Below, in pieces: positions 1 to 64,000 of a DNA stretch of 64,000 nucleotides. The position numbers were made by a program, and so were the translations under genes. Origin of the DNA: Micromonospora chokoriensis (GTDB taxonomy: Bacteria; Actinomycetota; Actinomycetes; Mycobacteriales; Micromonosporaceae); contig NZ_LT607409.1 of the NCBI RefSeq assembly GCF_900091505.1, positions 1,922,001-1,986,000 on the forward strand, given 5' to 3'. The notes below the pieces were generated by a model. It worked only from the letters and a program-made list of their open reading frames with translations, ran no database searches and was not told where the DNA came from. Within the stretch, counting starts at the first letter, position 1; each line of letters starts with the position of its first letter.

Positions 1-179
1 GTGGAGTCGGCCTGGACCACCCGGTCGATCTGGTCGGAGAAGCGCTGGACCTGGGCCGGGTTGCGGTCGACGGCCAGCACCTCGCGATCCATCCGGGTGA
101 GCGACGCGGCCAGGTGGCAGCCGAAGCGACCCAACCCGATCACCACGATCCCGCCGCCGTCAGATCGTCTCGCGGACAC
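1..179 (-). CDS. ktrA: KtrA/TrkA-type RCK subunit of K+ transporter (partial, N-terminus only)
   Basis: This is the cytosolic regulatory subunit of a Ktr/Trk potassium uptake system. The reading frame runs from a GTG at 179 off the left edge of the window. The visible N-terminus holds the Rossmann nucleotide-binding motif GLGRFG, then an acidic strand end (AVDRNP) expected to contact the ribose of NAD(H) or ATP. A purine-rich GAGGAGGG lies about 7 nt before the GTG. It starts 17 bp after the stop codon of the transporter gene on the same strand, so the two are probably co-transcribed with the membrane subunit first. About 60 codons are visible and the C-terminal part is missing. Confidence 0.85.
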   Translation of the reverse strand, partial: MSARRSDGGGIVVIGLGRFGCHLAASLTRMDREVLAVDRNPAQVQRFSDQIDRVVQADS

Positions 180-196
180 CTCGACCCTCCTCGCTG

Positions 197-1531
197 TTAG
201 CCGACAATTGGTTGTTCCTGGGGGTAGCGGTAGAGCCGGCGTCTTGTGTTCAGGGCGATCGCCGACCCCAGGGTGAGTGGCCCGACCCGGCCGATGAACA
301 TCAGCACGGTGAGCACGAGTTGACCGCTGGCCGGCAGTTCACCGGCGAGACCGACGGTGAGCCCGGTGGTGCTGAACGCGGAGGTGACCTCGAACAGCGC
401 CGCGACGAGTCGCACGCCCTCGGTGAGCAGCAGCAGGAGCATCGTTCCGGCCGTGACCAGCGCGACGCTGAGCAGAGCCACAGTCACCGCATGTCGTTGG
501 CTGGCGGTGGCCACCCGGCGATGCCCGACGGTCACGTCCGGCTCACCGCGCAACTCGGCCCAGATGGTGAACCCGAGCAGGAAGAACGTGGACACCTTGA
601 TGCCTCCGGCCGTGCTGGCGCTGCCGCCGCCGATGAACATCAGCACGATCAGCAGCGGATAGCTCTCCTCCTGGAGGTCGGCGATGTTCAGCACGCTGAA
701 CCCGCCGGTGCGACTCAACGCGATCTGGGTGAACGACGCGAGCACCTTGCCGGCGGCGTCGTACGAGCCGATGGTGCTGGCGTTGGTCCACTCGGCGGCG
801 AGCAGGCCGACGAAGCCCAGCAGCAGCAGGGCGACGCTGCCCCAGATGGTCAGCTTCGTGGCCACCACCCACCCCGCCGGTCTGCGCCACTCACGGACCG
901 CCTCGAACAGGGCCGGAAACCCGAGCCCGCCGACGATCCCACCGAACGCCAGTGGCAGCGACACCCACGGATCGCGGGCGAAGGCCAGCAGCCCGTCGCT
1001 GTAGAGCGCGAAGCCACCGTTGTTGAACGCCTGGACCGCGTGGAACACCCCCGACCAGAGGGCCCGCCCCGGCCCGTAGTCGTACGCCCACCAGAGTCGG
1101 CCGGCGACCACGGCGGTCATCACCGCCTCGCAGGCGAAGACGGTCACCGCGATCCGACGCAGCAGCCGGGCCACGTCGCCGATCCCGAACTCCGCCGTCT
1201 CGGCCTGCACCAGCAGTCGGTTGCGCAGGCCCAGTTGGCGTGAGACCACCAGGATGACCAGCGCCGCAGCGGTGAGGATGCCGAGACCGCCGAGCTGGGT
1301 GAGCAAAGTGATCACCACGAGCCCCGCGGCGGACCAGTAGTTGGGGGTGTCGTTGATCGCCATGCCCGTCACCGACACCGCCGAGGTGGCGGTGAACAAC
1401 GCGGTGACCAGAGGTGGACGTTGGTGATCGACTGTCGCCCAGCGCGCCATCAGCAGCCCGGTGCCCAGCAGGATCGGCACCAGGAACCCCAGCGGCACCA
1501 GCCGCACGGGGTTACGGAAGAACCAGCGCAC
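197..1531 (-). CDS. ktrB: TrkH/KtrB-family potassium transporter, membrane subunit
   Basis: Ion-conducting subunit of a Ktr/Trk K+ uptake system, 444 aa from the chosen GTG. The four selectivity-filter loops of the superfamily can be read in order: SAVSVTG (about 50-56), FNNGGF (169-174), SRTGGFS (273-279) and FSTTGLT (386-392). A Gly/Ser/Ala-rich loop after the third filter (GGGSASTAGG, 301-310) matches the gating loop of KtrB. The reading frame extends upstream to 1831, but the upstream part is Arg/Pro-rich with no homology. The GTG at 1531 has a good ribosome site (GGAAAAGGAAG) and starts directly at the first hydrophobic segment. The RCK partner follows 17 bp downstream. Confidence 0.9.
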   Translation of the reverse strand: MRWFFRNPVRLVPLGFLVPILLGTGLLMARWATVDHQRPPLVTALFTATSAVSVTGMAINDTPNYWSAAGLVVITLLTQLGGLGILTAAALVILVVSRQLGLRNRLLVQAETAEFGIGDVARLLRRIAVTVFACEAVMTAVVAGRLWWAYDYGPGRALWSGVFHAVQAFNNGGFALYSDGLLAFARDPWVSLPLAFGGIVGGLGFPALFEAVREWRRPAGWVVATKLTIWGSVALLLLGFVGLLAAEWTNASTIGSYDAAGKVLASFTQIALSRTGGFSVLNIADLQEESYPLLIVLMFIGGGSASTAGGIKVSTFFLLGFTIWAELRGEPDVTVGHRRVATASQRHAVTVALLSVALVTAGTMLLLLLTEGVRLVAALFEVTSAFSTTGLTVGLAGELPASGQLVLTVLMFIGRVGPLTLGSAIALNTRRRLYRYPQEQPIVG

Positions 1532-2162
1532 CAGACAATCTTCCTTTTCCGGACGGGTGGCGGAGTGGGAACGCCCATTCCGGAGATTCACCTGCCGGTC
1601 AGTCGTCGACCAACTCCCGGCCAACCACGGGCGGTCTGCTGTCCGCGACACCCTTCGATGACAGGAGACGGCGTTGCGACGTACCCTCTCGACCCTCGGC
1701 GTGGCCGGCGCGCTGCTCGCCGACAACTGACCTCGGCCGGAGCTGATCCGCTCCGACCGATCGCTGGGCCGATCACGCCCGGCCCAGACGCTGGCCCGTC
1801 GTCCGCCACCCGGACGGCGGGCCAGCGGCACGTCCGAGGCGCGAACCGTCAGGCCACGCGGAGTGATCGACTAGGTCGGCGACGTGGGGGTGTCCGGCGC
1901 TCGGGATGGAACGACCTCGCCGATGTGGAGTCGATCATCGGTTGACCGAACCGGGGCGGATGGCGCGAGACGACACACACCACGTGCGGTCCGTGGGGGT
2001 TCGGGCCACCGGGACCGACGACGCTCCGGCGGCCGTGCGGGCCGTTGTAACCTCCGGCCACCTCATTCCCGTTACTTGTGTGTTTCTGCCACATAGCTCG
2101 TGGGTGACGTCACTTCTAGCGTGAGCCGACAACACAGCATCCTGTCCTCACCTGGAGTCGCG
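1532..2162. other. Intergenic region between divergent ktrB and the liv operon
   Basis: I see no convincing gene in these 631 bases; the longer frames are Arg/Pro-rich shadows. One short frame is notable. A TTG at 1674 preceded by ACAGGAGACG would encode an 18-residue hydrophobic peptide (ending at 1730) resembling the start of a signal peptide, possibly a gene remnant. The right end carries a perfect palindrome GTGACGTCAC (2104-2113) and a possible -10 box TAGCGT (2117-2122) for the downstream transporter operon. Confidence 0.5.
2104..2122 (+). promoter_or_regulatory. Putative liv operon promoter with overlapping palindromic operator
   Basis: The 10-bp palindrome GTGACGTCAC is followed 3 bp later by TAGCGT, a plausible -10 hexamer about 40 bp before the ATG of the binding-protein gene. 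A repressor bound to the palindrome would overlap the -35/-10 region. This is read from sequence only; the regulator is unknown. Confidence 0.35.
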
Positions 2163-3362
2163 ATGACGGTCCGGCACACGCGGCGGGCGTTCCTGTCCGC
2201 CGCCACGATGATGGCCGCGGCGCTGGCCGCCACGGCCTGTGGTAGCCCGCAGGACACCGCCACCGGCGGCGGCGACAGCGCCGCGCCGGTCAAGGTCGGC
2301 CTGGTGTACTCCCAGTCGGGTGCCCTGGCCAGTTACGGAAAGCAGTACATCGAGGGGTTCAAGGCGGGGCTCGACTTCGCCACGAAGGGCACCGGCAAGG
2401 TCGGTGACCGGAAGATCGAAGTGACCGAGGTCGACGACGCGGGTGACCCGGCCAAGGCGGTCTCCGCAGCGAAGGACCTGATCGGCAAGGGCACCAAGAT
2501 CATTGCCGGTTCCACCGCCTCCGGTGTGGCGTTGCAGGTCGCGCCGATCGCGGCGCAGAACAAGGTCCTGTTCATCAGTGGACCGGCGGCCACCGACGCG
2601 GTGACCGGCGCGAACAAGTACACGTTCCGCTCCGGCCGCCAGTCCTACCAGGACGTGGTGACCGCCAAGTCGTTCATCGGCGACCCGACCGGCAAGAAGG
2701 TGGTGGTCTTCGCGCAGGACGGCGCGTTCGGCGACGCCAACGAGGCGGCCGTCAAGGCCGTCATCGGTGGGGCGGGCGCCACCGTGAGCAGCGTCCGGGC
2801 CCCGGCCAGCGCCACCGAGTTCACCCCGTTCGCCAGCCAGATCAAGACCGCCAAGCCGGACCTGCTCTTCGTGGCGTGGGCCGGCACCACCGCCCCGGCG
2901 ATGTGGCAGACCCTCGACCAGCAGGGTGTGCTGGCGTCCACCACAGTGGTCACCGGTCTGGACATCCGCGCCTCGTGGCCGACCTTCGGAGCTGCCGGCA
3001 CCAAGATCTCATTCCTGTCGCACTACTTCGACGGCGCCAGCGACACCGAGGCCAGCAAGGCGCTCAAGGCCAAGGTGAACACCATCGACCTGTTCCACCC
3101 GGACGGCTTCGCCGCCGCCCAGATGGTGGTCCGGGCGGCGCAGGAGGGCGGGGACGACGTCGACAAGATGGTCACCGCTCTGGAGGGCTGGAGCTTCGAC
3201 GGGGTCAAGGGCACGATGACCATCCGGGCAGCCGACCACGCGCTGCTCCAGCCGATGTTCCAGGCCAAGCTGGCCGGCAGCGGCACCGAGTTCACGGCCA
3301 CCGCGCAGAAGAGCCTCACCGGTGACGAGACCGCGCCACCGGCCGTGGCCATGAAGGGCTGA
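2163..3362 (+). CDS. livK: Branched-chain amino acid-type ABC transporter, substrate-binding lipoprotein
   Basis: Extracytoplasmic binding lipoprotein (399 aa) of a HAAT-family importer, periplasmic-binding-protein fold type I (Peripla_BP_6). The N-terminus has a twin-arginine motif (TRRAFL, residues 6-11), a hydrophobic stretch and a lipobox LAATAC with the lipidated Cys at 26. It is therefore probably a Tat-exported lipoprotein. The mature part opens with VKVGLVYSQSGALASYGKQ, the usual first strand and ligand loop of LivJ/K proteins. The reading frame extends to 2100, but the ATG at 2163 has GGAG just upstream and gives a clean signal peptide. It is the first gene of livK-G-F-H-M, with 3 bp to livG. 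The substrate cannot be told from sequence; amino acids, amides or urea are all possible. Confidence 0.88.
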   Translation: MTVRHTRRAFLSAATMMAAALAATACGSPQDTATGGGDSAAPVKVGLVYSQSGALASYGKQYIEGFKAGLDFATKGTGKVGDRKIEVTEVDDAGDPAKAVSAAKDLIGKGTKIIAGSTASGVALQVAPIAAQNKVLFISGPAATDAVTGANKYTFRSGRQSYQDVVTAKSFIGDPTGKKVVVFAQDGAFGDANEAAVKAVIGGAGATVSSVRAPASATEFTPFASQIKTAKPDLLFVAWAGTTAPAMWQTLDQQGVLASTTVVTGLDIRASWPTFGAAGTKISFLSHYFDGASDTEASKALKAKVNTIDLFHPDGFAAAQMVVRAAQEGGDDVDKMVTALEGWSFDGVKGTMTIRAADHALLQPMFQAKLAGSGTEFTATAQKSLTGDETAPPAVAMKG

Positions 3363-3365
3363 CCG

Positions 3366-4109
3366 ATGCTCGCCACCCGCGGTCTGACCTGGCGGATCGG
3401 TGAGGTCGCCATCGTCGACAGCGTCTGCCTCGACCTCGAGCCCGGGGAGTTCCTGGGCGTGATCGGGCCGAACGGCGCCGGCAAGACCTCGCTGTTCAAC
3501 CTGATCACCGGCCTGCGTCGGGCCACGGAGGGCCGGATCACCCTGGACGGGCAGGACATCGGGGCGCTTCCGCCGCACCGGCGTGCCCGCCTGGGGCTGG
3601 GCCGTACCTTCCAGGCGTCCTCGGTCTTCGGCTCGCTCAGCGTGCGGGAGAACGTCCGGCTCGCCGTGCAGGCGCACCGCGGGGGCTCGATGGCACTGTG
3701 GCGGCGGGCGGCGGCCGACCGGGAGGTGGCCGCCGCCGCCGACGCGGCGCTGGACCGGGTCGGCCTCGCCCACCGGGGTACGGCACTCGCCGGCACCCTG
3801 GCCCACGGCGAGAAGCGCAAGTTGGAGATCGCCCTGCTGCTCGCCGGCGAACCCCGGGTGATGCTGCTGGACGAGCCGATGGCCGGGGTCAGCGCCGAGG
3901 ACATCCCGGAACTGGTCGCCGTCATCAAGTCGCTGACCGGCGGCAGCGGCCGGGCGGTGCTGATGGTCGAACACCACATGGACGTCATCCTGGATCTGGC
4001 CGACCGGATCGCCGTCATGCACCACGGTGCCCTGCTGGCCTGCGACACCCCGGAGACGGTGATGGCCAACCCCACCGTGCAAGAGGCCTACCTGGGGGAG
4101 TCGCTCTGA
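3366..4109 (+). CDS. livG: Branched-chain amino acid-type ABC transporter, ATP-binding protein (LivG)
   Basis: Cytoplasmic ATPase of the importer, 247 aa. Walker A is GPNGAGKTS (about 34-42). The ABC signature is the LivG-type variant LAHGEKRKLE rather than LSGGQ. Walker B is VMLLDEPMAG, followed by the H-loop in VEHHMD. The C-terminal NPTVQEAYLGE tail is typical of LivG-like ATPases. The gene lies 3 bp after livK, and its stop codon overlaps the livF start (TGATG), so translation is probably coupled. Confidence 0.9.
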   Translation: MLATRGLTWRIGEVAIVDSVCLDLEPGEFLGVIGPNGAGKTSLFNLITGLRRATEGRITLDGQDIGALPPHRRARLGLGRTFQASSVFGSLSVRENVRLAVQAHRGGSMALWRRAAADREVAAAADAALDRVGLAHRGTALAGTLAHGEKRKLEIALLLAGEPRVMLLDEPMAGVSAEDIPELVAVIKSLTGGSGRAVLMVEHHMDVILDLADRIAVMHHGALLACDTPETVMANPTVQEAYLGESL

Positions 4110-4888
4110 TGGAACCCGTTCTCAGTGTGGAGGACCTGTCGGTCCGGATCTCTGGGCTGCACATCCTCCAGGGCGTGTCCTTCACCGTCGCCCCGACCGG
4201 CGTGACGGTCCTGCTGGGCCGCAACGGTGTCGGCAAGACCACCACGTTGCGCGCCGTCCTCGGCCTCACCCCGCCCGCCGGGGAGGTCCGCGGCACCATC
4301 CGGATGGGCGCGCAGAGCCTGCTGAGCCAGCCCACCCACCGGCTGGTCCGCGGTGGGCTCGGCTACGTGCCGGAGGACCGGGACGTGTTCGCCGGCCTCA
4401 CCGTCGCCGAGAACCTCCGGCTCGCCGAACGACGCGGCACCAGCCCGGCGTACGACAAGGTCTTCGCGCTCTTCCCGGAGCTGGACCGGCGCGGACGGCA
4501 ACGGGCCGGCTCGCTCTCCGGCGGCCAACAGCAGATGCTCGCGATCGGTCGGGTGCTGCTCAACGACAACCGGCTGTTGCTCATCGACGAGCCGACCAAG
4601 GGGCTGGCGCCGAAGGTGGTGACCGAGGTGGCCGAGGTGCTGGAACGGGTGGCGGAGTCGGTGCCGGTGCTGCTCGTCGAGCAGAACCTGGCTGTCGTAC
4701 GCCGGCTGGCGCGGGACGCGGTGGTGCTGGCCGCCGGCAAGGTGGCCTGGACCGGCGACGCCCACGAGTTGCTGTTGGAGACGGCGTTGACGAAGTCGTT
4801 GCTGGGTGTCGGCTCGGCGGAGGTGTCCGCGCCGAGCGCGAGGAGTGAGCTTGCGGGCCCCGCAGTCGCGAGGAAGGACCAGCTCTGA
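4109..4888 (+). CDS. livF: Branched-chain amino acid-type ABC transporter, ATP-binding protein (LivF)
   Basis: Second ATPase subunit, 259 aa. It has Walker A LLGRNGVGKTT, the signature LSGGQQQM, Walker B LLLIDEPTKG and an H-loop region VEQN. An in-frame extension upstream of 4109 is only a shadow of livG. The ATG at 4109 overlaps the livG TGA, and the gene ends by overlapping the livH ATG in the same way. The C-terminal 25 residues after the conserved GDAHELL region are short and variable, as is common. It presumably forms a heterodimer with LivG under the two permeases. Confidence 0.9.
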   Translation: MEPVLSVEDLSVRISGLHILQGVSFTVAPTGVTVLLGRNGVGKTTTLRAVLGLTPPAGEVRGTIRMGAQSLLSQPTHRLVRGGLGYVPEDRDVFAGLTVAENLRLAERRGTSPAYDKVFALFPELDRRGRQRAGSLSGGQQQMLAIGRVLLNDNRLLLIDEPTKGLAPKVVTEVAEVLERVAESVPVLLVEQNLAVVRRLARDAVVLAAGKVAWTGDAHELLLETALTKSLLGVGSAEVSAPSARSELAGPAVARKDQL

Positions 4889-5778
4889 TGGGGACCGTGA
4901 TCCTGTTGGCGTTGACCGGGCTCGGCCTGGCGGCGCTGTACTTCCTGGTCGCCTCCGGCCTGTCCCTGGTCTTCGGCCTGGCCGACGTGCTCAACTTCGC
5001 GCACGGGCTGTTCCTCGGCGTCGGCGCCTACGGGACCTGGTGGGCGGCGGGCAACCTGCCGGGCGCGGGCCCCGACGGGTTCGGCTTCGTGTTGGCTGTC
5101 GCGTTCGGGGTGGCCGCCGGCACGCTGGTGGCGATCCTGGTCGAGCTGGTGCTGATCCGCCCGCTCTACTCCCGCACCATCGAGCAGGTGCTGGTCACCG
5201 TCGGCCTGTCGCTGGCCGGGGTGGCGCTGTTGCAGGCCACCTGGGGTGCGGACGCCCGTCCGTTCCCACGCCCCGACTGGACGCGGCAGGTGACCGGGAT
5301 CCTCGGTGCGCAGGTGCCGAACGGCGGCCTGCTGCTGATCATCGCGGCGGTGCTGGTGCTCGGCGCGATCCTGGCGTTCCTGCGCTGGACCCGGTACGGC
5401 CTGGTGATCCGCGCCGGGGTGGAGAACCGGGAGATGGTGACCGCGCTCGGCATCGACGTGCGCAAGGCGTTCACGCTGGTCTTCGCGATCGGCGGGGCGG
5501 CTGCCGCCCTCGCCGGCGCGCTGGGCGGCGTCTACTTCGGCACCGTCTCGCCCGGTCAGGGCAGCTCACTGCTGATCTTCGCGTTCATCGTGGTGGTGAT
5601 CGGCGGGATGGGCTCGGTGGTCGGCTCCGCGTACGCGGCGGTCGTGGTCGGGCTGGTGCAGCAGTTCGTCAACTACTACGGCACGTCCGGGCTGGGCGAC
5701 ATCTGCGTGGTCGGGCTGCTGGCCGTGGTGCTGCTGCTGCGCCCGCAGGGCATCGCCGGAAAGGTGGCAACGGCATGA
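4888..5778 (+). CDS. livH: Branched-chain amino acid-type ABC transporter, permease (LivH)
   Basis: Membrane permease of the HAAT importer, 296 aa, almost wholly hydrophobic with about eight predicted helices. The N-terminal region (GLSLVFGLADVLNFAHG, about 27-43) is the hallmark of LivH. A cytoplasmic loop near 165-190 (GLVIRAGVENREMVTALGID) is the EAA-like loop that contacts the ATPase. The start overlaps the livF stop and the end overlaps the livM start (ATGA). Confidence 0.9.
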   Translation: MGTVILLALTGLGLAALYFLVASGLSLVFGLADVLNFAHGLFLGVGAYGTWWAAGNLPGAGPDGFGFVLAVAFGVAAGTLVAILVELVLIRPLYSRTIEQVLVTVGLSLAGVALLQATWGADARPFPRPDWTRQVTGILGAQVPNGGLLLIIAAVLVLGAILAFLRWTRYGLVIRAGVENREMVTALGIDVRKAFTLVFAIGGAAAALAGALGGVYFGTVSPGQGSSLLIFAFIVVVIGGMGSVVGSAYAAVVVGLVQQFVNYYGTSGLGDICVVGLLAVVLLLRPQGIAGKVATA

Positions 5779-6884
5779 CGCTTCTTCAGACAACACCGAC
5801 GCCGACGCCCACCGTGCCGAAACCCGGCCGTGCCCACCGGGTCCGCCCGTTCCTGCCGCTCGTCGCGCTCGTCGTGCTGGCGATCCTGCCGTACTCGACG
5901 ATCTCCCTACCGGGGATCTTCGAGGGGCCGCTCAACTCACCCGGCACCCTGCAACTGCTCGCCATCTGCCTGATCTTCGGCGGGTTGGCGGCCGGGTACG
6001 ACCTGCTCTTCGGCCGGACCGGAATGCTCTCCTTCGGGCACGCGCTGTACTTCGCCGCCGGTGTCTACGGCACCGACATCCTCGTCACCCGGGCCGGTCT
6101 GCCGCTGTGGCAGGCGGCGCTGCTGACCGTCACCGGCGGCACCATCCTCGCGGCGCTGCTCGGTGCGGTGGCGCTGCGGACGGTGGGCATCGCGTTCGCC
6201 ATGGTCACGTTGGCCTTCGCCCAGGTGGGCGCGATCCTGGTGGCCCGGGACTTCGGCGGGCTCACCGGCGGTGAGGAGGGCCTGCCGCTGGACGTGTCCG
6301 GGCTGCCCGCCGGGCTGGTCGGGGTGACCAACACGGTCAACCTGTACTGGCTGGCACTGGCGTACCTGACGCTGGTGGTCTTCGTGGTGCACCGCGTCAG
6401 CGGGTCGCCGACCGGTCGGGTGCTCGCCGGTCTGCGGGACGACGAACGGCGGATCGGCGTGCTCGGGTTGGACCCGTACCGCTACAAGCTGGTCGCGTTC
6501 ACCCTGGCCGGTGGGTTGGCGGCGGCGGGCGGGGTCGTCTACGTCCTGATCGTCGGCGGCGCGTCGCCGCACATCACGTCCTCCGAGCTGACCCTGTCGC
6601 TGCTGGTCATGGTGGTGCTCGGCGGGCCGGGCACCCGGTGGGGGCCGGTGCTCGGCGGTGTCCTCTACATGTACCTGGACCACCGGCTCACCGCCTTCGG
6701 CACGAGCGACGCGGTGGACAACCTGCCGGCCGTCCTCAGCCACCCGCTGAGCCAGCCGCTGTTCGTCCTGGGGACGGTCTTCATCCTGGCCGTCTACTTC
6801 TTCCCCGGCGGCCTGGCCGGCCTGGCCCCCCGCGTAGCCCACCTGACCCGAGCCCTCCGCCCCAGCCGATCCCCCACCCCCTGA
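5775..6884 (+). CDS. livM: Branched-chain amino acid-type ABC transporter, permease (LivM)
   Basis: Second permease, 369 aa, last gene of the operon. After a Pro/Thr-rich N-terminus, the LivM signature is visible in GYDLLFGRTGMLSFGHALYF (about residues 75-94). The cytoplasmic ATPase-contact loop follows (GRVLAGLRDDERRIGVLGLD). The ATG at 5775 overlaps the livH stop in an ATGA tetranucleotide, which decides the start over a longer frame reading into livH. A perfect palindrome, likely the operon terminator, begins 11 bp after the stop. Confidence 0.9.
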   Translation: MTLLQTTPTPTPTVPKPGRAHRVRPFLPLVALVVLAILPYSTISLPGIFEGPLNSPGTLQLLAICLIFGGLAAGYDLLFGRTGMLSFGHALYFAAGVYGTDILVTRAGLPLWQAALLTVTGGTILAALLGAVALRTVGIAFAMVTLAFAQVGAILVARDFGGLTGGEEGLPLDVSGLPAGLVGVTNTVNLYWLALAYLTLVVFVVHRVSGSPTGRVLAGLRDDERRIGVLGLDPYRYKLVAFTLAGGLAAAGGVVYVLIVGGASPHITSSELTLSLLVMVVLGGPGTRWGPVLGGVLYMYLDHRLTAFGTSDAVDNLPAVLSHPLSQPLFVLGTVFILAVYFFPGGLAGLAPRVAHLTRALRPSRSPTP

Positions 6885-6894
6885 CCCCGACCCT

Positions 6895-6954
6895 GTTGAT
6901 CAAGAGGTTTGCGTCAAGATTCGGCCGAACGATGACGCAAACCTCTTGATCAAC
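6895..6954. repeat. Perfect 22-bp-arm palindrome (family A, GTTGATCA ends); probable bidirectional terminator
   Basis: The left arm 6895-6916 (starting GTTGATCAAGAGG) and the right arm 6933-6954 are exact reverse complements. The 16-nt centre contains another palindrome, TTCGGCCGAA. It lies between the convergent livM and lipoprotein genes, so it can terminate both. Similar palindromes with TGATCA-type ends occur at 13125-13180 and 34388-34461. It has no run of T residues, so it is not a classical intrinsic terminator. Confidence 0.75.
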
Positions 6955-7005
6955 GGGGCTTGGGCGGCGGCCCCCCGTGTGGCCGCCACCCTCCCGTGGG
7001 ACGGG

Positions 7006-7827
7006 TCAGCCGTTGAGCATCTCGTACGCCATCGCTGGAGCCTTGGTGGCGGCGTTGCCCGTGGGGACGGTGATCTTCGGGGTGGTGCCGTAGCCGGTGT
7101 AGTTGACGACGTAGTCGTACGCCTTCGTCTTGCCGGCGGCCGGGATCTTCAACGTCAGCGAGGTCAGGCGCTTGTCCCCGTCGACGACCGCGGTGAACGG
7201 CACCGTCTTCCCGGCTTCGCCGAGTGCCGCCGCCTCGCCGTCGTCCAGCACCTCGGCCGCGTTGCCAGTGCTCACGTCGACGACACCGACGTACTGGCCG
7301 GGGCTCTGCTCCTGAACCGAGGTGGCCGCCTCGATGAGCGGGCCGGTGTTGCCCTGGTCGGCGCTGTCGTAGGCCGGGATGGTGTCGGCGCCGGTCAGCT
7401 TCGTGCGGTCCAGCTTCATCCACTTGTCCGGGAACCTCGGCAGGCCCGGCTTGCCGCTGAACTTCGCCTTCAGCCACGCCTCCTCGCCGATGAGCAGGAA
7501 CGACATCTTCGTGGTGATGCCGTCGGAGCCCGGCGCACCGGTGATGCTGAGTTCGACAGCCTTCGACGCGGGGTCGACCCGACCGGTGTGCGTGTTGGTG
7601 GAGTCCTTCCCACTGAACTGGAACGTCCCCTCGGTGCCGTCCGGGACGGCGTCGAGGAGCGCCTGCTTCGGATCGACCGTCGGGCTGGCGCTCGGGCCGC
7701 TCTGCGGTGCCGCTGCGGGCTCGTCCTTCGGTCCGCAGCCCCCGAGGAGAGTGGTCGCGGCCAGTACGGCGGCGATCGTGCCGACCGTCCGTCCGAAGGT
7801 GCCGGCGGTGCCCGTTGCCTGTGTCAT
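7006..7827 (-). CDS. Lipoprotein, possible LppX/LprG-like (LolA-like fold)
   Basis: Secreted lipoprotein of 273 aa. The chosen ATG at 7827 has a purine-rich GAAAGAGA upstream. Its signal peptide ends in a lipobox LLGGC (Cys about 31), followed by a Pro/Ser/Ala linker. The mature domain (about 50-270) is rich in beta strands with regular Lys/Asp/Gly turns. It resembles LppX/LprAFG-type carriers of actinobacteria, which bind lipids, but I see no diagnostic motif and call this tentative. It is transcribed divergently from the SARP gene. The 142-bp interval contains the heptamer direct repeats described separately, so the SARP protein may control it. Confidence 0.6.
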   Translation of the reverse strand: MTQATGTAGTFGRTVGTIAAVLAATTLLGGCGPKDEPAAAPQSGPSASPTVDPKQALLDAVPDGTEGTFQFSGKDSTNTHTGRVDPASKAVELSITGAPGSDGITTKMSFLLIGEEAWLKAKFSGKPGLPRFPDKWMKLDRTKLTGADTIPAYDSADQGNTGPLIEAATSVQEQSPGQYVGVVDVSTGNAAEVLDDGEAAALGEAGKTVPFTAVVDGDKRLTSLTLKIPAAGKTKAYDYVVNYTGYGTTPKITVPTGNAATKAPAMAYEMLNG

Positions 7828-7893
7828 CGCATGTCTCTTTCTCGCTGCGTGGCTTCTGCCGATGACGATGTTGCGGACCATCACGGCGGTCCC

Positions 7894-7932
7894 GCTGCCG
7901 ATATGCTGCCGTCCGGCTGCCGGGCACTGCCG
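7894..7932. promoter_or_regulatory. SARP-type operator: GCTGCCG heptamer direct repeats
   Basis: Three exact copies of GCTGCCG start at 7894, 7905 and 7916, an 11-bp period (7-bp repeat plus 4-bp spacer). A fourth near-copy, ACTGCCG, starts at 7926. This spacing is what is known for AfsR/ActII-4/DnrI-type SARP operators. The array lies between the divergent lipoprotein and SARP genes. It could serve either promoter; GATGGT-like bases 8-10 bp to the left would suit the lipoprotein gene. Confidence 0.6.
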
Positions 7933-7969
7933 TCCGGTGCTCGCGGGGGTGTCAGGAGCGGAAACTCGC

Positions 7970-9691
7970 ATGTCAGGACAGCTGCGTTTCGAGATCCTCG
8001 GGCCTCAGCGGGCCTGGTATTCCGACCGGGAGATCGACCTCGGGCCGGGCAAGCAGCGCGCGGTGCTGACCGTGCTGCTGCTTTCCGCGGGCCGTCCGGT
8101 GTCCACCGGGCAGATCATCGAGGCGGTCTGGCCGGAGGATCCGCCCGCGAACGGCCCCAACGTCGTGCAGAAGTATGTCGCCGGGCTGCGCCGGGTGCTG
8201 GAGCCGGACCGTTCGCCGCGTACCCCCGGGCAGGTGTTGAGCCTGACCGATGCCGGTTATCTGCTGCGCGTGGATCCGGACGCGCTCGACGCGGTCCGGT
8301 TCCAACGCGGCGTCCACCGCGCCCGGCAACGGCGGGCCGAGGGCCGTGCCACCGAAGCACTGACCGAGCTGGCCACCGCCCTGGCGCTCTGGCAGGGCGA
8401 GCCGTTCAGCGGCTTCACCGGACCACCTCTGGAGGCGGCCCGGCAACGGTTGGTCGAGCTGCGGGCCGTCGGGTTGGAGACCCGGGCCGACCTGATGTTG
8501 GACCTGGGCCGGCACCGGGAGATGGTCGGGGAGTTGGTGGAGTTGGTGGCCGAGTTCCCGGTCCGGGAACGACTGCGGCACCAGCTCATGCTGGCGCTCT
8601 ATCGCAGTGGGCGGCAGGCGGAGGCGCTCGCGGCCTACCGGGAGTTCGGTGACCTGCTCCGGGAGGAGCACGGCATCGGACCGGGCGAGGCGCTCCAGGA
8701 ACTGCACCGGCGCATCCTCCGCTCCGACCCGACCCTGGTGGCGGCGGAGCCGGCGGGTGAGCCGGAGCCGCCCCGCCCGCTACCGACTCCCAGCCCACCC
8801 GCGTCGATCGATCCACCCGCGCCGACGGCACCGACCAGCCCACCGGCCTCGACCAGCCCACCCTCGCCGGCCAGCCCGCCCCTCCCGACTGGCGGGTATG
8901 GGCCGACCGGCCCGATGCCCGCCCCGCAGCCTGTCCCTCCTCCGCCCTGGGCGCCCTCGAAACGGCACTCATCCCGGGACGCCCCGGCGCACTCGGTGCC
9001 GCCCTGGCTGAGTGTCACCGCGACGGTCGTCGGCATCCTCACCGCCGTGTTCTCCTTCGGTCTGCTCACCTGGCTGGTGGTGCTGGTCTACGCCAGTTGG
9101 CGACGGAGCTGGCGCAACGGGCTCACCGCCGTGGGATACCTGGTGCTGTCCGTCGCCTTCATCGGCGTCCTCGGGAGCAGCGACTCGGAGGAGGTGACCG
9201 ACGCCGAGGGATTCCTTGTCCTGGCCTGGATGCTCGGTTGGTTGCTCGGCGTCCTGCACACGATCCTGCTCAACGGCGCGATCTGGTCGGCCCTCACGAA
9301 CCGGATCGGGAGGTCGTCCGAGCCGGTGGTCGACGACCGTCGGGTCCGCCGTGAGCAGGCCCGTTACCTGCTGTACCACTACCCGGCAGCGCGGCAGGAG
9401 CTGCACATCGGCCGACCCGACCTGGCTCGCACCTTCGACGACGGTGGCCTGGTGGATGTCAACGCGGTCCAGGAACGGACGATCGCCGAGCTGCCCGGGG
9501 TCAGCGCCGGGCAGGCACGGCAGGTGGTGATGGACCGTTGGCTTCGTGGGCCGTTCGGCTCGATGGAGGACCTGGCTGCGCGCTGCCTCCTCCCACCGGC
9601 GCTCACCGATTCGCTGCGTGAGCTGCTCATCTTCCTTCCCCCGCCAGCCGTGCCCGCTCCACCCACGGCCGCACCCGGCCGGGCCGAGTGA
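7970..9691 (+). CDS. SARP-family transcriptional regulator with membrane segments and C-terminal helix-hairpin-helix-like region
   Basis: Regulator of the AfsR/DnrI/RedD class, 573 aa. Residues 1-100 form the OmpR-like winged helix (LRFEILGPQRAW at the start; GKQRAVLTVLLL at 27-38). Residues 105-250 form the bacterial transcriptional activation domain (BTAD), with TPR-like helices ending in AYREFGDLLREEHGIGPG. A Pro-rich linker (262-345) follows, then three hydrophobic segments (about 347-373, 386-402, 416-440). The C-terminal region has IAELPGVSAGQARQVV (505-520), resembling a ComEA-type helix-hairpin-helix. The reading frame extends to 7379, but the ATG at 7970 has AGGAG upstream and begins the domain exactly. 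A membrane-tethered SARP is unusual. A heptamer-repeat operator lies just upstream. Confidence 0.82.
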   Translation: MSGQLRFEILGPQRAWYSDREIDLGPGKQRAVLTVLLLSAGRPVSTGQIIEAVWPEDPPANGPNVVQKYVAGLRRVLEPDRSPRTPGQVLSLTDAGYLLRVDPDALDAVRFQRGVHRARQRRAEGRATEALTELATALALWQGEPFSGFTGPPLEAARQRLVELRAVGLETRADLMLDLGRHREMVGELVELVAEFPVRERLRHQLMLALYRSGRQAEALAAYREFGDLLREEHGIGPGEALQELHRRILRSDPTLVAAEPAGEPEPPRPLPTPSPPASIDPPAPTAPTSPPASTSPPSPASPPLPTGGYGPTGPMPAPQPVPPPPWAPSKRHSSRDAPAHSVPPWLSVTATVVGILTAVFSFGLLTWLVVLVYASWRRSWRNGLTAVGYLVLSVAFIGVLGSSDSEEVTDAEGFLVLAWMLGWLLGVLHTILLNGAIWSALTNRIGRSSEPVVDDRRVRREQARYLLYHYPAARQELHIGRPDLARTFDDGGLVDVNAVQERTIAELPGVSAGQARQVVMDRWLRGPFGSMEDLAARCLLPPALTDSLRELLIFLPPPAVPAPPTAAPGRAE

Positions 9692-9750
9692 GGCAACCGG
9701 CACAGGGCGCGACGGGTCGGACCGTCCGCCACTGCTGGTAGAAATGCCGG

Positions 9751-11871
9751 ATGAGCCACGATCGAGCGGCGGTGCGGGAGCGGGCCGAGGCGGTGCTGCG
9801 CCGGCTGGCCGGTGACCACGCCCGGCTGCGCGAGGACCAGTGGCGGGCCATCGAGGCGCTCGTCGTCGACCGGCGGCGGGTGCTCTGCGTGCAGCGCACC
9901 GGTTGGGGCAAGTCGGCCGTCTACTTCGTGGCCACCGCCCTGCTGCGGGACGGCGGGGAGCACGGCCCCACGGTGATCGTGTCGCCGTTGCTGGCGTTGA
10001 TGCGAAACCAGGTCGAGGCGGCGGCCCGGGCCGGCATCCGGGCCCGCACGATCAACTCGGCGAACCTGGACGAGTGGGACGAGATCACCGCCGAGATCCA
10101 GTCCGGGGCCGTGGACGTGCTGCTGATCAGCCCGGAACGGCTCAACAACCCGGACTTCCGCGACGGCGTACTGCCCAAGCTGGCCGCGACCACCGGGCTG
10201 CTGGTGGTCGACGAGGCGCACTGCGTCTCGGACTGGGGGCACGACTTCCGGCCGGACTACCGGCGGCTGCGCACGTTCCTCGCGGAGTTGCCGGAGCGCA
10301 CGCCGGTGCTGGCCACCACCGCCACCGCCAACTCCCGGGTCACCGAGGACGTGGCCGAGCAGTTGGGTGACGCGCTGGTCCTGCGTGGCACCCTGGACCG
10401 TGAGTCGCTGCGCCTCGGGGTGCTCGACCTGCCCAGCCCGGCGCACCGGCTGGCCTGGCTCGCCGACCACCTGGACCAGCTGCCCGGCTCCGGGATCATC
10501 TACACGCTGACCGTGGCGGCGGCGGGGGAGACCGCCGAGTTCCTGCGTTCCCGGGGTTACCCGGTGTCCTCGTACACCGGGCAGGTCGAGGACGCCGACC
10601 GGCGCGCAGCCGAGCAGGACCTGCTCGACAACAAGATCAAGGCGCTGGTCGCCACCAGCGCGCTCGGCATGGGCTTCGACAAACCCGACCTGGGCTTCGT
10701 CGTCCACCTCGGCGCACCACCGTCGCCGATCGCGTACTACCAGCAGGTCGGCCGCGCCGGTCGCGCCGTGGAGCACGCCGAGGTCCTGCTGCTGCCCGGT
10801 GCGGAGGACGCCGCGATCTGGCGATACTTCGCCTCGCTGGCGTTCCCACCGGAGCAGCAGGTCCGGGCCGTGCTGGCCGCCCTGCACACCGACCGCCCGC
10901 TCTCCACCCAGGCCCTCGAACCCCTCGTCGACCTCCGCCGGGCCCGGTTGGAGCTGATGCTCAAGGTTCTCGACGTGGACGGCGCGGTCCGCCGGGTGCG
11001 CGGTGGTTGGCTCGCCACCGGCGAGCCCTGGACCTATGACGAGGCCCGGTTGCGCCGCGTCGCCGAGGCACGCACCGTCGAGCAACAGGCCATGCGGGAG
11101 TACGCGACCACGTCCGACTGCCGGATGCGGTATCTACGGGAACGCCTGGACGACACCGGGGCGGCCGACTGCGGTCGCTGCGACAGGTGCGCCGAACCCC
11201 TCTTCGTCGCCGACGTGTCGACGACCGCTCTCGCCGCCGCGCAGACCTTCCTGGGCCGGCCCGGTGTGGAGATCGCCCCCAAGAAGCTCTGGCCGACCGG
11301 TTTGGACGCGGTGGGCGTACCCCTCAAGGGCCGGATCGCCCCCGCGGAGCAGGCCCTGCCGGGCCGGGCGGTCGGGCGTCTCTCCGACCTGGGTTGGGGT
11401 GGCCGGCTGCGGGATCTCGTCGGCCCGGAGGCGCCCGACGCGCCGGTGCCCGACGACGTGGCCGCGGCCGTGGTGGAGGTGCTGAAGGCATGGGCGCACG
11501 GCGACGACCCGTGGCCCCGCCGACCGGTGGCCGTGGTGGCGGTCGGCTCCCGGCGGCGACCCCGGCTGGTCGGGTCACTCGCCGACCGGATCGCCGCCGT
11601 GGGCCGGCTGCCGCTCCTTGGCCAGGTCACGCCGGCCGGTGCGGGCGGTTCCGGTGGGCCGCGCGGCAACAGCGCCCAACGGGTACGCGCGCTGCACGAC
11701 ACCTTCACCGTGCCGACCGACCTGGCCGACGCGCTGGCCGGCCTGGACGGCCCGGTGCTCCTGGTCGACGACCTGATCGACTCGGGTTGGACGATGACGC
11801 TCGTGACCCGGGCGTTGCGCCGGGTCGGCGCCCCCGACGTGCTCCCGCTCGCCCTCGCCGTCGCCGGGTGA
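9751..11871 (+). CDS. RecQ-family DNA helicase with C-terminal phosphoribosyltransferase-like domain
   Basis: Superfamily 2 DNA helicase, 706 aa. The motor has a Q-motif region (REDQWRAIEAL), Walker A RTGWGKS (about 49-55), DEAHCVSDWGHDFRPDY (154-170), the TTATA motif III and motif VI QQVGRAGRA. A RecQ-like zinc cluster follows (CRMRYL, then CGRCDRC). No HRDC domain is seen. Instead the last about 130 residues carry the PRPP-loop motif VLLVDDLIDSGWT (669-681), as in phosphoribosyltransferases, and a PGG-like loop region rich in Gly. The role of this domain is unknown; it may sense nucleotides. TAGAAA lies 6 nt before the ATG, suggesting a leaderless mRNA. An imperfect direct repeat begins at its stop codon. 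Confidence 0.85.
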   Translation: MSHDRAAVRERAEAVLRRLAGDHARLREDQWRAIEALVVDRRRVLCVQRTGWGKSAVYFVATALLRDGGEHGPTVIVSPLLALMRNQVEAAARAGIRARTINSANLDEWDEITAEIQSGAVDVLLISPERLNNPDFRDGVLPKLAATTGLLVVDEAHCVSDWGHDFRPDYRRLRTFLAELPERTPVLATTATANSRVTEDVAEQLGDALVLRGTLDRESLRLGVLDLPSPAHRLAWLADHLDQLPGSGIIYTLTVAAAGETAEFLRSRGYPVSSYTGQVEDADRRAAEQDLLDNKIKALVATSALGMGFDKPDLGFVVHLGAPPSPIAYYQQVGRAGRAVEHAEVLLLPGAEDAAIWRYFASLAFPPEQQVRAVLAALHTDRPLSTQALEPLVDLRRARLELMLKVLDVDGAVRRVRGGWLATGEPWTYDEARLRRVAEARTVEQQAMREYATTSDCRMRYLRERLDDTGAADCGRCDRCAEPLFVADVSTTALAAAQTFLGRPGVEIAPKKLWPTGLDAVGVPLKGRIAPAEQALPGRAVGRLSDLGWGGRLRDLVGPEAPDAPVPDDVAAAVVEVLKAWAHGDDPWPRRPVAVVAVGSRRRPRLVGSLADRIAAVGRLPLLGQVTPAGAGGSGGPRGNSAQRVRALHDTFTVPTDLADALAGLDGPVLLVDDLIDSGWTMTLVTRALRRVGAPDVLPLALAVAG

Positions 11872-11975
11872 CCCGTTCCCGGTCGGCGGCGCGGTGTGGT
11901 GCCGGTTGGTCTCGCCGTGGCGGGGTGGCCCGTTTCGGGTCGGCGGCGCGGTCCGGTGCCGGTCGGTGCAGAAGT
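11863..11975. repeat. Imperfect direct repeat beginning at the recQ-like stop codon
   Basis: Two copies of roughly 50 bp, each centred on GTCGGCGGCGCGGT, start near 11866 and 11927. The first copy contains the stop codon of the helicase gene. No coding function is evident. Confidence 0.5.
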
Positions 11976-12059
11976 TCCCGGGCGGCGTCGAATGCGATCG
12001 TCACCACGCCGTCCGGGCGTCGGTCCGGGCCGGCCCGGCGCGGCGGTACCGTGGGCGGC

Positions 12060-12134
12060 ATGACCGACCAGCAGCCCGACACCCGCGCCGCCCTCTACCA
12101 GGGGGTTCACGTGCTGGGCGTCGGCGGTGCCTGA
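12060..12134 (+). CDS. Possible leaderless leader ORF (24 aa)
   Basis: An ATG at 12060 lies 7 nt after TACCGT (12047-12052), the -10/start arrangement seen for many genes here. It opens a 24-codon frame that overlaps the GTG of the next gene by 8 nt. The peptide is not hydrophobic and has no recognisable motif. It may serve as a translated leader coupling ribosomes into the downstream gene. Alternatively it marks the transcription start only. Confidence 0.35.
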   Translation: MTDQQPDTRAALYQGVHVLGVGGA

Positions 12135-13080
12135 CCAGGTCTCCGCCGTGCCGGTGCCGGACGGGGTCTCCGCCGCGCCGGACCGCGCCACGCTTCGGCT
12201 GGCCCTGGTGGTCGGCGGGCTGGTGCTGGCGGTCCTGCTCGGTTTCGGCCTCGGCCGGCTGAACGAGGGCGGCACCACCACCGGCGCCCCTTCGCTGGCC
12301 GCCGAACACACCGACCCACCAGGCGTCGGCCCACACAACCACGGCACCGCCACGGGCACCGACCAGGGCACGCCCACCGAACCGGGCGGCCTCGCGGTCA
12401 GCTCGGCCGGTCTCACCCTGGTGCCGCTGTCCACCGACTTCACCGCCGGTCGCCCCGGTCAGCTCCGCTTCCAGGTACGCGACGTGCAGCGTCGGCCGGT
12501 CACCCGCTTCGCCGTCGTGCACGACAAACCGATGCACCTCATCGTCGTACGTCGGGACCTGACCGGCTACCAGCACCTGCACCCGACCATGGCGGCCGAC
12601 GGCACCTGGTCGGTGCCGCTGACCCTCGCGCAGCCCGGCGCCTGGCGCGCGTACGCCGACTTCACCGTCGTCGCGGACAACGGCGCGCAGACCGCGGTGA
12701 CCCTCGGCACGGACCTGGTCGTGCCCGGTGACTACCGGCCTCGCCCGCTGCCCGGACCGGCCACCTCGACGACGGTGGACGGGTTCACGGTCGGCTACCA
12801 GGGCACCCCGCAGGCCGGGACGACAGTGCCCCTGACCTTCCGGGTCGACGGCGCGGCCGGTGCCGCCCGGTTGGAGCGTTACCTCGGGGCGTACGGGCAC
12901 CTGGTGGCACTGCGCGAGGGTGACCTCGGCTACCTGCACGTGCACCCGGAGCCGGAACTGGTGGACGGTCAGGTCAGGTTCTGGCTGACCACCCCGGGGC
13001 CCGGCCGCTATCGCCTCTACCTCGACTTCCAGGTAGGCCCGACGGTCCACACGGCAGAGTTCACCCTCACCGTCCCCTGA
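12127..13080 (+). CDS. Membrane-anchored extracytoplasmic protein with paired His motifs, possible metal handling
   Basis: Protein of 317 aa. One N-terminal transmembrane segment (about 23-43) is followed by a Gly/Thr/His-rich linker containing GPHNHG and an outside domain of beta-rich sequence. Two half-domains each hold a His pair in a similar setting: DLTGYQHLHPT and GDLGYLHVHPE, the latter after GAYGHLVALR. I recall the second motif from actinobacterial proteins near copper or heavy-metal genes, but no metal-transport gene is adjacent here, so function is inferred weakly. The GTG start overlaps a 24-codon leader frame. A perfect palindrome lies 45 bp after the stop. Confidence 0.6.
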   Translation: MPDQVSAVPVPDGVSAAPDRATLRLALVVGGLVLAVLLGFGLGRLNEGGTTTGAPSLAAEHTDPPGVGPHNHGTATGTDQGTPTEPGGLAVSSAGLTLVPLSTDFTAGRPGQLRFQVRDVQRRPVTRFAVVHDKPMHLIVVRRDLTGYQHLHPTMAADGTWSVPLTLAQPGAWRAYADFTVVADNGAQTAVTLGTDLVVPGDYRPRPLPGPATSTTVDGFTVGYQGTPQAGTTVPLTFRVDGAAGAARLERYLGAYGHLVALREGDLGYLHVHPEPELVDGQVRFWLTTPGPGRYRLYLDFQVGPTVHTAEFTLTVP

Positions 13081-13124
13081 AGCCCGCCAGCCCCGCCCCG
13101 CCCTGCCCTTCGCCCCGGCTCCCG

Positions 13125-13180
13125 TTGATCATGACGTTATCGCCGTCCTCGGCTTTTCGTGGCGATAACGTCATGATCAA
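13125..13180. repeat. Perfect 20-bp-arm palindrome (family A)
   Basis: The arm 13125-13144 (beginning TTGATCATGACG) is repeated exactly inverted at 13161-13180 with a 16-nt loop. It sits downstream of the His-motif protein gene. Its TTGATCA outer end matches the palindrome at 6895 while the inner sequence differs. Confidence 0.75.
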
Positions 13181-13285
13181 AGATGGGGGCCTGTCGTCTT
13201 TGGCGGTCCGGCCCGTCCCGGACGGAGGATCGGTCTCGGTCGCCTTGGACGTCCTGCTGTCGTGCGCGCGAGCCCTTCCTTGGGG

Positions 13286-13365
13286 GAGATCCGCGCAACA
13301 TCGGGGATGTTGCTGTGTCCCGCGTGTCTGAGGCAGCACTATCCCCGATGTTGTGAGGATCTTGG
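13286..13365. repeat. Palindrome family B element (CAACATC / GGATCTTGG)
   Basis: CAACATCGGGGAT (13296-13308) is inverted exactly at 13341-13353. Flanking AGATCC and GGATCT extend the stem after a 3-nt mismatch. The right side GATGTTGTGAGGATCTTGG (13347-13365) matches 17 of 19 bases at 44550-44568, so this is a dispersed element. Confidence 0.6.
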
Positions 13366-13366
13366 G

Positions 13367-13429
13367 CGCGGGGCGCGGGGCGCGGGGCGCGGGGCGCGGG
13401 GCGCGGGGCGCGGGGCGCGGGGCGCGGGG
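13367..13429. repeat. Tandem repeat (CGCGGGG)x9 abutting the XRE gene stop codon
   Basis: Nine uninterrupted copies of the 7-mer CGCGGGG end one base before the stop codon of the minus-strand XRE gene (13431). With the two palindromes at 13125 and 13286, it fills the 350-bp gap 13081-13430. I see no gene in that gap. Confidence 0.85.
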
Positions 13430-13430
13430 G

Positions 13431-13847
13431 TCAGCCGGCGCGGCGGATGGGGCGGCGGGCGAGGTAGCGGAGCAGGTCGCGGATGTGGTGCTTCTCCTCG
13501 GCGGGGACCGTGGGGTCGGCCAGCCGGTCCAGGATGGCGCGGACGTCCGCCTCGACGGGGCCGTCGTCGTGGCGTCGGCGGGGCGTGGGGCCGGCGTCGG
13601 GCAACCCGAGCGCACGGAAGGCGGCCGCGACCGGCAGATCCAGTGCGGCGCAGAAGCCGCGTACCTTCGCCAGTTCGGGATAGTCCTGCCAGTCGCCCGC
13701 GAGCCAGCGGAACACGGTGGAGCGACCGACGCCCGTGTGTGAGGCAAGATCAGTCACGGTCCAGCCACGTTCGTCGCGAGCGTCATCGATGGCGCGCCGG
13801 ACGAAGCGGGCGAAGGCCATCTGCGGTGATACGTCGGCTGATGCCAT
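13431..13847 (-). CDS. XRE-family helix-turn-helix regulator
   Basis: Small DNA-binding protein, 138 aa. The HTH spans about residues 18-56, with WTVTDLASHTGVGRSTVFRWLAG matching the XRE pattern (helix 2 turn helix 3). The C-terminal half holds an acidic, Arg-rich tail (about 95-138) ending in a short helical segment. The reading frame runs to 14009; the ATG at 13847 begins just before the conserved region, with AGGAGGG about 15 nt upstream. It is divergent from the small membrane protein gene at 14096. The target is unknown; autoregulation from the shared 248-bp interval is plausible. Confidence 0.75.
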   Translation of the reverse strand: MASADVSPQMAFARFVRRAIDDARDERGWTVTDLASHTGVGRSTVFRWLAGDWQDYPELAKVRGFCAALDLPVAAAFRALGLPDAGPTPRRRHDDGPVEADVRAILDRLADPTVPAEEKHHIRDLLRYLARRPIRRAG

Positions 13848-14095
13848 CCCTGTGTGTCTTTCCCTCCTGCCGGAGCACCGGGACGATGCGCCTTCCGAGG
13901 GTAGTACGCCGAAGGGTGGAAACAATTGACTGACCGCACAAACTGTCCCGTGGATGAGACTTTTTCTCCGGCAGCATGGTGCGGTCCGAAAATTGCACCG
14001 AGCGATCATCGTCGTTGTTCCACTAAGCTCGGTGCCCGTCCCGGCCTGGCGTCCTGCGCCTGCCGCGTCCTACCGCACCATCGCCGAGGAGCACC

Positions 14096-14527
14096 ATGGC
14101 CGACCCGAGCCGCCCCCACCCGTACCAGCCCGGTGCGGTGAGCCTCTTCTTCGTCGCCAAGGCCGGCGTCTTCGCTGCCGGGTTCTGGATCTGGCTGCTG
14201 GTCCTGGTGCTGCGCACGAGTTCCGCGACCGGTCTGCACGTGTTGGCCGCCACCGGCGCGATCACCACGACGTTGGTCGGTGTCGTGCTGGGTGCCCGGA
14301 TGGCGTTGCAGCACAGTGCGGCCGTCCGGCACGCCGAGGTCAAGAAGCTGCTGGTGGACATCTCCTGGAACGCCTTCGCCGCGGCCGGCAACGCCGAGAG
14401 CGCAGGCAAGGTCGTTCCCTTCCCGGCCGCTCCGGGAGACAACGATCGGGCTGGCCACCGGCCCGGCATCGACCGGGTGTCCGTCCTCGACGGCGGCGCC
14501 CGCGACCGTAGCGACCGCCGCCGTTAG
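14096..14527 (+). CDS. Small membrane protein of unknown function
   Basis: Predicted protein of 143 aa with two hydrophobic segments (about 16-40 and 47-68). A charged helix with KKLLVDISWNAFAAAGNAE follows, then a polar, Arg/Asp-rich tail. GAGGAG lies 6 nt before the ATG, supporting the start. I do not recognise a family. It is divergent from the XRE regulator, and its last 4 bp overlap the convergent methyltransferase gene. Confidence 0.6.
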   Translation: MADPSRPHPYQPGAVSLFFVAKAGVFAAGFWIWLLVLVLRTSSATGLHVLAATGAITTTLVGVVLGARMALQHSAAVRHAEVKKLLVDISWNAFAAAGNAESAGKVVPFPAAPGDNDRAGHRPGIDRVSVLDGGARDRSDRRR

Positions 14528-15672
14528 TCGTCGCCGGAGAGCAGGGTCTCCAGGCGAGGGGTGACCTGCCACTGATCGACCAGCTCGCGGTACTCCGCGC
14601 GCTGCGGTTCGGTCGGCGCGCCGCCGGTGCGGCGTGCCCGGATCAGCAGGTTGCGCGGCGTGTGCTGGGAGTCCACGAACTCCACCACCTCGGCCCGGTA
14701 CCCGTGCACCCGTAGCAACCCGGCGCGCAGCGCGTCGGTGAGCACGTCGGCGAAGCGCTCGCGCAGGATGCCCTGCCGGGTCAGCAGGTCGTACGGGGAG
14801 GGGGCCGGGTGGGCGCGGAGCTGCTTCGCCAGGTCGTGGTGGCAGCACGGGGCGGCCAGCACCCAACGGGCGTCCCAGCGCACCGCGCGGGCCAACGCCT
14901 CGTCCGTGGCGGTGTCACAGGCGTGCAACGCCAGCACCAGGTCGGGCGCGGGGTCGACGACGGCGTCGGCGATGGTGCCGGCCACGAAGCTGACCTGGTC
15001 GGCCCAGCCCAACCGGTGCGCCAGCTCGGTGTTGCGCTGCCGCTGGTCTTCGCGGACGTCCACACCGACCAGGTGGACGTCCAACCCCCGACCGGTCAGG
15101 TAGCGGTACGCGGCGAACGTCAGGTAGGCGTTGCCGCAGCCCAGGTCGACGACCCGGAGCGGGCCGGTCAGGTCGTCGGGGAGGGTCGCGGCGAGGGCCC
15201 GCAGGAACGCGTCCACCTGGCGGCGTTTGGCCGCCGAGCCGCCGATCTCGGTGAAGATCGGGTCACCGGGATCGAGGAGGTACTCCTTGGCCCGGTCGTT
15301 CCCGCCCGGCGTCGCCGCCGCGCGGGTGGCCGAGGCCCGGTGCACCTGAGCCTCGCCGGACTTGGTCACCCGCAGTTGGAGCGTCGCGTCGGCCGTCTCG
15401 ACGTGCCAGTTGCCGAAGGGTTCGGCCAACAGTTCGTCGACCGCGACGGCGGCCTCCGCGCCGGGAGCGACATTGCGGGTGTACGGGCGAGCACCGTCCG
15501 ACGTGGCGATCTGGATGCGGGGCCCGGCCTTGAGGGTCACCGGCCGCAGCTCGGCCCGAACCATCGAGGGGCGGTGCCCACGGCGTCGTCCGGCGGCGAC
15601 CGCCCGGGTCAGCGCGGGGTCGAGTAGCAGCGCCCGGACCTCGGTCAGGGCGGCGTCCAGTGGTTCCGGCAT
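14524..15672 (-). CDS. SAM-dependent methyltransferase-like protein (Methyltransf_32 type)
   Basis: Protein of 382 aa. A Rossmann methyltransferase domain begins around residue 170, with motif I VVDLGCGNAYLTF (174-186) and an acidic loop VGVDVRED. The later motifs LALHACDTATDEALA and APCCHHDLAKQL are characteristic of the Methyltransf_32/GSTCD-related group, inferred to act on RNA or protein but uncharacterised. The N-terminal 170 residues form a separate conserved region. The chosen ATG at 15672 follows a gap after the helicase stop; the upstream extension to 15873 is Pro/Arg-rich and overlaps the helicase gene end. It lies 85 bp downstream of the DEAD-box helicase gene on the same strand. 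Confidence 0.75.
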   Translation of the reverse strand: MPEPLDAALTEVRALLLDPALTRAVAAGRRRGHRPSMVRAELRPVTLKAGPRIQIATSDGARPYTRNVAPGAEAAVAVDELLAEPFGNWHVETADATLQLRVTKSGEAQVHRASATRAAATPGGNDRAKEYLLDPGDPIFTEIGGSAAKRRQVDAFLRALAATLPDDLTGPLRVVDLGCGNAYLTFAAYRYLTGRGLDVHLVGVDVREDQRQRNTELAHRLGWADQVSFVAGTIADAVVDPAPDLVLALHACDTATDEALARAVRWDARWVLAAPCCHHDLAKQLRAHPAPSPYDLLTRQGILRERFADVLTDALRAGLLRVHGYRAEVVEFVDSQHTPRNLLIRARRTGGAPTEPQRAEYRELVDQWQVTPRLETLLSGDD

Positions 15673-15757
15673 CGTTCCATCTTCGGCAGGTGGGGTGGGA
15701 AGGGAACATCCCCCGTACCGCGCGGGCGGTGCGGGGGATGTCAGGTGTGGCTGCTGG

Positions 15758-17434
15758 TCAGTCGGCGGTCGCCTCGGCCGGCGTACCCGCAGAGGAGCCG
15801 CCACCACGGCGACGCCGGCGGCGACGCGGCTTGGACGGCTCGCCGTCGGGTGCGGCGGCCGGCTCGGTGGCACCGGTCTCGGCGGCGATCACCGCGGTCG
15901 CCTCGCCCGCGACCACCTCGCCGGCCCGACGACGACGCCGACGGCGGGGGGTGCGGGTGCCTTCCTCGGTGGCGTCGCCGGCGGGTGCCTCGACGACGTC
16001 CGCGGTGGCGGCGTCGGAGCGGCCACGGCGGCTGTCGCCCCGGCCCCGCCGCTCGCCACGGCCCTCACCGCGCCGGGAACCCCGACCGCCGCCGTCGCCC
16101 CGGCGGGAGCGCGTCGTGCCGCCCAGGTCCTCCTCGATCTCGGCGGCCAGCCCGGCCCGGGTGCGCTCGGCCGTGGGCAGCGTGCCGCTGACCTCGGTGG
16201 AGATGTGCAGGTCGGTGTAGAGGTGCGGCGACGTGTGGTACGTCTCCGGCGGCTCCGGCATCTCCAGACCGAGGGTCTTGTCGATGATCCGCCAGCGCGG
16301 CATGTCGTCCCAGTCGACGAAGGTCACCGCGACGCCCGTCGCGCCGGCCCGGCCGGTACGACCGATCCGGTGGGTGTAGGTGTCCTGGTCTTCGGGGCAG
16401 TCGTAGTTGATCACGTGGGTGACGCCGGTGACGTCCAGCCCTCGGGCCGCCACGTCGGTGGCGACCAGAATGTCGATCTTGCCGGCGCGGAAGGCGCGCA
16501 GTGCCCGCTCGCGAGCGCCCTGGCCGAGGTCACCGTGCACCGCGGCGACCGCGAACCCACGGAAGTCGAGGTCCTCGGCAACCCGGTCGGCGGCCCGCTT
16601 GGTGCGGGTGAAGATCATGGTCAGCCCACGCCCCTCCGCCTGGAGGATGCGTGCCACCACCTCGACCTTGTTCATCGAGTGGGTGCGGTAGACCAACTGC
16701 TGGGTCTGCGGCGACGGGCCGGTCTCGGCGGTGTGCCCGGCGTGGATCGTCATCGGCTGGCGCAGGAAGCGCCGGGACAGCGTGACGATCGGGTCCGGCA
16801 TGGTGGCCGAGAAGAGCATCGTCTGCCGGTCTTCCGGAAGCATCGCGAGGATCTTCTCGACGTCGTCGAGGAAGCCCAGGTCGAGCATCCGGTCGGCCTC
16901 GTCCAGGACGAGGGCGTGCACCCGGTCCAGACGGAGGTGCTTCTGCTTCTGCAGATCCATCAACCGGCCGGGGGTGCCGACCAGGATCTCCACGCCCTTG
17001 CGCAGCGCGTCGATCTGCGGCTCGTACGCCACGCCGCCGTAGATCGGCAGCACCCGGACGCCGCGCGTGCGGCCGGCGGCGGCCAGGTCCTTGGCGACCT
17101 GGATGCCCAGCTCACGGGTGGGGACGACGACCAGCGCCTGCGGGACGCCGTCGCCTCCCTCGCCCGGCGCGAACACCCGGTCCAACAGGGGTACGCCGAA
17201 GCCGAGGGTCTTGCCGGTGCCCGTGGGCGCCTGGCCGATCAGGTCGACGCCGCGCAGCGCGATCGGGATCGCGTACTCCTGGATGGCGAAGGCGCGGGTG
17301 ATGCCGGCCGCGGCCAGAGCCTCGACGGTCTCGGCACGGGCGCCGAGTGCGGCGAACGTGGGGGCCTCCGGTCGAACCGGGGCGGTGGGGGCCAGTTCCT
17401 GGCCGTCCATCAGATCTTGAGTCAACTCGCTCAT
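15758..17434 (-). CDS. DEAD-box ATP-dependent RNA helicase (RhlE-like)
   Basis: RNA helicase of 558 aa. The two RecA domains show AIQEYAIP (Q-motif), APTGTGKT (69-76), PTRELG, TPGRLMD, LDEADRMLD (177-185), SATMPD, VATDVAARGLD and HRIGRTGRAG. The C-terminal about 120 residues are Arg/Gly/Glu-rich, with repeated RRGRG and RRRRRR-type patches likely to bind RNA non-specifically. The start is placed at the ATG of MSELTQDLMD. An alternative ATG at 17473 would add 13 residues. In mycobacteria a RhlE-like helicase also sits beside a ferritin-like gene and DUF3107/TetR genes, which fits this context. Confidence 0.88.
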   Translation of the reverse strand: MSELTQDLMDGQELAPTAPVRPEAPTFAALGARAETVEALAAAGITRAFAIQEYAIPIALRGVDLIGQAPTGTGKTLGFGVPLLDRVFAPGEGGDGVPQALVVVPTRELGIQVAKDLAAAGRTRGVRVLPIYGGVAYEPQIDALRKGVEILVGTPGRLMDLQKQKHLRLDRVHALVLDEADRMLDLGFLDDVEKILAMLPEDRQTMLFSATMPDPIVTLSRRFLRQPMTIHAGHTAETGPSPQTQQLVYRTHSMNKVEVVARILQAEGRGLTMIFTRTKRAADRVAEDLDFRGFAVAAVHGDLGQGARERALRAFRAGKIDILVATDVAARGLDVTGVTHVINYDCPEDQDTYTHRIGRTGRAGATGVAVTFVDWDDMPRWRIIDKTLGLEMPEPPETYHTSPHLYTDLHISTEVSGTLPTAERTRAGLAAEIEEDLGGTTRSRRGDGGGRGSRRGEGRGERRGRGDSRRGRSDAATADVVEAPAGDATEEGTRTPRRRRRRRAGEVVAGEATAVIAAETGATEPAAAPDGEPSKPRRRRRRRGGGSSAGTPAEATAD

Positions 17435-17665
17435 CTGGATGTGGGGGTGCCCTCTCGTGGGTGCGCCCGTCATGTCCTCAGGGCGCGTTCGGTATGACGC
17501 GGGCCACACGGTCGGGGGCAGACTGCCGAGCCGGACCGGGCCGCACGCGCGCCGCGGGCTGAGCTTCGATCAGATCGGCGCCCACGGCAACTGCTCCATG
17601 CTACCTGAACAGGCATGCCCCCGTCCCGATTCCCATCCGGCCACTCGCCACGCGGGGCAAGCAAA

Positions 17666-17681
17666 TGTGACCTACGTCACG
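17666..17681. promoter_or_regulatory. CRP/GlxR-like binding site
   Basis: TGTGA-CCTACG-TCACG matches the CRP/FNR family consensus TGTGA-N6-TCACA in nine of ten key bases. Its centre lies about 45 bp upstream of the predicted leaderless start at 17719, a normal activator distance. It lies in the interval between the divergent helicase and ferritin-like genes and could affect either. Confidence 0.5.
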
Positions 17682-17718
17682 TCATCCCACACGTTCGGAT
17701 ACGGGGTAGCCTGCGCTC

Positions 17719-18369
17719 GTGCCCACGCCGACCACCCCCGGTCCCGCCGTCGCCGATCTGCTGGGCCTGGTCGCCTTCGGCGAACTGCTCGCCTTCGAAC
17801 GCATGGCCGGTGACGCCCGGCTCGCCCCCGACCTGCGGCGTCGGGCCGCGCTGAACGAGATGGCCGCCGCCGAGATCGTCAACTACCGGCGTCTCGCCGA
17901 CCGACTCGCCGCGCTGGGTGTGCCGCCGGAGGCCGCGATGGCACCCTACGTCGAGCCGCTGCAGGCGTACCACGACTCGACCGAGCCTCGGGACTGGGCG
18001 GAGGTGGTCGCCAAGGCGTACGTCGGCGACGCCATCACCGACGACTTCATCCGGGAGATCGCCGACGTACTGGAGGAGCCGGACCGGTCGCTGGTGCTCG
18101 ACGTCCTGCACGACTCCCGGTACGCCGAATTCGCCGCGGCCGAGATCCGGGCCGCGGTCGCCGACGACCCCCGGGTGGCCGCCCGGCTCTCCATGTGGGG
18201 GCGACGGCTGGTCGGCGAGGCGCTGTCGCAGGCGAGCCGTGTCGCCACCGAGCGAGCCGCGCTCACCACGCTCATCGCGCGGGACGACCGGGTCGACGTG
18301 CCCGGGCTGTTCGGCAGGCTCACCGCCGCGCACACCGCGCGGATGGCCGCCGCTGGGCTGAACAACTGA
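17719..18369 (+). CDS. Ferritin-like fold protein (MiaE-like family)
   Basis: Helical protein of 216 aa in a ferritin-like four-helix arrangement. An ExxE-like helix (GELLAFERMAGDARLA) and ALNEMAAAEIVNYRRLAD in the first half, with FAAAEIRAAV later, supply possible carboxylate ligands. Actinobacterial members are often annotated as related to tRNA-(MS2IO6A)-hydroxylase; the activity is unproven. The GTG at 17719 lies 6 nt after TAGCCT, so the mRNA is probably leaderless. A CRP-like site lies upstream. It corresponds in position to the ferritin-like gene next to rhlE in mycobacteria. Confidence 0.75.
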   Translation: MPTPTTPGPAVADLLGLVAFGELLAFERMAGDARLAPDLRRRAALNEMAAAEIVNYRRLADRLAALGVPPEAAMAPYVEPLQAYHDSTEPRDWAEVVAKAYVGDAITDDFIREIADVLEEPDRSLVLDVLHDSRYAEFAAAEIRAAVADDPRVAARLSMWGRRLVGEALSQASRVATERAALTTLIARDDRVDVPGLFGRLTAAHTARMAAAGLNN

Positions 18370-18420
18370 CCGCCCAGCCGGTAGGGACCGGTCTGCGACG
18401 GTCGGGACCGGGGCCGGCCT

Positions 18421-18451
18421 GCGGCAGGTGGGCCGAACGCCGACCTGCCGC
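18421..18451. terminator. Hairpin between convergent genes
   Basis: GCGGCAGGT (18421-18429) is exactly inverted at 18443-18451 with a 13-nt loop. It lies between the ends of the ferritin-like and DUF3107 genes. There is no U-tract. Confidence 0.4.
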
Positions 18452-18465
18452 GATGGCCGGACCGG

Positions 18466-18693
18466 TCAGCGGACGGTGAAACCGACCGCCCGGGGCGACG
18501 CCTCGGCGATCTCGACGTAGGCGACCTTCTCGACCGGAACGATGACCCGCCGGCCCTTCTCGTCGGTCAGGGAGAGCGTGCCGCCGTTACCGGCGAAGGC
18601 GTCGGTCACGATCTGCTCGATCTCGGCCGGCGACTGCGCGCTGTCCAGTACCAGCTCGCGCGGCGCGTACTGCACGCCGATCTTGACCTCCAC
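18466..18693 (-). CDS. DUF3107 family protein
   Basis: Short acidic protein of 75 aa beginning MEVKIGVQYAPRELVLDS and ending with a hydrophobic strand, the full length of the DUF3107 family (mycobacterial TB9.4). The function is unknown, and it is described elsewhere as ATP-binding only by annotation. It lies between the ferritin-like gene and a TetR gene, the same order as in mycobacteria. The start codon is preceded by AGGAGG about 8 nt upstream on the minus strand. Confidence 0.88.
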   Translation of the reverse strand: MEVKIGVQYAPRELVLDSAQSPAEIEQIVTDAFAGNGGTLSLTDEKGRRVIVPVEKVAYVEIAEASPRAVGFTVR

Positions 18694-18757
18694 TGTGCCT
18701 CCTCAACTGGGGCGAAAGAACCGCCCTGCGAAGGCTATCCGATCACGGGGTCGGCGG

Positions 18758-19396
18758 TCAGGCTGACTCACCTTGCAGCGGGAAGCTCGCGATGCCCCGC
18801 CACGACAACGCCGCCACCAACGCCTCGGCCTCGGCCTTGGGCACCTGCCGGCCACCGGCCAGCCAGAACTGCGCGGCCGTCTCGGCGGCGCCGACCAGCC
18901 CGGAGGCGAGCAGCTCGGCGTGCGCCCGGCTCACCCCGGTGTCCGAGATGATGGTGTCGGTGATCGCCGCGATGCAGCCCTGCTCGACCCGCTCCACCCG
19001 CTGCCGCACCGCCGGGTCGTTGCGGAGATCCGACTCGAAGACGAGCCGGAACGCCTCACTCTCGTGGTCGACGAAGTCGAAGTACGCGCGCACCGACGCG
19101 CTGACCCGCTCCTTGTTGTCGCTGGTGCCGCGCATCGCGTCCTGCACCTGAGCGACGATGGCGTCACAGTGCGTGTCGAGCAGTGCCAGGTAGAGGTCCA
19201 TCTTCCCGGGGAAGTGTTGGTAGAGCACCGGCTTCGACACCCCGGCCCGCTCGGCGATGTCGTCCATCGCGGCGGCGTGGTAGCCCTGCGCCACGAACAC
19301 CTCCTGCGCCGCAGCGAGAAGCTGCTTACGACGCGCGGAGCGGGGCAGGCGGGTGGGCCGCCCAGCGGTCTGTGCACCATTCCCCGCAGCGGTCAT
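18758..19396 (-). CDS. TetR-family transcriptional regulator
   Basis: Repressor-type protein, 212 aa. The TetR HTH covers residues about 20-65, with AAQEVFVAQGYHAAAMDDIAERAG and VSKPVLYQHFPGKMDLY. The C-terminal ligand domain is all-helical. The ATG at 19396 has GGAGGATCCC directly upstream, better than the earlier ATG at 19429. It is divergent from the large repeat-protein gene with 148 bp between, the likely site of an operator. The family position beside DUF3107 and DUF3152 is conserved in mycobacteria. Confidence 0.85.
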   Translation of the reverse strand: MTAAGNGAQTAGRPTRLPRSARRKQLLAAAQEVFVAQGYHAAAMDDIAERAGVSKPVLYQHFPGKMDLYLALLDTHCDAIVAQVQDAMRGTSDNKERVSASVRAYFDFVDHESEAFRLVFESDLRNDPAVRQRVERVEQGCIAAITDTIISDTGVSRAHAELLASGLVGAAETAAQFWLAGGRQVPKAEAEALVAALSWRGIASFPLQGESA

Positions 19397-19544
19397 GGGA
19401 TCCTCCGAGTTCTCCGTACGAGCCGGCATTTTCCCCCCAGACCGGCGAGGTCACCGACCACCGTCGTGGAAATGGCCCGCCGCTGTAACTTATCGCCACT
19501 CTCGGCACACGGTAGCCTCAGCGGGGGCGACCAAGGAGCGCGCG

Positions 19545-22500
19545 GTGAGTGAAACAGGGCAACCCGGAGCCGCCACCCCGGGAGAACACGGTGACGGAGC
19601 GGGTCAGCACGACGACCCGAGTCGTCCCGTCAGTGGGTGGGCGCCTCAGTCGGGTGGGTGGCCCCGAGCCGCCGACCGCGATGACGCCCGGGAGCAGGCG
19701 CCGCGCTGGCAGCCCGACCCGGCTTCCGGCTGGCGTACCTCCTCCACCCGGCACGGCGACCTTCCGTCGCCCCTGGCCGGGTCGTCCGGCGACCCGGAGC
19801 CGCCGGCCCGGGTCAACGGCCACCACGCCAACGGTGTGCAGCCCCCGGACGACACCAACGGCGTCCGTCGCCCCGGTCCCGAACCGACCGGCGGACGTCC
19901 CACGCCGGTGAGCGCACCCCCCGGGCTGCCCGGCGAGGGGCGATCCGAGACGGCCGGCGACCGTCTGGTGGTTCCCGCGCAACGTCCCGTGCCGTCGGCG
20001 GAGCAGGGCGTCGGCGAGCCGGACCCGGGGGCCGGTCCACGTTCCACAGCCGATCCCGCCGCTGCGCATCGCGCTCGTTGGTCCGAGCCCGGGCTGCCCA
20101 CCTCGGCACCGCCGGCCGTCCAGGTGCCGCCCGTCGGCACCGCCGCGTCGGGCTTCGAGGTGCCGCCCGGCTTCCACGCGCCGATCGGGGAACGACTCAC
20201 GGCCGACGACCCGTCGGCTTCGTCACCCGACTGGCGGGACCCGCCGACCCCGGAGCATCCGGCAGCACCGGGGCGCACCCCCGGGCCGGAAGCGCACGCC
20301 GACGCGGCCGATCCGGGTCGGGGCGCCGAGTCGGGTCGCGGTGCCGAGTCGGGTCGCGGTGCCGAGTCGGGTCGCGGTGCCGAAGGCTCCCGTTCGGGCG
20401 AGACGCACCGCGCCGGGGAGACGCCGGCCGTCGAGCCGGACTGGTCGGGGCCGAGCTGGAACCGTCCGAGCTGGGACCGCGGATGGGCACCGCCCTGGTC
20501 CCGTCAGAACGACGAGCCGGACGGCCCGTCGACGCGGGACGAGTCCGCAACCGGTTGGGCCGCCGATCCGGTCCAGCCGTACGAGCCGGTACGGGCCGAG
20601 TCGCCCCGCCCGTACGAACCGGTGCGCGCCGATCCGTCGCGGGCGTACCAGCCCGTCCGAGGCGAGGCCGCGTCCGAATCCGTGCCGGAGGACCCGGTCG
20701 AGCCGGCTGGCGTGCCGCCGACCGCCCGCCCGTCCTGGGCCGGCGGCCCGTCCCCGACCAGTGGCCCGCCGGCCGAGCGCCCGTCCTGGGCCGGGTCCGG
20801 GACCAGCCGCGCCTCCCGGAGCGACCGTCCGTCCTGGGCTGGCGGGGGCGATCCCGAGCCGGCCGGCACCCCGCCGACCCGGCCGTCCTGGGCCGGGGGA
20901 GCCGACCCGGTGCCGACGAGCGCCCCGCCGTCCCGCCCGTCCTGGGCCGATGCCGAACCGACCAGCGCCCCGCCCGCCCGGCCGTCCTGGGCCACCAGCC
21001 CGGCGTCACCCACCACACCGCCTCCGGCGCCTGCGGGGGCACCTCCCACGCTGGCCGACCCGCCGCCCGCTCCGGCGGGCCCGCCGTTGGTGGCGGAACG
21101 CCCCTCCTGGGCCGGTGGTTCGCCGACCGGCGCGGCGAACCCGAGCGGGGAGGAGCGGCCGGACTGGTCCGAGGGGCGCATTCCCGCCGCCCCGGTCGAG
21201 CGTCCCTCCTGGGCGGCGATCCAGTCGGCCAAACGTCCCCGTGGGGGCGACGACGAGACCCCGGGCCCGACCCGGCCGACCGGGCCGTTCCGGCTCCGTC
21301 CGGCGACGCCCGAGCCGCCCGGCCCGGTCGAGTCACACCGCCCGGCCGCGCCGCCGAACGCCCCGTCGTCCACCGACGTCACGTCGTCCTCGACGCGGGC
21401 GCTGCCACCCCCCGCCCCGAACGGGCCCGAACCCCGCGACCGGCCCGCCTCCCCCTACGCGGCTCGCCGATCCGCACCCGACCCGGCGTCGTCGTCCACC
21501 GACGACAACGGACAGTCGGACCCGAGAGCGGTGGTGCTGCCGCAGCGCGTCCCCGCCGAGCCGGACGTGCCCGTCGTGCCGGAGCCGCCAGCCGTGGATC
21601 CACCCGCCGAAACCCCGGAACTCGCCCGCATCGCCACTCACCTGCGCCGCGACGACGAGCCGGCACCGTTGCGGGAGCGCCCCGAGGGGTTCGACGTCAA
21701 CGCGATCCTGGACGCCGTCCGTGAGGTGGCAGGTGTCCGCGACGCTGCGCTGCGCCGTACCCCGGCCGGGGCGCACAGCCTGCGACTCGACCTGGCCGAC
21801 GGCGCCGACCCGGCCGAGGTGAGCCGACAGGTGGCCCGCCTGCTCCAGGACCGGATGGGACTGGCCGCCGCGCCGCAGAACGTGCCCGGAGTGCCCAGCA
21901 CGCCGCCCCCGCCGGTCCGCCGTCGCGTGGCCGAGCCACGGGGCGCCGAACGGCGTACCCCGGATTCCCCGACCGCGGCTGCGCGCGATGCCGGCGCCGA
22001 GCCGCGTGGCGGTGAGGCCCGGGCAACCGATGCGACAGCGGCCCTCCGACCGTCCGGCGGTCGGGTGGATGCCGTGCCGACGGGCCCGGAGCAGAGGCCG
22101 GCTACCGACGTTTCGCGCCGCCGTCGGTCGAACGCGCCACACCGGGGTCGCGCCACCGTCGAGGAGCCGGGGTCGGTTTCGGCCGCGCCGGCCGGTGCCG
22201 CCACCGGCAGCCCGGCAACGCTCGGCACGTCGTACTCCGGTGGTCAGGTGACCACCACGGAGTCGGCGCCGTCGCGGCCGTTGGAGACGGGCGGCGCGCC
22301 GGGGCCCCGGGTGGTGATCGACCACGTGCAGGTCAGCACCTTCGGCCTGGACGCGAACGTGGAGGTCCGGCTGCTGGCCGGGGGCGAGACCGCCTCCGGG
22401 TACGCCACCGGCCCGGCCGTGGACGGCTACGTGCTGCGGCTGTGCGCGGTGGCGGCGGCCGCAGCGGTCGACGAGTTGCTGCGCGGCGCCGACAACGCCG

Positions 22501-22703
22501 AACGGGGGCGCTGCTTCGTCGAGCACGCTGCTGTCGTGCCGTTCGGCAACTGTGAGGTGGCCACTGTGGTGGCACTGCTCGTCTGCGAGGGCTGGGTCGA
22601 GCAGCTCGCCGGCTCGGCTCTGGTCGCCGGTGACCCCCGGCAGGCGGTGGTCCGGGCGACGCTGGCAGCGGTGAACCGTCGGCTGGAGGCGCTGCTGTCC
22701 TGA
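19545..22703 (+). CDS. Large low-complexity Pro/Ser/Arg-rich repeat protein with conserved C-terminal domain
   Basis: Predicted protein of 1052 aa. The first about 700 residues are low-complexity. Repeats include about four GRGAES units, three YEPVRA-like units and eight RPSWA units plus one RPDWS (at roughly 12-30-residue spacing). Residues about 740-815 (from LARIATHLRRDDEPAP) and the last about 130 residues (from VVIDHVQVSTFGLDANVEV to the end) are folded-looking conserved regions. No transmembrane segment or signal peptide is evident, so it is probably cytoplasmic or sheath-like. The GTG at 19545 has GGAG 7 nt upstream and TAGCCT at 19513-19518 as a -10 box. It lies between TetR and an alpha/beta hydrolase. 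I do not recognise a function. Confidence 0.7.
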   Translation: MSETGQPGAATPGEHGDGAGQHDDPSRPVSGWAPQSGGWPRAADRDDAREQAPRWQPDPASGWRTSSTRHGDLPSPLAGSSGDPEPPARVNGHHANGVQPPDDTNGVRRPGPEPTGGRPTPVSAPPGLPGEGRSETAGDRLVVPAQRPVPSAEQGVGEPDPGAGPRSTADPAAAHRARWSEPGLPTSAPPAVQVPPVGTAASGFEVPPGFHAPIGERLTADDPSASSPDWRDPPTPEHPAAPGRTPGPEAHADAADPGRGAESGRGAESGRGAESGRGAEGSRSGETHRAGETPAVEPDWSGPSWNRPSWDRGWAPPWSRQNDEPDGPSTRDESATGWAADPVQPYEPVRAESPRPYEPVRADPSRAYQPVRGEAASESVPEDPVEPAGVPPTARPSWAGGPSPTSGPPAERPSWAGSGTSRASRSDRPSWAGGGDPEPAGTPPTRPSWAGGADPVPTSAPPSRPSWADAEPTSAPPARPSWATSPASPTTPPPAPAGAPPTLADPPPAPAGPPLVAERPSWAGGSPTGAANPSGEERPDWSEGRIPAAPVERPSWAAIQSAKRPRGGDDETPGPTRPTGPFRLRPATPEPPGPVESHRPAAPPNAPSSTDVTSSSTRALPPPAPNGPEPRDRPASPYAARRSAPDPASSSTDDNGQSDPRAVVLPQRVPAEPDVPVVPEPPAVDPPAETPELARIATHLRRDDEPAPLRERPEGFDVNAILDAVREVAGVRDAALRRTPAGAHSLRLDLADGADPAEVSRQVARLLQDRMGLAAAPQNVPGVPSTPPPPVRRRVAEPRGAERRTPDSPTAAARDAGAEPRGGEARATDATAALRPSGGRVDAVPTGPEQRPATDVSRRRRSNAPHRGRATVEEPGSVSAAPAGAATGSPATLGTSYSGGQVTTTESAPSRPLETGGAPGPRVVIDHVQVSTFGLDANVEVRLLAGGETASGYATGPAVDGYVLRLCAVAAAAAVDELLRGADNAERGRCFVEHAAVVPFGNCEVATVVALLVCEGWVEQLAGSALVAGDPRQAVVRATLAAVNRRLEALLS

Positions 22704-22726
22704 GTGGTCCGGGGCAGACTGGACCG

Positions 22727-23701
22727 ATGAGACGCGCCACCCTCTGGCCGGACCACCTGCTGCCCGACGACCGTGTTCCTCCGCCGTGGCCGGGCCGGGA
22801 GGTCCGCCTCGACGGCCTGGTCACGTACGTGCGGGACACTCCGGCCACCGCCGCCGGCGCGGAGCCGGCGCTGTACGTGCACGGGCTGGGCGGGTCGTCG
22901 CAGAACTGGACCGACCTGGCCGGGCTGCTCGCCGACCGGCTGGACGGTCAGGCTATCGACCTGCCCGGCTTCGGTCGTAGCGAGCCGGGGCCCCGCTACA
23001 CGATTCCGGCGTTCGCGGACCTCGTCGTCCGTTGGATCGAGCACTCCGGTCGTGGTCCGGTGCACCTGTTCGGCAACTCGCTGGGCGGAGCGGTCGCGGT
23101 CCAGGTGGCCGGGCTCCGGCCCGACCTGGTCCGCACGCTCACCCTGATCTCCCCGGCTCTGCCGTTCCTGGACTTCCGTCGGTCGTTGCAGGGGCGGATG
23201 CTGCCGGTGCTCGCCATTCCGCGCGGCGAACGGCTGGTCGCCCGGCGGCTCACCCAGCTCGCGCCCGAGGTGATGGCCCAGCAGGTGCTGGAGGCCTGCG
23301 TCGCCGATCTCAGCCGGATCTGCGAGCAGCGCCGGGCCGAGGCGTTGGAGGAGATCCGGGTCCGCTACGAGGCGGAGCACTACGCGGCCGCGTACGTCCG
23401 GACGTTCCGTGGTCTGGTCTCCAGCTTCCTGCGGGCGTACCTGCCGGGGCCGGGTTCGTTGTGGCGGCTCGCCGAGGCGGTACGCGCACCGACGCTGGTG
23501 GTGGGTGGCCGGCAGGATCGTCTGGTCGATGTGCGGGTCGCGCCGCAGACCGCGCGGGTCATCCGCGACAGCCGGTTGATGATGCTCGACGGTGTCGGTC
23601 ATGTGGCGCAGTTGGAGGTGCCCCGGCTGGTGGCCCGGGCGGTGGTGGGCCTGCTCGCCGAAACGGGGGACTCCGTCGGGCGGTCCGATCTGGCAGGCTG
23701 A
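22727..23701 (+). CDS. Alpha/beta-fold hydrolase
   Basis: Hydrolase of 324 aa. The nucleophile elbow GNSLGG is in LFGNSLGGAVAVQV (about 114-127). An oxyanion region follows VHGLGGSSQNW. Catalytic acid and base are likely in GGRQDRLVD and GVGHVAQ near the C-terminus. No signal peptide is seen, so it is presumably cytoplasmic. The substrate is unknown. It starts 24 bp after the repeat-protein gene and is 5 bp before a DUF3152 gene, so the three may be one transcript. Confidence 0.85.
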   Translation: MRRATLWPDHLLPDDRVPPPWPGREVRLDGLVTYVRDTPATAAGAEPALYVHGLGGSSQNWTDLAGLLADRLDGQAIDLPGFGRSEPGPRYTIPAFADLVVRWIEHSGRGPVHLFGNSLGGAVAVQVAGLRPDLVRTLTLISPALPFLDFRRSLQGRMLPVLAIPRGERLVARRLTQLAPEVMAQQVLEACVADLSRICEQRRAEALEEIRVRYEAEHYAAAYVRTFRGLVSSFLRAYLPGPGSLWRLAEAVRAPTLVVGGRQDRLVDVRVAPQTARVIRDSRLMMLDGVGHVAQLEVPRLVARAVVGLLAETGDSVGRSDLAG

Positions 23702-23706
23702 GCCCG

Positions 23707-24561
23707 ATGCCCAGCCCAGCCCGCCTCCCAGCCCGTCGTCAGCGACGCTTCGCTCTGTTCGCCCAACTGGTGGCGGTGGTGCTGGCGGTGGGCGCGGCGG
23801 TGACCGTGATCGCGGAGGGGCCGGGTGGGCGCCCCGGCGCCGAACGGTTGGCCGCCGACGAGATATCCACGGTGCCGCCACTGGTGGCCGCGCCACTGCC
23901 GCCGTCGGTCAGCCCGTCGCCCTCCGCGACGGTGCCGTCCAGCCCGCCTCCGGTGCTGCGGCTGCCCGGTGCGGTCCCGAGCGCCGGCACCGGCGCTTTC
24001 GGGTACGACGCCCGCTCCGGTCCGGTGCTGGGGCGAGCGGGTGAGCTGCGACGTTTCCGGGTCGCTGTGGAGTCGGGCAGCAACGAGGACGCGGAGGAGT
24101 TCGCGTCGGCGGTCCACACGGCGCTCGCCGGTCCGGGCAGTTGGGTGGACAGCGGCAGGCTGCGGTTGCAGCAGGTGCCGGGGGGCGCGCCTCGCGACTT
24201 CACCGTCTACCTGGCGACGGCCCGGACGGCGGGTCGTATGTGTGCCGACGGGGGAGTGGACATCCGGGTCGGGGGTCGGCCGTACACGTCCTGCCGCGCG
24301 CCCGGCAAGGTGATCATCAATTTGGATCGGTGGCGGCTGTCCGTGCCGCACTTCGTCGCGGCCAAGGTGCCGTTGTCGGTCTACCGGACGTACGTGGTCA
24401 ACCACGAGGTGGGTCACCAGCTCGGGCACCGGCACGAGCGCTGCCCGGGCGCGGGCCGGCCGGCGCCGGTGATGATGCAGCAGACGCTCTTCTGGAACGG
24501 GTGCCGGGTCAACCCGTGGCCCTACCTCGAAGGGCGTCGCTACAGCGGTCCCGCCCTCTGA
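23707..24561 (+). CDS. DUF3152 family secreted putative metalloprotease (copy 1)
   Basis: Extracytoplasmic protein of 284 aa. An N-terminal transmembrane/signal segment (about 15-36) is followed by a Pro/Ser-rich linker and the DUF3152 domain. The motif VNHEVGHQLGHRHERC is HExxH plus a third His, as in metzincin-like zinc proteases. The Cys pairs around RMCADGG and YTSCRAP suggest a disulfide. The start ATG at 23707 follows the hydrolase stop by 5 bp. A second, related gene lies directly downstream. Protease activity is inferred from the motif only. Confidence 0.8.
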   Translation: MPSPARLPARRQRRFALFAQLVAVVLAVGAAVTVIAEGPGGRPGAERLAADEISTVPPLVAAPLPPSVSPSPSATVPSSPPPVLRLPGAVPSAGTGAFGYDARSGPVLGRAGELRRFRVAVESGSNEDAEEFASAVHTALAGPGSWVDSGRLRLQQVPGGAPRDFTVYLATARTAGRMCADGGVDIRVGGRPYTSCRAPGKVIINLDRWRLSVPHFVAAKVPLSVYRTYVVNHEVGHQLGHRHERCPGAGRPAPVMMQQTLFWNGCRVNPWPYLEGRRYSGPAL

Positions 24562-24663
24562 GTGACGGGCCGACACGCCGACCTCGTACCCCTCCATCAG
24601 GCGTCTTGCGGCAATAGCTCCGAAAACGGAGAAATGCCCGAATAATCTGGCAGGCTCGTCGTC

Positions 24664-25488
24664 ATGACGCCGTCGTCCCGATACGGCCCGCCCGAGCTGC
24701 CCGACTCGTCGGGCGGGTCGGCGTACGTGCGTCCCACGCTGGCCCGGATGCACCGGCGGCGTCGCCGCACCCTGCTGTTCGGCCTGCTCATGCTGACCGC
24801 CGCCATCGGCGTGCCGCTGGCCAGGGGCGACGGTGAGCCGGCGACCGTCACTCCCGCCGTCACCACCCAGGGCGGCACCGGGCGCGGGGGCGGGGCCGCG
24901 CATCCGGTGCCCACCAGCTACCCGTCGGTCGGCTCCGGACGGTTCACCGCCGCCGACGGTGAGACACCGGTGCACGGCGCGGACGGTCCGCTGCGCCGGT
25001 ACCGGGTCGTCGTGGAACGCGGCACCGGCCAGGACGCCGAAGCCTTCGCCACCCGGGTGGACGAGGTGCTGGCCGACCCACGGAGCTGGATCGCCTCCGG
25101 TGAGCTGCGGGTGCAGCGGGTGGCCGACGCCGGTGCCGCCGACTTCACCATCTACCTGGCCACCCCTGTCACGTCCGAGCGGATGTGCGCCGAGGGCGGG
25201 CTGACCACCGAGCGCTACACCTCCTGCCGCCTGCCCGGCCAGGTCATCATCAACCTGGCCCGCTGGATGGAGGCGGTCCCCGACTACGGCGCCCCGCTGG
25301 ACACCTACCGCACCTACGTGATCAACCACGAGGTCGGCCACGAGTTCGGCGAACAGCACGAGGCCTGCCCCGCGCCGGGTGAACCCGCCCCGGTGATGCA
25401 GCAGCAGACGTACGGCCTGGACGGTTGCGTCGCCAACGCCTGGCCCTACCTCGACGGTCGTCGCTACGCCGGTGACATCGTCCCCTGA
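24664..25488 (+). CDS. DUF3152 family secreted putative metalloprotease (copy 2)
   Basis: Paralogue of the preceding gene, 274 aa, with an Arg-rich N-terminus, one hydrophobic segment (about 35-55), a Gly/Thr linker and the same domain. The motif is VINHEVGHEFGEQHEAC, so the third metal ligand is shifted or changed (GEQH against GHRH). The shared blocks TDFTIYLAT-like, TSCRxPGxVIINL and WPYLxGRRYxG show a tandem duplication. It is 102 bp after copy 1, with TAATCT upstream as a possible separate -10 box. moeZ follows at 123 bp, as a DUF3152-moeZ neighbourhood does in mycobacteria. Confidence 0.8.
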   Translation: MTPSSRYGPPELPDSSGGSAYVRPTLARMHRRRRRTLLFGLLMLTAAIGVPLARGDGEPATVTPAVTTQGGTGRGGGAAHPVPTSYPSVGSGRFTAADGETPVHGADGPLRRYRVVVERGTGQDAEAFATRVDEVLADPRSWIASGELRVQRVADAGAADFTIYLATPVTSERMCAEGGLTTERYTSCRLPGQVIINLARWMEAVPDYGAPLDTYRTYVINHEVGHEFGEQHEACPAPGEPAPVMQQQTYGLDGCVANAWPYLDGRRYAGDIVP

Positions 25489-25611
25489 TCGACGGCATCG
25501 TCGGTTATTCCCGCTCCCGCATCGCGGACCACGTGTCCTCCCTCATGGCCGAGCAGGGCCCCCGCGAGCAACAATGGCGCGGTTCACACCGCCGATCCCG
25601 GGGAGTCCACC

Positions 25612-26793
25612 GTGTCGTTGCCCCCGCTCGTCGAGCCCGCCGCCGAGCTGACAGTTGACGAGATTCGCCGCTACTCACGCCACCTGATCATCCCGGACGT
25701 CGGGGTGGCCGGGCAGAAGCGGCTCAAGAACGCCCGGGTGCTCTGTGTCGGCGCGGGTGGCCTCGGGTCGCCCGCCCTGCTCTACCTGGCCGCGGCCGGG
25801 GTCGGCACGCTCGGCATCATCGACTTCGACACCGTCGACGAGTCGAACCTCCAGCGCCAGGTCATCCACGGTGTGTCCGACGTCGGCCGGTCCAAGGCCG
25901 AGTCCGCCGCGGCGTCGATCCGCGAGATCAACCCGCTGGTCAACGTGGAGATCCACAACACCGCGCTGGACCGGGACAACGTCCGCGAGATCTTCGCCCA
26001 GTACGACCTGATCGTCGACGGCACCGACAACTTCGCCACCCGTTACATGGTCAACGACGCGGCGGTGCTGCTCGGCAAGCCGTACGTGTGGGGTTCGATC
26101 TACCGCTTCGACGGCCAGGCGTCGGTGTTCTGGGCCGAGCACGGCCCCTGCTACCGCTGCCTCTACCCGGAGCCGCCGCCGCCCGGCATGGTTCCCTCCT
26201 GCGCCGAGGGCGGCGTGCTGGGTGTGCTCTGCGCGTCGATCGGCTCGATCCAGGTGAACGAGGCGATCAAGCTGCTCACCGGCATCGGTGAGCCCTTGGT
26301 CGGCCGTCTGATGGTCTACGACGCCCTGGAGATGGAATACCGCAAGATCAAGGTCCGCAAGGACCCGAACTGCGCGCTCTGCGGCGAGAACCCGACCGTC
26401 ACCGACCTGCTGGAAGACTACGAGGACTTCTGCGGCGCGGTCTCCGAGGAGGCCCAGGAGGCGACGCTCGACTCGACCATCACCGCCCTGGAACTCAAGG
26501 AGTGGCAGGACGCCGGCAAGGACATCTTCCTGATCGACGTGCGGGAGCCGGCCGAGTACGAGATCGTCCGGATCCCCGGTGCCACCCTGATCCCCAAGGG
26601 CGACATCATCTCCGGCGAGGCCCTCGCGAAGCTGCCGCAGGACCGGCAGATCGTGCTGCACTGCAAGTCCGGGGTCCGCTCGGCGGAGGCGCTCGCGGCG
26701 CTCAAGGCGGCCGGTTTCCGCGACGCCGTACACGTGCAGGGCGGCGTGCTCTCCTGGATCAAGCAGATCGATCCGTCGCTGCCGGCGTACTGA
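25612..26793 (+). CDS. moeZ: Adenylyltransferase/sulfurtransferase MoeZ
   Basis: Protein of 393 aa that adenylates the C-terminal Gly-Gly of sulfur-carrier proteins and transfers sulfur to them. It serves molybdopterin, thiamine and other sulfur pathways in actinobacteria. The E1-like domain has GAGGLGS (47-53), DFDTVDESNLQRQ, DGTDNFATRY and zinc-ligand pairs CYRC and CALC. The C-terminal rhodanese domain (about 285-393) has the active loop CKSGVR with the persulfide Cys at 351. The GTG start precedes the conserved SLPPLVEPAAELT opening. A strong hairpin follows the stop. Confidence 0.92.
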   Translation: MSLPPLVEPAAELTVDEIRRYSRHLIIPDVGVAGQKRLKNARVLCVGAGGLGSPALLYLAAAGVGTLGIIDFDTVDESNLQRQVIHGVSDVGRSKAESAAASIREINPLVNVEIHNTALDRDNVREIFAQYDLIVDGTDNFATRYMVNDAAVLLGKPYVWGSIYRFDGQASVFWAEHGPCYRCLYPEPPPPGMVPSCAEGGVLGVLCASIGSIQVNEAIKLLTGIGEPLVGRLMVYDALEMEYRKIKVRKDPNCALCGENPTVTDLLEDYEDFCGAVSEEAQEATLDSTITALELKEWQDAGKDIFLIDVREPAEYEIVRIPGATLIPKGDIISGEALAKLPQDRQIVLHCKSGVRSAEALAALKAAGFRDAVHVQGGVLSWIKQIDPSLPAY

Positions 26794-26798
26794 TCGAC

Positions 26799-26835
26799 CG
26801 GGCCGGGGCGGCCCACGCACGTCCGCCCCGGCCCG
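26799..26835 (+). terminator. moeZ terminator hairpin
   Basis: A 13-bp perfect GC stem (26799-26811 with 26823-26835, starting CGGGCCGGGG) with an 11-nt loop begins 5 bp after the moeZ stop. There is no U-tract, as is common in high-GC actinobacteria. Confidence 0.65.
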
Positions 26836-26954
26836 TCGCGGCGGTAAATCGACGCGCATGACAACGGGCGGCGCGCTGGTCGAAGCGACGCAGCCATTCC
26901 GGGCTGACCGATTCACCGAGGCGGCATCGCGTCTGCGCAGGTAGCGTCTCCGCC

Positions 26955-27791
26955 GTGGTCGACTTGGAAGCCGCGATCGGGTTCGTCGTGGCGCATGGGG
27001 ACGCGGTGGAACGTGCCCGCCTCTCCTGGCTCCGCAACGGCACCCCCGTGCCCGTCGAGTTGCTGGAGACGGCCGAGGTCGGCCAGTCACCGGACGGCGG
27101 TTGGCCGGCCACCTGGGGCGGCCCGGTCGCCTCGATCGACGCCACCTGTTTCCGGCTCGCCGAACTCGACGACCTGGGTGCCCTCGGCCGCCCCGCGGCC
27201 CGGCGCGCACTGGACTGGCTGGCGTCCCGGCAGCAGGCCGACGGCGGTTGGGAAGAGGACGCGTCGTTGGCCGACTCGGCACCGGAGTGGGCCCGGCCCG
27301 GCGACCCGGAGGCCGGGTTCCTCGTGTCCGCCAACGCCGGTTTCTGGCTCACCGTCGCCGGCCTGGATGCCCGAGCCTCGGGTCCGCTCGACCACCGGGT
27401 CGGTGGGGCGTACGCCGGGGTGGTGCAGGCGGCGGCCCACTCGCTCGCCGCGCGGCTGCGCCCGGACGGCAGCTGGCCGTCGTTCCTCGCCGCCGGCTGG
27501 CTGAGCGCGGCCGTACTGCACCGGCAGCAGATGTTCCAGGAGTCGGCACGCATCCAGGTGGTGCTCGTCGAGCGGATGCCGAAGATGTCCCCCGGCGACG
27601 TGGCGTGGTTGGCGGCCACGCTGCGCCGGGCCGGCGTCGACCCACAAGACTGGATCATGGCGCGGGCGCTGCACCGGCTGACCGAGACCCAACGCACCGA
27701 CGGCGGTTGGGAGAGCGACGACGGCCATCAGTTCGACGTGCACACCACGCTGGCCGCGATCCGCGCCGCCCGTCCCGCGCCGCCTGCCTGA
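26955..27791 (+). CDS. Alpha-alpha toroid (prenyltransferase/squalene-cyclase-like) repeat protein
   Basis: Protein of 278 aa with QW-like repeats: GQSPDGGWPATWGG, QQADGGWEED, RPDGSWPSF and QRTDGGWES. These spread over helical pairs as in the squalene cyclase/prenyltransferase toroid fold. It is less than half the length of a real cyclase and lacks a DxDD motif, so it is more likely a binding or structural protein than a terpene cyclase. The GTG at 26955 lies 7 nt after TAGCGT, implying a leaderless mRNA. The last nine codons are the first unit of a 28-bp tandem array that continues downstream. Confidence 0.7.
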   Translation: MVDLEAAIGFVVAHGDAVERARLSWLRNGTPVPVELLETAEVGQSPDGGWPATWGGPVASIDATCFRLAELDDLGALGRPAARRALDWLASRQQADGGWEEDASLADSAPEWARPGDPEAGFLVSANAGFWLTVAGLDARASGPLDHRVGGAYAGVVQAAAHSLAARLRPDGSWPSFLAAGWLSAAVLHRQQMFQESARIQVVLVERMPKMSPGDVAWLAATLRRAGVDPQDWIMARALHRLTETQRTDGGWESDDGHQFDVHTTLAAIRAARPAPPA

Positions 27792-28100
27792 CGCCGCCCT
27801 CGGCCCGCGCTGCCTGCCTGACGCCGCCCGTCCCGCGCCGCCTGCCTGACGCCGCCCTCGGCCCGCGCTGCCTGCCTGACGCCGCCCGTCCCGCGCCGCC
27901 TGCCTGACGCCGCCCGTCCCGCGCCGCCTGCCTGACGCCGCCCGTCCCGCGCCGCCTGCCTGACGCCGCCCGTCCCGCGCCGCCTGCCTGACGCCGCCCG
28001 TCCCGCGCCGCCTCCCTGACGCCGCCCGTCCCGCGCCGCCTGCCTGACGCCGCCCGTCCCGCGCTGCCTGCCTGACGCCGCCCTCGGCCCGCGCTGAGAC
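27765..28100. repeat. 28-bp tandem array (about 12 units) starting inside the end of the toroid-protein gene
   Basis: The unit begins GCCGCCCGTCCCGCGCCGCC and ends TGCCTGAC, including the gene's TGA stop in unit 1. Units 2 and 4 are 30-bp variants with CTCGGCCCGCGCTG. Units 5-11 are nearly identical, unit 9 has one G-to-C change, and unit 12 is truncated at 28100. Because 28 is not a multiple of 3, it produces long Arg/Ala/Gly-rich false reading frames on the minus strand. The gap 27792-28283 holds only this array, a palindrome and a hairpin. Confidence 0.9.
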
Positions 28101-28165
28101 CGATGCCGCCCGCACTGGGCCTTCCCACCCGCGCTGAGACGCGGGTAGGGGAGCTGCCGGCGCAG

Positions 28166-28210
28166 ATCTTGGACAGTTTCCGTCTTCCGCTAACGGAAAC
28201 TGTCCAAGAT
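28166..28210. repeat. Perfect 18-bp-arm palindrome (ATCTTGG end)
   Basis: ATCTTGGACAGTTTCCGT (28166-28183) is exactly inverted at 28193-28210 with a 9-nt loop; CGCA/TGCG extends it past a one-base bulge. It lies between the tandem array and the proA end. Its GATCTTGG outer end is shared with the family B elements at 13286 and 44509. Confidence 0.7.
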
Positions 28211-28214
28211 TGCG

Positions 28215-28260
28215 AGTTGCACCGCCCAGGCGGCGGGGCCGCCTGCCTGGCTGTGCAACT
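28215..28260 (-). terminator. proBA terminator hairpin
   Basis: AGTTGCAC (28215-28222) pairs with GTGCAACT (28253-28260). Inside them CCAGGCGGC pairs imperfectly with GCCGCCTGCCTGG. It lies 24 bp after the proA stop on the minus strand. Confidence 0.55.
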
Positions 28261-28283
28261 GGCGCCGCTTTGCGGCCGAACGC

Positions 28284-29525
28284 CTAGCGCAGGTGCCCGT
28301 CGCCGGTGACCACGTACTTGGTGCTGGTCAGCTCGGGCAGACCCATCGGGCCACGGGCGTGCAGTTTCTGGGTGGAGATGCCGATCTCCGCGCCGAACCC
28401 GAACTCGCCGCCGTCGGTGAACCGGGTCGAGGCGTTGACCATCACCGCCGCCGCGTCCACCCGTGCGACGAACTCGCGGGCCGCGCTCGCCGAGTCGGTG
28501 AGGATCGCCTCGGTGTGTCCGGTGCCGAAGCGGCGGATGTGCGCGACCGCCGCGTCCAGTGAGTCGACCACCGCGACCGAGATGTCGGCGGACAGGTACT
28601 CGGTGGCGAAGTCCTCCTCGGTGGCCGGGACGACGGCCGCGGAGTACGCGGCCACCTCGGGGGAGCCGTGCACCGTCACCCCCGCCTGCGCGAGCGCGGT
28701 CAGCATCGGCGGCAGGAACGCGTCGGCGACGTCCGCGTGCACCAGCAGCGACTCGGCGGTGTTGCAGGTGGACAGGCGCTGCGTCTTGGCGTTCAGCGTC
28801 ACCGCCACGGCCTTCGCCACGTCGGCGGCGGCGTCCACGTAGACGTGGCAGTTGCCCACCCCGGTCTCGATCACCGGCACCGTCGACTCCTCGACCACGG
28901 TGCGGATCAACGACGCGCCTCCCCGCGGAATGAGCACGTCGACGAGCCCTCGGGCGCGCATCAGCTCCTTGACCGAGTCGCGGGAGCTGGCGTCGAGCAA
29001 CTGCACCGCGTCGGCCGGCAGCCCGGCTCCGGCCACCGCGTCGCGCAGCACCGCGACCAGCGCGGCGTTGGAGTGCGCGGCCGACGACGACCCGCGCAGC
29101 AGCGCCGCGTTGCCGGACTTGAGGCAGATCCCGGCGGCGTCCACCGTCACGTTCGGCCGCGCCTCGTAGATGATGCCGACCACCCCGAACGGCACCCGGA
29201 TCTGGCGCAGCTCCAGCCCGTTGGGCAGGGTCGAACCTCGGACCACCTCGCCGACCGGGTCGGGCAGCGCGGCCATCTGCCGCAACGCGTCGGCGATGCC
29301 GGCCACCCGGCCCGCGTCGAGGGCGAGCCGGTCCAGCACGGCCGCGCTCAGCCCGGCCTCGCGCCCGGCCGCGAGGTCCGCCTCGTTCGCGGTCAGGATC
29401 TCCGGGGTACGCGCCACCAGCGCGTCGGCCATCGCCACCAGCGCGGCGTCCTTGACGGTACGGGTGGCAGTGGCCAGGTCAGCGGCGGCGTCCCGCGCCC
29501 GCTTCGCCTGCTCGACGACGGTCAT
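28284..29525 (-). CDS. proA: Gamma-glutamyl phosphate reductase
   Basis: Second enzyme of proline synthesis, 413 aa. It reduces gamma-glutamyl phosphate to glutamate-5-semialdehyde with NADPH in the cytosol. Family motifs are [20 protein letters not shown], the NAD(P) region [12 protein letters not shown], the catalytic Cys in [14 protein letters not shown] and the C-terminal [24 protein letters not shown]. The ATG at 29525 has GAGGAG about 9 nt upstream; the longer frame upstream is the shadow of proB. It lies 11 bp after proB. Confidence 0.95.
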
Positions 29526-29536
29526 GCCAGCACTCC

Positions 29537-30667
29537 TCACAGCAGCACGAGGTCGTCGCGGTGGACGACCTCTCGTTCGTACGCCGGGCCGAGCGCCGCG
29601 GCGAGTTCGGACGTGGAGCGGCCGAGCAGCCCGGGCAGCTCCACCGCGTCGTAGTTGACCAGACCCCGGGCGACCGACGCGCCGGCGGTGTCCACCAGGT
29701 CCACCGGGTCGCCCGCGGTGAACGTGCCGTCCACGGCGGTGATGCCGGCCGGTAGCAGCGACTTGCGTCGCCCGACGACGGCGGCCACCGCGCCCGGGTC
29801 GAGGTGCAGTCGCCCTCGGGGTGAGGTGGCGTGGGCCAGCCAGAACAGCCGGGCCGTCGGGCGTTGCCGCTGGGGGTGGAACAGCGTGCCGACGGGTTCG
29901 CCGGCCAGTGCCGGACCGGCCAGGTCGGCGGCGGTGAGCACCACCGGGATGCCGAAGCCGGTGGCGATCCGGGCGGCCTCGACCTTGGTCACCATGCCGC
30001 CGGTGCCGACGCCGGACCGGCCGGCCCCGCCGATGGTGATGCCGGCGAGATCCGCGTCGCCGTGAACCTCGGAGATCCGCGTCGACTGCGGCCTGGTGGG
30101 GTCGCCGGTCCAGAGTGCGTCCACGTCGGAGAGCAGGACCAGCAGGTCGGCGTGCACCAGCGCGGCCACCAGCGCGGCCAACCGGTCGTTGTCGCCGAAC
30201 CGGATCTCCTGGGTGGCCACCGTGTCGTTCTCGTTGACGATCGGCACCGCCCGTAGGTCGAGCAGTTTGCGCAGCGTGCGGTACGCGTTGCGGTAGTGCG
30301 CCCGCCGGGTCACGTCGTCGACGGTGAGCAGCACCTGCCCGACCGTGCGGCCGTGCCGGGCGAAGCTGGCCGCGTACCGGCCGATCAGGAGGCCCTGCCC
30401 GACGCTGGCGGCGGCCTGCTGGGTGGCCAGGTCGCGCGGGCGCCGGGGGAGCCCGAGCGGGGCGAGGCCGGCGGCGATCGCGCCGGAGGACACCAGGACC
30501 ACCTCGCGCCCCTCGGCGGCGAGCCGACCGAGGATGTCGACGAGCGCGTCGACGCGCTTCTCGGCCAGACCGCCGGTGGCGGTGGTCAGCGAGGAGGATC
30601 CGATCTTGACGACGACCCGCCGGGCCGCCGTGACTGCGTCGCGCACCCGCCCATTCTGCGTGGTCAC
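29537..30667 (-). CDS. proB: Glutamate 5-kinase
   Basis: First enzyme of proline synthesis, 376 aa, phosphorylating glutamate with ATP. The kinase domain shows [45 protein letters not shown] and [14 protein letters not shown]-terminal PUA domain covers about the last 100 residues. Three starts are possible: GTG 30667 (chosen), GTG 30646 and ATG 30694. All lie before the conserved kinase strand, so only the N-terminal tail is uncertain. It is co-transcribed with proA and divergent from the alkyltransferase-like gene, with only about 40 bp between the starts. Feedback inhibition by proline is a family property. Confidence 0.93.
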
Positions 30668-30707
30668 GGCCGCACCGCCCGGCGGCGTTCCCATATGGTG
30701 GCGGATT

Positions 30708-31022
30708 GTGACACCTGACGAGTACGTCGAGGCGGTGCTCGACCTGGTCGAGCGGATCCCGGAGGGCCGGGTCATGTCGTACGGGGCGGTCGCCGATGCG
30801 CTCGCCGAGCGATCGGGTCGCACCTCGCCGCGACTGGTGGGCGCCATCATGGCCCGCCACGGCGGCTCGGTGCCCTGGCACCGGGTGGTGACGGCGGCTG
30901 GTCGGCTGCCACCGGGCCACGAGCGGGAGGCGCGGGCCCGCCTGCGCGCCGAGGGGGTGCCGCTGCGCGGCGAGCGGGCGGACATCGCGGCGGCCGGCTG
31001 GTCGCCGGACGAGGATCGGTGA
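30708..31022 (+). CDS. Alkyltransferase-like protein (ATL, MGMT-related)
   Basis: Protein of 104 aa matching only the DNA-binding domain of O6-alkylguanine-DNA alkyltransferase. The active-site motif PCHR is replaced by PWHR (SVPWHRVV, about 55-62), so it cannot transfer alkyl groups. Known ATLs bind O6-alkylguanine and recruit nucleotide-excision repair. Other conserved elements are [11 protein letters not shown] and [12 protein letters not shown]. The GTG at 30708 lies 8 nt after TATGGT, suggesting a leaderless mRNA. A hairpin follows the stop. Confidence 0.88.
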
Positions 31023-31034
31023 CCAGGCACGCGA

Positions 31035-31072
31035 CGCGGTACCCCGTTCCGGGTGGTGAACGGGGCACCGCG
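31035..31072. terminator. Bidirectional terminator hairpin
   Basis: A 15-nt arm starting CGCGGT (31035-31049) pairs with 31058-31072 with one mismatch and an 8-nt loop. It lies between the convergent ATL gene and the first sigma-partner gene. Confidence 0.6.
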
Positions 31073-31079
31073 ACAGGCC

Positions 31080-32291
31080 TCAGAGTCGAATGGGGGACCG
31101 CACCCTGTTGTCGGCGGGCTTGAGGTCGGGCCAGGGGCGGTCCTGGGCGTCGTGGTGTTCGACTTCGAAGGTCCTGATGTGCGCGTCCGTCCCCGGGTTG
31201 CCCGGCACCAACTGGACGAACGTGTAGCGGCGCGACTCACCGCGGGGCACCCCGGGTAGCAGGCACGACGGCACGTACTGCTGCGGTGCGGGGTGCGGGT
31301 CGCACTTCGACCAGTCCCCGCCGGCCCGTTCGCCGACGTCGATGGACTGGAATGCGATCTGGGGCGCGTCGAGCGGTCCCGCGTTGGTGACGGTGAAGAC
31401 GGTGGTGAGTGTGCGTCGGCTGTCGGCACCGGGGACGTCGACCAGTTCGTGGCTCATGCTCAGCCTCAGGTCGGTGAGTCGCGGGTCCTTGCCGAACGCG
31501 GTGGGGCCGTCGGTCTGACCGAACCGCTCCCCGTCCCACCGGTACGTCCGCACCTGTTCGCGCACGAGGTAGGTAGGTATGCCACAGCACGGCACGATGT
31601 CGGCCACGCGTACCCCGACCGACCCGTTCTGATCGATCTCCACCGCGAGGACGTCGTCGAATCCGTCGCCGGTCCGGACCACCCTGCCCAACGTCACGAT
31701 GCGGCCGTTCCGCTCCCGGTCGAAGGCCACCACCTGCTTCGCCGACGCCTCGGCGAACCGACAGGAGACGACGGCGAGGGTCTCGACGGCACCGTCGCCG
31801 TCCACGTCGCCGTACCGGAACGCGTCGTTCGCCAACTCCGACACGAACAGGTCGGTCGCGTTGGTCCTGAGTCGAACCTTCGAGGTGGTGCAGCCCTGCT
31901 CCGCCAGGTTCGACGGCCAACTCGGCAGGTCGACCCGGGTGGCGAGCAGTTGGGCCCGGCTGATCCGCCCGTCCGGGGCGTCCGGGGTGCCGGTGGTCGC
32001 CGACGGGGACCCGGTCGGCGTGGGCGTCGGCGGGGCCGACGTCGGTGGGGGCGTCGGCTCGACGGACTCCGCCGGCACCGGCGGGTTCCGGTCGCCGTGC
32101 AGCGCGGCGTTGGTGGCGACGGGGGCGCCCACCAGGATGACCGCGACGGCGGCCACGGCCACCGCCGTCATCCGACGGCGTCGGCGGAGAAGATGCCGGG
32201 CGTGGTCCGGACCGGGGCCGGCGACCTGAGTGACCACGTCGTTGCGGTACGCGATGAGGCGCTCACGCAGTAGCGGGTCGAAGTCAGACAT
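31080..32291 (-). CDS. Transmembrane partner of ECF sigma factor (module 1), FG-GAP-like extracellular domain
   Basis: Predicted single-pass membrane protein, 403 aa. A cytoplasmic N-terminus (1-40, ending LLRRRRR), one transmembrane helix (about 41-61) and a Pro/Thr-rich linker precede a large outside domain. It contains DGRISRAQLLATRVDLPSW and YGDVDGDGAVETLAVV, a calcium-loop-like FG-GAP motif. The C-terminal part is beta-rich. No zinc anti-sigma motif (HxxxCxxC) is present. Its ATG overlaps the sigma-factor stop by 8 nt (ATGTCTGA), a coupling typical of sigma/anti-sigma pairs, so an anti-sigma role is inferred. A paralogue lies at 35993. Confidence 0.7.
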   Translation of the reverse strand: MSDFDPLLRERLIAYRNDVVTQVAGPGPDHARHLLRRRRRMTAVAVAAVAVILVGAPVATNAALHGDRNPPVPAESVEPTPPPTSAPPTPTPTGSPSATTGTPDAPDGRISRAQLLATRVDLPSWPSNLAEQGCTTSKVRLRTNATDLFVSELANDAFRYGDVDGDGAVETLAVVSCRFAEASAKQVVAFDRERNGRIVTLGRVVRTGDGFDDVLAVEIDQNGSVGVRVADIVPCCGIPTYLVREQVRTYRWDGERFGQTDGPTAFGKDPRLTDLRLSMSHELVDVPGADSRRTLTTVFTVTNAGPLDAPQIAFQSIDVGERAGGDWSKCDPHPAPQQYVPSCLLPGVPRGESRRYTFVQLVPGNPGTDAHIRTFEVEHHDAQDRPWPDLKPADNRVRSPIRL

Positions 32292-32847
32292 CGCACACCC
32301 CCTCGGTGTTCTCGTCGAGCAGGCCGGCCAGTGCCGTCCGACCGCGGTGCAGCCAGGACTTGACGGTGCCCTCGGCCACCCCTTCCTGAGCGGCGATCTC
32401 ACTCACCGGCAGGTCGGCCAGGTAGTGGAGGATGACCGCTCGACGGTGGGTGGCGGGCAGTTGCGCCAGCGCCGCGTCGATCGCCACCCGGTCGGGGTTC
32501 GGCCCGGCCACCTCCGCCTCGGTGGGCCGCTGGCGCAACAGGTGGTTGCGGGCGGTACGCAGGCGTCGCCAGCGGCTGCGGGCCAGGTTCCAGGCGACCC
32601 GGCGGACCCAGGCCACCGGGTCGTCGTACCGGACCAGGCGGTCCCAGCGGGCCAACGCCCGGTAGAACGCCTCCTGGGCCAGGTCCTGTGCGTGTCCCAG
32701 ATCCCCGGTGTACGCGCACAGTTGGGCGGTCACGCTGCCGAAGTGCGCGTGGTAGAAGTCGTCGAAAGTGATCGTCACCTCGACCGTCACGCCGGCCGTC
32801 CGTGCGGCCGGTGGCTCGTTGGCGCGGGCTCCCATCGTCGCTGTCAC
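32284..32847 (-). CDS. ECF sigma factor, SigE family (module 1)
   Basis: RNA polymerase sigma factor, 187 aa. Region 2 is FDDFYHAHFGSVTAQLCAYTGD with DLAQEAFYRALARW (core-binding and -10 recognition). Region 4 is LPATHRRAVILHYLADLPVSEIAAQEGVAEGTVKSWLHRGRTAL. The GTG at 32847 has GGGGGAGGGGCA upstream; an ATG at 32835 is the alternative. The stop overlaps the partner membrane protein by 8 nt. A GCAACC...GTGTTACC element upstream is shared with the paralogous sigma gene at 37751. Confidence 0.87.
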   Translation of the reverse strand: MTATMGARANEPPAARTAGVTVEVTITFDDFYHAHFGSVTAQLCAYTGDLGHAQDLAQEAFYRALARWDRLVRYDDPVAWVRRVAWNLARSRWRRLRTARNHLLRQRPTEAEVAGPNPDRVAIDAALAQLPATHRRAVILHYLADLPVSEIAAQEGVAEGTVKSWLHRGRTALAGLLDENTEGVCDV

Positions 32848-32890
32848 TGCCCCTCCCCCGTCACCGCCGGGCTGGTCTGCCGTCGGCGCT

Positions 32891-32921
32891 GGTAACACTC
32901 CGAGGCTGCGGAGGCGGTTGC
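32891..32921 (-). promoter_or_regulatory. Candidate autoregulated ECF promoter (module 1)
   Basis: On the minus strand GCAACC (32916-32921) is followed after 15 bp by GAGTGTTACC (32891-32900). It lies about 45-70 bp upstream of the sigma gene start. The same pair of boxes occurs before the paralogous sigma gene (37796-37826). Confidence 0.4.
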
Positions 32922-33019
32922 GTGCCCGGCTGCCGGTTACCCGACTGTTCGGATGTCCGTATCGGGCGGGCGGATGAGGGGATGTGACCTCCGGCATAAC
33001 GTGAGTAACATTCGGGCCC

Positions 33020-34456
33020 ATGAAAACGCCGCTGGGCACCGGCTCGACAGCCGCCGGTTCGCTGCCCCGCCCGGTGCACGCCGGCTACGCGCTCGGCTCG
33101 CTGGCGACCGGCGCGTTCGGCACCGTGCCCGGTCTGCTGCTGCTGCCGTACCTGACCGACACACTGGGCGTGGCCGCCGGACTGGCAGCCCTGCTGGTGC
33201 TGCTGCCCAAGGCCTGGGACGTGCTGGTCAACCCGGTCGCCGGGCGGATCTCCGACCGCACCCGGTCACGCTGGGGTGCTCGCCGCCCGTACCTGCTCGT
33301 CGCCGGCCTCGCGCTCGCCGTCCTCTTCGCGTCGATCTTCGCCGCGCCGTTCGGCAACGGCCCGGCCGCCGCCGCGTACGTGGCGTTCGCCTTCCTCGCC
33401 ACCGCCACCGCGTTCGCCTTCTTCCAGGTGCCGTACGTGGCGATGCCGGCGGAGCTGACCGACGACTACACCGAGCGCACCCGGCTGATGACCTGGCGGA
33501 TCGCGGTGCTGGCACTGGCCATCCTGGTCTCCGGCGCGGTCGCCCCGCTGGTGGTCGGCGCCGGCGGCGACGGTGTTGCCGGGCACCGCTGGATGGGGTT
33601 GTTCGTGGCGGCGCTGATCGCCCTCGGCGCCGTCGGGGCGTTCATCGGCACCCGGTCCGCGCCGACCGGAACGGTGAGCGGGAGCGAGCCGACCCTGCGC
33701 GCCCAACTCGCCGTCGCCGCCGCCAACCGCCCGTTCCGGGCGCTGCTGATCTGTTTCGTCGTGCAGTCCGCCGGCGTGGCGACGATTCTGGCCGGGGTCA
33801 ACTACTTCGCCGGGCAGATCCTGCGCGACGACGAGAGCGGGCCGACCCTGCTCTTCGTCTGCTTCGTCGGGCCGGCGCTGCTGGTGATGCCGATCTGGTC
33901 CCGGGTCGGTGCCCGGCTGGGCAAGCGGACCGCGCTGGTCGTCGCCTCGCTGATCCTCGCCGTCGGGGCGCTCACCCTGGTCGCCGCGTCGGTGCTGCCG
34001 ACCGTCGCCGTCTACCTGGTGGTCGCGGTGATCGGCGTCGGGTACGCCGGGCAGCAGGTCTTCGCGCTGTCGATGCTGCCGGACTGCATCGCGTACGACA
34101 CCAGGCGCACCGGTCGGCGACAGGCGGGTGTGTTCACGGGCCTGTGGACGGCCGGGGAGACCCTCGGGCTGGCGCTCGGTCCGGGCATCTACGGCCTGGT
34201 GCTCCAGGTCTCCGGTTACGTCTCCTCCGACACCGGCACCGCCGCCGCCCAGTCCGACGCTGCCCGCCTGGGCGTCCTGCTCGGCTTCACCGTCATCCCG
34301 GCCCTGCTGATCGCCCCACCGACCCTCCTGCTCCGCCACTACAGCCTCACCCAGGCCGCCCTAACTGACCCAACCCGTGCCGACCGCGTCGATCATGGAG
34401 TTGTGGTGGGGACGAAAGCCGTTGACCGTCACGAGAAGGGCACCACAACTCCATGA
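33020..34456 (+). CDS. GPH-family (MelB-like) MFS sugar:cation symporter
   Basis: Membrane transporter of 478 aa with twelve predicted helices. The N-terminus (PRPVHAGYALGSLATG) and the first loops (PKAWDVLVNPVAGRISDRTRSRWGARRPYLL) are the family signature for glycoside/pentoside/hexuronide cation symporters. TAACAT lies 8 nt before the ATG, so the mRNA may be leaderless. The last about 23 codons read through the left arm and loop of a perfect palindrome. The TGA stop (34454-34456) is inside its right arm and overlaps the start of the next gene. The real C-terminus was therefore probably altered by the element. The sugar substrate is unknown. Confidence 0.8.
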   Translation: MKTPLGTGSTAAGSLPRPVHAGYALGSLATGAFGTVPGLLLLPYLTDTLGVAAGLAALLVLLPKAWDVLVNPVAGRISDRTRSRWGARRPYLLVAGLALAVLFASIFAAPFGNGPAAAAYVAFAFLATATAFAFFQVPYVAMPAELTDDYTERTRLMTWRIAVLALAILVSGAVAPLVVGAGGDGVAGHRWMGLFVAALIALGAVGAFIGTRSAPTGTVSGSEPTLRAQLAVAAANRPFRALLICFVVQSAGVATILAGVNYFAGQILRDDESGPTLLFVCFVGPALLVMPIWSRVGARLGKRTALVVASLILAVGALTLVAASVLPTVAVYLVVAVIGVGYAGQQVFALSMLPDCIAYDTRRTGRRQAGVFTGLWTAGETLGLALGPGIYGLVLQVSGYVSSDTGTAAAQSDAARLGVLLGFTVIPALLIAPPTLLLRHYSLTQAALTDPTRADRVDHGVVVGTKAVDRHEKGTTTP

Positions 34457-34461
34457 TCGAC
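34388..34461. repeat. Perfect 21-bp-arm palindrome (family A) spanning a stop/start junction
   Basis: The arm 34388-34408 (starting GTCGATCATGGAG) is exactly inverted at 34441-34461 around a 32-nt loop. It supplies the last codons of the transporter gene and the ATG (34453) of the PLP enzyme gene. The ends resemble the palindromes at 6895 and 13125 (TGATCA-like). Confidence 0.8.
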
Positions 34462-35940
34462 GAGAGCACTGTCGAGGACCGGGCAGCGTTGCCTCTCGGG
34501 GTGCCGGCGGATGTCGCGTTGGCCGAGGTACGGCAGTTGCGCGCCGGGGACCGGCCCACCCACGGCGGGCAGCTGTTCGCGTACGTCTACGACCCTGCGG
34601 TGCCGGGCCTGGACGAGCTGACCGCCGCCGCGCACCGGGAGAGCGCACACGTCAACGGGCTGGACCCGACCGCGTTCCCGTCCCTGCTGACGATGGAGAA
34701 CGCCCTGGTGGGCGATGCCGCCCGGGTGCTCGGGGCCGGCCCGGGCACCACCGCACCGGACGTCGTCGGCAGTGTCACCAGCGGCGGCACGGAGTCGCTG
34801 ATCCTCGCGGTCAAGACGGCCCGGGACGCGCACCCGGAGATCGCCGAGCCCCGGATCGTCGTGCCGTCGAGCGCCCACGCCGCGTTCGCCAAGGCGGCGC
34901 ACTACCTGCGGGTGGCGATGGACGTCGTGCCGGTCTCCCCGGACACCCTGCGTCCCGACCCGGCCGAGATGGCCGCCGCGATCCGTCCGGAGACGGTGCT
35001 GGTCGCCTGCTCCGCGCCGTCGTACGCGCACGGGGTGGTGGACCCGGTCGAGGAGATCGCCGCGGTGGCCGCCGCCGCCGGGGTGCGCTGCCACGTGGAC
35101 GCCTGCTTCGGCGGCTGGACCCTGCCGTACCTGCGTCGCCTCGGTGAGCCGGTGCCGCCGTTCGACTTCGCGGTACCCGGGGTCACGTCCGTCTCGGTGG
35201 ACCTGCACAAGTACGCGTACGCGCCGAAGGGGGTGTCGGTGCTGCTGCACCGGGACGCCTCGCTCCGCGCGCCGCAGTACTTCGCGTACGCCGACTGGCC
35301 CGGCTACACGATGATCAACCCGGTGATCGCGTCCACCCGCTCGGGCGGGCCGATCGCCGCCGCGTACGCCACGGTGCGGCACCTCGGCGACGACGGTTAC
35401 CTGCGGCTGGCCACCGTCACCCGGGACGCGGTCGCCGGCCTGGCCGACGCGGTACGCGCCGTCGACGGGTTGCGGCTGATGGCCGAGCCGGAGTCGACGG
35501 TGGTGTGCTTCACCGCCACCGAGGGTGGCCCGGACCTGTTCGTCCTGGTCGACGAGCTGACCGCGCGGGGTTGGCACACCCAGCCCCAACTGTCGTACGC
35601 GGGGCTGCCGGCGAGTGTGCACCTCACCGTGACCGCCTCGGTCGCGCCCCGGGTCGCCGAGTTCGGGCCGGACCTGGTCGAGGCGGTGGCCGCCGCCCGG
35701 GCAGCCGGTCCGGTCGCCCTCCCACCCGAGCTGGTCGCGCTGGCGACGTCGCTGACCCCGGACGCCCTCACGCCCGAACTCGTCGCCGGGCTGGCCGCCG
35801 GGCTCGGGCTCGGTGGCGGGGGAGCGTCGACGCCGGATCGCCTGGCGGCGGTGAACACCCTGCTCGACGCCGCCCCGCCGGCGTTGCGCGAACGGTTGCT
35901 GGTCGAGTTCGTCGGCCTGCTGCAACGGCCCACCTGGTGA
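34453..35940 (+). CDS. PLP-dependent decarboxylase/lyase, group II-like (sphingosine-1-phosphate lyase-like)
   Basis: Fold-type I pyridoxal-phosphate enzyme, 495 aa. Motifs are THGGQLFAYVYDP, GSVTSGGTESLILAVK (phosphate-binding loop), the cofactor Asp region CHVDACFGGWTLPY and the Schiff-base Lys in VSVDLHKYAYAPKGVSV. These fit the sphingosine-phosphate-lyase-like branch of the amino-acid decarboxylases. The substrate in actinomycetes is unknown. The predicted ATG lies in the arm of a palindrome and the first about 8 residues are from that element, so the native start may have been shifted. The stop is 52 bp from the convergent sigma-partner gene. Confidence 0.8.
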   Translation: MIDESTVEDRAALPLGVPADVALAEVRQLRAGDRPTHGGQLFAYVYDPAVPGLDELTAAAHRESAHVNGLDPTAFPSLLTMENALVGDAARVLGAGPGTTAPDVVGSVTSGGTESLILAVKTARDAHPEIAEPRIVVPSSAHAAFAKAAHYLRVAMDVVPVSPDTLRPDPAEMAAAIRPETVLVACSAPSYAHGVVDPVEEIAAVAAAAGVRCHVDACFGGWTLPYLRRLGEPVPPFDFAVPGVTSVSVDLHKYAYAPKGVSVLLHRDASLRAPQYFAYADWPGYTMINPVIASTRSGGPIAAAYATVRHLGDDGYLRLATVTRDAVAGLADAVRAVDGLRLMAEPESTVVCFTATEGGPDLFVLVDELTARGWHTQPQLSYAGLPASVHLTVTASVAPRVAEFGPDLVEAVAAARAAGPVALPPELVALATSLTPDALTPELVAGLAAGLGLGGGGASTPDRLAAVNTLLDAAPPALRERLLVEFVGLLQRPTW

Positions 35941-35947
35941 CGGCGCA

Positions 35948-35985
35948 CGGTCCGGTCCACCGTCGCCTGACGGCGGGCCGGACCG
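35948..35985. terminator. Two-tier hairpin between convergent genes
   Basis: CGGTCCGG (35948-35955) pairs with CCGGACCG (35978-35985), and an inner CCGTC/GACGG stem pairs inside. It lies between the PLP-enzyme and sigma-partner gene ends. Confidence 0.5.
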
Positions 35986-35992
35986 CACCGGT

Positions 35993-37198
35993 TCAGCGGT
36001 AGTTCATCTGCACCAGGTTGTCGGCGCGGTTGACGTCCGGCAGGACGTTGCGATTGCTGTCCATCGGCTGGACGTCCACGTCGGCCTTTCCGGTGCCCAC
36101 GGTGATCCCCACGCCGGCCCGGAAGCTCAGGTCCAACCGCACTTCCGCCCCGGCCGCCAGTCGACCCAGGTCACAGGTCACCGGCTCGCTGGTGTTCTGG
36201 GGCTCGCCCCCGCACGGTGCCCACCCGTCGACGTCCGGGCGCACCGGCGCGGGCACACCCAGCTGTAGCGCCACGCGGGGGACCGGCCCCGTGCCCCGGT
36301 TGCGAATCCGCACCGTGGCGGTGCCTGTCCGGGAGCCGTCGTCCGCCGTCGTCAGTACGAGGTCGGTGGTGGTGACCGCGATGTCCGCCAGGTTCGGGTT
36401 CGGGCCGAAGCTCGTCGGCCCGGAGACCTGGGCGAAGGCGTCGTCCTTCCAGCGGTAGCCCCGCCATTGCCGCTGTGACCAGTCGGCGGACCAGCCGCCC
36501 CCGGGTGCGATGTCACCCACCTGCACGCGGACCGTGCCGTCGGCCACCACGTCGAGGGCGAACAGCCACTGCGGCTTGTCGATGGTGGTCGCCACCACGC
36601 GGCCGAGCGTGACCACCTTCCCCTGCTCGTCCCGGTCGAAGGCGACAACCTGCATCGGGCCGCCGGTGCCGAGCACGCACTGCACGAGCGCCACCGTCTC
36701 CACCGCACCGTCCCCGTCGACGTCGCCGTGGTCGAGCGCCAACAGCCAGTTGATCCCCTCGCGGTCTTCTCCGCTGATCCGTACGGCCGACGTCGGGCAG
36801 CCGCGCCCGGCCCGCCACGCGGGCAGGGTCACCGATGCGCCGAGCAACTGCGCCCGGCTGATCCGGCCGTCGGGAACGGCGGAGGTGGGGCCGCCAGTGG
36901 TCACGGAGGGGCCGGGGGTCGGGCTCGTCGAGCCCTGCGGGGTGGGCGACACCGAGATGCTCGGCGTCGGGTCGACCGGACCCGGTCGGTGGTCCGGGCC
37001 GCTCATCGCCGCGTACCCGATGGCGGATCCGCCGAACAGCGCGAGCGCCGTCGTGGCGGTGGCACCCCACCGGCGTCGGTTGCGACCTCGCACCGTCCGG
37101 CGGACGGCGGCGGGACCGGGCACCTCGACCTCGTCCAGCAGGGTACGGCGGTAATGGGCAAATTCCTCGGCGAGGCCGAGGGTCTCCTGCTCAGACAT
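35993..37198 (-). CDS. Transmembrane partner of ECF sigma factor (module 2), FG-GAP-like extracellular domain
   Basis: Paralogue of the 31080 gene, 401 aa. It has the same plan: a short cytoplasmic N-terminus, Arg patch (RGRNRRRW), one transmembrane helix (about 45-64), Pro/Thr/Ser linker and outside domain. The shared blocks are PDGRISRAQLLGASVTLPAW, HGDVDGDGAVETVALV, MQVVAFDRDEQGKVVTLGRVV and a beta-rich C-terminal half with a Cys pair. The ATG overlaps the sigma stop by the same 8 nt (ATGTCTGA). No zinc anti-sigma motif is seen. An inhibitory sensor role is inferred from the pairing. Confidence 0.7.
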   Translation of the reverse strand: MSEQETLGLAEEFAHYRRTLLDEVEVPGPAAVRRTVRGRNRRRWGATATTALALFGGSAIGYAAMSGPDHRPGPVDPTPSISVSPTPQGSTSPTPGPSVTTGGPTSAVPDGRISRAQLLGASVTLPAWRAGRGCPTSAVRISGEDREGINWLLALDHGDVDGDGAVETVALVQCVLGTGGPMQVVAFDRDEQGKVVTLGRVVATTIDKPQWLFALDVVADGTVRVQVGDIAPGGGWSADWSQRQWRGYRWKDDAFAQVSGPTSFGPNPNLADIAVTTTDLVLTTADDGSRTGTATVRIRNRGTGPVPRVALQLGVPAPVRPDVDGWAPCGGEPQNTSEPVTCDLGRLAAGAEVRLDLSFRAGVGITVGTGKADVDVQPMDSNRNVLPDVNRADNLVQMNYR

Positions 37199-37751
37199 CC
37201 CGCACCTCCTCGTTGGTGTCCCGCAGATGGGCGGCGAGGGCCGTGCGGCCCCGGTGCAGCCACGATTTGACGGTGCCCTCGGCGACCCGCTCCTGCGCGG
37301 CGATCTCGGCGACCGACAGGTCGGCGAGGTAGTGCAGAACGACAGCCCGTCGCTGCTTCGGCGGCAACTTCGCCAGAGCGACGTCGAGGGCGACCCGGTC
37401 GGGGCTCGGCCCGGCGACGTGGGTCTCCCGTTGCCGCAGCAGCCACGACTGGGCGGTCCGCAGCCGCCGCCAGCGGTTGTGTCCGAGGTTCCAGGCGACC
37501 TTGCGTACCCAGGCCAACGGGTCCTCGTACCGGGCGAGCCGGTCCCAGCGGGCGTACGCCCGGCAGAACGCCTCCTGGACCAGGTCCTGCGCCTGCCCGC
37601 GGTCACCCGTGTACGCGGTGAGCTGCACGACCAGTGACCGGAAGTGGGCGTGGTAGAAGTCGTCGAAGACCAGTTCGTCGGCGACCGAGGTGGAGTTGCC
37701 CAGCGGGTCCGGCGGACGTCCGCCCACCCGTACTTCTCTCGTCACAAGCAC
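37191..37751 (-). CDS. ECF sigma factor, SigE family (module 2)
   Basis: Sigma factor of 186 aa, clearly paralogous to module 1: FDDFYHAHFRSLVVQLTAYTGDRGQAQDLVQEAF in region 2, and LPPKQRRAVVLHYLADLSVAEIAAQERVAEGTVKSWLHRGRTAL in region 4. The GTG at 37751 has GGGGAGGACGA just upstream; longer starts lack support. It overlaps its membrane partner by 8 nt. The same candidate -35/-10 boxes as module 1 lie upstream at 37796-37826. Confidence 0.87.
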   Translation of the reverse strand: MLVTREVRVGGRPPDPLGNSTSVADELVFDDFYHAHFRSLVVQLTAYTGDRGQAQDLVQEAFCRAYARWDRLARYEDPLAWVRKVAWNLGHNRWRRLRTAQSWLLRQRETHVAGPSPDRVALDVALAKLPPKQRRAVVLHYLADLSVAEIAAQERVAEGTVKSWLHRGRTALAAHLRDTNEEVRDV

Positions 37752-37795
37752 TCGTCCTCCCCGTGGTGGCCGCGGGCGGCGTGTTCGCCAGCACC

Positions 37796-37826
37796 GGTCA
37801 CACACTCAGGTCCGTCGGAGGGTTGC
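37796..37826 (-). promoter_or_regulatory. Candidate autoregulated ECF promoter (module 2)
   Basis: On the minus strand GCAACC (37821-37826) is followed after 13 bp by GAGTGTGTGACC (37796-37807). It matches the element before the paralogous sigma gene. Confidence 0.4.
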
Positions 37827-37946
37827 GCGCCGATCGGTGTCGATTCTGTGTCGGGTCCGGGACAACCGAAGGGCCTCCCGGCCACTCACCACCGGACCGG
37901 GTCGCCGTCGCCTGTGATTCACTGTCGATGACGAGAGGGGGCGGTC

Positions 37947-38528
37947 GTGCAGCTACCGGCAGTGCTCGGTGAGCCGATCCGGTTCGTGTTGAACTGGGGG
38001 CGTCGCTACTCGCTCTGGGTGTTCAACTTCGGCCTGGCCTGCTGCGCGATCGAGTTCATCGCCACCAGCATGGGTCGCCACGACTTCATCCGGCTCGGCG
38101 TGATCCCGTTCGCCCACGGCCCCCGGCAGGCAGACCTGATGGTGGTCTCCGGCACGGTGACCGACAAGATGGCTCCGGCCATCAAGCGGCTCTACGACCA
38201 GATGCCCGAGCCGAAGTACGTCATCTCGTTCGGCGCCTGCTCCAACTGCGGTGGCCCCTACTGGGATTCGTACTCGGTGACCAAGGGTGTGGACCAGCTC
38301 ATCCCCGTCGACGTCTACGTGCCTGGCTGCCCGCCCCGGCCGGAGGCGCTGCTGCACGGCATCCTGCGCCTACAGGAGAAGATCGCCGCCGAGCAGTCCG
38401 GCATCGGTGGCGTGCCGCAGCGCGACGTGTTGGCCGCCCCGTTGGACGCGCCGCCCCGCGAGGCCGCTGCCCCGCGTTCCGTCGACTCCCTCACCGCGCC
38501 ACCGGTACGCCCGCCCGCCACCACCTGA
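37947..38528 (+). CDS. nuoB: NADH-quinone oxidoreductase subunit B-like
   Basis: Iron-sulfur subunit of a complex I-like enzyme, 193 aa. Four Cys suitable for the N2 [4Fe-4S] cluster are present: the Cys-Cys pair in LACCAIEF (32, 33), GACSNC (98) and VPGCPP (128). The C-terminal about 45 residues are Pro/Ala-rich and not conserved. The GTG start has GAGAGGGGG upstream. It stands alone: nuoA is not before it and nuoC is 3.8 kb away. A 25-bp tandem array begins at its stop codon. Confidence 0.9.
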
Positions 38529-38623
38529 CGGGCGGCCGAGCCGCAGCCACCTGACGGCGGCCGAGCCGCAGCCAACTGACGGCGGCCGAGCCGCAGCCAC
38601 CTGACGGCGGCCGAGCCGCCGCC
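38523..38623. repeat. 25-bp tandem array (4 units) starting at the nuoB stop codon
   Basis: The unit is ACCTGACGGCGG followed by CCGAGCCGCAGCC; the first unit is 26 bp with an extra G and contains the nuoB TGA. Unit 3 has AACTGAC and unit 4 ends CCGCC. It resembles in position the array after the toroid-protein gene. Confidence 0.85.
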
Positions 38624-38657
38624 CGGACGGATCCGAGCGGCGGCCGGGTTCGACAGG

Positions 38658-39596
38658 TCAGCCGTTCGCGCCGACAGTCAGCGCGGTCCGCACGACGTTG
38701 TCGCTCGGGTCGACGTCGGGAGTCGTCGGGTACCAGTCGGTCGTCACCTGAATGTCGATCAGCTCGGTGGCGTCCGCCGGATCGGTCGGCGGGCTGATCA
38801 CCAGGGCGAAGCTGTACTCCTCACCGGGCATCAACCGCATCCCCGGCACCGGCACCAGGGCGCCGCCGCTACCCACCGGGCTGCCCGGGTCGGTGTGCCG
38901 CAACACGGAGCCCGCCGGCAGGGAACTGGCCTGCACCTGGAAACTGTTGTGCGGCGCGTCGCCGTCGTAGCGGATCGTCACCGGCACCCGCAGGTTGCCC
39001 TCACCGTCCGGGAACTCCGTCACCGGGCCGTTCAGCCTGATCGAGGCGTCCGGCTGAGCGTCCTGGACGTAGGGCCGGGGACGGATCAGCGACCCGGTGG
39101 TGGACCGGAACAGGGCGTTGACCGACGTGCTCGCCACCAGACCGCCGTTGGTGGAGTAGGCCTCCACCCAGCCCCCGCTCATGATCATCGGGTACTGCCG
39201 GGGGTCGGTCAGCACGTGGAAGTCCAGCACGTTCTGGATGCTCTGGCCCGGGGCCAGGTCGACCCAGTTGTCGGTCAGGGCGCAGTTGAACACGCGGCGG
39301 TTCTGCTCCACCCTCATGTCGAACATGTCGCAGTTGAGGTCGTCGGACTGGAATGCGCCCGGCACCGGCTCGCGCAGCTTGTAGTGGAAGTAGTCGGTGG
39401 CGCTGCCGGTGTTGGTGATGGTCACCGAGACGCTGCCCTGGTACCCCCGGTCGGTCGGGGTCAGGATCAGCCGACCCACCGAGAGCGTGTGGTCACCGCC
39501 GTCGGCGGGCGCGGCGACCGCCGGGCCGGTCGTGGCCACCGTCGCGGTCAGGCCGAGCAGTACGGCGGTGAGTAGGGTCCCCGTTTTCTGGAACAT
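38658..39596 (-). CDS. Secreted protein of unknown function
   Basis: Exported protein of 312 aa. The signal peptide (1-30) ends near TTGPAVAAPA. The mature part is rich in beta strands and Asp/Asn/Thr, resembling cell-surface Ig-like domains: GSVSVTITNTGSATDYFHYKL and VPVTIRYDGDAPHNSFQV. Two Cys (DLNCDMF, VFNCALT) may pair. The ATG at 39596 has GGAGGACC about 10 nt upstream. It lies on the opposite strand to nuoB and does not look related to it. Confidence 0.65.
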   Translation of the reverse strand: MFQKTGTLLTAVLLGLTATVATTGPAVAAPADGGDHTLSVGRLILTPTDRGYQGSVSVTITNTGSATDYFHYKLREPVPGAFQSDDLNCDMFDMRVEQNRRVFNCALTDNWVDLAPGQSIQNVLDFHVLTDPRQYPMIMSGGWVEAYSTNGGLVASTSVNALFRSTTGSLIRPRPYVQDAQPDASIRLNGPVTEFPDGEGNLRVPVTIRYDGDAPHNSFQVQASSLPAGSVLRHTDPGSPVGSGGALVPVPGMRLMPGEEYSFALVISPPTDPADATELIDIQVTTDWYPTTPDVDPSDNVVRTALTVGANG

Positions 39597-39818
39597 GAAG
39601 ATCTGGTCCTCCCGTGTCGGCCGACGCCGATCGCCTCGGCTGCCTGGATAGACGTCAGCGAACCCATGGTGTGGTTGCCGTTGCACAACCATGGATCTGA
39701 GCCGGTCCAGCATCGGTGACGAAGCCGCCCAGAGGTGCCCCGTGTTGACCTTCCGGTCGAATGGGACAAGTCGGTTGTCTGACGTCCGGGGTGGCCGGGC
39801 CCGACTAGCGTGCGGTTC

Positions 39819-41135
39819 ATGAGCAGTCCAGGGGAGCAGCGGTCCGCCCACATCGTCGACGTGCTCACCGAGGAGTTCGGCGCGTCGATGGCGATCGACC
39901 CGTCCGCCTTCCGTCGCAAGTTCCGCAAGATGGCGGCGTCGCCGTTCGCCTTCTACCGGGGCAGCGCCGCGCTGTTCTACGCCGACCAGCGCGGCGACTT
40001 CGCCGACGACAGGTTCCTCGACGAGCGGACCGGCCGGGTGTGGATCCATGGTGACCTGCACGCGGAGAACTTCGGCACCTACCTGAACGCGTCCGGGCAA
40101 CTGGTGTTCAACGTCAACGACTTCGACGAGGCGTACGTCGGACCGTTCACCTGGGACCTGCGGCGGCTCGCGGCCAGCGTGGCGCTGCTCGGCTACGGCA
40201 AGGCGCTCTCCGACACGGCGATCGGGGACCTGGTGGCCGGCTTCGCGCGGTCGTACCTGACCGAGCTGCGGGCGATCGCCGCCGGCGGTGACGACGCGAT
40301 CGGCTCCATCACCCTGGACAACGCCGACGGCGTCCTGCGCCGGGTGCTCCAGCAGGCCCGGCTCAACACCCGCGTCGACCTGCTCGCCGCACAGACCACC
40401 ATCGACAACTACGAGCGACGCTTCTCCCTCGGTGACGGCGTCTTCGAGATCGACGACGCCACCTGGGATCTGGTGAGCGCCGCCTTCGAGGACTATCTGG
40501 GCACCCTGCCGGCCGGCTCGACGCAGCTACGGCCGGTGGCGGCGCGGATCAAGGACGTCGTGCTGCGCAAGGGCGTCGGCATCGGCTCGGCCGGACTGCC
40601 GTCGTACAACCTGCTGTTGGAGGGGCACACCCAGGCGTTGGAGAACGACGTCGTCATCTACATGAAGCAGGCGCAGGTGCCGGCTGTGGCGCGGTACGTC
40701 ACCGACGAGACGGTCCGGGGCTACTTCCAGCACCAGGGGCACCGGACCGCCGAGTCGCAGCGGGCGTTGCAGGCGCACGCCGACCCGTGGTTGGGCTTCA
40801 CCGAGTTGCACGGCGCCGGTCAGCTCGTCGCCGAGGTGTCCCCGTACGCCGCCGACCTGAACTGGTCCGACGTGAACGAGCCGGAGGAGCTGACGGGCGT
40901 GCTCGTCGACCTCGGTCGGGCGGTGGCCCGGATGCACTCGGTCGCCGACGACGAGTCCAGTCACGACCTGGTGGACTACTCCACCGAGGAGGCGATCGTC
41001 GCTGCGGTGGACACCGACGAGCGGGGCTTCGTCGCTCACCTCGTGGACTTCGCGCACGCGTACGGGGTGCGCGCCCGACAGGACCACCAACTCTTCGTCG
41101 ACCTGTTCCGCAACGGCCGGCTGCCGGGGATCTGA
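39819..41135 (+). CDS. DUF2252 family protein (kinase-fold-like)
   Basis: Protein of 438 aa typical of DUF2252. The core has FAFYRGSAALFYAD, WIHGDLHAENFGTYL and VFNVNDFDEAYVGPFTWDLRRL. These resemble the catalytic loop and metal-binding Asp of aminoglycoside-phosphotransferase-like kinases. The substrate is unknown. The ATG at 39819 lies 7 nt after TAGCGT, so the mRNA is probably leaderless; the GTG at 39810 overlaps that box and is unlikely. It ends 16 bp from the convergent dehydrogenase gene. Confidence 0.85.
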   Translation: MSSPGEQRSAHIVDVLTEEFGASMAIDPSAFRRKFRKMAASPFAFYRGSAALFYADQRGDFADDRFLDERTGRVWIHGDLHAENFGTYLNASGQLVFNVNDFDEAYVGPFTWDLRRLAASVALLGYGKALSDTAIGDLVAGFARSYLTELRAIAAGGDDAIGSITLDNADGVLRRVLQQARLNTRVDLLAAQTTIDNYERRFSLGDGVFEIDDATWDLVSAAFEDYLGTLPAGSTQLRPVAARIKDVVLRKGVGIGSAGLPSYNLLLEGHTQALENDVVIYMKQAQVPAVARYVTDETVRGYFQHQGHRTAESQRALQAHADPWLGFTELHGAGQLVAEVSPYAADLNWSDVNEPEELTGVLVDLGRAVARMHSVADDESSHDLVDYSTEEAIVAAVDTDERGFVAHLVDFAHAYGVRARQDHQLFVDLFRNGRLPGI

Positions 41136-41151
41136 GCGGGTGGCTCGTCGC

Positions 41152-42198
41152 TCAGGACGCGAACTCCAGCACCACCTTGATGTCGTCCGGCCCGGCGGTG
41201 TACGCGTCGGCGTACCGGTTCACCGGCACCCGACGGGTGACGAGTGATTCGAGCCAGACCTGGTCGGCGCGGGCGAGCGCCTGCGCGGCCATGCTCCAGT
41301 GCCGCCGGTTGGCGTTCACCGAGCCGAACACCACGTTGTTCTCCAGCACCAGCGCCCGGTTCAGCGCCCCGGCGTCGAAGTCGATCGTCCGGCCCCCGCT
41401 GGACACCCCGGCGAGGCAGACGATCCCGTTCGGCGCCGCCTTGCACATGACGTCGAGGACGACGCTGGGCGCGCCGGTGCACTCGATCACCACGTCCGGT
41501 TCGAACGGCAGCTCGTTGACCGTCACCGTGTGGTAGGTGGCGCCGAGTCCGGCGACCAGCTCCGGCTTCGGCCCTTCGGTGTTGCGGTCCAGCACGTGCA
41601 CGGTGAGCCCACGCTGGGTGCCGAGCAACGCGGCCAGCAACCCGATCGGACCGGCCCCGGTCACCAGGACGGTCTGTGGCTGCCACTCGGCCCGGTGCCC
41701 GATCCGCTCGATGTGGTCCCAGGCCTTCGCCACCACGCTGGTCGGCTCCAACAGCACGCCGACCTGGGCCAGGGCCGGATCGAGCTTGACCGCGTACTGG
41801 TGCTCGATCCGCCAACGGTCACGGGCGAACCCGGGCAGCGCCTTGATGCCGTGCTCGGTGTACTGACCGTTGCGGCACATGTCCCACTCGCCGACCGCGC
41901 AGTTCGGGCAGGGGACCGGGTCGGGGTGCCGGACGATCCCAGCCACCAGGTCGCCGGGTTGCAGGGTGCCGCTTGAGTCCTCGATCACCCGGCCCAGCGA
42001 CTCGTGCCCGATGATCAGGCGGTCCGCTCCCGGCGGCGCCTCGCCGTAGTCCCCGGCGATGATCTCGTGGTCCGTGCCGCAGATGCCGACCGCCAGCGCC
42101 TCGACCAGGACCGAGCCCTCCTCGGCATCCGGTTCCGGATGGTCCTCGACGAGGCTCAGTGAGTTGGCCACCCCGGGTGTCACAGTCACAGCGCGCAC
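41152..42198 (-). CDS. Zinc-dependent glucose 1-dehydrogenase-like (MDR family)
   Basis: Medium-chain dehydrogenase of 348 aa. The catalytic-zinc region is VGICGTDHEIIAGDYGE with GHESLGRV. A structural-zinc-like cluster is CPNCAVGEWDMC. The Rossmann motif is VLVTGAGPIGLLAALLG, and the basic DRNTEGPK loop would favour NADP. This pattern matches glucose 1-dehydrogenases of the archaeal/bacterial type, giving glucono-lactone. The GTG at 42198 has AAGGATGAGGG in front; the upstream in-frame extension is nuoC antisense. It sits just before nuoC in the opposite direction. Confidence 0.8.
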   Translation of the reverse strand: MRAVTVTPGVANSLSLVEDHPEPDAEEGSVLVEALAVGICGTDHEIIAGDYGEAPPGADRLIIGHESLGRVIEDSSGTLQPGDLVAGIVRHPDPVPCPNCAVGEWDMCRNGQYTEHGIKALPGFARDRWRIEHQYAVKLDPALAQVGVLLEPTSVVAKAWDHIERIGHRAEWQPQTVLVTGAGPIGLLAALLGTQRGLTVHVLDRNTEGPKPELVAGLGATYHTVTVNELPFEPDVVIECTGAPSVVLDVMCKAAPNGIVCLAGVSSGGRTIDFDAGALNRALVLENNVVFGSVNANRRHWSMAAQALARADQVWLESLVTRRVPVNRYADAYTAGPDDIKVVLEFAS

Positions 42199-42303
42199 CC
42201 CCTCATCCTTCCCCGCCGTGGGCTGCGTCGCGCCCAAAGCCGGCAGATCGCTGGGCATCGGCGCCGACCAGGTGCGGGTGCGGGCGGCACTAGGATCAGC
42301 GGC

Positions 42304-43062
42304 ATGACTCCCGAAGAGGTCGGCGCTCGGCTGGTCGCGCTGCTCGCGCCCGTCGAGGTGACCCCGTCGGTCTCCGGCGGGCAACGGTTCGCCCGCGCCA
42401 CGGTCGACGTGCCGCCGGCGAACTGGCTGGCCGCTGTCCGCGCGGCCCGCGACGACACCGAGCTGGCCTGCGACTTCTTCGACTGGCTCTCCGCCGTGGA
42501 CGAGCTGGCGGAGGGCTTCGACGTGGTGGCGCACCTCTGGTCGACGCGGTTGCGCCACGGCGTGCTGCTGCGTACCCGGCTGCCGCGCGGCGCGGCCACT
42601 GTCGCCTCGGTCGTCGACGTCTACCCGGGTGCCGCCTGGCACGAGCGGGAGACCCACGAGATGTTCGGCATCGACTTCGCCGGCCACGGGGAGCTGCGGC
42701 CGCTGCTGCTGCCCCCGGAGTTCGAGGGGCACCCGCTGCGCAAGGAGTTCGTGCTCGCGTCCCGGGTGGCCAAACCCTGGCCGGGCGCGAAGGAACCGGG
42801 CGAGTCGGAGGCCGGCGGCGGGCGTCGGCCGATCCGCCCCCCGGGCGTTCCCGCACCGGGCGAGTGGGGCACCACGCCCACCCCGGCCGGCGCGGGTGGT
42901 GTGGGGGAGGGCCCGCGCGGCGGCACCCCGGCCAGGCCCGCCGGCGAACGTCCGGCGCGGCCCGCCCCGGGGGCCCGTCCGGCGCGTACTCCCCGGTCTG
43001 CCGCCGGTGACGACGGCCCGGCGCCGACCGACCGACCCGACCACGACGGGGGTACGACCTGA
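42304..43062 (+). CDS. nuoC: NADH-quinone oxidoreductase subunit C-like
   Basis: Complex I 30-kDa-like subunit, 252 aa. The core (to about 160) carries the family motif ERETHEMFGIDFAGHGELRPLLLPPEFEGHPLRKEF. The last about 90 residues are Pro/Gly/Arg-rich and absent from standard NuoC. TAGGAT lies 7 nt before the ATG, so the transcript is probably leaderless and starts here. Its stop overlaps the nuoH start (TGATG). NuoD, normally next, is absent. Confidence 0.88.
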   Translation: MTPEEVGARLVALLAPVEVTPSVSGGQRFARATVDVPPANWLAAVRAARDDTELACDFFDWLSAVDELAEGFDVVAHLWSTRLRHGVLLRTRLPRGAATVASVVDVYPGAAWHERETHEMFGIDFAGHGELRPLLLPPEFEGHPLRKEFVLASRVAKPWPGAKEPGESEAGGGRRPIRPPGVPAPGEWGTTPTPAGAGGVGEGPRGGTPARPAGERPARPAPGARPARTPRSAAGDDGPAPTDRPDHDGGTT

Positions 43063-44024
43063 TGCCGCTCTGGGTGGAGCTGGTGCTCCGGATCGGCGGG
43101 GTGGTGGTCGCGTTCCTCACCCTGCCGCTGCTGGTGGGCCAGGCCGAGCACAAGGTGATGGCGCACATGCAGGGGCGTCTCGGCCCGATGTACGCGGGCG
43201 GCTTCCACGGCTGGGCCCAGCTGGTCGCGGACGGGGTCAAGTTCGTGCAGAAGGAGGACGTGACCCCGCGGGAGGCGGACCGGGCGGTGTTCCGGCTGGC
43301 CCCGGCGGTGGCGCTGGTGCCCTATCTGCTGGTGCTGCTGGTCATCCCGCTCGGCCCGAACGACCTGGTCGGCCAACCGCTGGACATCGGCCTGTTCTTC
43401 GTGCTGGCCGTGGTCGGCGTCGGGGTCGTGGCGGTGCTGATGTCGGCGTGGGCGTCGGCCAACAAGTACAGCCTGCTCGGTGGGCTGCGCGGAGCCGCCC
43501 AGCTACTCGGCTACGAGCTGCCGCTGGTGCTGGCCGCCGCGTCGGTGGCGATGGCGGCGGGCACGCTCAGCCTCCCCGGCATCGTCGAGGCGTGGCAGCC
43601 GTGGTGGCTGCTCTGGCAGGCACCCGCGATGATCGTCTTCTTCGTCGCCGGGCTGGCCGAGATCCGGCGACCGCCGTTCGACATGCCGGTGGCCGACTCG
43701 GAGCTGGTCTTCGGCTACATGACCGAGTACACCGGGCTGCGCTTCGCGTTCTTCCTGCTCGCCGAGTACGTCGGCATCGTGGTGATTGCCGCGCTGACCA
43801 CCGTGCTGTTCCTCGGCGGTTGGCAGGGCCCGTTCGCCGACGACCAGCTCGGCTGGCTCTGGACGCTAGTCAAGATCTTCGCTGTGTCATTCGTGATCAT
43901 CTGGCTCCGGGTGTCCTACCCCCGGCTACGCGAGGACCAGCTGCAACGGCTCTGCTGGCTGGTGCTGGTCCCTGCGTCCCTCGGGCAACTGGTCCTCACC
44001 GCCGCCGTCCGCATCGCCCTCTGA
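43062..44024 (+). CDS. nuoH: NADH-quinone oxidoreductase subunit H-like
   Basis: Membrane subunit that joins the quinone site to the proton pumps, 320 aa, about eight helices. Family motifs are AEHKVMAHMQGRLGPMYAGG, GVKFVQKEDVTP, GLRGAAQLLGYELPLV, LAEIRRPPFDMPVADSELV and the C-terminal RVSYPRLREDQL (the quinone-chamber loops). Translation is coupled to nuoC. NuoI lies 2.8 kb away past unrelated genes. Confidence 0.93.
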   Translation: MPLWVELVLRIGGVVVAFLTLPLLVGQAEHKVMAHMQGRLGPMYAGGFHGWAQLVADGVKFVQKEDVTPREADRAVFRLAPAVALVPYLLVLLVIPLGPNDLVGQPLDIGLFFVLAVVGVGVVAVLMSAWASANKYSLLGGLRGAAQLLGYELPLVLAAASVAMAAGTLSLPGIVEAWQPWWLLWQAPAMIVFFVAGLAEIRRPPFDMPVADSELVFGYMTEYTGLRFAFFLLAEYVGIVVIAALTTVLFLGGWQGPFADDQLGWLWTLVKIFAVSFVIIWLRVSYPRLREDQLQRLCWLVLVPASLGQLVLTAAVRIAL

Positions 44025-44137
44025 CCTCACGCTGGACGTGCCCGGACCTCGCGCCGGATGCTCGCGCTGGGTCCTGGTCGTAGTGGTGTCGGTGGACGCG
44101 GCAGCCACTACACCAGTGATCGAGCGCGGTCATCCCG

Positions 44138-44180
44138 GCGTGAGGTGGGTCGGATCGCTCAGCGCGGCGGGTCGAGGTGG
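44138..44180. repeat. Diverged copy of the region around the GHR-like gene's stop codon
   Basis: About 42 bp here (centred on AGGTGGGTCGG, then CTCAGCGCGGCGGG) match 44578-44619, which spans the stop codon of the convergent GHR-like gene. This suggests a local duplication of a gene end. Confidence 0.45.
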
Positions 44181-44222
44181 GCCGGCTTGCTCGGCGTGGC
44201 GCTTCGAGGTGGTCCCTGGAGA

Positions 44223-44365
44223 CGCTTTCGAGCTGATGTCGTAGACGAATCATTCGCTGCCGCTGCCGCTGCCGCTGCCGCTGCCGCTGCCGCTGCCGCT
44301 GCCGCTGCCGCTGCCGCGGCGGCCGACGTGCCGCCCGATGTCACAAACGATTCAGCTCGAAAGCG
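44223..44365. repeat. Palindrome with (GCTGCC)x10 hexamer tract in its loop
   Basis: CGCTTTCGAGCTGA (44223-44236) is exactly inverted at 44352-44365, with weaker pairing further in. The 115-nt interior holds ten exact GCTGCC copies (44256-44315). Both strands read poly-Ala in one frame, but no real gene is seen. The gap 44025-44599 contains this, the diverged duplicate at 44138 and the family B palindrome. Confidence 0.75.
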
Positions 44366-44508
44366 CCTCACGACCATCACCAACGCCAGGCCCGCGACCG
44401 GCGAGCGCGGCCGGCCGACGGGCGGGCGGCCCGACCCGGGGGGTACGCACCCGCCGCCCCACGCCCGCCGCCTGACGCCCGACCACTCAAGGTCCACGCA
44501 ACGTGCCG

Positions 44509-44568
44509 GATGTTGCTGCCTCCGAGAGGCGGGAGGCACCAACATCTATGATGTTGCGCGGATCTTGG
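44509..44568. repeat. Palindrome family B element
   Basis: GATGTTGCTGCCTCC (44509-44523) pairs with 44532-44546 with one mismatch. It is followed by GATGTTGCGCGGATCTTGG (44550-44568), which recurs with 17 of 19 matches at 13347-13365. Confidence 0.6.
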
Positions 44569-44599
44569 CGGCGAGGGGGCGTCAGGTGGGTCGGGTCGT

Positions 44600-45619
44600 T
44601 CAGCGCAGCGGGGTGTGGGCGGGGTCGACCGGCTCGACCGGCGGCGGGGGCGGGGTGCCGTCGCCGAAGGGGCGGCCACCCAGCGCGTCCCGGCCGTGCG
44701 GAGTGAGCCAGTTGGACAGGTCGGGCCCGAGCGGCACGATCCCGGTCGGGTTGATGTCGCGGTGCACCTCGTAGTAGTGCCGCTTGATGTGGTCGAAGTC
44801 GATGGTGTCGCCGAAACCGGGGGTCTGGAACAGGTCCCGGGCGTAGGCCCACAGCACCGGCATCTCACTCAACTTCTGCCGGTTGCACTTGAAGTGACCG
44901 TGGTAGACGGGGTCGAAGCGGACCAGCGTGGTGAACAGCCGCACGTCCGCCTCGGTGATGGTGTCGCCGACCAGGTAACGCTGGTCGGTCAACCGCTCGG
45001 TGAGCCAGTCCAACCGGTCGAAGAGCCGGTGGTACGCCTTGTCGTACGCCTCCTGGCTGCCCGCGAAACCACACCTGTAGACGCCGTTGTTGACGTCCCG
45101 GAACACCACGTCGTTGACCTCGTCGATCTGCGCGCGGAGGTGCTCGGGGTAGAGCTGGGGCGCGCCGTCGCGGTGGTACGCGACCCACTGCGTCGACAGG
45201 TCGAGGCTCATCTGCGCGTAGTCGTTGGTCACCACCTGCCCGGTCGGCACGTCCACGATCGCCGGCACGGTGATGCCGCGCTCGTAGCCGGGGAAGCGCT
45301 TGAAGTACGCCTCCTGGATGCGCTCGATGCCGAGCACCGGGTCCCGGCCGCCCGGGTCGAGGTCGAACGTCCAGCTCCGGGCGTCGTGGGTGGGGCCGGC
45401 CACCCCCATCGAGAGGGCGTCCTCCAGGCCGAGCAGCCGTCGCACGATGATCAGGCGGTTGGCCCACGGGCAGGCCCGACTGACCACCAGCCGGTACCGG
45501 CCCGGCTCCACCGGGTACCCGTCGCGTCCGTCCTTGGTGATCCGAGTGGCGATGTACCGCTGGTCGCGGGTGAACTCGCCACCCGGCTCGACGTACTTGC
45601 CGCCTGTCTGCTCGCCCAC
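44600..45619 (-). CDS. Glutathionyl-hydroquinone reductase-like (GST superfamily, ECM4/YqjG type)
   Basis: Omega-like glutathione transferase of 339 aa. The thioredoxin-like half has the catalytic CPWA motif (VVSRACPWANRLIIVRRLLG) and the family block GPTHDARSWTFDLDPGG. The helical half has NDVVFRDVNNGVYRCGFAGSQ and DIRLFTT-like ADVRLFTTLVRFD. Known members remove glutathione from glutathionyl-hydroquinones. Actinomycetes use mycothiol instead, so mycothiol is the likely thiol (inference). GTG start with GGGAGGCTGAC upstream. The end overlaps a locally duplicated segment. Confidence 0.85.
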   Translation of the reverse strand: MGEQTGGKYVEPGGEFTRDQRYIATRITKDGRDGYPVEPGRYRLVVSRACPWANRLIIVRRLLGLEDALSMGVAGPTHDARSWTFDLDPGGRDPVLGIERIQEAYFKRFPGYERGITVPAIVDVPTGQVVTNDYAQMSLDLSTQWVAYHRDGAPQLYPEHLRAQIDEVNDVVFRDVNNGVYRCGFAGSQEAYDKAYHRLFDRLDWLTERLTDQRYLVGDTITEADVRLFTTLVRFDPVYHGHFKCNRQKLSEMPVLWAYARDLFQTPGFGDTIDFDHIKRHYYEVHRDINPTGIVPLGPDLSNWLTPHGRDALGGRPFGDGTPPPPPVEPVDPAHTPLR

Positions 45620-45708
45620 GTCAGCCTCCCGGTCGTGTTGCTGCCCTGCTCCCCATCCTTACCGATCTCCGGCCGGTCGACGCGGTGAGCCCGGATACCC
45701 TCGCCGGC

Positions 45709-46134
45709 ATGACGGATGTGGAGGCGGCGGCCCGGCGGTTCATCGCCGACGTGTGGAACGCGCGTCGGGAGGAGTCGGCGTACGAGCTGGTGGCCGAGGA
45801 GTGCCCGGGGCTGGGCGGCACCGGCCCGGAGGCGACGTTGGCCTGGCATCGCGAGCGCCGGGCGGCCTTCCCCGACCTGCGCTACAAGATCGTGGACGTG
45901 GTGGCGGCCGGCGATCGGGTGGCGGTGCACTGGCGGGCGGCCGGCACCCACGTGGGGCAGTTCGGGCCGGTGCCGCCGACCGGTCAGGTGGTCAGTTACT
46001 CCGGTGCGACGTTCCTGCGCTTCGACGAGGCCGGCCGGATCGTCGAGGTGTGGAGCTGCACCGAGTTGTTCCAGTTGCTGCAACAACTCGGCGTCGAGAT
46101 GCTCCCACCGGCCGTCAGCGGGCCCGGGGCGTGA
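45709..46134 (+). CDS. SnoaL-like / ester cyclase family protein
   Basis: NTF2-fold protein of 141 aa: AARRFIADVWNARREESAYELVAEEC at the start, then VAVHWRAAGTHVGQFGPVPPTGQ and ATFLRFDEAGRIVEVWSCTELFQLLQQLG. These are typical of SnoaL-like polyketide cyclases and related ester cyclases; real cyclase activity is uncertain outside a polyketide cluster. TACCCT lies 7 nt before the ATG, so the mRNA is probably leaderless. The last 20 bp overlap the convergent Uma2 gene. Confidence 0.8.
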   Translation: MTDVEAAARRFIADVWNARREESAYELVAEECPGLGGTGPEATLAWHRERRAAFPDLRYKIVDVVAAGDRVAVHWRAAGTHVGQFGPVPPTGQVVSYSGATFLRFDEAGRIVEVWSCTELFQLLQQLGVEMLPPAVSGPGA

Positions 46135-46690
46135 TCCGGCTGATCGGCAGGTTGATCGGGAACGGTTCACCGGTGTCCACGAACTTCGTCCACCGCCCGG
46201 TCTCGGTGTAGACCTCGTTCACCGCGTCGATCCGGTAGGTGACGACCTCCAGGTCGCCACCCTCGGTCTCGATCCGCCAGTAGTAGGGGATGCCGGCCTG
46301 GGCGTACAGCGCCGGCTTCAACACCCGGTCGATGGAGCGGGTGTTGGGCGAGACGATCTCGATGGCCACGACCACCTCGTGCGGCTCGTACTTCGACGGT
46401 TCGCGAGCCGCCGCGGCGGCCGTGGTGATCAGCACGTCGGGGATGAAGGAGCGCGTGCGGTTGATTCGTACCTCGACCGCCTGGGTCACGTCGTAGCCGT
46501 CGGGGCAGTCCTCGTCGAGCGCGGCCATGAGTCGGCCGGCGATGCTCTGGTGGGTACGGGTGGGGGAGGGGGACATCAGCAGCACTCCATCGAGCAGTTC
46601 CCGGCGGCGGCCATCCTCGGGCAGCGCATCCAGATCGTCAGTCGTCCACTCGCTCTCGGGCGGGTGGTCGCTCTGCAGCGCGGCGGTCAT
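46115..46690 (-). CDS. Uma2 family protein (PD-(D/E)XK nuclease fold)
   Basis: Protein of 191 aa. Family motifs are [23 protein letters not shown] (metal-binding Asp) and [33 protein letters not shown] (Glu and Lys of the nuclease core). Uma2 proteins are abundant in actinomycetes and cyanobacteria, but their function is not established. The ATG at 46690 has GGAAGGACC upstream, better than longer starts. It is divergent from nuoI and inserted between nuoH and nuoI. Confidence 0.87.
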
Positions 46691-46793
46691 GGCAGGTCCT
46701 TCCAGGTGCGTCGTTCTCCCCACGACCACCGTACCGCCCTGGACCTGTGGGTGGTGGTCGCGCGCGCCGGGGCCACAGGGCAGGATGGTCGAC

Positions 46794-47393
46794 ATGAGCG
46801 ACCCCAGCGAGCACGGTGGCGCCAGCGAACGCGGGGGCCTGCCCGGCGCGGGCCTGGTGAAGGGGTTGGCGGTCACCCTCAAGACGATGACCAGCCGGTC
46901 GACCACCCAGCAGTACCCGGACGTCGCCCCCGACCTGCCGCCCCGCTCGCGGGGCGTGATCGCGCTGTCGGAGGAGAACTGCACGGTCTGCATGCTCTGC
47001 GCGCGCGAATGCCCGGACTGGTGCATCTACATCGACTCCCACAAGGAGGAGGTGGCGGTGCCCGGCGCCGCCCGTCCCCGGCAGCGCAACGTACTGGACA
47101 AGTTCGACATCGACTTCTCGCTCTGCATGTACTGCGGGATCTGCATCGAGGTCTGCCCGTTCGACGCGCTCTACTGGTCGCCGGAGTTCGAGTACGCCGA
47201 GTACGACATCAAGGACCTGCTGCACGACAAGGACCACCTCGGTCAGTGGATGGCCACCGTGCCGCCGCCGCCCGCGCACGACCCCAACGGCGAGCCGGCC
47301 AAGGAGGAGACGGCCGCGGCGCGCAAGGCCGCCGCCGCCCGTCCGGCTTCTCCAGCGGTACGCCCCGAAGCCGACCAGGACCCCGCGTCGTGA
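46794..47393 (+). CDS. nuoI: NADH-quinone oxidoreductase subunit I-like
   Basis: Ferredoxin-like subunit, 199 aa, with two [4Fe-4S] motifs: [12 protein letters not shown] (Cys 63, 66, 69, 73) and [12 protein letters not shown] (111, 114, 117, 121). The N-terminal about 45 residues and the Ala/Pro tail are variable. CAGGAT lies 7 nt before the ATG, in the same place as TAGGAT before nuoC, suggesting leaderless initiation of a second operon (nuoI-J-K-L-M-N). nuoJ starts 25 bp downstream. Confidence 0.92.
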
Positions 47394-47418
47394 CCGCCGG
47401 AACCGGGGAGGTGCTCCG

Positions 47419-47979
47419 GTGACCGGGGCGGATGTGCTGCTGCTCGCCCTCGGCGCGGTGGCGGTCGGTGCCGGTGTGCTGGTGGTGACCACGAAACACC
47501 TGGTCCGTGCCGGCCTCTACCTGGTGGTGTGCCTGGGCGCGTTGGCCGGTGACTTCCTGGTGCTCAGCGCCGAGTTGGTGGCCTGGGTGCAGGTGCTGAT
47601 CTACGTGGGCGCGGTGGTGGTCCTGCTGTTGTTCGCGGTGATGCTGACCCGGGCTCCGATCGGGGCCTCCGACGACCTGGACCGGCCGGGCTGGCCGGCT
47701 GCCCTGATCGGTGGCGGCGCGGGGCTGGGGTTGACCGCGCTGCTCGTCGACGCGTACCGCTGGAGCACCGTCGCGCTGCCCGACGCCGGCACCGCCGAGC
47801 GGCTGGGGGAGCAGATCTTCCAGTCCTGGGTGCTGCCGTTCGAGGTGCTCTCCGTGCTGCTGTTGTCCGCCCTGGTGGGCGCGATCGTGCTGTCCCGGCC
47901 GGACATCGGCCGTCCGCCCGGCCGCGCGACGGCGGCGCCCACCGAGCTGACCGACGCGGAGCCCGGGGGGCGCCGGTGA
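47419..47979 (+). CDS. nuoJ: NADH-quinone oxidoreductase subunit J-like
   Basis: Membrane subunit of 186 aa with five predicted helices and the family stretch LVAWVQVLIYVGAVVVLLLFAVML (about 54-77). GTG start with GGGGAGG upstream. The stop overlaps the nuoK GTG (GTGA). The C-terminal about 30 residues are polar and variable. Confidence 0.9.
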   Translation: MTGADVLLLALGAVAVGAGVLVVTTKHLVRAGLYLVVCLGALAGDFLVLSAELVAWVQVLIYVGAVVVLLLFAVMLTRAPIGASDDLDRPGWPAALIGGGAGLGLTALLVDAYRWSTVALPDAGTAERLGEQIFQSWVLPFEVLSVLLLSALVGAIVLSRPDIGRPPGRATAAPTELTDAEPGGRR

Positions 47980-48338
47980 GGCCCGTCATCCCGTACGTCA
48001 CCGCCGCGCTGCTGTTCGGGCTGGGCGTCTACGGCGTCCTGCGCCGACGCAACGCGGTGCTGGTGCTGATGTCGGTCGAGTTGATGCTCAACGCGGTCAA
48101 CCTGATCCTGGTCACCGCGGACACCACCGCCCGTGCCGTGCTCCCGCACTCGGGGCAGGTCTTCGCGCTGTTCGTGATCGTCCTCGCCGCCGCCGAGATC
48201 GGGGTGGGGTTGGCCATCGTCCTGCAGCTCTACCGGTTGCGGGCCACGGTTGCTGTCGACGACGTGCCGCTGACCGAGCCGGCGCGGACCGCCGACGGGC
48301 GCGACACGGCCGTCCTGGACACGGAGGCGAGCCGGTGA
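47976..48338 (+). CDS. nuoK: NADH-quinone oxidoreductase subunit K-like
   Basis: Small membrane subunit of 120 aa with three helices. The conserved Glu in SVELMLNAVNLILV and the second in AAAEIGVGLAIV are the transmembrane carboxylates needed for proton movement in complex I. The GTG start overlaps the nuoJ stop, and the end overlaps the nuoL GTG. Confidence 0.92.
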   Translation: MRPVIPYVTAALLFGLGVYGVLRRRNAVLVLMSVELMLNAVNLILVTADTTARAVLPHSGQVFALFVIVLAAAEIGVGLAIVLQLYRLRATVAVDDVPLTEPARTADGRDTAVLDTEASR

Positions 48339-50266
48339 CCGGGCTGCTCGGGGCGCTGCTGCCCGCCGTCCCGATCACCGCCGGCCTGGTCGGTCTGCTG
48401 CTGCCGGCGGCCCCGCGTCGCGACGACACGACCGGCGGCGCCCGGGCCCGGCAGGTTGCCGTCGCGCTCGGCGTGACCGGTGCGGCCGGTGCGTTGGCGT
48501 TGGCCGTTGCGCTGCTGCTGACCGTCGACGGGCCGACGGAGACCTCGACGACCTGGGTCGACGTCGGCAGGCTGGCGGTGACCCTCGGCGTACGGCTGGA
48601 CGGCGCCGCCGCGCTGGTCGCGGTGGCGGTCACGGCTGTCGCCCTGGCCGTGCAGGTCTACTCGATCGGGTATCTGCGGCGCGGCCCGCACGACGACATC
48701 GACGTCGACCACCGCTACCCCCCGTACGCTGCCCAGATCAGCCTCTTCACGGGCGCCATGCTGCTGGTGGTGGTCGCCGGGGACCTGATCATGCTGCTGG
48801 TCGGTTGGGAGGTGATGGGCCTCTGCTCGTACCTGCTGATCGCCCATGACCGCCGACTGCCTGGCGCGCCCGCCGCGGCGATGAAGGCGTTCCTGGTGAC
48901 CCGGGTCGGTGACGTCGGGTTCCTGCTCGGCATCGCCTTGCTGGGTGTGTCGACGGGCAGCTTCCGGATCGCCGACGTGCTCGCCCACGACCACTCCGGC
49001 GCGACGTTGACAGCGGCCGGTCTGCTGCTGCTCGCCGGGGTCGCCGGTAAGAGCGCGCAGTTCCCCCTGCACACCTGGCTGCCGGACGCGATGGCCGGTC
49101 CGACGCCGATCTCCGCGCTGATCCACGCCGCGACGATGGTCGCCGCCGGGGTGTACGCGGTGGCCCGCCTCTACCCGCTGTTCACCGCCGCTCCGGTGAC
49201 GCTGACGGTGCTCGGGGTGGTCGGCGCGATCACGGTGCTGCTCGGCGCGCTCGCCGCGACCGCGCAGGACGACATCAAGCGGGTGCTGGCCTGGTCGACG
49301 GTGTCCCAACTGGGTTACATGACGGGTGCGCTGGCCGTCGGCTCCCCGTCGGCGGCGCTGTTCCACCTGCTGACCCACGCCGCGTTCAAGGCGCTGTTGT
49401 TCCTCGCCGCGGGCGCGGTGATCCACGCGGTCGGCACCACTCTGATGTCGGAGATGGGCGGGCTGCGCCGGAGCATGCCGGTGACGTTCTGGTGCACTGT
49501 GGTGGGCCTGGGCGCGCTGGCCGGGGTGCCGCCGTTCGCCGGCTTCTGGAGCAAGGACGGCGTGTTGACGGTGGCCGAGTCGGCGGCCCTGGAGGGCACC
49601 GGGCCGGCGCCGTCCTGGGTGGGCTGGCTGGTGTGGCTGGCCGGGTTGCTCGGCGTGGCGATCACCGCCTGGTACGCCGGCCGGTTGCTGCTGCGCGTCT
49701 TCTTCGGCGCACCCCGCCTGCCGCTGGTCCGACCGCACGATCCGCCGGCCGCGCTGCGCTGGCCGGTGCTGCTGCTCGCCGTGCCCGCCGCTCTGCTCGG
49801 TCTGGCCGGCTTCGTCGGGGCGTTCGCCGACCGCCTGCGCTTCCCCACAGTGCCGGTGGCCGGCTCCGAGGACGGTCTGGTCCACGTCGGGCCGGGGCTG
49901 GTGCTGCCGCTCGTGTTGCTGCTGGTCGGCGCCGGGTTGGTGACGCTGCGCTGGCGGCGGGATCCGACCGCCGACCCGGCGACCACGCTGGGTCCGCTGC
50001 GGCCGGTCTTCGCCGGCGCGTTCCGGCTCGACGACGTCCAGCACACACTTGTCGTACGCCCCGTCCGGGCGCTGGCCCGCGCCACGCGTACGACCGACGA
50101 GGTGGTGGTGGACGGCGCTGTCGAGGGCAGCGGTCGGGCCGCGTCCGCGCTGGGCGCGGGGCTGGCCGCGCTGCACCGGGCGGCGCTGCCCCGGGCCGCC
50201 GCCGGCGTGCTGGCCGGCGCACTGCTGATCGGGTTGGCCGCCGCCGTGATCGGAGTGGTCCGGTGA
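48335..50266 (+). CDS. nuoL: NADH-quinone oxidoreductase subunit L-like
   Basis: Antiporter-like proton-pumping subunit, 643 aa. It has GWEVMGLCSYLLIAHD (key Glu), KSAQFPLHTWLPDAMAGPTPISALIHAATMV (key Lys) and AWSTVSQLGYM. The C-terminal about 150 residues form the amphipathic arm and last helix (ending LIGLAAAVIGVV). GTG start overlapping nuoK. The stop overlaps the nuoM GTG. Confidence 0.93.
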   Translation: MTGLLGALLPAVPITAGLVGLLLPAAPRRDDTTGGARARQVAVALGVTGAAGALALAVALLLTVDGPTETSTTWVDVGRLAVTLGVRLDGAAALVAVAVTAVALAVQVYSIGYLRRGPHDDIDVDHRYPPYAAQISLFTGAMLLVVVAGDLIMLLVGWEVMGLCSYLLIAHDRRLPGAPAAAMKAFLVTRVGDVGFLLGIALLGVSTGSFRIADVLAHDHSGATLTAAGLLLLAGVAGKSAQFPLHTWLPDAMAGPTPISALIHAATMVAAGVYAVARLYPLFTAAPVTLTVLGVVGAITVLLGALAATAQDDIKRVLAWSTVSQLGYMTGALAVGSPSAALFHLLTHAAFKALLFLAAGAVIHAVGTTLMSEMGGLRRSMPVTFWCTVVGLGALAGVPPFAGFWSKDGVLTVAESAALEGTGPAPSWVGWLVWLAGLLGVAITAWYAGRLLLRVFFGAPRLPLVRPHDPPAALRWPVLLLAVPAALLGLAGFVGAFADRLRFPTVPVAGSEDGLVHVGPGLVLPLVLLLVGAGLVTLRWRRDPTADPATTLGPLRPVFAGAFRLDDVQHTLVVRPVRALARATRTTDEVVVDGAVEGSGRAASALGAGLAALHRAALPRAAAGVLAGALLIGLAAAVIGVVR

Positions 50267-51771
50267 CGTTCGGGCAGGTGTTGCTGGTCGCTGTCCTGGC
50301 GGTGCCGGCGCTCGGCGCGGTCGCGGTTGCGGCGATCCCTCGGGATCGGGCGGCCCGGCTGGTCGGCACCGTCGCTGCGGCGCTGACCCTGCTGGCCGCG
50401 GTGCCGCTGGTGTTCGGCGGTCGAGGCTGGGCCGCCTGGTCGGCCGACGCCCCGGCGGTGCGTCCGTGGCACCAACTGGACCTGCAGTGGGTGCCCGGTC
50501 TGGAGTTGCGCTTCCACCTCGGCGTCGACGGCATCTCGTGGCCGCTGGTGGTGCTGACCGCGCTGCTCACGCTGCTGTGCTGCGCGTACACGATGTGGCG
50601 GGTGCCCGACGGCGGCAGCGGCCGGGCGCTGGTCGCGTTGCTGCTGGTGGTCGAGGTGGGCATCCTGGGCACGTTCCTCGCCCTGGACCTGGTGCTGTTC
50701 TTCCTCTTCTTCGAAGTCGTCCTCCTCCCGATGTACGCGATCATCGCCGGTTGGGGTGGCGCGGAGCGCCGCCGGGCGGCCCGGAAGTTCGCCCTCTACA
50801 CGCTGTTCGGTTCGGTGCTGCTGCTGGTCGGCGTGTACGTCGTGGTCGCCGCCGCCGGCACCGCCGACCTGGTGGCGCTGACGGGTGGCGCGGGGATGTC
50901 CCGGGGCACCCAGTTGGCCGCGTTCACACTGCTCGCGGTGGCGTTCGCGGTGAAGAGCCCGCTGTGGCCGTTGCACTCCTGGCTGCCCGACGCGCACACC
51001 CAGGCACCCACCGTGGGCAGTGTCGTGCTGGCCGGTGTGCTGCTGAAGATGGGCACGTACGGCCTGATCCGGGTGGCGGTGGGGGTGGCGCCGGAGGGTG
51101 CCCGCTGGGCGGCGCCGGCGCTCGGCGTGCTGGCCGTCGCGGCGATCCTGGTCGGTTCGCTGGTGTGCCTGGCCCAGGTCGACGTGAAGCGGCTCATCGC
51201 GTACTCCAGCGTGGGGCACATGGGCTTCGTGCTGCTGGGAGTCGCCACGCTGACCACCACCGGCATCCAGGCGGCCCTGATCGGCAACGTCGCGCACGGT
51301 GTGATCACCGGTCTGCTGTTCTTCCTGGCCGGTGCGGTGAAGGACCGCACCGGCACCGGTGCTCTCGCCGAATTGTCCGGGCTGCGGGAGACCGCGCCCC
51401 GGTTGGCCGGTCTGCTCGCCTTCGCGGCTGTCGCCTCGCTCGGCCTGCCCGGGCTGGCGGGCTTCTGGGGTGAGGCGTTCGCGGTGATCGCTGCCGTGCA
51501 GGTGGGCGGCCCGCTGTGGACCACCCTCGGGGTGCTGGCGGCGGTCGGCGGTGCGCTCACCGCCGCGTACTTCCTGCGGTTGCTGCGCCAGGTCACCCAC
51601 AACCGTCCGAGCCCCGCCGTCGGGCCGGTCGGTCCCGGCCTGGCCGGTGCGGAGTTGACCGCCTGGGTGCCGCTGGTGCTGCTCGCGTTGGCCATCGGGC
51701 TGGCCCCGGCGCTGGTCCTCGGCGTCGCCGAGGCCCCCGTCGACGCCCTGATCGGGGTGGTCCTCCCATGA
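50263..51771 (+). CDS. nuoM: NADH-quinone oxidoreductase subunit M-like
   Basis: Second pump subunit, 502 aa. Key sites are FFEVVLLPMYAIIAGWG (Glu) and AFAVKSPLWPLHSWLPDAHTQAPT (Lys), followed by IAYSSVGHMGFVLLG. The GTG at 50263 overlaps the nuoL stop (GTGA) and the stop overlaps the nuoN ATG. Confidence 0.93.
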   Translation: MTFGQVLLVAVLAVPALGAVAVAAIPRDRAARLVGTVAAALTLLAAVPLVFGGRGWAAWSADAPAVRPWHQLDLQWVPGLELRFHLGVDGISWPLVVLTALLTLLCCAYTMWRVPDGGSGRALVALLLVVEVGILGTFLALDLVLFFLFFEVVLLPMYAIIAGWGGAERRRAARKFALYTLFGSVLLLVGVYVVVAAAGTADLVALTGGAGMSRGTQLAAFTLLAVAFAVKSPLWPLHSWLPDAHTQAPTVGSVVLAGVLLKMGTYGLIRVAVGVAPEGARWAAPALGVLAVAAILVGSLVCLAQVDVKRLIAYSSVGHMGFVLLGVATLTTTGIQAALIGNVAHGVITGLLFFLAGAVKDRTGTGALAELSGLRETAPRLAGLLAFAAVASLGLPGLAGFWGEAFAVIAAVQVGGPLWTTLGVLAAVGGALTAAYFLRLLRQVTHNRPSPAVGPVGPGLAGAELTAWVPLVLLALAIGLAPALVLGVAEAPVDALIGVVLP

Positions 51772-53255
51772 CTGGTGTGCAGAGCGTGGACAGCGTCGCG
51801 TTGCTCCCGGCCTACCTGGCCGCCGGCACCGCCGTACTCGTGCTCCTCACCGACCTGATCCTCGCCCGGCCACGGGCCACGATCGTGGCGGCCGCCCTGG
51901 GCGCGCTCGGCACCGCCGTCGGCTCGGCAGTGGTCGGCGCGGGCGGTGAGCGGCGTACCTTCTGTGTCGGCGCCGACTGCTCCTGGATCTTCGGCGGTCG
52001 GGCCGCCCTGATCGGCGTGGTGGTCGCGCTGCTCACCCTCGGGGTGCTCGGGCTGTCCGTGCCCGCGCTACGGGCCGGGCGCTCGCCGGTGGGGGAATAC
52101 TGCTTCCTGCTGGCCTGCTCGATGACCGGCGGCGTGGTGCTCGGCGCGGCCGGTGACCTGATCACCCTGATCGTCGCCCTGGAGACGCTGACCCTGCCGC
52201 TGTACGTGCTGGTCGGCCTGCGTCGGGGCAGTCTCGCCAGCGCCGAGGCGGCGGTGACGTTCTTCGTGGTCAGCGTGGTCGCCACCACGCTGACCCTGCT
52301 CGGCGCTGCCCTGCTGTACGCGGTGACCGGTGGGCTGCACCTGGACCGGCTCGGCGCGTTGCTCGCCGACCGGCCGGAGCTGCGGGACCTGCCACTGACC
52401 ACCGCGGCGGTGGCGCTCCTGCTGGTCGGGTTGGCCTTCAAGGTGGCGGCGGTGCCGTTCCACGCGTGGGCGCCGGCCACCTACGACGGCGCGCCGCTGC
52501 CGGTGGCCGCGTACCTGTCCACCGCGTCGAAGCTGGGTGGCCTGGTCGCCCTGCTCGCCGTGGTGCAGCGCGCCCTGCCGGCGGACCAGACCGGTCCGGT
52601 GCTCGCCGTCCTCGCGGTGCTCACGATGACCGTCGGCAACCTGGTCGCCCTGCGTCAGCGGCGTACCGTCCGGCTGCTCGCGTGGTCGTCCGTCGCGCAG
52701 GCCGGTTACATCCTCGCCCCGCTGGGGGCGTTGGCGCTGGCCGCCGGCCGCACCGACGACGCCCGGTCCGCCGCGTACGCCGCCGCTGTGGCGTACGCCG
52801 TCTTCTTCGTGGTGTTGGAACTGGCCGCGTTCGCCGGGGTGACCGCGCTGCGCCCGACCGGTGCCGACGGCGGCACGCTCGACGACCTGCGCGGGGCGGC
52901 CCGCCGACACCCGTGGCGGGCCGCGGCGCTCGGTCTCGCGCTGGTGGGCCTGGCCGGCCTGCCACCGGGGCTCGCCGGCCTGTTCGCGAAGGTGACGGTG
53001 GTCCGGGCGCTACTGGATGGCGGTGCGGCCTGGCTGGCGCTCGTGGTGGCACTGAACGCCGTGATCGGGCTCGCCTACTACCTGCGGGTGACCGCCGCCC
53101 TCTGGACGCCGTCGTCTCCGGCCACCGCGAGTGGCGGCGGCGCTGCCGCCGTACCCGTGGTGGGTGTGGTGGCCGTGGTGCTGGCGGTGGCGACGGTGGC
53201 CGCCGTGGTGCTCGGCGTCGCCCCGCAGTTGGTACTCGACGTCGCCGGCCGCTGA
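51768..53255 (+). CDS. nuoN: NADH-quinone oxidoreductase subunit N-like
   Basis: Third pump subunit, 495 aa, about fourteen helices. Typical blocks are [20 protein letters not shown] (key Glu), [23 protein letters not shown] (key Lys) and [14 protein letters not shown]. It is the last gene of the operon. Some 80 bp downstream two TTGT[AT]AC-like boxes precede the htpX gene. Confidence 0.93.
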
Positions 53256-53380
53256 TCCGACCCGACCTGACCTGCGGCGCAGTCTCAGTCAACTCTCAGC
53301 GTTGTAACGGATGGTTGGCGGGTACCGGGTTGTTACACCGGTCAGCGGATCCCGGCGATCCGTGCACCGAAGGAGAGATC

Positions 53381-54256
53381 GTGCACCACAACCGTCTGAA
53401 GACCGCAGCGCTGCTTGGCCTGCTCAGCGCCCTGATCCTCGCGGTGGGCTACTGGTTCGGCGGCAGTGGTGGTCTGGTCATCGCTGTCGTCGTGTCGCTG
53501 GTCATGAACGGCGTTTCCTACTTCTACTCCGACAAGATCGCACTGCGCTCGATGGGGGCGCAACCGGTCAGTGAGGCGCAGTTCCCCGAGCTGTACCGGA
53601 TGGTGCGGGAGTTGGCGGCCGACGCCCGGCAGCCGATGCCCCGGCTCTACGTGAGCCCGACGGCACAGCCCAACGCGTTCGCCACGGGTCGTAACCCGCA
53701 GCACGCGGCGGTCTGCGTGACCCAGGGCATCACCGAGATCCTCGACTACCGCGAGCTGCGCGGTGTGATCGGGCACGAGCTGTCCCACGTCTACAACCGG
53801 GACATCCTGATCTCCAGCGTGGCGGCGGGCCTGGCCAGCATCATCACGCTGCTGGCGAACCTCGCCTTCTTCATCCCGATCGGCGGCGGGGACGACGAGG
53901 ACCGGCCGAACCCGGCCGTCCTGCTGCTGACCCTGATCCTGGGCCCGATCGCGGCCACCGTGATCCAGTTGGCGATCAGCCGGAGCCGCGAGTTCCAGGC
54001 GGACGCCTCGGGCGCTGAGCTGAGCCGCGACCCGCTGGCCCTGGCCAGCGCACTGCGCAAGATCGACGCGGTGGCCCGGCGTCGGCCGCTGCCGGCCGAG
54101 GGGCAGCTCACGAGCACCGCGCACCTCATGATCGCCAACCCGTTCCGGGGTGGCGGCGTGGCGGCGCTGTTCGCCACGCACCCGAAGATGGAGGACCGGG
54201 TCGCCCGGCTGGAGCAGATGGCCCGCAACTCCGGGCCGGTGCAGTTCCAGCGCTGA
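53381..54256 (+). CDS. htpX: Zinc metalloprotease HtpX
   Basis: Membrane-bound M48 peptidase, 291 aa, which degrades misfolded membrane proteins. Four hydrophobic segments flank the catalytic motif [14 protein letters not shown] (HExxH) and the third ligand region [13 protein letters not shown]. The GTG at 53381 has AAGGAGAGATC upstream. In actinomycetes htpX is often in stress (SigR-like) regulons; GGATGG...GTT at about 53309-53330 is only a weak match to that promoter. Confidence 0.92.
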
Positions 54257-54402
54257 CCCACTGATCGACGCATCCGCCCGTATCCGGTCGCCCGGGTACG
54301 GGCGGAGTGCTGTGTCGGAGCCGATAACCGCTGTCAGCCGTCGCACCCGGGGCGTTAGGGTCGTAAACGGCCCACGCTCATTACATCCTCAGGAGGTCCA
54401 CC

Positions 54403-55662
54403 GTGGTCGCGCTGCGTCAGTACCTGGGAGTCTGGCGAATCCCCGGTGCGCCGATGCTGCTGGTCACCGGCATCATCGGGCGGCTCGGGATCGGCATGAC
54501 CCCGCTGGCGCTGCTCCTGGTGGTCGAGCAGGTGACCGGCCGATACTCGTTGGCCGCCGTGGCCGGCGGGATCTACGCCGTGGCCGGTGCCGCACTCAGC
54601 CCGGTGGCCGGACGGATCGCCGACCGGGTCGGCCCCAGCCCCGTCCTGCTGGTCACCGCCGTGGCCCACCCTCTGGCGCTGACCGGGCTGCTGCTGGCCA
54701 GCCGCTCGGGCGACGACGCCCTGGCCGTCATCTACCTCGCCAGCGGCGTCGCCGGTGCCACGTACCCGCCGCTCACCGCCGCCATCCGAGGCGCCTGGAA
54801 CGACCTGACCGGCCCCCACTCCGGCCGGTACGCCCTCCGCAACACCGCACTGGCCGCAGAGACCACGCTCTTCGAGATCGTCTTCGTGCTCGGCCCGCTG
54901 CTGGTCGCCGGCTTCGTCCTCGTCGCCGACGCGGCAGCCGCCCTGATCGGCGCGGCAGTGGTCACCCTGGCCGGCACCACCGCGGTGGCCCTCGGCCAGG
55001 TCATGCGCGGCTGGCAGCCGCACCCCAAGGAGCACCACGCCCGGGGCCTCGGGCCGCTGCGGGTCGCCGGATTCCCGGCCCTGCTGGTCTGCGTGGCCGG
55101 GCTGGGCATCGCGTTCGGCGCCGCCGGCGTGATCGTCCCGGCCTACGCGAGCGGCCACACCACCGACGACCCGGAGAGCCTCGCCGGCCTCCTCCTCGCG
55201 GTCTGGGGGCTCGGCAGCGCCGCCGGCGGCGTCTGGTTCGGCGTCCGCAAGCCGGCACCGAACATGACCCGCCAGTTCGCCCTGCTCCTCGCCGCCCTCG
55301 CCGGCACCTTCGCGGTGTTCTCGGTGATGCCCACCCCACTGGCCCTGGGCGTCGCGCTGGTCGTCGGCGGAGCCACCATCGCGCCCGCGCTGACCCTGGA
55401 GAACACCCTCGTCGGCCGGATCGCCCCCGCCGGCATGCTGAACGAGGCGTACACCTGGGTCGTCACCGTGGCCGTCGCGGCGAGCGCGGCCGGTGGCTCG
55501 GTCGCCGGCCTGATCGTGGACCACGCCGGCGGCGTCCGCTGGGCGTTCCTGTTCGCCGGAGCGGCGGTGGCCGTCGCGGCCGGGGTCGCCGCGCTCCCCG
55601 CCGGGCCCATCGCCCGTGCGGAAACCACGGCGGTACGCGCCGAACAGCCCGTCCCCGCCTGA
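54403..55662 (+). CDS. MFS transporter
   Basis: Major facilitator permease of 419 aa with twelve helices and the loop 2-3 motif [14 protein letters not shown]. It has the N-terminal [28 protein letters not shown] block of a common actinobacterial drug/unknown-substrate group. The GTG at 54403 has an excellent AGGAGGTCCACC upstream. The substrate cannot be told. Tandem 26-27-bp units begin about 20 bp after its stop. Confidence 0.85.
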
Positions 55663-55683
55663 CCCGCCCGGATTTCCGCCGCT

Positions 55684-55793
55684 TGATCCACTCGCGTTCC
55701 CGGTCGGCCTGATCCACTCGCCGTTTCCGGTCGGCCTGATCCACTCGGCTTCCTCGATGTCGGGCTGTCTCAGCGCGGAGTTAGCCCGACATC
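55684..55793. repeat. 26-27-bp tandem units and a short palindrome
   Basis: TGATCCACTCG... units start at 55684, 55710 and 55737 (the last truncated), each with CGGTCGGCC spacing. They are followed by the perfect 11-bp palindrome GATGTCGGGCT (55756-55766, inverted 55783-55793). Confidence 0.7.
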
Positions 55794-55827
55794 AACGAAT
55801 CAGTGCGGTCCGCCGTACCCTGGGCTG

Positions 55828-56355
55828 ATGGCCAAGGTTCTGTACTCGGCGACGGCGTCCCTCGACGGCTACATCGCCGGCCCCGGCGGCGACATGTCCT
55901 GGCTGACGGACCACCTCGGGGGTGAGAACCCGACGGCGGACCGCCTCCTGCACAGTGTCGGCGCGATCCTGGCCGGCAACGGCACCTTCGGCGGCGACGA
56001 CCCGAACCGCGGCACCGACAGCGAAGGTGCCTTCGGCGGCCAGTACCACGGGCCGGTGTTCGTCCTCACCCACCGCCCACCGGCCGAGCCACCCGCGGAC
56101 GTCACGTTCGTCGGTGACCTGCACACCGCCGTCGCCCAAGCCAAGGAGGCCGCCGGGGACAAGTACGTCAACGTCCTCGGCGCGAACGTTGCCAAGCAGT
56201 GCATCGAAGCCGGGCTGCTCGACGAGGTCCTCATGTTCTTCGCCCCGGTGCTGCTCGGCGACGGGGTGCGCATGTTCGACCACCCGGGCGGCGCCACGGT
56301 GCGGTTGGTGCCACTGCCCGGCGAAACCGAACACTGGTACCGCGTCGCCTACTGA
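55828..56355 (+). CDS. Dihydrofolate reductase family protein (RibD C-terminal type)
   Basis: Reductase-fold protein of 175 aa. The start MAKVLYSATASLDGYIAGPGGDMSW and the later GPVFVLTHRPP and DKYVNVLGANVAKQCIEAGLLDEV are typical of the YwjB/RibD-C branch, which probably uses NADPH; real DHFR activity is unlikely. TACCCT lies 6 nt before the ATG (leaderless). It stands alone. Confidence 0.85.
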   Translation: MAKVLYSATASLDGYIAGPGGDMSWLTDHLGGENPTADRLLHSVGAILAGNGTFGGDDPNRGTDSEGAFGGQYHGPVFVLTHRPPAEPPADVTFVGDLHTAVAQAKEAAGDKYVNVLGANVAKQCIEAGLLDEVLMFFAPVLLGDGVRMFDHPGGATVRLVPLPGETEHWYRVAY

Positions 56356-56510
56356 GCCCGCTCTCCTTCGGCCTCTCACCCCACGTCCTGCGTCTCGTGC
56401 CCCGCGCCTCGCGCCCTGCGCCTTGCGCCTTGCGCGGAGCTTGGTGACGAGCGGCCGGCGCGGGCGGTCGCGTCGGCGTCCCGCGCACACTGCCGATGCA
56501 GTATTGAGCC

Positions 56511-56909
56511 GTGCGGCGGGATGTGGGTGATGGGTGGTCGATCGACCTCCACGGTGACTGGACGGCTGAGCGCGCCACAGACGGCGGGACAACCTGGTGT
56601 GCGCCCGGCCGCAGGATCCTGGTCGTGCCGGGTGCTTCATGGCGGTGTGCCGATGGGGTCGACATCATCGCCTCGCTCGACGCTGAACTACCGCCAGCCC
56701 TCACGGTCAAGCTGGGTGAGGGGGGCCGGGACGGGATCGGTCATCGTGCCGCCTGGGTCTACCACCACGACGGCGATGTCGAGTCGACCCTTCACGGCTA
56801 CACCTTCACCGACGAGACGTACCTCAAGACGGTCTTCACAGACACGCACTCGGCGGACCTCGGTTGGGCCTTCGACGCTTGGCGGTCGGTGACTCGATCT
56901 GCCATGTAG
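56511..56909 (+). CDS. Hypothetical protein
   Basis: Protein of 132 aa with no signal peptide. The sequence has several Trp and an acidic C-terminal half ending DLGWAFDAWRSVTRSAM, and YHHDGDVESTLHGYTF in the middle. I do not recognise a family. The GTG at 56511 has no clear ribosome site. It is convergent with the methyltransferase gene. Confidence 0.55.
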   Translation: MRRDVGDGWSIDLHGDWTAERATDGGTTWCAPGRRILVVPGASWRCADGVDIIASLDAELPPALTVKLGEGGRDGIGHRAAWVYHHDGDVESTLHGYTFTDETYLKTVFTDTHSADLGWAFDAWRSVTRSAM

Positions 56910-56945
56910 TCGGTCGGCGGATCTCGGGGCAGCGACGTGCCGGCG

Positions 56946-57584
56946 TCAACGCAGGAACGTGAAGAGGGTTCCCGCAGGTTCCAGGGGCTGCGGAGCGCTG
57001 TCGAAACGGTGAACGCCGACAGAGAATCGGACGCCGTCCGGAGCGTGGAATGCCTGCTCCACGAAGCCGGCATCCCGAAACCACCCCCGTACCGCCGGGG
57101 TCAGGTCCGGCTCGCGCCGCGTCCTGGTCCAGATCACGGTGGCGCCCTCGGCGCAGACCTGGGGTAGGGCGGCAACGGTCCGCTCTACGTCGGCGTCCGA
57201 GATGTTGCCGAAGACCCCGACCATGAGCAGCAGGTCGGCCGGAACCACCCCCGCGTACGACGACAGCCGGCCCGCGTCTGCCTGCCTGATCGCGATGGTG
57301 GGGATTCCGGCCTGAGCGGCGGCGGCCTGAGCGGCCACCACATTGCCCGCGTCGTACTCAAGAAGGGTCGCGTGTACGCGTTGAGCATCAGACCTCGATG
57401 CGAGGACGCCAATGAGGTCATGGCCCTGCCCCGCGCACGCGCTCACCGCGGACAGCCGCTCGTCGGAACGCTGCTCAAGCCACGACGCGATGTGCTGCTG
57501 CACCAGGCGCAGTCGACGCGACAGCGGAGACGTTTCATCGGCATAGGGCTCATGCCACGCCTGCCAGTATGTCTGGGCGCTCAT
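56946..57584 (-). CDS. SAM-dependent methyltransferase-like protein
   Basis: Protein of 212 aa. A Rossmann-type motif is AVSACAGQGHDLIGVL (about 46-61), followed by LLEYDAGNVVAAQAAA, with RQADAGRLSSYAGVVPADLLLMVGVFGNISDADV later. The C-terminus VRFSVGVHRFDSAP is a typical strand. The class I methyltransferase fold is clear enough; the substrate is unknown. ATG at 57584; a 24-residue upstream extension lacks support. Confidence 0.7.
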   Translation of the reverse strand: MSAQTYWQAWHEPYADETSPLSRRLRLVQQHIASWLEQRSDERLSAVSACAGQGHDLIGVLASRSDAQRVHATLLEYDAGNVVAAQAAAAQAGIPTIAIRQADAGRLSSYAGVVPADLLLMVGVFGNISDADVERTVAALPQVCAEGATVIWTRTRREPDLTPAVRGWFRDAGFVEQAFHAPDGVRFSVGVHRFDSAPQPLEPAGTLFTFLR

Positions 57585-57716
57585 GTGGGCAACGTTGCCA
57601 GGCCGAAGCTCACACCGAGGCTGCGGCGGGCCGTCGGAGGCCGATCGGCCGACCAACGACGACCAGGAGTGGCGGTGTGCCTCGGCAGCGCCCTTACCGG
57701 GCCGGCGGTCCCCGCC

Positions 57717-58211
57717 CTACCTGTAGTTGTTGAACTGGAGGGCGACGCCGAAGTCCTCGCCCTTGAGCAGTGCGATGACCGCCTGGAGGTCGTCCCGCTT
57801 CTTGCCGGTGACCCGCAGCTGGTCGCCCTGGATCTGGGCCTGCACGCCCTTGGGGCCCTCGTCGCGGATCTTCTTGCTGATCGCCTTGGCCTTGTCCGTC
57901 TCGATGCCCTGGATGACCTTGCAGTCGATCTTGAAGATCTTGCCGGACGGGCGCGGCTCGCCGGCGTCCAGTGACTTCAGCGAAATGTTCCGCTTGACCA
58001 ACTTCTCCTTGAACACGTCCAGCGCGGCACGGACACGCTCCTCGGTCTCCGCCTGAAGGCCGATCGCCTCCTCACCGGACCAGGAGATCTCGGCACCGGT
58101 GCCGCGGAAGTCGAACCGCGTCGCAAGTTCCTTCTCCGCCTGCCGAAGGGCGTTGTCGACCTCCTGGCGGTCAACCTTGCTCACGATGTCGAACGACGGG
58201 TTCGCTGCCAT
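57717..58211 (-). CDS. YajQ family nucleotide-binding protein
   Basis: Protein of 164 aa, the full family length: [22 protein letters not shown] at the start, [14 protein letters not shown], and the C-terminal [10 protein letters not shown]. YajQ proteins have two ferredoxin-like folds and bind nucleotides or c-di-GMP in some bacteria. AGGAGCAGAAAC supports the ATG at 58211. Near tRNA-Tyr and htpX, as in mycobacteria. Confidence 0.92.
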
Positions 58212-58358
58212 GTTTCTGCTCCTGCTGTCCGGCGGTCTGGGCCTGCCGTCGGCCGCCAACCAGCGGCACGACCCCCTGACCGTACCCGGTTGCGCGGGTG
58301 CCGGGTGGAGCCGCTATCCTTGCTTCCGCCGCCGCGTTACGACGCGGTGGGGTGCCCT

Positions 58359-58442
58359 GGCGGGTTGCCCGAGCGGCCAATGGGAGCGGACTGTAAATCC
58401 GTCGCGAAAGCTTCAGAGGTTCGAATCCTCTACCCGCCACCA
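58359..58442 (+). tRNA. tRNA-Tyr (GTA)
   Basis: The acceptor GGCGGGT pairs with ACCCGCC (58432-58438). The anticodon loop CTGTAAA gives GTA. The long variable arm is as in bacterial tRNA-Tyr. The T arm is GAGGTTCGAATCCTC and CCA is encoded (58440-58442). TATCCT at about 58316 may be its -10 box. Confidence 0.95.
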
Positions 58443-58451
58443 GGTGCAGAC

Positions 58452-58497
58452 ACGGCCCCTGACCAGCAGAGATGCTGATCAGGGGCCGTTGTTGTTT
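58452..58497 (+). terminator. tRNA-Tyr rho-independent terminator
   Basis: An approximately 17-bp stem (58452-58468 with 58473-58489, one mismatch) begins ACGGCCCCTGACC, has a GAGA loop and is followed by TTGTTGTTT. It is the only classical U-rich terminator seen in this part. Confidence 0.85.
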
Positions 58498-58659
58498 GTC
58501 CGGTGGAGTCCGGCTGAGCCCAGCGGTTGACGACTGGTTGTGGGCAGGTCGATCTTGCCTCTCAGAGCTACTCCGGGGCTGAGAACGCTCAATTGCCCGC
58601 CTGGCGCGAACCGGCACCTGGAGCGACCGGTTGATGCTCTAACTCGGTCGACCGGTCGA

Positions 58660-59152
58660 ATGGATCGCCCCAAGGTCGCGCAGTCCAGCAACCGGGGGGT
58701 GGCGGCTCGCCCTGCCCAGGTCGCCACTCTGATGGAGGCGGTGAAGTCTCTCGGCAAGCGCGCCGACAAGGACACCGCCTTCTTCGGCTGTCTCTACTAC
58801 GCCGGGATGAGTCCCTCTGAAGCTGCGGACCTGCGGCGGGAGGACTGCGACCTTTCCGGACTGTGCGCCGACTGCGGCGCGGACTTCGACCACCGGTGGT
58901 GAAAGCTCGCTCGCGAGAAGTCGCTGACCGAATCGCAGGTCGCCTCGCCGCTCGTACGCCGGCCGTACGACCTGCGGCACGCGGCGGCCTCACCCTGGCT
59001 GAACGCCGGCGCCCCGCCGACCGAGGTGGCCCGGGCGCCTTGGCCACGGCGTCGCCGTCCTGCTCCGGGTCTACGCCAACTGGATCGACGGGGGAGACGA
59101 CACCATGAACGACAAGATTGGCGACGCGCTCGGTCGAGCGTCTCTGGTTTAG
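58660..59152 (+). pseudogene. Broken site-specific tyrosine integrase next to tRNA-Tyr
   Basis: The remains resemble the catalytic half of phage/AICE-type integrases. Fragment 1 (about 58663-58902) reads NRGVAARPAQVATLMEAV and FFGCLYYAGMSPSEAADLRR, and ends at an in-frame TGA. Fragment 2, same frame (58903-59025), reads RPYDLRHAAASPWLNAGAP (box II HxxR region). After a frameshift near 59026-59040, fragment 3 reads GHGVAVLLRVYANWIDGGDD and stops at 59152. The N-terminal arm-binding domain is missing. The catalytic Arg of GLRxxE is Ser here. It lies just after tRNA-Tyr, as expected for a tRNA-integrated element. Confidence 0.8.
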
Positions 59153-59253
59153 CTGCTCTCGACCTTGGTGCGCCGATCAAGAATCGAGTCTTGGCGAGCG
59201 GCGCTCGCGCTGATCGGGGTTGACCATCGCCCGCCGATACGTAATGGCTTAGA

Positions 59254-59575
59254 TCATTCCGCCGAGGATCTTGTTGGGTCCGGGCACTCTGCTGACGTCC
59301 AGATTCCGTCAACTAATTGAACAAATCGAGACCTTGCTCTTGTTTTGTCCTTCGCCCAGATGGTTCGGACTTCCTGCCAATATTCATAGCCGACTTGGCC
59401 GGTGAAGAGGCGTTCGAGGTTATGCTCTAAGTCGCTTTCGCTTAGTTCACCAATGATCCAAGTGCGATACCAGTAACCCATCACCATGTTTGCATAAAGC
59501 TGCTCCCGTGATGTCGGACCTCCGGAGTTTGCTGGTGCTACAACCCCCAGCAGTTCGGCATCGTCGAGGGCTACA
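59254..59575 (-). pseudogene. Truncated DUF6082-like gene
   Basis: The readable part, SREQLYANMVMGYWYRTWIIG with LFTGQVGYEYWQEVRTIWAKD, resembles the conserved core of DUF6082 proteins of actinomycetes. The frame extends to an ATG at 59673, but those codons are the antisense of an epoxide hydrolase fragment, so the original N-terminal (membrane) part is lost. The base composition is clearly AT-richer than its neighbours. The identification is from memory of the family and moderate. Confidence 0.5.
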
Positions 59576-59862
59576 GTTCGGCTACTTCCTGGAGGAGTCC
59601 ACCCGGCCGCAGACGTACTGGGAACTCGGCCGGTTCCAGCCCGGTGCCACGGCATCAGGTCAGGTTCCTCCACCTGTCACCGTTCCGGTTGGCTTCACGA
59701 CGTTCCCGGGGGAGATCTGGGCCGCCCACGCAGTTGGGTCGAGGCCTCTGCCCCGGCGTCGCGTACTTCAACGAGCGGCCGGCGGCGGTCACTTCGCCGC
59801 CGCCTGGGAGGAGTGGGAGCTCTCTCCGCGGAGGTCCGGGCGGAATTCCGGCTGGCGGTAAC
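59576..59862 (+). pseudogene. Epoxide hydrolase C-terminal fragment
   Basis: Pieces of a microsomal-type epoxide hydrolase C-terminus are readable in more than one frame: QTYWELGRFQPG, VPVGFTTFPGEIWAA, PGVAYFNE and GGHFAAAWEEWEL. The catalytic His should lie in the GGHFAA segment. At least two frameshifts are needed and the N-terminal two-thirds are absent. Confidence 0.65.
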
Positions 59863-60738
59863 CCGGACTTCGCCTCTCTTGTCGAGGGACGTCGACGACG
59901 CGTATGAGAAGCGTCAGGCATTTCGATGAATTCGTTCGGCGAATCGCGGCGATTGGGCCGCTCATCGACCAGAATCGTAAGAAGGTTCCCTGAGTGGCGG
60001 CATTGTTGCGGAGCGTCGTACCCCCGATGACCAGACGGCGGCTTTCCGCCCGGATGCCGGCCGTTCGCCGCAACGGAAGCAACCCGGCCGGTGGCTGGGG
60101 CGGACTCTTCCCTGACCCGGCCGATGTCGCCAGCGGCGGCAGCGCGACGTCGGGACGCGACCGCGATCGGGTCGGCGTTGTCGACGATGGACTGGGCGCC
60201 GGAGAAGGCCGTCGGGTCGGAGGCGCGTGCCGGGTGCCCACCGGGCTCGGTCGTCCCCTCCCGGCCCGGTCCTCCCGGCGAGATCTCGCCTCAGTGGATC
60301 GAACAGATTCTCTGTGTCCCAGGCTCCTCCGGCGGGGAGATACCAGCTACTCTCACCCTCGGGGGTACGTAGGGGGTCAGGGGTTGCGAAGCTCGCGGCC
60401 CACGCACGTCGGTCCGCAGGCTTCACATCCGCAGGGCCCGGATGGGCTCTCCTTGGACCTAAGGAGCTAGGGGTCGAGCGATTTGTCGCCTCTGGGCCAG
60501 CAAGGGCAAACTTCCGATTCGCGGCCTTGGCTGGAAGCCGCACTATGTGCCGATGGGAAGTTGAAGATCGCGTTGCGTAGACGCTCTGTCTGCGCGTTAT
60601 TACACGGCGGTCAACTGGCGTCGCCGCTCGCCCGGTCGGCCATGCCGATCGGCCGTACGTGGGCTTTGCGGGTGGTTTCGACTGTGGCACGATCAGGGGC
60701 ACTGATTCTTGTTCTGACCCCCCGACAGGAGCACGCTG
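59863..60738. other. Decayed/uncharacterised intergenic region
   Basis: I find no gene I can support in these 876 bases. The frames on both strands are short, Arg/Pro-rich and share no motif. A 29-codon frame starting ATG near 59904 is the only piece with ordinary composition. With the pseudogenes to the left, it looks like the remainder of a decayed insertion. Confidence 0.5.
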
Positions 60739-60897
60739 ATGTATGGACGGACGCCTCGCCGCCTTCGCGCCGCCCTCGCGTTCGTGGCCGCGGTCGCGTT
60801 CGCGGGTTCCTTCCTCGGCGCAACGACGGACTTTCAACAGTTCGACTTCTCGTGGGGGGCTTCGGCCGTTGACGAGGGCGTCGCTGTCTCCCGATAG
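60739..60897 (+). CDS. Small exported peptide (52 aa)
   Basis: The ATG at 60739 has GACAGGAGCACGCTG upstream, a strong ribosome site. The peptide MYGRTPRRLRAALAFVAAV has a basic N-terminus and a hydrophobic core. It then reads AGSFLGATTDFQQFDFSW, with a likely signal peptidase cut near SFLGA. The mature peptide is about 30 residues and acidic. I do not recognise it. It ends 32 bp before the GGDEF-EAL gene and is probably co-transcribed. Confidence 0.55.
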   Translation: MYGRTPRRLRAALAFVAAVAFAGSFLGATTDFQQFDFSWGASAVDEGVAVSR

Positions 60898-60929
60898 TCC
60901 CGCTCCGCACCACCCAGCGAGGGAGCGGA

Positions 60930-63461
60930 ATGAAGCCTGGCTCACCCCCGACCCGTAGGTCCAACGAGCAGGCTTGGTTGATCACGGGTCCGCTGGCGGT
61001 GCTGGCCATCGTCTGCTCACTCGTCCTGGCGCTGGCAGGGCCCCCACCTCCGGGCAACATCCTCGCGGCGGTGGTCATCTTCGCTGTCATGGTGGCTGCC
61101 AGCACGCAGGTGCTACAGATCGTGGTGCGTCGCCAGGCGCTCGAGGTCATCGTCATCGAGATCCCGCTGCTCCTGGCCTTCTTCTACCTACCACCTCTGA
61201 CGGTCGTACTCATCGCCGTCCTGGCCGCTCTGATCGGTCAGCTTCGTCGGCGCCTCAGCGCCCCCAAGGTCTGGTTCAATCTCGCCAGGGCAGCGGTCGC
61301 CGCCTCTCTGGCGGGAGTCGTCCTACTGGCGCTACCTCCGATCGGTGACGAGGTCGGCCCCAAGACGTGGGCTGTCCTCTTCGCGGTGGTGAGTGTCAAC
61401 AGCCTGGTCTCGCTGGCAGCCATCAGTGCGGTAATCACTCTGCTGCACGGGTGGCAGGCGGGGTGGGAGCTGATACGCAACGGCACGGCTCCGCAGATGA
61501 TCTGCGCGATCAACAGCGTCGTCGGGTTGGTGATCCTGATGGCGATCGAGTCCAACCTGTGGTCCGTGCTCCTGATTGCCGTGCTGGCGATCGCGGTCGT
61601 CCTGGTCTACCGGTCCTACGCTCAGTTCCTCCGCCAGCACCGGACGCTCGGGAACATGTACGAGCTGACCCGGGCCATCAGCGAGAGCGGCCAGGAGGGC
61701 GGCCTGGTCGACGCGCTGCTGGACCGGGTCCGCGCGCTGATGCAGGCCGAGTACGCCACGCTCTGGCTGCCGGCCCAGGGTCGCCACCCCGAGGTCCTGC
61801 TGAGCGCCCGGCTCGACGACCGTGGCCTACTCGATGTCGCGCTCACTCCCTCCATCGTTCGCGAACGTGCCCGGCAGTCCGGCCGGACACTGGCCGCCGG
61901 TCGGGCCTTCGAGGAGGACGAGGAGATCCGTAGGGCGCTCAGCAAGGACCGGGTGAAAGACGTCATCGTGGTCCCACTCCGGTCGGGTCAGGCGGTCATC
62001 GGCACCCTCGAAGTGGTCAACCGGCTCAGTGACGTCGGCCATTTCACGGCCGCCGACATCCCGGTCTTCGAGACCGTGGCCGCCCACGTCGCCGTCGCGT
62101 TGGAGAACTCGAGGCTGGTCGACCGGTTGCGGCACGACGCGTACCACGACACGTTGACCGGGTTACCCAACCGGCGGCGGATCATCGGCGCGCTCGAGGA
62201 AGCCTTCAAGATCGCTGCCCCGGGCGAGGTGGTGGCGCTGCTGCTCTTCGACGTCGACGGGTTGCGTCAGGTCAACGAGTCCCTCGGTCACGCGGCCGGA
62301 GACAAGGTCCTCGCCGAGGTGGCCAGCCGGTTGCGGGCCAGCGCGCCGTCGTCGGCTCTGGTCGGCCGGGCGGGTGGGGACGAGTTCCTGGTGACGCTAC
62401 GCCTGGAGAGCGCCGAGGCCGCGCTGGAGTTGGCCGCCCACCTACGTGACCAGATCCGCGACGAGATGGTCTTCGACGCGCTCACTTTGGACGTGAACAC
62501 CGCCGTCGGGGTGGCCGTACACCCTGATCATGGAAGCGACGCGGCGACCCTGCTCCTGCGGGTCGACCTGGCGGCCACGGCCGCCAAGTCGGTGCCGGGC
62601 AGCGTGCAGCTGTTCAACCCGGCGCTGGAGTCCCGGTCGCTGCGCCGGCTGGGCCTGGCCGGCGATCTGCGCCGGGCGCTGGACGACAACGAGTTGGAGG
62701 TCTACTTCCAGCCGAAGGTGACCCTTCGCGACCGGCGCCTCGTGGGTGTCGAGTGCCTGGCCCGTTGGGAGCACCCGACGCACGGCACTGTGGCTCCCGA
62801 GGACTTCGTGGCGGTGGCCGAGCACACCGGCCAGTTGAGCAGGCTCACGGAGGTGGTTCTCCGCGAGGGGCTGCGCCGCAGTCGGGACTGGGCGCTGGCC
62901 GACCAGCCGTTGCCGATCGCGGTCAACCTCGCGGCCCGGACGCTCACCGACCAGCACTTCCCGGACCGGGTGCAGGAGCTGCTGAGCGAATATCGGGTGC
63001 CGGCGCAGCGTCTGACCCTGGAGATCACCGAGTCGGGGGTCCTGGACGGCACTGACCGGCCCATCCCGACCCTGCAGCGGCTGCGCGACCTCGGCGTCCG
63101 GTTGTCGGTGGACGACTTCGGCACGGGCGACTCGTCCCTGGCGCACCTGCGCCGGCTGCCGGTGCACGAGGTGAAGGTGGACCGCTCCTTCGTGCAGGGC
63201 ATGGCCACCGACCCGGGGGACCTGGCCATCGTCAACGCCGTGGTGACCCTCTCCCAGCAGTTCGGCCTGGCCGTGGTCGCCGAGGGCGTGGAGAGCGAGC
63301 TGACGCTGGAACTCCTCCAGGACATCGGCTGTGAGATCGGGCAGGGCTTCCTGTTCAGCAGGCCCCTGCCGTACGAGCGGTTGGCCGCCTGGTTCGGTGC
63401 CCAGGTCGAGCCGGAGGCGACCGCCGAGGGGGAGCTTCCGCGCCTGCGAGTGGTGCCCTGA
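60930..63461 (+). CDS. Membrane c-di-GMP signalling protein with GAF, GGDEF and EAL domains
   Basis: Protein of 843 aa. About seven hydrophobic segments cover residues 18-235. A GAF-like domain (about 255-405, VDALLDRVRALMQAEYATLW) follows. Next is a GGDEF domain with intact GRAGGDEF (about 479-486) but no RxxD inhibitory site before it. Last is an EAL domain with ECLARWEHP in place of EALxRW, NLAAR, EITES, DDFGTGDSS (about 726-734), KVDRSF and AEGVES. Catalytic Glu, Asp pair and Lys are present, so both synthesis and hydrolysis may be possible. ATG with GGGAGCGGA upstream. Confidence 0.92.
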   Translation: MKPGSPPTRRSNEQAWLITGPLAVLAIVCSLVLALAGPPPPGNILAAVVIFAVMVAASTQVLQIVVRRQALEVIVIEIPLLLAFFYLPPLTVVLIAVLAALIGQLRRRLSAPKVWFNLARAAVAASLAGVVLLALPPIGDEVGPKTWAVLFAVVSVNSLVSLAAISAVITLLHGWQAGWELIRNGTAPQMICAINSVVGLVILMAIESNLWSVLLIAVLAIAVVLVYRSYAQFLRQHRTLGNMYELTRAISESGQEGGLVDALLDRVRALMQAEYATLWLPAQGRHPEVLLSARLDDRGLLDVALTPSIVRERARQSGRTLAAGRAFEEDEEIRRALSKDRVKDVIVVPLRSGQAVIGTLEVVNRLSDVGHFTAADIPVFETVAAHVAVALENSRLVDRLRHDAYHDTLTGLPNRRRIIGALEEAFKIAAPGEVVALLLFDVDGLRQVNESLGHAAGDKVLAEVASRLRASAPSSALVGRAGGDEFLVTLRLESAEAALELAAHLRDQIRDEMVFDALTLDVNTAVGVAVHPDHGSDAATLLLRVDLAATAAKSVPGSVQLFNPALESRSLRRLGLAGDLRRALDDNELEVYFQPKVTLRDRRLVGVECLARWEHPTHGTVAPEDFVAVAEHTGQLSRLTEVVLREGLRRSRDWALADQPLPIAVNLAARTLTDQHFPDRVQELLSEYRVPAQRLTLEITESGVLDGTDRPIPTLQRLRDLGVRLSVDDFGTGDSSLAHLRRLPVHEVKVDRSFVQGMATDPGDLAIVNAVVTLSQQFGLAVVAEGVESELTLELLQDIGCEIGQGFLFSRPLPYERLAAWFGAQVEPEATAEGELPRLRVVP

Positions 63462-63491
63462 CCAGGGCGCGGACGATCACCGGGGATCCGA

Positions 63492-63521
63492 TTTCACCTG
63501 TCGAGCCGGGCCGTGTACTCT
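63492..63521 (+). promoter_or_regulatory. Promoter of the tRNA-Thr/tRNA-Met genes
   Basis: TTTCAC (63492-63497) and TACTCT (63516-63521) are separated by 18 bp, about 34 bp before tRNA-Thr. Confidence 0.5.
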
Positions 63522-63554
63522 TACTCCTGCGCGCCCCACGGGGAGATCGCGCAG

Positions 63555-63627
63555 GCCCCCTTAGCTCAGTCGGCAGAGCGTCTCCATGGTAAGGAGAAGG
63601 TCTACGGTTCGATTCCGTAAGGGGGCT
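63555..63627 (+). tRNA. tRNA-Thr (GGT)
   Basis: Acceptor GCCCCCT pairs with AGGGGGC (63620-63626). The anticodon loop ATGGTAA gives GGT. The T arm is TACGGTTCGATTCCGTA. CCA is not encoded. Confidence 0.95.
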
Positions 63628-63651
63628 CGAGGGTTCAGCTGGACCCATCGC

Positions 63652-63724
63652 AGCGGTGTAGCTCAGATGGTAGAGCAAGCGGCTCATAATCGCTGTGTCG
63701 CCGGTTCAAGTCCGGCCACCGCTA
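63652..63724 (+). tRNA. tRNA-Met (CAT), elongator type
   Basis: Acceptor AGCGGTG pairs with CACCGCT (63717-63723). The anticodon loop CTCATAA gives CAT. The first pair A-T and the lack of the initiator features point to the elongator. CCA is not encoded. It is 24 bp after tRNA-Thr. Confidence 0.93.
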
Positions 63725-63762
63725 CTCTCGTCTTCCGGGCTCGTTGCCGGTGGTCGTAAGAA

Positions 63763-63785
63763 TGGGCGCTTCTGGCGCCCACTTT
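63763..63785 (+). terminator. Terminator after tRNA-Met
   Basis: TGGGCGC (63763-63769) pairs with GCGCCCA (63775-63781) with a 5-nt loop, followed by CTTT. It overlaps the -35 box of the next promoter. Confidence 0.6.
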
Positions 63786-63813
63786 GCATGTCCGCGCTGT
63801 CAGCGTCTAGGCT
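63784..63813 (+). promoter_or_regulatory. rpmG promoter
   Basis: TTGCAT (63784-63789) and TAGGCT (63808-63813) with an 18-bp spacer, about 43 bp before the rpmG GTG. Confidence 0.6.
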
Positions 63814-63856
63814 GGCGCGTCGTAGTTGTTTCCGTTAGCGAGGAAGGCACTCCGCC

Positions 63857-64000
63857 GTGGCGAAGGCTACCGATGTCCGGCCGAAGATCACTTTGGCGTG
63901 TGTGGAGTGCAAGGAGCGCAACTACATCACGCGCAAGAACCGGCGCAACGACCCCGACCGCATCGAGCTGAAGAAGTTCTGCCCGCGTGACGGTCGGCAC
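63857..64000 (+). CDS. rpmG: 50S ribosomal protein L33 (partial)
   Basis: The visible 48 codons read [20 protein letters not shown] and then [20 protein letters not shown] followed by FCPRDGRH, a near-complete L33. The CVEC and the single later Cys (FCPRD) resemble a zinc-binding C+ form, though the fourth Cys is not seen. The last few residues lie beyond the window. GTG start with GAGGAAGG upstream. Confidence 0.95.

Follow-up and report, generated by a model that had tools for sequence, protein, structure and literature searches.

An 11-bp-period array of CGGCAGC-type repeats as the probable operator of a SARP regulator for a divergent lipoprotein gene in Micromonospora and related genera

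Results and Discussion

The analyzed window, i.e., the whole 64,000-nucleotide stretch of Micromonospora chokoriensis DNA, contains an array of heptameric units at an 11-bp period in the interval between a gene for a SARP regulator and a divergently oriented lipoprotein gene, and this array is likely the operator through which the neighbouring SARP acts on the lipoprotein promoter. Such an operator had been proposed from the sequence of this interval alone, and the proposal is now supported by conservation across genera. Binding by the SARP and activation of the lipoprotein gene are inferred from the arrangement of the sequence. The features under discussion are collected in Table 1.

Table 1. 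Features of the SARP-lipoprotein interval and its flanking genes (positions are those of the window)
Feature	Position	Strand	Remarks
SARP unit 1, GCTGCCG on + / CGGCAGC on -	7894..7900	-	exact; conserved
SARP unit 2, CGGCAGC on -	7905..7911	-	exact; conserved
SARP unit 3, CGGCAGC on -	7916..7922	-	exact; 7917-7922 in 62-65 of 65 intervals
SARP unit 4, degenerate, ACGGCGG on + / CCGCCGT on -	7883..7889	-	nearest the lipoprotein promoter
Possible fifth unit, ACTGCCG	7926..7932	-	10 bp from unit 3; weakly conserved
SARP gene, 573 aa	7970..9691	+	Trans_reg_C + BTAD, Pro-rich linker, hydrophobic helices, C-terminal HhH-like domain
Proposed -10 of SARP gene, TATGCT	7902..7907	+	between units 1 and 2, overlapping unit 2
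Proposed -10 of lipoprotein promoter, CAACAT on -	7868..7873	-	9 bp from unit 4
Divergent lipoprotein gene, 273 aa	7006..7827	-	lipobox-like LGGC (by eye)

Sequence and period of the array

The sequence-only reading had described three exact copies of GCTGCCG at period 11 plus a near-copy, all of which were found, the spacing of the near-copy being 10 bp rather than 11. Unit 4, which is in phase at 11 bp from unit 1, was absent from that reading; its position carries an exact in-phase CTGCCG in seven genomes of the genus, while an exact unit is present 11 bp from unit 3 in G046, G135 and G156. Unit 1 occupies the expected -35 region of the lipoprotein promoter. The array displays the direct repeats at 11 (or 22) bp by which SARP operators are recognized.

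The heptamer itself is frequent in the window (65 copies versus 33 expected, ten of them in one tandem array), as might be expected if the repeats had arisen by chance or from the composition of GC-rich DNA. A hexanucleotide array, CGCTGC, at 44255-44317 (10.5 copies) inflates this count. Because GCTGCCG alone is common in the window, the signal resides in the spacing and not in the heptamer. A period-11 triplet of any 7-mer occurs at this site alone within the 64 kb, in none of 60 Markov-1 random windows and in none of 20,000 shuffled versions of the 140-bp interval, and the array is kept across genera while its flanks drift. A chance origin of the array is excluded.

The regulator and the lipoprotein

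The SARP protein carries an N-terminal OmpR-type DNA-binding domain followed by a BTAD domain, the arrangement that defines SARP regulators, with Pfam matches to both (Trans_reg_C 3.5e-10; BTAD 1.2e-41) above their cut-offs, and its sequence matches AfsR (E 8e-51) and EmbR (5.3e-31). The C-terminal ATPase/LAL half of a SARP-LAL regulator was not found; the region past the BTAD domain holds HHH_3, a sub-threshold TPR-S match and hydrophobic helices. The HHH_3 match at the C-terminus is weak (4.1e-5, 24 bits, below the cut-off of 27), and hydropathy analysis places strongly hydrophobic stretches at about residues 343-376, 385-403 and 412-442. These helices probably span the membrane. A location of the HhH domain outside the cell, ComEA-like, was considered, as three helices would place it there; a hairpin-like first helix, with the HhH domain inside, fits the charges of the loops (WRRSWR positive, SSDSEEVTDAE negative), and the domain may lie on either side. 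An AlphaFold model of the C-terminal part (pLDDT 57.1 from four sequences) displays three long helices and was not relied on. Judged by the listings of the literature searches, none of the papers returned describes a SARP with this architecture.

The recognition helix, NVVQKYVAGLRR, is conserved across an alignment of 83 SARPs, i.e., 66 from Micromonospora (including that of L081, a locus without the array) and 17 others, bar Y/H at one position and single V/L, V/I and G/A changes. The same helix is present in 36 further SARPs of other genera, with Y/H and V/I/M changes, and A/S in L258, and it was found in none of the 22 own-genome paralogue helices shown. Residues T88 and R92 of AfsR, described as contacting bases in the excerpted account of its structure (PMC10936776), correspond to K68 and G72 of the present SARP, as mapped by hand from the alignment.

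The lipoprotein returned a weak match to NCBIfam lipo_SCO4651 (E 1.7e-5, 24.6 bits, cut-off 65), no Pfam match, and nothing usable among solved structures (best E 0.064), and its AlphaFold model (pLDDT 45.8 from two sequences) was not used. Neighbours of the locus, as judged by eye, include an amino-acid-type ABC transporter and a RecQ-like helicase, and an Rfam search gave no matches. A near-perfect long hairpin with TTGATCAAGAGGTTTGCGTCA arms (6891-6958; -51.1 kcal/mol, z -10.7) follows the ABC-transporter-like genes, and a 28-bp unit is repeated in tandem, in 11.3 copies, at 27764-28083.

Conservation within Micromonospora

When the SARP C-terminus was used as query (E up to 0.001), 83 of 151 genomes gave matches, many of them weak and confined to the HhH end. 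Fifty-three loci with strong matches were fetched along with the own locus; five further strong matches at contig ends or in fragments (G009, G010, G087, G143 and G155) were left out. The SARP N-terminus was present in 53 of the 54 fetched loci, and the lipoprotein gene was divergent in nearly all, mostly about 142 bp away, with a maximum of 193 bp. At locus L055 (G106) a 268-aa open frame contains the hydrophobic and HhH-like part, and neither the SARP DNA-binding part nor the array was found there. Locus L081 (G132) has lost the interval together with the array, and its lipoprotein, close to the SARP gene, is matched by its C-terminal part only; its SARP has the same helix type despite the loss of the array. 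A tandem pair of lipoprotein copies lies beside the array at L095 (G054).

Sixty-five distinct anchored intervals, with 14 further loci added, were compared column by column, without L055 (no DNA-binding part), L081 (interval deleted) and L052 (missed by one base of the anchor regex). Most columns between 7895 and 7911 are set by the anchor, those of unit 2 either fully or by half, so that the invariance of this segment is partly due to selection, whereas columns 7912-7922 and 7883-7889 are free. In these anchor-free columns, TCCG at 7912-7915 is present in 62, 61, 63 and 65 of the 65 intervals, and CTGCCG at 7917-7922 in 62 to 65; positions 2, 4, 5 and 7 of unit 4 are C, G, C and G in 65, 65, 63 and 62 intervals, respectively. 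The flanks drift among the same 65. Furthermore, 51 of 52 Micromonospora loci selected through the protein carry a pair of units at 11 bp, versus 0.12 expected.

Co-occurrence of the array and the SARP

The pattern RCTGCCGNTATGCTGCSG was found in 63 of 160 genomes of the genus, at one place each, and its reversed control in none. When these 160 genomes were scored for the SARP C-terminus (E up to 1e-15) and for the array, 60 had both, six the SARP only, three the array only and 91 neither (Fisher p 5e-33), i.e., 60 of the 66 SARP carriers possess the array. Three of the SARP-only genomes (G030, G145 and G073) hold one-base variants of the array, and the remaining ones are G132 and G106, described above, and G009, where the gene lies at a contig end. 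All three array-only genomes have a SARP N-terminus beside the array, one of them truncated (G156). At this last locus (L165) the SARP is matched over its first 79 residues only, next to an intact array that has five units in phase.

The array was likewise sought at related genes. An 11-bp unit pair was found upstream of none of the 20 own-genome SARP paralogues with a usable match, nor over 300 bp in any of the 23 own-genome paralogue rows scanned. Four SARP genes of Streptomyces and Nonomuraea (44-49% identity) have no array and other helices, one of them having a single unit. The unit pair was also absent (0/20) upstream of lipoprotein gene homologues (43-51% identity) from 20 genomes without the SARP, taken from a larger list, and no SARP was found in the 2.2-2.4 kb fetched upstream of any of them; for three (L276, L277 and L284) the start codon as projected is displaced by a few bases.

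The genome contains 25 places of SARP/BTAD similarity, this one included, and the repeats might be read by another regulator or by a sigma factor. This appears highly improbable, as the array co-occurs with this particular SARP, does not precede related lipoprotein genes in genomes without this SARP, and is not found in G106, where the DNA-binding part of the SARP is missing.

Conservation in other genera

The DNA pattern alone was found at 20 places outside Micromonospora, 17 of which lie just upstream of an orthologous SARP gene (52-71% identity in the N-terminus), the other three (L166, L169 and L195) having no such SARP downstream; the reversed control matched in five of 354 genomes. In the corresponding protein-selected test, 40 loci of other genera were taken from a longer list and 36 were left after removal of four without a SARP N-terminus. 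Among these 36, 33 carry an 11-bp unit pair within 220 bp (versus 0.07 expected) and 34 have a lipoprotein homologue upstream, whose identity is only 25-28% in three of these loci. The conservation of the repeats in orthologous intervals, on which the proposal had been made to depend beforehand, therefore holds in the genus and in other genera alike.

Several loci depart from this arrangement. L258 has no pair by regex, and by eye displays degenerate units with AGCTTC at 9 bp. In genus g42 the array, by eye, is split in two, one part lying 9 bp from a lipoprotein-side ATGCTG and the other holding TATGCT. Five loci of genus g17 (L173-L177) keep the SARP and the array; no lipoprotein was detected at these loci, and the leftward gene is secA-like by eye. 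In two species of genus g12 (L166 and L169, position 1501) a two-unit TTATG site lies upstream of a gene that resembles, by eye, that of signal peptidase I, and this site may have arisen by chance, given that the reversed control matches five genomes. The signal peptidase I-like gene of g12 and the secA-like gene of g17 hint at secretion genes.

Geometry of the lipoprotein promoter

Of the 65 Micromonospora intervals, 63 have a leftward hexamer of the form xAnnnT, as in the proposed -10 of the lipoprotein promoter, at 9 bp (47 intervals) or 10 bp (16) from unit 4, the exceptions being L073 and L112. This test fixes two bases only, and it locates unit 4 by counting from TATGCT, whether or not the unit itself is present; the hexamer also fits at 12 bp in 34 of the 65, through an overlapping GACGATG, and at the other spacings tested in 0-3. 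In other genera it is found at 9 bp in all 29 loci with TATGCTGC (1/29 at 10 and at 15 bp, none at other spacings) and in all six testable loci that have the array without TATGCTGC. Among the protein-selected loci of other genera, 35 of 36 have a -10-like hexamer at 9 bp. TATGCT was also tried as the leftward -10 (CAGCAT on the minus strand) and was rejected, as this choice would leave 7 bp to the upstream unit, and as some loci retain the leftward hexamer at 9 bp although they have no TATGCTGC.

At SARP sites, according to the excerpted published accounts, the 3' repeat is separated from the -10 by 8 bp and the 5' repeat covers the -35 region. The distance observed here is 9 bp (in some 10) versus the published 8, for predicted promoters and with an offset that depends on the heptamer start chosen. 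On the basis of the hexamer spacing and the published geometry, the array is interpreted as a SARP box serving the lipoprotein gene. Four units of the CGGCAGC type (three of them perfect), 11 bp apart, lie on one helix face and point at the lipoprotein gene, and SARP protomers would bind side by side on them. A pair of protomers on units 1 and 4 would cover the -35 region, 9 bp upstream of the lipoprotein -10 and close to where AfsR sits when it recruits RNA polymerase, and the SARP would probably activate the lipoprotein gene in this manner.

The promoter of the SARP gene and self-repression

Of the SARP genes selected through the protein, 50 of 52 in Micromonospora and 29 of 36 in other genera have TATGCTGC in the 220 bp upstream. 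It lies 67-70 bp from the start in 43 of the 50 Micromonospora genes that have it, and 58-96 bp from the start in other genera. The near-invariant TATGCT may be the -10 of the SARP gene itself; a sigma-70 consensus scan returned no sites, and TATGCT has no -35 partner of the TTGACA type. Since this putative -10 lies inside the array, occupancy should limit SARP transcription: a bound array would block the -10, and less SARP would be transcribed. Self-repression is plausible, with the chances for and against it about even. As a consequence of overlap it cannot be general, because TATGCTGC is absent from the g19 and g22 loci, which keep the array.

The array might also be bound by the SARP for the control of its own gene only, with the lipoprotein gene a bystander, a reading favoured by the constant 67-70 bp to most Micromonospora SARP starts and by the persistence of the array in g17, where no lipoprotein was detected. 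Autoregulation alone is unlikely, however: the units point leftwards, the spacing to the leftward -10 is kept in other genera, including loci without TATGCTGC, and a lipoprotein homologue lies upstream in nearly all loci of other genera, at an identity of only 25-28% in three of them. An operator serving the lipoprotein promoter is accordingly the preferred reading.

Comparison with known SARP operators

The operators of ActII-ORF4 and DnrI have a TCGAG-type heptamer, different from the CGGCAGC found here. Three heptameric repeats are found at some sites, as here, according to the excerpted text of PMC10972967. PimR, SanG and PolR, as far as the excerpted accounts describe them, resemble the present case in their CGGCA-type heptamers, 4-bp spacers and location in a divergent interval, for PimR the pimR-pimM interval of Streptomyces natalensis. 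The same excerpts (PMC3367932, PMC5930380) report that PimR protects TGGCAAGaaagCGGCAGGtgttCGGCAAG in its divergent interval, with a second site at 10-bp spacing, that its footprint holds CGGCAGG, and that the consensus of PimR, SanG and PolR is CGGCAAG. The present CGGCAGC differs from that consensus at two positions and from the footprinted heptamer at one. GCTGCCG had been put forward as a new type of SARP target, a claim that has to be withdrawn, as the minus-strand heptamer is close to that of the PimR footprint and the operator is close to the CGGCA kind. The PimR operator also resembles the present one in that it has three heptamers, a further set spaced at 10 bp, and one target only; in contrast, PimR, in these excerpts, is the SARP-LAL of an antibiotic cluster with a site clear of the -35 region, whereas here the target is a lipoprotein and the units reach the -35 region.

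AfsR on the afsS promoter, in the excerpted PMC10936776, likewise has 11-bp units and an operator over the -35 just upstream of the -10, and its DNA-binding and BTAD domains are homologous to those of the present SARP (E 8e-51). Its repeats, CGTT(T/C)ATCGNN in another excerpted account, differ from CGGCAGC, and it possesses NOD and TPR domains where the present SARP has hydrophobic helices and an HhH-like domain. The novelty lies in the target of the operator and in the architecture of its regulator.

Regulon and significance

A wider lipoprotein regulon, which had also been anticipated, was not seen, as motif scans of the own genome and of 160 genomes of the genus stayed at or below the reversed control. 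When up to two mismatches were allowed, the three-unit pattern gave three other places in the own genome (versus four for the reversed control); the exact two-unit pattern gave three (versus seven). One of the mismatch places, L227, was inspected and lies inside a 607-aa ORF; the two other mismatch places and the three exact two-unit places were counted only. Among the 160 genomes, the exact three-unit pattern with free spacers was found in 54 and lay off-locus in two (G080 and G003), versus eight genomes and 14 places for the reversed control.

SARPs are best known for switching antibiotic clusters. A wider scenario, offered tentatively and with the balance somewhat against it, is that of a membrane-anchored one-component SARP, present in many Micromonospora and related genera outside any recognized antibiotic cluster, which might sense the envelope via its helices and HhH-like domain and drive one lipoprotein gene through a single bidirectional operator with its own -10 inside the binding array, so that one occupancy would turn the target on and the regulator down. 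Unlike in the best-known role, the SARP is tied here to a lipoprotein and is probably membrane-bound. As the operator is constant across genera, its binding rule, spacing and target are directly testable, and about a hundred loci provide a natural alignment that pairs a CGGCA-type SARP box with its recognition helix.
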